Shown here piece by piece: positions 1-13,750 of a DNA stretch of 13,750 bases; position 1 is the first letter of the stretch, and every line of letters starts with the position of its first letter. Made by a program: the position numbers and the translations under genes. Where the stretch lies: the NCBI GenBank assembly GCA_030622125.1, contig JAUXGM010000049.1, forward strand, positions 1 through 13,750, written 5' to 3'. The notes beneath the pieces are model-generated. The model had not been told where the DNA came from and did no database searches. It was given only the letters and a program-made list of their open reading frames with translations. The DNA comes from a bacterium. Lineage in GTDB: Bacteria; AUK180.

Positions 1-1783
1 CATTTTCCAAAGGTATAGTATCATTTTTAACATTTCCCGAGATATAACCGCAATCATCAAGAATTATATCAATTGAAACGGTATTTCCCGTCGTAAATGG
101 AATTACATTTGCATCATTGAAATTATTCTTATCTTCATACCATTCAAAGGCATAAGAAAAATCATAAGCATAAGCAACTATTTTATAATTCCCTGTTAAT
201 AAACCGTTTATTTTGAAATATCCCGGATTTGTATTGCGCCAGTAATAATCCTCGGCATATTTTATGTATTTACCGGTATCAGCATCATAAATTTTAACCC
301 AAATATTATCAAGTGGATGGGCTAAATCCTGATAATATACATTTCCTTCAATAAATCCACCTTTTTCAAGAGAAAATGATATTGTTGTTGTATTACCACC
401 CGTAATTACTACCGATGTGGCTGTCTCCTTATTATAACTATTATCATACCATTCTTCAATATAGTTTTGCTCTATTTTATTATTCTTGCATTGTACAAAG
501 AAATTATCAGATGGCAGGCTTGTAATCCTGAAATACCCATTACTGTCCGTATAACCATACTTAAGAGGACGTGATACATTCTCGGTATCTGAATAGACAC
601 ATACTTTTATCTTATCAACAGGAGTCCCGCTTTCAGTATCCAGAACTGTCCCTTCAAGATACCCGCCCTCGTTAAGTAAAAAATTAATATTCGGTGTAGT
701 ACTTCCGGAGGTTACAAATACAGGGTCAGCCTTTGCATAATCATTTTTATTATTATACCATTTGGTTTCATAGTAGTAATTTCCCATATCGCGACCGGCT
801 CTCACAAAATTATTTCCTTCCGGTATGCCTTTTATTGAATAGTTCCCGGTATCATTAGTATAACCACCGTAGATATAATAGTATTTTTCATCATAAGCAT
901 AAATATATATTTCTTTTAAAGGTGTATCTGTAACAGCGTCTTTTACAGTACCGGATATGTACCCACCTTTTTTAAGTTTCATAGTTATACTTGTAGTATT
1001 TTTATCTGAGATTGTAACAAGATCAGCATCAGTAACAAAATGTTCATCTTTATAATATTCTCTGGCATATTCACTCGCCTTATTCCAAACAAAATAGTCA
1101 TCCGGTTGTAATCCCGAAAAATGAATCTCACCATTTAAATCCGTATAAGCAGCAGAAAAATTGTCACAATCACAGCCCCAGTAATAAATAAGACAATTAC
1201 TAATTGGTTGAAGAGTATCTTCATCAATTGCCTTTATATTAAGATATCCGCCTTCTTCCAATTGAAAATCACAGGTAATTGTATTTCCCGAGGTAACCGT
1301 AACAATGTCGGCATAAGCATATTTTGTTTTATTATCATACCATTCGGATTTATAAAAACCAAATGGTTCACATTGAACTAAATATTCGTCCGGTTCAAGA
1401 TCGATAGAATAATTTTCACTAAAACAAATAATCCAGTTAGTATATGTATAATTGGTGTCATAGATATAAATTATATAACCAGAAATAGGCAAACCTGAAG
1501 TTGAATCAGTAACTGTACCATCTATTCTACCGGTTGGTTGACGGGTATTATTATAAGAAATATTATAAATAAATTTTTTATCTTTTGAAGATTTGATTTT
1601 ATCCATTACCATTTTCCTCTCTTCATACATTTTTTTCATTCTTGATTGAAATTCAATCTCCTTTTGATTCTTCTTTTGAATTTCATTCATTTTAATGTTT
1701 GATATTTCATTGTTAAAAGAAAAAATCGGCATATAAGCAAAGCATAATAACATAACAACGATCAAGAAACTTTGTTTTTTCAT
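1..1783 (-). CDS. Secreted multi-repeat protein with carboxypeptidase-regulatory-like domains (3' end beyond window)
   Basis: The reading frame is open from the ATG at 1783-1781 to the left edge (594 codons, no stop), so this is the N-terminal part of a larger protein. Residues 1-22 form a signal peptide (MKKQSFLIVV start, hydrophobic core, no lipobox Cys). Residues ~25-62 are highly charged and probably coiled coil. From Gly85 the protein is built of tandem units of 93-103 residues; the first Gly of each boundary lies at ~178, 273, 373, 475 and 578. Each unit follows the pattern G-x-V-x-D ... P-(L/I/V) ... YTD-x-x-G-x-(Y/F) ... G-(L/I)-x-x-x-(N/D) ... EWY(D/N)(N/D)K ... AD-x-V-x-VTSGNTT ... 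L-x-x-GGY. This matches bacterial carboxypeptidase-regulatory-like (transthyretin-fold) repeats of surface proteins, which are structural or adhesive rather than enzymatic. A good Shine-Dalgarno (GAGGTGA) lies 4 nt before the ATG. The start, repeat class and secretion are clear; the cellular role is not. Confidence 0.88.
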   Translation of the reverse strand, partial: MKKQSFLIVVMLLCFAYMPIFSFNNEISNIKMNEIQKKNQKEIEFQSRMKKMYEERKMVMDKIKSSKDKKFIYNISYNNTRQPTGRIDGTVTDSTSGLPISGYIIYIYDTNYTYTNWIICFSENYSIDLEPDEYLVQCEPFGFYKSEWYDNKTKYAYADIVTVTSGNTITCDFQLEEGGYLNIKAIDEDTLQPISNCLIYYWGCDCDNFSAAYTDLNGEIHFSGLQPDDYFVWNKASEYAREYYKDEHFVTDADLVTISDKNTTSITMKLKKGGYISGTVKDAVTDTPLKEIYIYAYDEKYYYIYGGYTNDTGNYSIKGIPEGNNFVRAGRDMGNYYYETKWYNNKNDYAKADPVFVTSGSTTPNINFLLNEGGYLEGTVLDTESGTPVDKIKVCVYSDTENVSRPLKYGYTDSNGYFRITSLPSDNFFVQCKNNKIEQNYIEEWYDNSYNKETATSVVITGGNTTTISFSLEKGGFIEGNVYYQDLAHPLDNIWVKIYDADTGKYIKYAEDYYWRNTNPGYFKINGLLTGNYKIVAYAYDFSYAFEWYEDKNNFNDANVIPFTTGNTVSIDIILDDCGYISGNVKNDTIPLEN

Positions 1784-1787
1784 ATCT

Positions 1788-1860
1788 CACCTCGTTCCCC
1801 CGTTAGAGGTTTATCTCTAATGGGGTTATTATTTTTATCCAGCACCTTTTATAAGGTGCT
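1788..1860 (-). promoter_or_regulatory. Structured 5' leader with two hairpins and the ribosome binding site of the repeat-protein gene
   Basis: Read on the minus strand, the predicted transcript begins at or next to a perfect 8-bp hairpin (1841-1860, AGCACCTT/AAGGTGCT, 4-nt loop). An A/T-rich linker follows, then a second hairpin at 1798-1825 (CCCC-x-TTAGAG against CTCTAA-x-GGGG, 6-nt loop), then the Shine-Dalgarno GAGGTGA just before the ATG at 1783. Neither hairpin has a U-run in the direction of transcription, so they do not look like intrinsic terminators. The CACCTT of the first hairpin and an ACCTC at the loop/3'-arm junction of the second are both complementary to the Shine-Dalgarno, so alternative pairing could control translation. 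The hairpins are seen in the sequence; regulation is inference. I could not match it to a known riboswitch class. Confidence 0.5.
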
Positions 1861-1865
1861 GTGAT

Positions 1866-1893
1866 ATTATACCACTTTAAACTTAAATGTCAA
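1866..1893 (-). promoter_or_regulatory. Sigma-70-type promoter of the repeat-protein gene
   Basis: On the minus strand there is a consensus -35 TTGACA (1893-1888), a 16-bp spacer and a consensus -10 TATAAT (1871-1866). The expected start of transcription is ~1859-1860, exactly at the base of the first leader hairpin. The distance to the ATG is about 75 nt. Confidence 0.8.
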
Positions 1894-1956
1894 AATAAAT
1901 CAAGGGATTTTTAAAATATTTTATTGCTTGATGGTGTATAATATATTGACAGTATT

Positions 1957-2048
1957 GGGGACGGTGGTTGATTCTGTTGATTTTTCTTTTTTGATTTTAT
2001 TGTTTTTCTTTATTCCTTATTTGTTCGGCTTTTATATGGGGACGGTGG
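1957..2048. repeat. Intergenic repeat module with two direct copies of GGGGACGGTGG
   Basis: The 11-mer GGGGACGGTGG occurs at 1957-1967 and again at 2038-2048, 81 bp apart. Between them, 1999-2022 (ATTGTTTT...CCTTATTT) matches 21 of 24 bases with the reverse complement of 13597-13620, which is also preceded there by a GGGGGACGG. The module is therefore repeated at the other end of the window in opposite orientation. No credible coding frame is present. Confidence 0.6.
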
Positions 2049-2068
2049 AGAACTTTCGCAACTAACAA

Positions 2069-2177
2069 ATGAGATTGTTACACCCCGAAAGCATTCAGGA
2101 TTCGCAATGACCCCGTATCAATGGGGTAAACTCCAAAGATGGATTCCTGCCGGAGTTTATCCCGCACTTGATGCGGG
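2069..2177. repeat. Palindromic intergenic repeat: GAGATTG...GCAATGAC followed by three hairpins
   Basis: Positions 2071-2112 have the shape GAGATTG...TTCGCAATGACC, resembling an intergenic repeat I recall from many unrelated bacteria (TCATTGCGA...CAATCTC on the other strand). It is followed by three short hairpins: 2110-2127 (ACCCC/GGGGT), 2128-2158 (AAACTCC/GGAGTTT, 7 bp) and 2161-2177 (CCCGCA-CTTGA-TGCGGG, 6 bp). Local GC is higher than in the surroundings. This looks like a mosaic of REP-like palindromes, with no coding potential. The family assignment is from memory; the palindromes are seen directly. Confidence 0.55.
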
Positions 2178-2215
2178 GTGAAAACTGAGAAATGAAGAAG
2201 TAAAAACAAATCAAT

Positions 2216-2236
2216 AACTCGGAACTCGCAACTACT
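2216..2236. repeat. Short degenerate heptanucleotide array (AACTCGG/AACTCGC/AACTACT)
   Basis: Three adjacent 7-mers begin with AACT; the first two differ only in the last base and the third diverges after AACT. It is too short to be convincing alone, but the 7-nt period is the same as in the arrays at 2423-2452 and 13663-13696. Confidence 0.4.
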
Positions 2237-2363
2237 TGACGGTGATGCTATTGTTTTTCTGTTTACGGAGAATTTTCTTCTGAATCTTTGAACTTATTTC
2301 CTTTGGCTATATCGTTTTCGGGTGAACTATCGTTATTTAAGGAAGAATCCGGGACACAATCTT

Positions 2364-2393
2364 GGGACACACGATGCAAGCAACGTATGTCCC
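2364..2393. repeat. REP-like palindrome GGGACA...TGTCCC
   Basis: GGGACACACG (2364-2373) and CGTATGTCCC (2384-2393) form a 10-bp stem with one mismatch and a 10-nt loop. A further GGGACAC lies at 2351-2357. Palindromes of the GGGACA...TGTCCC type are, from memory, typical of REP sequences moved by RAYT (TnpA-REP, Y1) transposases. No transposase gene lies in this window, so the mechanism is inference. Confidence 0.5.
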
Positions 2394-2478
2394 GCTTGTT
2401 TTCTGAATTTAATATTTTTTTACTAACCTCTAACCTCCAACCTCTAACCTCTTGTTGTTGAGGTAATGTCCCTCTTTT
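2389..2478. repeat. Intergenic mosaic repeat, left copy, with a CCTCTAA heptamer core
   Basis: The left flank GTCCCGCTTGTTTTCTGA (2389-2406) and right flank GGTAATGTCCCTCTTTT (2462-2478) are both found exactly, in inverted orientation, at 13716-13733 and 13641-13657. The core between them is a heptamer array at 2423-2452: CTAA, CCTCTAA, CCTCCAA, CCTCTAA, CCTCT (~4.3 units). The right-hand copy carries a completely different heptamer array in the same place. The right flank ends 9 nt before the -35 box of the next gene. Confidence 0.75.
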
Positions 2479-2486
2479 GTTGGGAT

Positions 2487-2515
2487 TTGCAATTCTATGA
2501 AATAAAATATATAAT
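2487..2515 (+). promoter_or_regulatory. Sigma-70-type promoter, probably giving a leaderless transcript
   Basis: There is a -35 TTGCAA (2487-2492), a 17-bp spacer and a consensus -10 TATAAT (2510-2515). The predicted transcription start (~2521-2523) coincides with the GTG start codon at 2522, and there is no Shine-Dalgarno before that codon. The two observations together point to a leaderless mRNA. Confidence 0.7.
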
Positions 2516-2521
2516 ACAAAT

Positions 2522-3394
2522 GTGAAAAATAAGTTATTCATAATCATCCTTATAAGTGATTTATTGTTTATTGGAATATTTTTTTTTGTTTTTCATCCGA
2601 TCATAAACAGACAATACAAAAAAACGATTCTCTGGGGATTTAATATTAATAAGCCGACTTTTTTAAGAGAGTTGAGACCTCAACAGTATGTATGTAGAGT
2701 AAAGGGCATTATTTACAATTTCAGATTTGAGCATGGAAATAAAAAATATTTTGACGAGAAAAAGATTTTCAAAAATTATCAGAACAGTTATGATTTCGGT
2801 GATGGTAAATATTATTTTGCATTAAGAAATAAAAAGATCTATGTCGGTATCTATGTAAGAAAAAATGATGAACTACTTACGCTTCATTATTCAATGAATG
2901 CTAATATATTGGATTGTGCGGAAATAGGTCTGAAGATATTTCAACCGGCATCAAAATATTTGAATGATGAAAAGATAAAAGAGATACTTCTAAATGCCAC
3001 TGCTAAACATGGTTTGATGACTGCAAAAGTATTTACATTGATAATGGGTGGAATCGCTATTTTTGTCTTTCTAATGCCAATTTTTATGCTATCGCTTATG
3101 GGAAAAAAACCAAAAAATTATGATGAATTTATCGCTGAAAATATCATATTGGAAAAAACCGTTGTTGTTTCTTCTAAAACAACCCTAAGTTATAATTCCT
3201 CTTATGGTTATATTATTTTAACCTCTTCATTTTTACGAGTATTCAGTATGGGAAAAGAGATCATAAAAATCCCGATAACCGATATAAAGAAATATATTGA
3301 AAAGAAAAAATTGATTCTACCTTATGTGAAACATAAAGCAAAAATTATTATCTCACTCAAAGAATTGGGTGATGATTTTCTAAACTATACCTGA
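2522..3394 (+). CDS. Two-TM membrane protein with a possible PH/GRAM-like C-terminal domain
   Basis: I do not recognise a named family. The 290-residue product has a first membrane segment at ~5-24 (very Ile/Phe-rich), a soluble part at ~25-165 probably outside the membrane, and a second membrane segment at ~168-192. A ~95-residue cytoplasmic C-terminal part follows, whose pattern (GYIILTSSFLRVF, then IIKIPITDIKKY, then a beta-rich basic stretch) resembles bacterial PH/GRAM-like domains; this assignment is by eye. The only in-frame start after the stop at 2498-2500 with support is GTG at 2522. It lacks a Shine-Dalgarno and sits where transcription should start (see the promoter at 2487-2515). 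The pepF gene follows after 13 nt on the same strand, so the two are probably co-transcribed. The function is unknown. Confidence 0.8.
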   Translation: MKNKLFIIILISDLLFIGIFFFVFHPIINRQYKKTILWGFNINKPTFLRELRPQQYVCRVKGIIYNFRFEHGNKKYFDEKKIFKNYQNSYDFGDGKYYFALRNKKIYVGIYVRKNDELLTLHYSMNANILDCAEIGLKIFQPASKYLNDEKIKEILLNATAKHGLMTAKVFTLIMGGIAIFVFLMPIFMLSLMGKKPKNYDEFIAENIILEKTVVVSSKTTLSYNSSYGYIILTSSFLRVFSMGKEIIKIPITDIKKYIEKKKLILPYVKHKAKIIISLKELGDDFLNYT

Positions 3395-3407
3395 TTAGGA
3401 GTAAAAT

Positions 3408-5189
3408 ATGGAAAAACAGGATATAAGATGGGACTTAAATGACATTTTAAATGCAGATGATTTTGACAGAAATCATAAAGATTTAATTCAAATGATCAAG
3501 AAAGCAAGTGCAAATTTTTACAAACTGTTTCCGGATATGTCTGAAAAAGAGTTTAAAGGTTTTTTACGATCTTATGAAAAATTGTTGGAAAAATATTCTC
3601 GACTTGGGAACTTTGCTTTTCTTTATGGAGCAACTCATATAAATGATAACAAAACCTTTTATTATAGAGCAAAGGCAAGTGAAATTAGTAATCTTTACAA
3701 TGATTATGCACTTAATGTAACCCATTTTTTAATGGGAGAAAATGTTAAAGGAGTAAAACGACTTGATAAAAAGAATGCAAAGCGTTTATTTGCAATTATT
3801 CCTCAATTAGAATATTTTTTCAAACATCTTCAAGAGGCAAAAAAATATACACTTTCATTTCAGGAAGAAAGGATCATTGCAAGAAAGAACACAAATTTAA
3901 AATCACCTCTCTTACAACTCTATTCAATGATCACAAATGACTTCAAATATCATTTTAAACCGAAAGGAAAAAAAACGAGGATTATTAAAACATTAGGTGA
4001 ATTGACTTTAAATGTTCGCAGCTCTGATCCGGAAATGAGAAAAGCAACATATAAAGCACTTTTTAAGCCGTATAAAGAAAATATCAACAAGATATTTGCC
4101 ATCTATCAAGCAATTTCAAAGGATTGGGATGATAATGTGATCTTAAAAAAATATAGTTGCCCGATTTCAATAAGGAATTTCAGCAATGATATTGATGATA
4201 AAACGGTAGGAACATTGATGGAAGTTTGTAGTAATAACAAACAGATCTTTCAAAAATATTTTAAACTAAAAGCAAAGGTATTGAAGGTAAAAAAACTTTC
4301 AAGATACGACATTTATGCTCCCGTTGGACATCATACAAAAAAATATACCCTGAAAGAAGCAAAAAAGAAGGTTCTTAATGTTTTTGATGACTTTGCTTCC
4401 GGATTTTGCAATGGAGGAAAAAGTATTTTTGATGCAAATCATGTTGATTCAAATCCAAGAGAAAATAAACGCTCCGGTGCATTTTGTGCTACCGTATCAA
4501 CAAAGGTAACTCCGTATGTTCTTTTGAATTTCAATGGTAATGCAGATGCCCTTATGACAATGGCACATGAATTGGGACACGGAATTCATTCTTTGTATTC
4601 AAATAAGCTTTCTTTACTTGTATCTCATTCACCATTACCACTGGCTGAAACCGCTTCCACATTTTCGGAAATGCTTATGTTTGACCGTTTATTAAGTGAA
4701 ATAAAGGATAAAAAAGAAAAGATAACACTTTTATTTGAAAAACTCGGCAGCTCTTATGCAACAATTATGCGGCAAAATTATTTCGTTAAATTTGAGATAG
4801 CTGCACATAACCTACTTCAGAAAGGAGCAACAGCAGAGGACCTTTGCAAAATTTATATGGAAAATTTAAAAGAGCAATTTGGCAATTCAATTACAATACC
4901 ATCAGAATTTAGATATGAGTGGTCATACATTCCGCATATTTTTAATACACCATTTTATTGTTACGCTTACAATTTCGGTGAGCTTCTCTCTATGGCACTT
5001 TACTCTCTTTATAAAGAGAAGGGAAGATCGTTTATTCCAAAGATTGAAAAGATTTTATCATCCGGAAGTTCCGTGAAACCCGATGAACTCCTTAAAGAAG
5101 TTGGTATTGATATTAATTCTAAAAGGTTTTGGCAGGGAAGTTTCAAAATTATTGAAAATTGGTTGGATCAGGTAGAAGAATTGCTTTAA
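3408..5189 (+). CDS. pepF: Oligoendopeptidase F, M3B family zinc metallopeptidase
   Basis: The 593-residue protein is close to the usual ~600 for this family. It is a cytoplasmic zinc endopeptidase that cuts short peptides, roughly 6-20 residues, in peptide turnover. The zinc-binding HEXXH is HELGH at residues 387-391 within MAHELGHGIHS, with His387 and His391 as ligands and Glu388 as catalytic base. The third ligand is Glu414 in LPLAETAS, at the expected spacing. The N-terminal helical M3 domain (~110-180) and C-terminal helical catalytic domain (~200-575), including the late WSYIPHIFNTPFYCYAY substrate-binding region, are both intact. No signal peptide is seen. AGGAG precedes the ATG with normal spacing. 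The gene lies 13 nt after the membrane protein gene, and its TAA overlaps the convergent diguanylate cyclase stop. Family assignment is firm; peptide specificity cannot be read. Confidence 0.96.
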   Translation: MEKQDIRWDLNDILNADDFDRNHKDLIQMIKKASANFYKLFPDMSEKEFKGFLRSYEKLLEKYSRLGNFAFLYGATHINDNKTFYYRAKASEISNLYNDYALNVTHFLMGENVKGVKRLDKKNAKRLFAIIPQLEYFFKHLQEAKKYTLSFQEERIIARKNTNLKSPLLQLYSMITNDFKYHFKPKGKKTRIIKTLGELTLNVRSSDPEMRKATYKALFKPYKENINKIFAIYQAISKDWDDNVILKKYSCPISIRNFSNDIDDKTVGTLMEVCSNNKQIFQKYFKLKAKVLKVKKLSRYDIYAPVGHHTKKYTLKEAKKKVLNVFDDFASGFCNGGKSIFDANHVDSNPRENKRSGAFCATVSTKVTPYVLLNFNGNADALMTMAHELGHGIHSLYSNKLSLLVSHSPLPLAETASTFSEMLMFDRLLSEIKDKKEKITLLFEKLGSSYATIMRQNYFVKFEIAAHNLLQKGATAEDLCKIYMENLKEQFGNSITIPSEFRYEWSYIPHIFNTPFYCYAYNFGELLSMALYSLYKEKGRSFIPKIEKILSSGSSVKPDELLKEVGIDINSKRFWQGSFKIIENWLDQVEELL

Positions 5190-6724
5190 CCATTTTTTTG
5201 TATAAAAAATTTATTATTTCCTGATTTCTTTGCCTTATATAGAGCGATATCTGCTCTTTTTACCAATTCTTTCTCTGTTTTAATATCATCGTACGGATAG
5301 TAAACAGCACCGATACAACAAGTCGTTTGTATCTGTTTTCCGTTATCAATTTTGCATTTAAATTTGGAAACGGTGGAAAGTATTCTTTCCATAAACTTTT
5401 TTTCATCTGCTATTTCAATTTTATGGCTTATGATAACAAATTCATCTCCGCCGTATCTTGCCAAAAGATCTACACCACGCAGTCGTAAAGATAAATGGTG
5501 GCAGAGTTCTTTTAGATATTTATCTCCAATGATATGACCATGAGTATCATTTATCATCTTAAAATTGTCAAGATCAAAAATAAGCAGCATTATGTTTTCT
5601 CCGTATCTATTAACCCTTTTCATTTCATAATTCAATATTTTATAAAAATATCTGCTGTTAAATAGATTTGTAAGTCCATCATGGACTGCTAAATCCTGCG
5701 TTTTTTTATATAACTTAGCATTCTTGATTGCAATTGCCGCCTGAGAAGCAATATTCATAAGCATTTTCTGATCAACTTCGTTATAACTATTCGTGTTTTC
5801 ATAATCCTGAACGATTATTACACCTATGACATTATTTTCAAAAATAATCGGCACTCCAAGCCATGATCTTGGATTTTTTCCAATGCCTTGAATCTTTAAC
5901 TTTTTTTCTAAAGCAAGATCATAAGAAGTAATTAAGATCGGTTTCCGTGTTTTAATTATATGTTCGGTAAACCCATTACTAAACTTTCTAATTTCAGGTT
6001 TTGTCTTTTTATTATTTTCCACCGTAAATACAAATTCTATTTCTTTTTTCCTTTTATCGTATATGGCAATAGTAAAATTTTTTGTATTCAAATATTTTGA
6101 AGTCTCTTTGTAGATAACCATCCATAATTTATCCAATGAAATTGTTGATGTAATGCTTTTACTTATTTCATTTAACGATACTAATCTTAACATATTTTGA
6201 TTTAATATCAAAAAGTTTTCATTATTTCTAATTGCAATTGCTGATAATTTAACAAAAAAATCCATGAGCAGAAGTTGATCTTTATTTATTTTGTATGATT
6301 TTTTGAAATAAAAATTCAATGCACCGTAATCTTTATTTTCAACATAGATCGGAAAACAAATTACTGAGACCAGACCTTCTTCCTTAACCCATTTCAATGA
6401 TTTATGGCTACCATTCTTATTAAAAAAATCAGGGATGTTTTCAATAATTTTGTACTTTCTTTCTTGTATTGCAATGCCTGCAAGATCAACACCGACCTTT
6501 GCAAAAACTATTTTTACATAAGATTTGCTTAATCCATAACTTGCTTTTATTCGCATTGTATCTGGTTCATCCTTCTCAAACATCATAATTGAGGTAGCAT
6601 CGGCACCGAGCATCTGACATGCAAGTTCACAGATCCTATTATTCGTAGTGTCTAAGCTGTGAAACCTTAGAATATATTCAAATATTCCTGACATTACCGC
6701 AATTTGGTCTTCAATATTTTTCAC
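5186..6724 (-). CDS. GAF-GAF-GGDEF diguanylate cyclase
   Basis: The enzyme should make cyclic di-GMP from two GTP. In 512 residues it carries two GAF sensor domains (~20-165 and ~190-340, the second with SWLGVPIIFENNVIGVIIV) joined by a helix, then a C-terminal GGDEF domain (~350-508). The catalytic motif is intact (GGDEF, residues 425-429), as are the metal/GTP motifs FDLDNFKMIND and GHIIGD. The inhibitory I-site RxxD is present as RGVD at 416-419, so product feedback is expected. No membrane segment or signal peptide is seen, so it should be a cytosolic sensor; the GAF ligands are unknown. The start is GTG with AAAGGGGAT upstream and its own promoter. The gene follows the five-gene envelope operon on the same strand, so read-through could also feed it. 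Its TAA shares a TTAA with the convergent pepF stop. Confidence 0.95.
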   Translation of the reverse strand: MKNIEDQIAVMSGIFEYILRFHSLDTTNNRICELACQMLGADATSIMMFEKDEPDTMRIKASYGLSKSYVKIVFAKVGVDLAGIAIQERKYKIIENIPDFFNKNGSHKSLKWVKEEGLVSVICFPIYVENKDYGALNFYFKKSYKINKDQLLLMDFFVKLSAIAIRNNENFLILNQNMLRLVSLNEISKSITSTISLDKLWMVIYKETSKYLNTKNFTIAIYDKRKKEIEFVFTVENNKKTKPEIRKFSNGFTEHIIKTRKPILITSYDLALEKKLKIQGIGKNPRSWLGVPIIFENNVIGVIIVQDYENTNSYNEVDQKMLMNIASQAAIAIKNAKLYKKTQDLAVHDGLTNLFNSRYFYKILNYEMKRVNRYGENIMLLIFDLDNFKMINDTHGHIIGDKYLKELCHHLSLRLRGVDLLARYGGDEFVIISHKIEIADEKKFMERILSTVSKFKCKIDNGKQIQTTCCIGAVYYPYDDIKTEKELVKRADIALYKAKKSGNNKFFIQKNG

Positions 6725-6744
6725 AATATCCCCTTTAATTTTAT

Positions 6745-6774
6745 ATTATAATACATTTATACCCTAAAAGTCAA
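6745..6774 (-). promoter_or_regulatory. Promoter of the diguanylate cyclase gene
   Basis: On the minus strand there is a -35 TTGACT (6774-6769), an 18-bp spacer and a -10 TATAAT (6750-6745). A second TTGACT lies 5 bp upstream (6779-6774). The start codon is 20 nt beyond the -10 box. No terminator hairpin separates this promoter from the upstream AsmA-like gene. Confidence 0.7.
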
Positions 6775-6800
6775 GTCAAAATTCATCCGTTACAAATTTT

Positions 6801-6823
6801 ATTTCCTTATTTCCTTATTTCCC
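6801..6823. repeat. Octanucleotide array (ATTTCCTT)2.9 at the end of the AsmA-like gene
   Basis: Units lie at 6801-6808, 6809-6816 and 6817-6823. The array contains the TAA stop (6817-6815) of the AsmA-like gene and encodes its last codons. Its 20-nt core (6802-6821) recurs exactly, inverted, at 13596-13615, on the far side of the five-gene operon. Confidence 0.65.
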
Positions 6824-9520
6824 TACCAACTTATTTTGGAATGCCCCTATTATTTTTTTCATTGGAATATTCTGGATACTGAATGGTAGATTGACAAGAC
6901 TGAAACCGTGTTTTTTTAACGGAACATAGAGAGATGCCGTTGAACCGTTTAACTTTATATCAATAGTTTCGGGATAGTATCCAAGAAATTTAACCTTATT
7001 CTTAAAGCCTTCCAATTGTGTATCTTCTCCCTTCGGATCAATTGCATATAAGATATTTAAAAGAACACTTCTCCCAAGTGACGGCATCTTTATTGTGCCA
7101 TTCAGATCTTTTATGTTTCCATAGATATTACTATGAATATTTACCAATGTATCGCGTTTTGAGAAATTCTTGGGGGCGTTCTTGAGAAGTTCGTAGATAT
7201 ACCCGTTTGTAAAATTGAATTTTAACCAAAAATTAAGATCCTGTGTTGCGGTCAGTGAGCTAACTCCATGCCCTCCGAGAAAGATAAAATCAAGATTGCT
7301 CATATCTAAAAAATTGTTAAAATTAATTTTAAATTTAATTTTATCAATGTAATAATTTTCATAGTATAAACGATCAATAACCAAATTATATCTCTTTTTT
7401 TCCGAATCGGATAGTATCTCAATTGGGTTCTCCAATGGTTCCGGAAGTTCATAGTTACTTGCGATACTGCTCTCGTAAAAAATCGGAACGATACCCGATA
7501 ATTTATTGACCTTAAGGTGCATTGAACTTACAGAAACACGATCCGCTTCTAAATTACCGTTAAGTATGAAATCATTTGAAATTAATTCAAGAGTAAAGCT
7601 CATTGGAATAGATAGAACACCTTTATAAAGATAAGTATCGTATAAGCGTATATATCTTTTTGCATTTAGATTTAAATTACCGGTAGTCATCACATAATTT
7701 TTATTATAGGATGTATAGAATTCGCCATTGATAAAATGACTACTGTCATTGATAATTATATTTCCATTGAACATTCCGCTTTTTACATTGCCGGTACCCA
7801 TAAATGAAAAATCATTTTCAGAGATCAAAGCGGATGAAATTTTTTCTAAATTATTTCCTGTAACCTTAATATCCCTCAGTTTGAGCATTCCATTTATAGC
7901 CAATATTCCATTTTTATCAAGAGTAAAATCTTCTATATTTGCAATTAGTTTACCATTTTCCACATCAAGTTTCTTTACTCCAATATCTATTAAAGGAATC
8001 TTTTCAAGGTCAACGAAGAGCCCTGTTTTTTTACTCCTTAACCCTCCGGTATTAAAATCATAATCCACATCTGCATTTAAAGTTGCAATATCATCAATAT
8101 TCAATTTTCCGATCAATCCGATTGCTTTATCGTTTCCTTTATATATAAGTTCCAGATCAAGCTTTCTTCTTTTCACATAGATCGTATCGTTTTTAATATT
8201 CTTAACATCAAAATTCAATGACAACTTACCGTTGTAATCCAATTTATTAAGATTTCCATCCATTTCAGCAACAAAATCGCTCATAATAAAAGTATCTTTA
8301 AGTTCCTCATTGATAACACCTTTACCGTTAAGGGTCAAATTGAGATCATCGATATTTCCGATAACCCTACCTTCCATCTTTACAAGATTCTTTCTAAATG
8401 TTCCATCTATTTTGGGAGAAAGATCAATGATATTTCTTTTTCCAATATCTAAAATATTTCCCGATATCTTTAAATTTGTATTTAACGGTTCTTTTTTTAT
8501 GTCTCCTATTATTTTACCGTCCACATTTATCTTGACATTATTTTTGGCTCCATTACCAAGGAAAACAATCTGTATATTGGATAGATCAATATCCTTATCT
8601 TTGTAAGATGAAAGAACTTCCGAATATATATTTCCCTTTGCAATTTCAAATTTACCATCTAAATAGACTGTTGCCAAAAGCGATTCTACTGTCAAAATAG
8701 CATTATTAAGATGGAGTTTATCAAAATTATTTTCCGAGAGCGATAATTTTAGGGACGCCAGGTCTAATTTGATCTTTTGTTTTTGAATTGCCGCTCTTAA
8801 TTTTCTGATATTTAGTGCGGCTAATTTAGGCGAACTGCCTTTGACATTAGCAAATATTTCCCATTTATTAAGATCTATTTTTATTGGAACAAGATCTATA
8901 ATGATCGGATACTTAGCATAATTCCCTCTGATGTATGCCAATATATTGATTTCTTTAAAAAGTTTTCCGTTCGCTTTAATATTTACATTTGCCGATATAT
9001 TTTCTTTCTCCATTTTTATATCGGGAAGATTCGCCGTTATTGCAATATTTCCATTATTAATTGATCCATTTACCGTAAATTGTTCCGTTTTAAAAATATT
9101 TTTCATTTCAATACTTCTTATCGTAATAGAGATCTTTCCTATGGTCATTTTTAGAGAATCCAATTTCGGAAGTTCTATTTCATTTTTATCTGCTTTCTTT
9201 TTTTTACTTTCATTAATATATATCTTACCTGTATTTAAATCTACGGAATCAATTGTCTGTCTTAACATTTTTAAAAATTTATATTTAATTGTAAGATTGA
9301 TCTTATCAGCAACAAATTGCTCGGATGTAACCGTTAGTTCATCTACCTTTACCGACTTTAATGGTGATATTGTTATTTTTTTAAATTTAACATCATAAGG
9401 GATGAATCTTTTAATTACTTTTTTCTGAAATCCCTGATTATTTATAAGAATAACGGATGAGAGTAGCAGCAGCAATATTACCGCTACTACTCCTACCACG
9501 ATAAAAATAACTTTTTTCAT
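6815..9520 (-). CDS. AsmA/TamB-like periplasm-spanning protein
   Basis: This large protein (901 residues from the ATG at 9520) has one N-terminal membrane anchor (residues ~3-27, KKVIFIVVGVVAVILLLLLSS) and a long periplasmic part. That part is dominated by short beta-strands rich in alternating N/D/K/I and G, with recurring forms such as LNLTLNGKG, GNLNLNA and ISGNILD. This is the texture of the AsmA/TamB/YhdP superfamily, whose beta-taco proteins form hydrophobic grooves for lipid transport or act in outer-membrane assembly. The end (~830-901) also looks AsmA-like (NGTIKMPSLGRSVL...IDIKLNGSTASLYVPLKK). The frame could also start at TTG one codon earlier, but ATG is preferred; the ribosome site is weak, suggesting coupling to the FecR gene, which ends 7 nt upstream. 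It is the last gene of the operon. The superfamily call is by pattern, and the exact subfamily is unsure. Confidence 0.75.
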   Translation of the reverse strand: MKKVIFIVVGVVAVILLLLLSSVILINNQGFQKKVIKRFIPYDVKFKKITISPLKSVKVDELTVTSEQFVADKINLTIKYKFLKMLRQTIDSVDLNTGKIYINESKKKKADKNEIELPKLDSLKMTIGKISITIRSIEMKNIFKTEQFTVNGSINNGNIAITANLPDIKMEKENISANVNIKANGKLFKEINILAYIRGNYAKYPIIIDLVPIKIDLNKWEIFANVKGSSPKLAALNIRKLRAAIQKQKIKLDLASLKLSLSENNFDKLHLNNAILTVESLLATVYLDGKFEIAKGNIYSEVLSSYKDKDIDLSNIQIVFLGNGAKNNVKINVDGKIIGDIKKEPLNTNLKISGNILDIGKRNIIDLSPKIDGTFRKNLVKMEGRVIGNIDDLNLTLNGKGVINEELKDTFIMSDFVAEMDGNLNKLDYNGKLSLNFDVKNIKNDTIYVKRRKLDLELIYKGNDKAIGLIGKLNIDDIATLNADVDYDFNTGGLRSKKTGLFVDLEKIPLIDIGVKKLDVENGKLIANIEDFTLDKNGILAINGMLKLRDIKVTGNNLEKISSALISENDFSFMGTGNVKSGMFNGNIIINDSSHFINGEFYTSYNKNYVMTTGNLNLNAKRYIRLYDTYLYKGVLSIPMSFTLELISNDFILNGNLEADRVSVSSMHLKVNKLSGIVPIFYESSIASNYELPEPLENPIEILSDSEKKRYNLVIDRLYYENYYIDKIKFKINFNNFLDMSNLDFIFLGGHGVSSLTATQDLNFWLKFNFTNGYIYELLKNAPKNFSKRDTLVNIHSNIYGNIKDLNGTIKMPSLGRSVLLNILYAIDPKGEDTQLEGFKNKVKFLGYYPETIDIKLNGSTASLYVPLKKHGFSLVNLPFSIQNIPMKKIIGAFQNKLVGK

Positions 9521-9527
9521 CAATGAA

Positions 9528-10298
9528 TTATCTTTTTATCAACTTATCTCTTTCGGTATTCCAATTTACAAATTCATCATCCTTTACATCTTCCAGAGAA
9601 AAATCAGAAACCTCTCTCTTACCACTGCTTGAAATGGTTATTCTCTGCATTGCTTTGACAAGGGATTCCCATTCCTCTTTTGTAACTTTATGATATGGTT
9701 TTTCAATACGATGAAATGGTTTTTCAATACGATACGGTTTTCCAAAGGTTTTTTTAAATGTTTCTTTTATTTCTAATGTAACAGGTGTAACGGCAACCGC
9801 GCCGTCAAAGACCATGATATCGGTATTCCCTTTCTCGTCTACTGCGGAATTATAGATCGTCCCTCTTACTCCACATACACCCTGAGGTGTGCTAACTTCA
9901 TATCTTGAAGCAGTGCTGTTTTTAAGCAGGTTGTTCCATATCTTCCCGACCTTAACTTTTATAATGATCTTTGTATCCTTGATTTCCTTTGCCTGTTTTA
10001 CATTTGCAATATTGACGGAAAAACAGCTTATTATCGTATTTTCCCACATTCTAACAAAATGGTTATCCCGGGTCTTTATCTCCAACCGTGATGCTTTATC
10101 TGTCATAATTGTTGCATTTAACGGAATAAGCATACTTTTTTTAAGTTCCAACTTGGCTTCTTGTTTCGGAAGAGTATAGTATGCTTTTCCTTTAAGAAAG
10201 TTAACGGTTCCAAATTCCTCTATCTCTTTTGGCTTCTCACCCTTGAATACGATTAAAGTAAAAAATAAGATCACGATAAGAATAAGGTTTCTTTTCAT
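9528..10298 (-). CDS. Secreted FecR-domain protein
   Basis: The 256-residue protein has a signal peptide (~1-19, MKRNLILIVILFFTLIVF) and a FecR-type beta domain over ~28-170. Its signature is STPQGVCGVRGTIYN (~134-148) followed by IMVFDGAVAV; this TPxGxxxVRGTxF...V.EGxVxV pattern defines the FecR fold. Classical FecR is an inner-membrane anti-sigma regulator in iron uptake. Here there is no cytoplasmic anti-sigma part, FecI sigma gene or TonB receptor, so this is more likely a periplasmic structural or binding module. Residues ~189-202 contain a tandem RIEKP(F/Y)H duplication encoded by a 21-bp direct repeat. The C-terminal ~55 residues are charged and helical. ATG overlaps the stop of the FlgT-like gene (ATGA), so translation is coupled. 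Confidence 0.85.
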   Translation of the reverse strand: MKRNLILIVILFFTLIVFKGEKPKEIEEFGTVNFLKGKAYYTLPKQEAKLELKKSMLIPLNATIMTDKASRLEIKTRDNHFVRMWENTIISCFSVNIANVKQAKEIKDTKIIIKVKVGKIWNNLLKNSTASRYEVSTPQGVCGVRGTIYNSAVDEKGNTDIMVFDGAVAVTPVTLEIKETFKKTFGKPYRIEKPFHRIEKPYHKVTKEEWESLVKAMQRITISSSGKREVSDFSLEDVKDDEFVNWNTERDKLIKR

Positions 10299-11446
10299 TG
10301 GTTTACCTTCTTAAGCGTTAAAGCACTGCTCGTAACATCTACTATTTCAATCTTAAAAGGCAAATCACTTTCTCTTAATGTAAGTTCCTCGGCTATCTCT
10401 TCCGCATTTTTCTTTGTATCAAGATCTATTTCGGCAACACCCGATGTGAACCCTCTTTTATAGACCTTATCCACCATTCTTATTCTTTCTCTTAAAAAAT
10501 TTACAAATTTACCATAGTTGGAATAGTTAATATTTTTCAGTGTAATATGGACATAACTACTACCGCTGCTCCATTTTGACATAAGGTTCGTTGTCATATT
10601 TTCTACCATTTCAGGAATAAGCAGTTCAAGGGCTTTGTTCGTTCCGGTAATCTTGTCGGAAACGGGACCAAGTGCTTTATGCTTTGTTTCAGAAGCAACG
10701 ATCTGCCCTGTATCACTTTTTATAGCCTTGATCGCCATATCAACCTGAGCGGATAAAAATCCTCCGTAAAATTGATTGACTTTTACATTTCCCACAACCG
10801 TTCCGGTAAGAAAGTAATCTGCACCATATAAGGTAGCAATTGCCTGAGCGGATTTTATATCCCCCTCCATAGCAGATTGCGCAATTGATCTGTCAAGATT
10901 TGCCTTTCTTTGTGTTTTATCAAGGACAACAAATCCCTTATTGATAAATTCCTTTTCCAATAATTCTTCTGCAATTGATGTTCTATCATAATAATTTGCC
11001 CATCCGTTACCATAGAGATTCTGTTTAAGAAAAATGACGAGCCGCGGCATATTCTGTTGAACGAGGATCAGATGCAATGCCGTCAATTTATCTTTTATGC
11101 CGTTTTTTGAAACAAGTGCCTTTATCTTCACATAGTAAGTGTTACTATCCTTTGGTTTGTCTTCAATGATCTCATATTTTTCAACAAACCCCTGTGATTT
11201 AGAATAGATCTCATCACTTATAAGCTGATAATTCTGAACTTTACTCTCGGAAGAGATCATTGTTCCAACAACCTGTTCAACTGCATTTCTAAGTGCATCC
11301 TTTATTGCCGCATCTCTTCCAATGAGTTTTTCGCCTTGAAAGATTGCACCGTAACCTTCAACGGTTACCTCTTGAATATCTCCTTCATTTTCCGCCCATA
11401 CAAAACCGATAAGGATAATAAATAATATTGCCAGAACCCTCTTCAT
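10295..11446 (-). CDS. FlgT/CsgG-like periplasmic protein
   Basis: The 383-residue protein has a signal peptide (MKRVLAILFIILIGFVWA, cut near 18) with no lipobox Cys. Residues ~25-118 match the FlgT N-terminal (LPP20-related) pattern: VTVEGYGA, GRDAAIKDALRNAVEQVVGTMI, SKSQGFVEKYEII, YVKIKALV. Residues ~125-290 resemble the FlgT middle/CsgG-like fold, with LYGADYFLTGTVVGNVKV followed by AQVDMAIKAIKSDTGQIVAS. Residues ~295-383 form a further alpha/beta domain. FlgT is known from Vibrio as an H-ring part of the flagellar motor, and CsgG-like folds occur in outer-membrane secretion. No flagellar or curli genes are nearby, so this is probably a non-flagellar envelope use. AGGA precedes the ATG, overlapping the TAG stop of the upstream gene's region; the stop codon overlaps the FecR start. 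Confidence 0.8.
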   Translation of the reverse strand: MKRVLAILFIILIGFVWAENEGDIQEVTVEGYGAIFQGEKLIGRDAAIKDALRNAVEQVVGTMISSESKVQNYQLISDEIYSKSQGFVEKYEIIEDKPKDSNTYYVKIKALVSKNGIKDKLTALHLILVQQNMPRLVIFLKQNLYGNGWANYYDRTSIAEELLEKEFINKGFVVLDKTQRKANLDRSIAQSAMEGDIKSAQAIATLYGADYFLTGTVVGNVKVNQFYGGFLSAQVDMAIKAIKSDTGQIVASETKHKALGPVSDKITGTNKALELLIPEMVENMTTNLMSKWSSGSSYVHITLKNINYSNYGKFVNFLRERIRMVDKVYKRGFTSGVAEIDLDTKKNAEEIAEELTLRESDLPFKIEIVDVTSSALTLKKVNQ

Positions 11447-11454
11447 AATAATTC

Positions 11455-12600
11455 CTAAAATGTTAACCTTAGTGCGTTCTGAAGTGCTCTGATCGCCAAT
11501 AGTGCTTCTGCTCCCGATATTGTATCTTCCGGATGAAATTCACCTCTTAAACTCTTTGTTTCCAATATGTTCCTATCCACACAAAGAGCAATTGAATTAT
11601 AGGCATAGTAATCACTTCTAACATCGGGAAAATGTGAACTTTCGCCAATATATTTCTTCGTAACAGAGGTATCATTGTCAATAAGCACAATTAAATCCTC
11701 AATTGCTTGAGCAAAATTTGCTCTCGTCATCGACATATCGGGTTTAAATGAACCGTCGGGAAAGGGTTTTAATCCCCTAATATTTAATTGAAGCACTTCC
11801 TTTATCCAGTTCTTTGCCCAATGAGCTTCAATATCAGCTGAATAAGTTGATTTTTCCTTTGTAGAAGCTGCAAGTTGCTCCGGTGTTTTAAAGGAGGTAT
11901 CATATATATCTTTTCTTCTGTTTTTTATTACATTTTCCAGTTTAAATTCTTCTATTAGAAGTACGGTAAAATCCGCTCTATCAAGTTTCGGCAGTAAGGC
12001 AATTTTCTTTCCGTATTTTGTTCCGGGCATTGCTCTTTGGATGTCATTCATCAATTTCCATTCCGCATTTGCTTCATTTATAAAATCATTGTTTTTTATC
12101 TCAACAACCTTTTTAAATACACTGCCCGCTTTTCCAAATGCGAATGCTTCTCTGTAACTCATTCCAAGATAATAGAGTGCTTCGGCATTTTTCGGTTCTT
12201 TTTTAAGTATCTTATTAAAGACCTTTTCGGCATTCTTTAACCAATCTTTACCTTTTTTCATTACAATGAGTCGTGCTTTAACGATCTCAACCGGTATTGC
12301 TTTTTTACTCAATTTTTCTGCTTTTTTGATGCTTTTTTCTGATTTTTTGAAATCCTTTTTTGCACCGAAATAAAGTGCCATGCCAAGATGTCCATACTGA
12401 GATTTTTTATCCATCCCAATTGCCCTTTCAAATTCCTGATACGCAGCATCATATTGTTCTTTATCAAGTAATTTTACTCCCATTATATAATGGTTCTCAG
12501 GAGTATCAAGCACGGATTCGGGTTTAATGACCTGTTTTTTACACCCGACAAAGAGAGCAAGCAACGCAATTACTACAAATACAATTGTTCTTTTCTTCAT
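11455..12600 (-). CDS. TPR lipoprotein with C-terminal SLH motifs
   Basis: The 381-residue protein has a lipoprotein signal with Cys20 as the likely acylated residue (ALFVGC; Phe at -3 is slightly unusual). TPR-type helices span ~36-180, for example ENHYIMGVKLLDKEQYDAAYQEFERAI and NAEALYYLGMSYREAFAFGKA. Two SLH motifs follow: ~255-305 (HWAKNWIKEV...PFPDGSFKPDMSMTRANFAQAI) and ~318-375 (HFPDVRSDYYAYNSIALCVDRN...EFHPEDTISGAEALLAI). The segment LPKLDRADFTVLLIEEF before them may be a degenerate third. SLH domains bind cell-wall polymers, and in some diderms they tether the outer membrane to peptidoglycan. The canonical TRAE is TRAN here. A lipid anchor plus SLH suggests an outer-membrane-to-wall link, and the TPRs suggest a docking scaffold for the operon partners. 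AGGAGGT lies just before the ATG. Confidence 0.88.
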   Translation of the reverse strand: MKKRTIVFVVIALLALFVGCKKQVIKPESVLDTPENHYIMGVKLLDKEQYDAAYQEFERAIGMDKKSQYGHLGMALYFGAKKDFKKSEKSIKKAEKLSKKAIPVEIVKARLIVMKKGKDWLKNAEKVFNKILKKEPKNAEALYYLGMSYREAFAFGKAGSVFKKVVEIKNNDFINEANAEWKLMNDIQRAMPGTKYGKKIALLPKLDRADFTVLLIEEFKLENVIKNRRKDIYDTSFKTPEQLAASTKEKSTYSADIEAHWAKNWIKEVLQLNIRGLKPFPDGSFKPDMSMTRANFAQAIEDLIVLIDNDTSVTKKYIGESSHFPDVRSDYYAYNSIALCVDRNILETKSLRGEFHPEDTISGAEALLAIRALQNALRLTF

Positions 12601-12610
12601 ATCTACCTCC

Positions 12611-13435
12611 TTATTTTGTTAAGACGAACATAACTCTACACTGTTGAATAAATGTGAGTTTTTCCTTTACTTTCAATATTTTGTCGGCATCAATGTTTGA
12701 GATGATTATCTTGTCCCCATCGATCTTAACAGCAGTGATTATCAATGGATTATCTGTAACCCTATCGTTTGTTTTGACCTTATCAAGATCGGTAGCATAT
12801 CCGACTATACCCATTTTGATCGCAAAATCCTTATTGACCTTTGATGCTGCATAGATGACTGTTCCAGCTTCACTTATAACCTTAGGTGCCATCATAGGCA
12901 TTGCTTTTTCATCGTTTATGACAACTACCAAGCCGGTATAAACAGGATTTTCAATGTCAATTATCGCAACATCGCCGAAGCCCATTTCGGGTGCTATAAT
13001 GTGAATAAGTCCGTCCGCGCCGAAAAGCGGTACCGAAACATCTACTTCTACTGTTCCGTCGGAGTTATATCTCTCTTCGCCATATCTTTTTGCTCCCCTT
13101 ATGAACCCGCTCATGCTTGATCTGATAATATCGCTTTTTGTCTGAAAATTTTCAACGATGGTCTCAGAATCAATTCTAACCCCTTGAATAGTTTCAAGAA
13201 GATTCCGCTTTGCATTAACCTCGGCTGCTCTAAGTGCCATTAAACGACCTCTTCCAACATGCTTGTCTTTAAGGTCATAAGCACCATAGCCTACGGCAAT
13301 AACAAGACCTTTTTCCCAGTTAATACGCCCATCACCGATTTTTTCCTCAACCGCCTTCTTTACATTTTCATCTACTGCAAATAGAGGCACCAAGGAAAGC
13401 ATAAAAACCAACACTAACAAAAGTAGTTTTTTCAT
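12611..13435 (-). CDS. LPP20-family secreted protein, first gene of the envelope operon
   Basis: The start is taken at ATG 13435, not at the in-frame ATG four codons upstream (13447), because the upstream ATG sits inside the Shine-Dalgarno itself (GGAGGATTTTATG) and the signal peptide begins exactly here. The product has 274 residues: signal peptide 1-20 (MKKLLLLVLVFMLSLVPLFA), without a lipobox Cys although the family is named after a Helicobacter lipoprotein. The LPP20-like domain spans ~39-140 (INWEKGLVIAVGYGA, RLMALRAAEVNAKRNLLETIQGV, SMSGFIRGAKRYGEERY, GTVEVDVSVPLFG). The C-terminal domain (~160-270) carries YTGLVVVINDEKAMPMMAPKV...GTVIYAA, a partner domain often attached to LPP20-like regions. 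It probably acts in the periplasm. The gap to the next gene is 10 nt. Function beyond envelope association is unknown. Confidence 0.85.
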   Translation of the reverse strand: MKKLLLLVLVFMLSLVPLFAVDENVKKAVEEKIGDGRINWEKGLVIAVGYGAYDLKDKHVGRGRLMALRAAEVNAKRNLLETIQGVRIDSETIVENFQTKSDIIRSSMSGFIRGAKRYGEERYNSDGTVEVDVSVPLFGADGLIHIIAPEMGFGDVAIIDIENPVYTGLVVVINDEKAMPMMAPKVISEAGTVIYAASKVNKDFAIKMGIVGYATDLDKVKTNDRVTDNPLIITAVKIDGDKIIISNIDADKILKVKEKLTFIQQCRVMFVLTK

Positions 13436-13464
13436 AAAATCCTCCATAGTTTTTTTAAAAAGCT

Positions 13465-13492
13465 ATCATAGTAATTACAAAATATGTGCCAA
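13465..13492 (-). promoter_or_regulatory. Likely promoter of the five-gene envelope operon, with a sigma-54-like overlap
   Basis: On the minus strand TTGGCA (13492-13487), a 16-bp spacer and TATGAT (13470-13465) give a reasonable sigma-70 promoter ~30 nt upstream of the ATG. The same -35 bases read TTGGCAC-N5-TTGTA, a perfect sigma-54 -24 element at correct spacing to a -12 element. The invariant GC of the -12 element is GT, so sigma-54 use is doubtful. Confidence 0.5.
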
Positions 13493-13525
13493 AATATTTT
13501 TCCCTTTTCTTAACTGTTTTTTCAT
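13475..13525 (-). CDS. Possible 16-codon leader ORF upstream of the operon
   Basis: ATG at 13525 opens MKKQLRKGKNILAHIL and stops at TAA 13477-13475. AAAGG lies a suitable distance upstream, and a candidate promoter (13539-13566) ends just before it. The short basic peptide is lysine-rich. It overlaps the -35 of the other promoter candidate, and chance occurrence is quite likely at this AT content. Confidence 0.2.
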   Translation of the reverse strand: MKKQLRKGKNILAHIL

Positions 13526-13538
13526 ATTTTTACCTTTT

Positions 13539-13566
13539 ATTGTATCATTTTTTATAATAAATGCAA
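13539..13566 (-). promoter_or_regulatory. Second candidate promoter upstream of the operon
   Basis: TTGCAT (13566-13561), 16-bp spacer, TACAAT (13544-13539) on the minus strand. It would start a transcript near 13532, about 100 nt before the first gene, including the possible leader ORF. AT-rich context makes such matches common. Confidence 0.35.
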
Positions 13567-13595
13567 AATTTAGGGACGAAAACAGTATAGACAAA

Positions 13596-13615
13596 GAAAT
13601 AAGGAAATAAGGAAA
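13596..13615. repeat. Octanucleotide array (GAAATAAG)2.5, inverted copy of the one at 6802-6821
   Basis: Units lie at 13596-13603 and 13604-13611 plus a half unit. The 20 bases are the exact reverse complement of 6802-6821. The array is directly joined to the mosaic repeat on its right. Confidence 0.6.
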
Positions 13616-13623
13616 ACAATATT

Positions 13624-13750
13624 AATCTCCGTCCCCCATAAAAAGAGGGACATTACCGAATACAATTGACAATGGACAATGGACAATTGACAATGAAAAA
13701 AAGACAAATACAAACTCAGAAAACAAGCGGGACGTACCTCGGATGTTCAG
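13624..13750. repeat. Intergenic mosaic repeat, right copy, with a CAATTGA/CAATGGA heptamer core (cut by window end)
   Basis: On the minus strand the order is GTCCCGCTTGTTTTCTGA (13733-13716), a T-rich stretch, a heptamer array (13696-13663), GGTAATGTCCCTCTTTT (13657-13641) and then TATGGGGGACGGAGA. Both flanks are exact matches to the left copy at 2389-2478 and the last part matches the GGGGACGG module at 2038-2048. On the plus strand the array reads CAATTGA, CAATGGA, CAATGGA, CAATTGA, CAATGA. No gene is visible here up to the window end. Confidence 0.75.

Follow-up and report, generated by a model that had tools for sequence, protein, structure and literature searches.

The first three genes of a five-gene operon on the minus strand of the window (the whole 13,750-nt stretch of DNA analysed here) encode an LPP20/FlgP-like protein, a TPR-SLH lipoprotein and a FlgT-like protein, and they are the true core of a widely conserved and apparently undescribed gene set. 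The conserved set comprises LPP20, TPR-SLH, FlgT-like and CsgG genes, usually with FecR. We propose with moderate confidence that the operon encodes the greater part of a ring complex of the outer membrane that is non-flagellar, is built around a CsgG-type channel and is held to the cell wall by SLH repeats. In the literature searched, which covered few subscription journals, no paper was found that describes this combination, nor one on LPP20 with SLH, CsgG in KSB1, or CsgG together with SLH and FecR.

The operon and its products

The five open reading frames run head to tail from 13435 to 6815, and all their products are exported or membrane-anchored. The features are:

12611..13435, minus strand: gene 1, LPP20/FlgP-like secreted protein, 274 aa (profile matches to FlgP and Tp0624; signal peptide)
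11455..12600, minus strand: gene 2, TPR-SLH lipoprotein, 381 aa (Pfam SLH and TPR; Cys20)
10295..11446, minus strand: gene 3, FlgT-like secreted protein, 383 aa (PF16548, PF13036, Foldseek, VIA)
9528..10298, minus strand: gene 4, exported FecR-domain protein without lipobox, 256 aa (PF04773)
6815..9523, minus strand: gene 5, large beta-rich protein of about 900 aa whose likeness to AsmA is architectural only (AF2 model)
5186..6724, minus strand: neighbouring GAF-GAF-GGDEF diguanylate cyclase, possibly regulatory (PF00990, 4.5e-42)

Gene 1 starts at ATG 13435, with GGAGG a few nucleotides ahead of the start. The junctions measure 10 nt between genes 1 and 2 (12611/12600), 8 nt between genes 2 and 3 (11455/11446) and 4 or 7 nt between genes 4 and 5 (9528 to TTG 9523 or ATG 9520), and genes 3 and 4 share a 4-nt ATGA overlap (10295/10298). 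A first-pass annotation had described an operon of five exported envelope proteins, and the frames and junctions were all found where it had placed them. The diguanylate cyclase gene follows the operon on the same strand after 90 nt. PHROGs and Rfam searches gave no useful match, and promoter and terminator scans gave results near shuffled expectation.

The LPP20 label proposed for gene 1 is borne out not by a direct Pfam search, in which LPP20 was not detected, but by a profile of gene 1 relatives, which matches the solved FlgP structures 9hmf (4.5e-11) and 8z5n_2 (2.1e-8) as well as Treponema pallidum Tp0624 (5jir, 1.4e-11, profile positions 43-284). The protein consists of a FlgP-type SHS2 domain and a second domain matching D2 of Tp0624. 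The hairpin insert of the FlgP SHS2 domain has been linked to ring formation (PMC12222027), and over this segment the relatives' profile aligns gap-free with 9hmf and 8z5n_2, as judged from the alignment. The signal peptide ends LFA-VDEN and there is no cysteine, hence no lipobox. In gene 2, a lipobox is followed by TPR repeats and then by SLH repeats (Pfam, 6e-10). All 20 members of its family have both Pfam domains, and the lipobox Cys20 is invariant in 20/20 relatives, in agreement with its annotation as a TPR-SLH lipoprotein.

Gene 3 comprises an SHS2 N-domain, a CsgG/PelC/TolB-N-like middle domain and a small C-domain. Pfam gave FlgT_N (PF16548) at 7e-6, just below the cut-off, and LpoB (PF13036) at 9e-6; FlgT_C (PF16538) was not detected by Pfam. 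The AF2 model (pLDDT 78) matches FlgT in Foldseek (3w1e, 8.5e-11), and in VIA it matches PelC (Z 12.8), FlgT (Z 12.2 over 215 residues, rmsd 12.5) and CsgG (Z 11.8). In these comparisons the middle domain resembles the PelC dodecamer, CsgG and FlgT. The FlgT-like profile also matches FlgP (1.7e-4), nearly gap-free over the segment tied to ring formation (PMC12222027). These matches agree with the earlier FlgT-CsgG-like label.

Gene 4 has a signal peptide and nothing but a FecR domain behind it (PF04773, 3.6e-12), which agrees with its FecR label. Several lineages have FecR-domain homologues of gene 4 within the cluster, at variable positions. A role in FecR iron signalling was rejected, since there is no FecI or TonB receptor gene in the window and Pfam found no sigma/anti-sigma partner domain on the protein.

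Gene 5 has no Pfam or NCBIfam match, and a PDB sequence search gave no significant match. Its AF2 model (pLDDT 69) shows an N-terminal membrane helix and then about 45-50 strands that follow one another almost without a break. Matches to this predicted fold are nonspecific (ApoB-100, LptD, ushers and porins; the TamAB hybrid at 0.15), and the VIA rows include neither AsmA nor YhdP, whose absence is no evidence against AsmA. The AsmA label is therefore compatible with the fold but not specifically indicated by it. Homologues of gene 5 were found in 5 of the 23 genomes searched, all five of them from the window's family; none was found in the 18 others, 16 of which are hosts of the cassette. Gene 5 is an accessory specific to this family and was rejected as part of the conserved core. 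Given this restriction, the earlier suggestion that an AsmA-like protein bridges the envelope is not supported as part of the conserved machine.

Conservation of the gene set and its CsgG partner

The five-gene order is kept in all 5 genomes of the window's family, with high protein identity (60-75%). The order LPP20, TPR-SLH, FlgT recurs in distant FCB-group lineages (KSB1, Electryoneota and others), and in further loci LPP20 precedes TPR-SLH in 31/31 and FlgT follows it in 33/33. The relatives were found by a contig search with the TPR-SLH alignment as query; the same search with a single FlgT-like protein gave no match. The TPR-SLH gene is present in 44 of the 386 sampled genomes and in 56/82 genomes of a KSB1-type phylum. 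Chance is excluded, since dozens of genomes representing several lineages share the order and strand. In two genomes, G357 and G221, the LPP20, TPR-SLH, FlgT and CsgG genes occur in permuted order (FlgT-CsgG-TPR-SLH-LPP20). It is improbable that these are unrelated housekeeping envelope genes, co-transcribed but forming no single machine: the family-specific AsmA-like gene and the variable placement of FecR would fit such an arrangement, but not the repeated co-clustering across lineages in both the same and permuted orders.

In the gene set, the position after LPP20, TPR-SLH and FlgT is often taken by a full-length CsgG in distant lineages, and CsgG is gene 4 in KSB1-type genomes. CsgG is absent from the window; it is encoded elsewhere in the same genome, beside a second FecR gene, and a full-length CsgG is present in all 5 genomes of the family. 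In this family, the module is split over two loci, the operon and CsgG with the second FecR. In the one family genome scanned, the partner matches the CsgG family (3.5e-43; PF03783, 8-207/210) and also carries FlgT_C (PF16538, 3.9e-7). The CsgG-partner profile matches E. coli CsgG (1.3e-12), and the alignment runs through the first transmembrane hairpin, at what we take to be its position in E. coli CsgG; the second hairpin was judged by eye only. The curli genes CsgA/B/E/F were not seen among the neighbouring proteins scanned, nor did a gene for a substrate turn up next to the cluster. The observation that the operon has no curli gene partner holds for the window, but not for the cluster of its relatives or for the rest of the genome, where CsgG occurs.

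FlgT is absent from 2/16 related loci, and among more distant TPR-SLH loci it is found in 7/20 and missing from 13/20 within the short flanks that were read. LPP20 and TPR-SLH, the most persistent pair in distant families (17/19), may therefore be the minimal unit. This persistence is consistent with a possible but rather unlikely alternative, in which the pair would be a channel-free wall-attachment unit of the outer membrane, similar to Tp0624 with SLH replacing OmpA, and the FlgT and CsgG proteins would be structural plugs or LpoB-like partners with no secretion route. In Tp0624, D1-D2 is indeed fused to an OmpA-like domain, and the FlgT-like protein has an LpoB-like score. However, a full-length CsgG is present in many loci and in the permuted clusters, and every host already has OmpA-domain proteins.

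The first-pass annotation had allowed that the gene order might not hold in relatives, or that the cluster might lie within flagellar or curli loci elsewhere. The order is kept, and no examined locus lies within flagellar or curli genes. FlhA was found in none of the five genomes of the window's family (at least 91% complete), so that the order is conserved here in genomes without FlhA and the flagellar reading was rejected for this family; FlhA is also absent from 12/16 other hosts. We regard it as very improbable that the set is a remnant of a flagellar H-ring or basal disk left after loss of flagella, an idea suggested by the FlgP and FlgT homology of genes 1 and 3 and by the presence of FlhA in some hosts. 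The set occurs in hosts with and without FlhA but, in the loci examined, never beside flagellar genes. Moreover, the high identity within the family and the conservation together with CsgG and TPR-SLH, neither of which is flagellar, indicate that the set is maintained by selection.

A candidate envelope complex

The first-pass annotation had proposed a periplasm-spanning complex; leaving aside its AsmA bridge, the module is best read as an SLH anchor combined with ring or pore parts of the LPP20/FlgT type. In the proposed complex, CsgG would oligomerise into a channel across the outer membrane, beneath which the FlgT-like and LPP20 proteins would be stacked as periplasmic rings. Both keep the ring-forming segment of FlgP, and the FlgT-like protein also has a PelC/CsgG-type ring domain. 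The TPR-SLH lipoprotein would insert its lipid into the outer membrane, grip the cell wall with its SLH repeats and hold the rings with its TPRs. The FecR-domain proteins may play an accessory part at the wall or in the scaffold, with the AsmA-like protein as an inner-membrane-anchored addition in the window's family. At fixed sites anchored to the wall, the complex could either carry out export across the outer membrane or stabilise that membrane, perhaps controlled by c-di-GMP. Deletion of H. pylori Lpp20, a fold relative, gives no flagellar or barrier phenotype (PMC11756786), so the fold is no guide to LPP20 function.

The adjoining GGDEF gene in the window, the upstream EAL protein in two other family genomes, the receiver protein in two and the CRP-type regulator next to the G357 cluster could also be explained by an envelope signalling or stress module, in which FecR, TPR and LPP20 sense the wall or outer membrane and act together with c-di-GMP and receiver proteins. 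This is of low probability: these neighbours vary by genome, without the conservation that the core shows, and Pfam found no such partner domain on gene 4, as noted above.

The combination of flagellar-ring-like parts, a curli-type CsgG channel and a probably wall-gripping lipoprotein, in hosts mostly without flagella, suggests that the proposed ring complex may be an unknown envelope machine. More tentatively, SLH-tethered, CsgG-pored rings without flagella or curli may be widespread and undescribed in Gracilicutes, and FlgP and FlgT, as parts of the flagellar H-ring and basal disk, may have come from rings of this kind. If so, FlgP/FlgT-type ring-forming proteins would have a conserved non-flagellar role coupled to a CsgG channel. 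Furthermore, D1-D2 of Tp0624, whose function is unknown (PMC5104382), would be placed, through its genomic neighbourhood, next to a lipoprotein that probably binds the wall.

Comparison with known systems

Gene 1 shares the SHS2 domain and ring-forming insert with the Vibrio H/T ring (FlgO, FlgP, FlgT; LPHT ring 8z5n) and the Campylobacter FlgP basal disk, and gene 3 shares the FlgT-like N and middle domains of the Vibrio ring. Unlike these flagellar rings, the set occurs in the window's family without a flagellum, gene 1 has no lipobox, and FlgT_C is detectable not on gene 3 but on the CsgG partner. Relatives of gene 1 match the D1-D2 tandem of Tp0624 over nearly the whole mature protein; the OmpA-like D3 is missing, however, and wall binding probably falls to the separate SLH lipoprotein. 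Compared with the curli channel CsgG, the partner is a full-length member of the family with an extra FlgT_C/TsaP-like C-terminal domain.

The best NCBIfam matches are to Leptospira LipL46, Lsa33 and LipL45 (gene 3, 3.9e-18; gene 4, 1.3e-13), far below the curated cut-offs. The H. pylori lpp20 operon (HP1454, HP1456) likewise co-encodes non-flagellar LPP20-fold proteins, a likeness drawn from its published description, which mentions no SLH or CsgG (PMC11756786).

Finally, gene 2 resembles OmpM of Terrabacteria in that its SLH-bearing product is probably attached to the outer membrane, but it has a lipid anchor and TPRs in place of a beta-barrel, and its hosts belong to the FCB group, from which OmpM is reported to be absent (PMC10628300). 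In the published scheme, OmpM is the SLH tether assigned to Terrabacteria, and Pal is assigned to Gracilicutes. OmpA-domain proteins are found in all hosts of the gene set, which suggests that Gracilicutes have an SLH tether side by side with tethers of the Pal type; if the proposed complex is real, these bacteria would operate an SLH tether alongside OmpA-type ones, at variance with that assignment.

Conservation and rearrangement of the gene cluster

The window is the entire contig C114 of a 2.08 Mb genome (96% complete, 192 contigs). Its minus strand carries five head-to-tail open reading frames, encoding an LPP20/FlgP-like protein (gene 1), a lipoprotein with TPR and SLH repeats (gene 2, TPR-SLH), a FlgT-like protein (gene 3), a FecR-domain protein (gene 4) and a proposed AsmA-like protein (gene 5). 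Gene 1 starts at ATG 13435, with a ribosome-binding site just upstream. Genes 1 and 2 are separated by 10 nt and genes 2 and 3 by 8 nt; genes 3 and 4 overlap at ATGA, and the gap before gene 5 is 4 nt or 7 nt, depending on whether that gene starts at TTG 9523 or ATG 9520. Judged by eye, signal peptides lacking a lipobox cysteine are present in genes 1, 3 and 4, a lipobox in gene 2 and a membrane helix at the N-terminus of gene 5. The first-pass annotation described the reading frames, junctions and export signals accurately; the AsmA identity it gave to gene 5 is unproven. Two other features of the window are:

2-1783, minus strand: secreted protein, truncated where the contig ends, in which carboxypeptidase-regulatory-like domains are repeated
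2385-2484 and 13635-13737: inverted stretches that are nearly identical (26 nt, 92%; 23 nt, 91%)

These stretches, found both between genes at about 2.4 kb and at the end of the contig, come with short TTGTCCATTGTC-type repeats and look like a dispersed intergenic repeat.

All four relatives from the same family have genes 1-5 in the order seen in the window, which makes 5/5 with the window counted. Searching genome contigs with a TPR-SLH alignment gave 23 loci, 20 of them true relatives, including KSB1 and Ca. Tariuqbacter (Electryoneota, FCB group); some are in records labelled Latescibacterota and Zixibacteriota. In six-frame profile searches outside the family, LPP20 lies upstream of TPR-SLH at all 15 loci with upstream sequence, and FlgT follows at 14 of 16, the two exceptions (loci L057 and L066) retaining LPP20 and TPR-SLH. 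Full-length CsgG is the next gene at eight loci, sometimes with a FlgT_C-like end, and FecR is found within the cluster or just upstream at eight loci. A further 33 loci, 30 from a KSB1-type phylum (nine in genomes already seen) and three from the phylum of genome G012, all have FlgT downstream (33/33), and LPP20 precedes on the same strand in 31/31. In the KSB1-type phylum, 56 of 82 genomes have TPR-SLH, as do 44 of 386 in a wider sample, a few of these matches being partial; within 1.5 kb flanks in the wider sample, LPP20 is upstream in 17/19 and FlgT downstream in 7/20. Genomes G357 (on one contig) and G221 carry the parts permuted: FlgT-like, CsgG, TPR-SLH, LPP20. A functional link is better supported by this co-clustering in differing orders than by order alone.

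In G357, a divergent MlaD-type (MCE) gene for lipid transport, accompanied by probable ABC and permease genes (L168:360-2777), adjoins the permuted cluster. Nearby is a gene for a protein (L168:11375-13015) that looks exported and combines ankyrin repeats with a caspase-like C14 domain.

Families and folds of the products

Gene 1 alone has no meaningful match in Pfam. A profile built from 17 relatives hits Treponema pallidum Tp0624 over its D1-D2 tandem (5jir, 1.4e-11), and also the FlgP-type structures 9hmf (4.5e-11) and 8z5n_2 (2.1e-8). D1-D2 had no assignable function, wall-related roles being proposed for the whole of Tp0624 (PMC5104382). In the FlgP family, ring formation goes with an insert that lies after the SHS2 helix and before the second strand (PMC12222027). 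The gene 1 and gene 3 profiles align without gaps across the ring-linked insert stretch of 9hmf, and judging from these alignments both may keep the ring-forming stretch of FlgP and build a putative ring. Deletion of H. pylori Lpp20 gave neither a flagellar nor a barrier phenotype (PMC11756786); since this protein is a fold relative, caution is needed in inferring function from fold. In genome G179, an LPP20-like gene is duplicated in tandem immediately before TPR-SLH (L170:2480-4325).

TPR and SLH repeats are both present in 20/20 relatives of gene 2, and its lipobox cysteine is invariant among them. A short secreted protein with a single SLH repeat is encoded elsewhere (G000:C52, L101:7709-8659; G003:C20, L103; G005:C465, L105), followed in the two family genomes among these by a small coiled-coil-like protein.

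Sequence searches give gene 3 weak matches to FlgT_N and LpoB, and a match to Leptospira LipL46 at 3.9e-18. Its AlphaFold model (pLDDT 78) matches FlgT (Foldseek, 8.5e-11), and the modelled middle domain gives Z scores of 12.8 with the PelC dodecamer, 12.2 with FlgT, 11.8 with CsgG and 11.7 with TolB. LpoB/CsgG-N-like proteins are expanded in the five family genomes (9 to 17 matches per genome; 0 in two same-class genomes).

Gene 4 has a FecR domain. Gene 5 found no family match in family and solved-structure sequence searches; its predicted model (pLDDT 69), an N-terminal helix followed by about 45-50 strands in almost unbroken succession, gave nonspecific structure matches. All parts other than gene 5 come from a known family or fold.

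CsgG and a possible assembly

Full-length CsgG is matched in 5/5 family genomes, away from the operon. The order of this second locus was read in three of the five (L100, L102, L104):

G000:C26, L100:7228-11120: CsgG, small lipoprotein-like ORF, second FecR (paralogue), CBS/CorC protein, DUF502

Because this CsgG matches the KSB1 cluster CsgG (about 1e-56 to 1e-72), the set in this family appears, from sequence comparison, to be divided between two loci. The CsgG profile matches E. coli CsgG (1.3e-12) across what we take to be the first transmembrane hairpin region; its C-terminal part matches TsaP.

From the sequence families, gene order, co-occurrence and predicted folds observed here, we infer an arrangement in which CsgG would be the outer-membrane channel, FlgT-like and LPP20 proteins would form rings below it, and the TPR-SLH lipoprotein would connect outer membrane, rings and wall. 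The FecR and AsmA-like proteins would be accessories, and export or envelope stabilisation is a candidate function. Regulation by c-di-GMP is weakly hinted at by a GGDEF protein gene downstream of the window's operon and, in relatives, by EAL or receiver genes upstream of theirs.

Comparison with flagella and envelope tethers

FlhA was not found in 5/5 family genomes or in 12 of 16 other hosts, some of them incomplete, and is present in the remaining four; no flagellar genes surround the cluster at any locus examined. Literature searches turned up no description of this combination of parts, which is weak evidence of absence because they were confined to open licences. OmpA-domain proteins occur in 23/23 genomes searched. 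Pal is reported to be restricted to Gracilicutes, where the SLH tether OmpM is absent (PMC10628300), so a lipoprotein with SLH repeats would not be expected in FCB-group genomes. This lipoprotein is not OmpM, and the set is rated as a putative outer-membrane ring complex of the FlgP/FlgT/CsgG sort.
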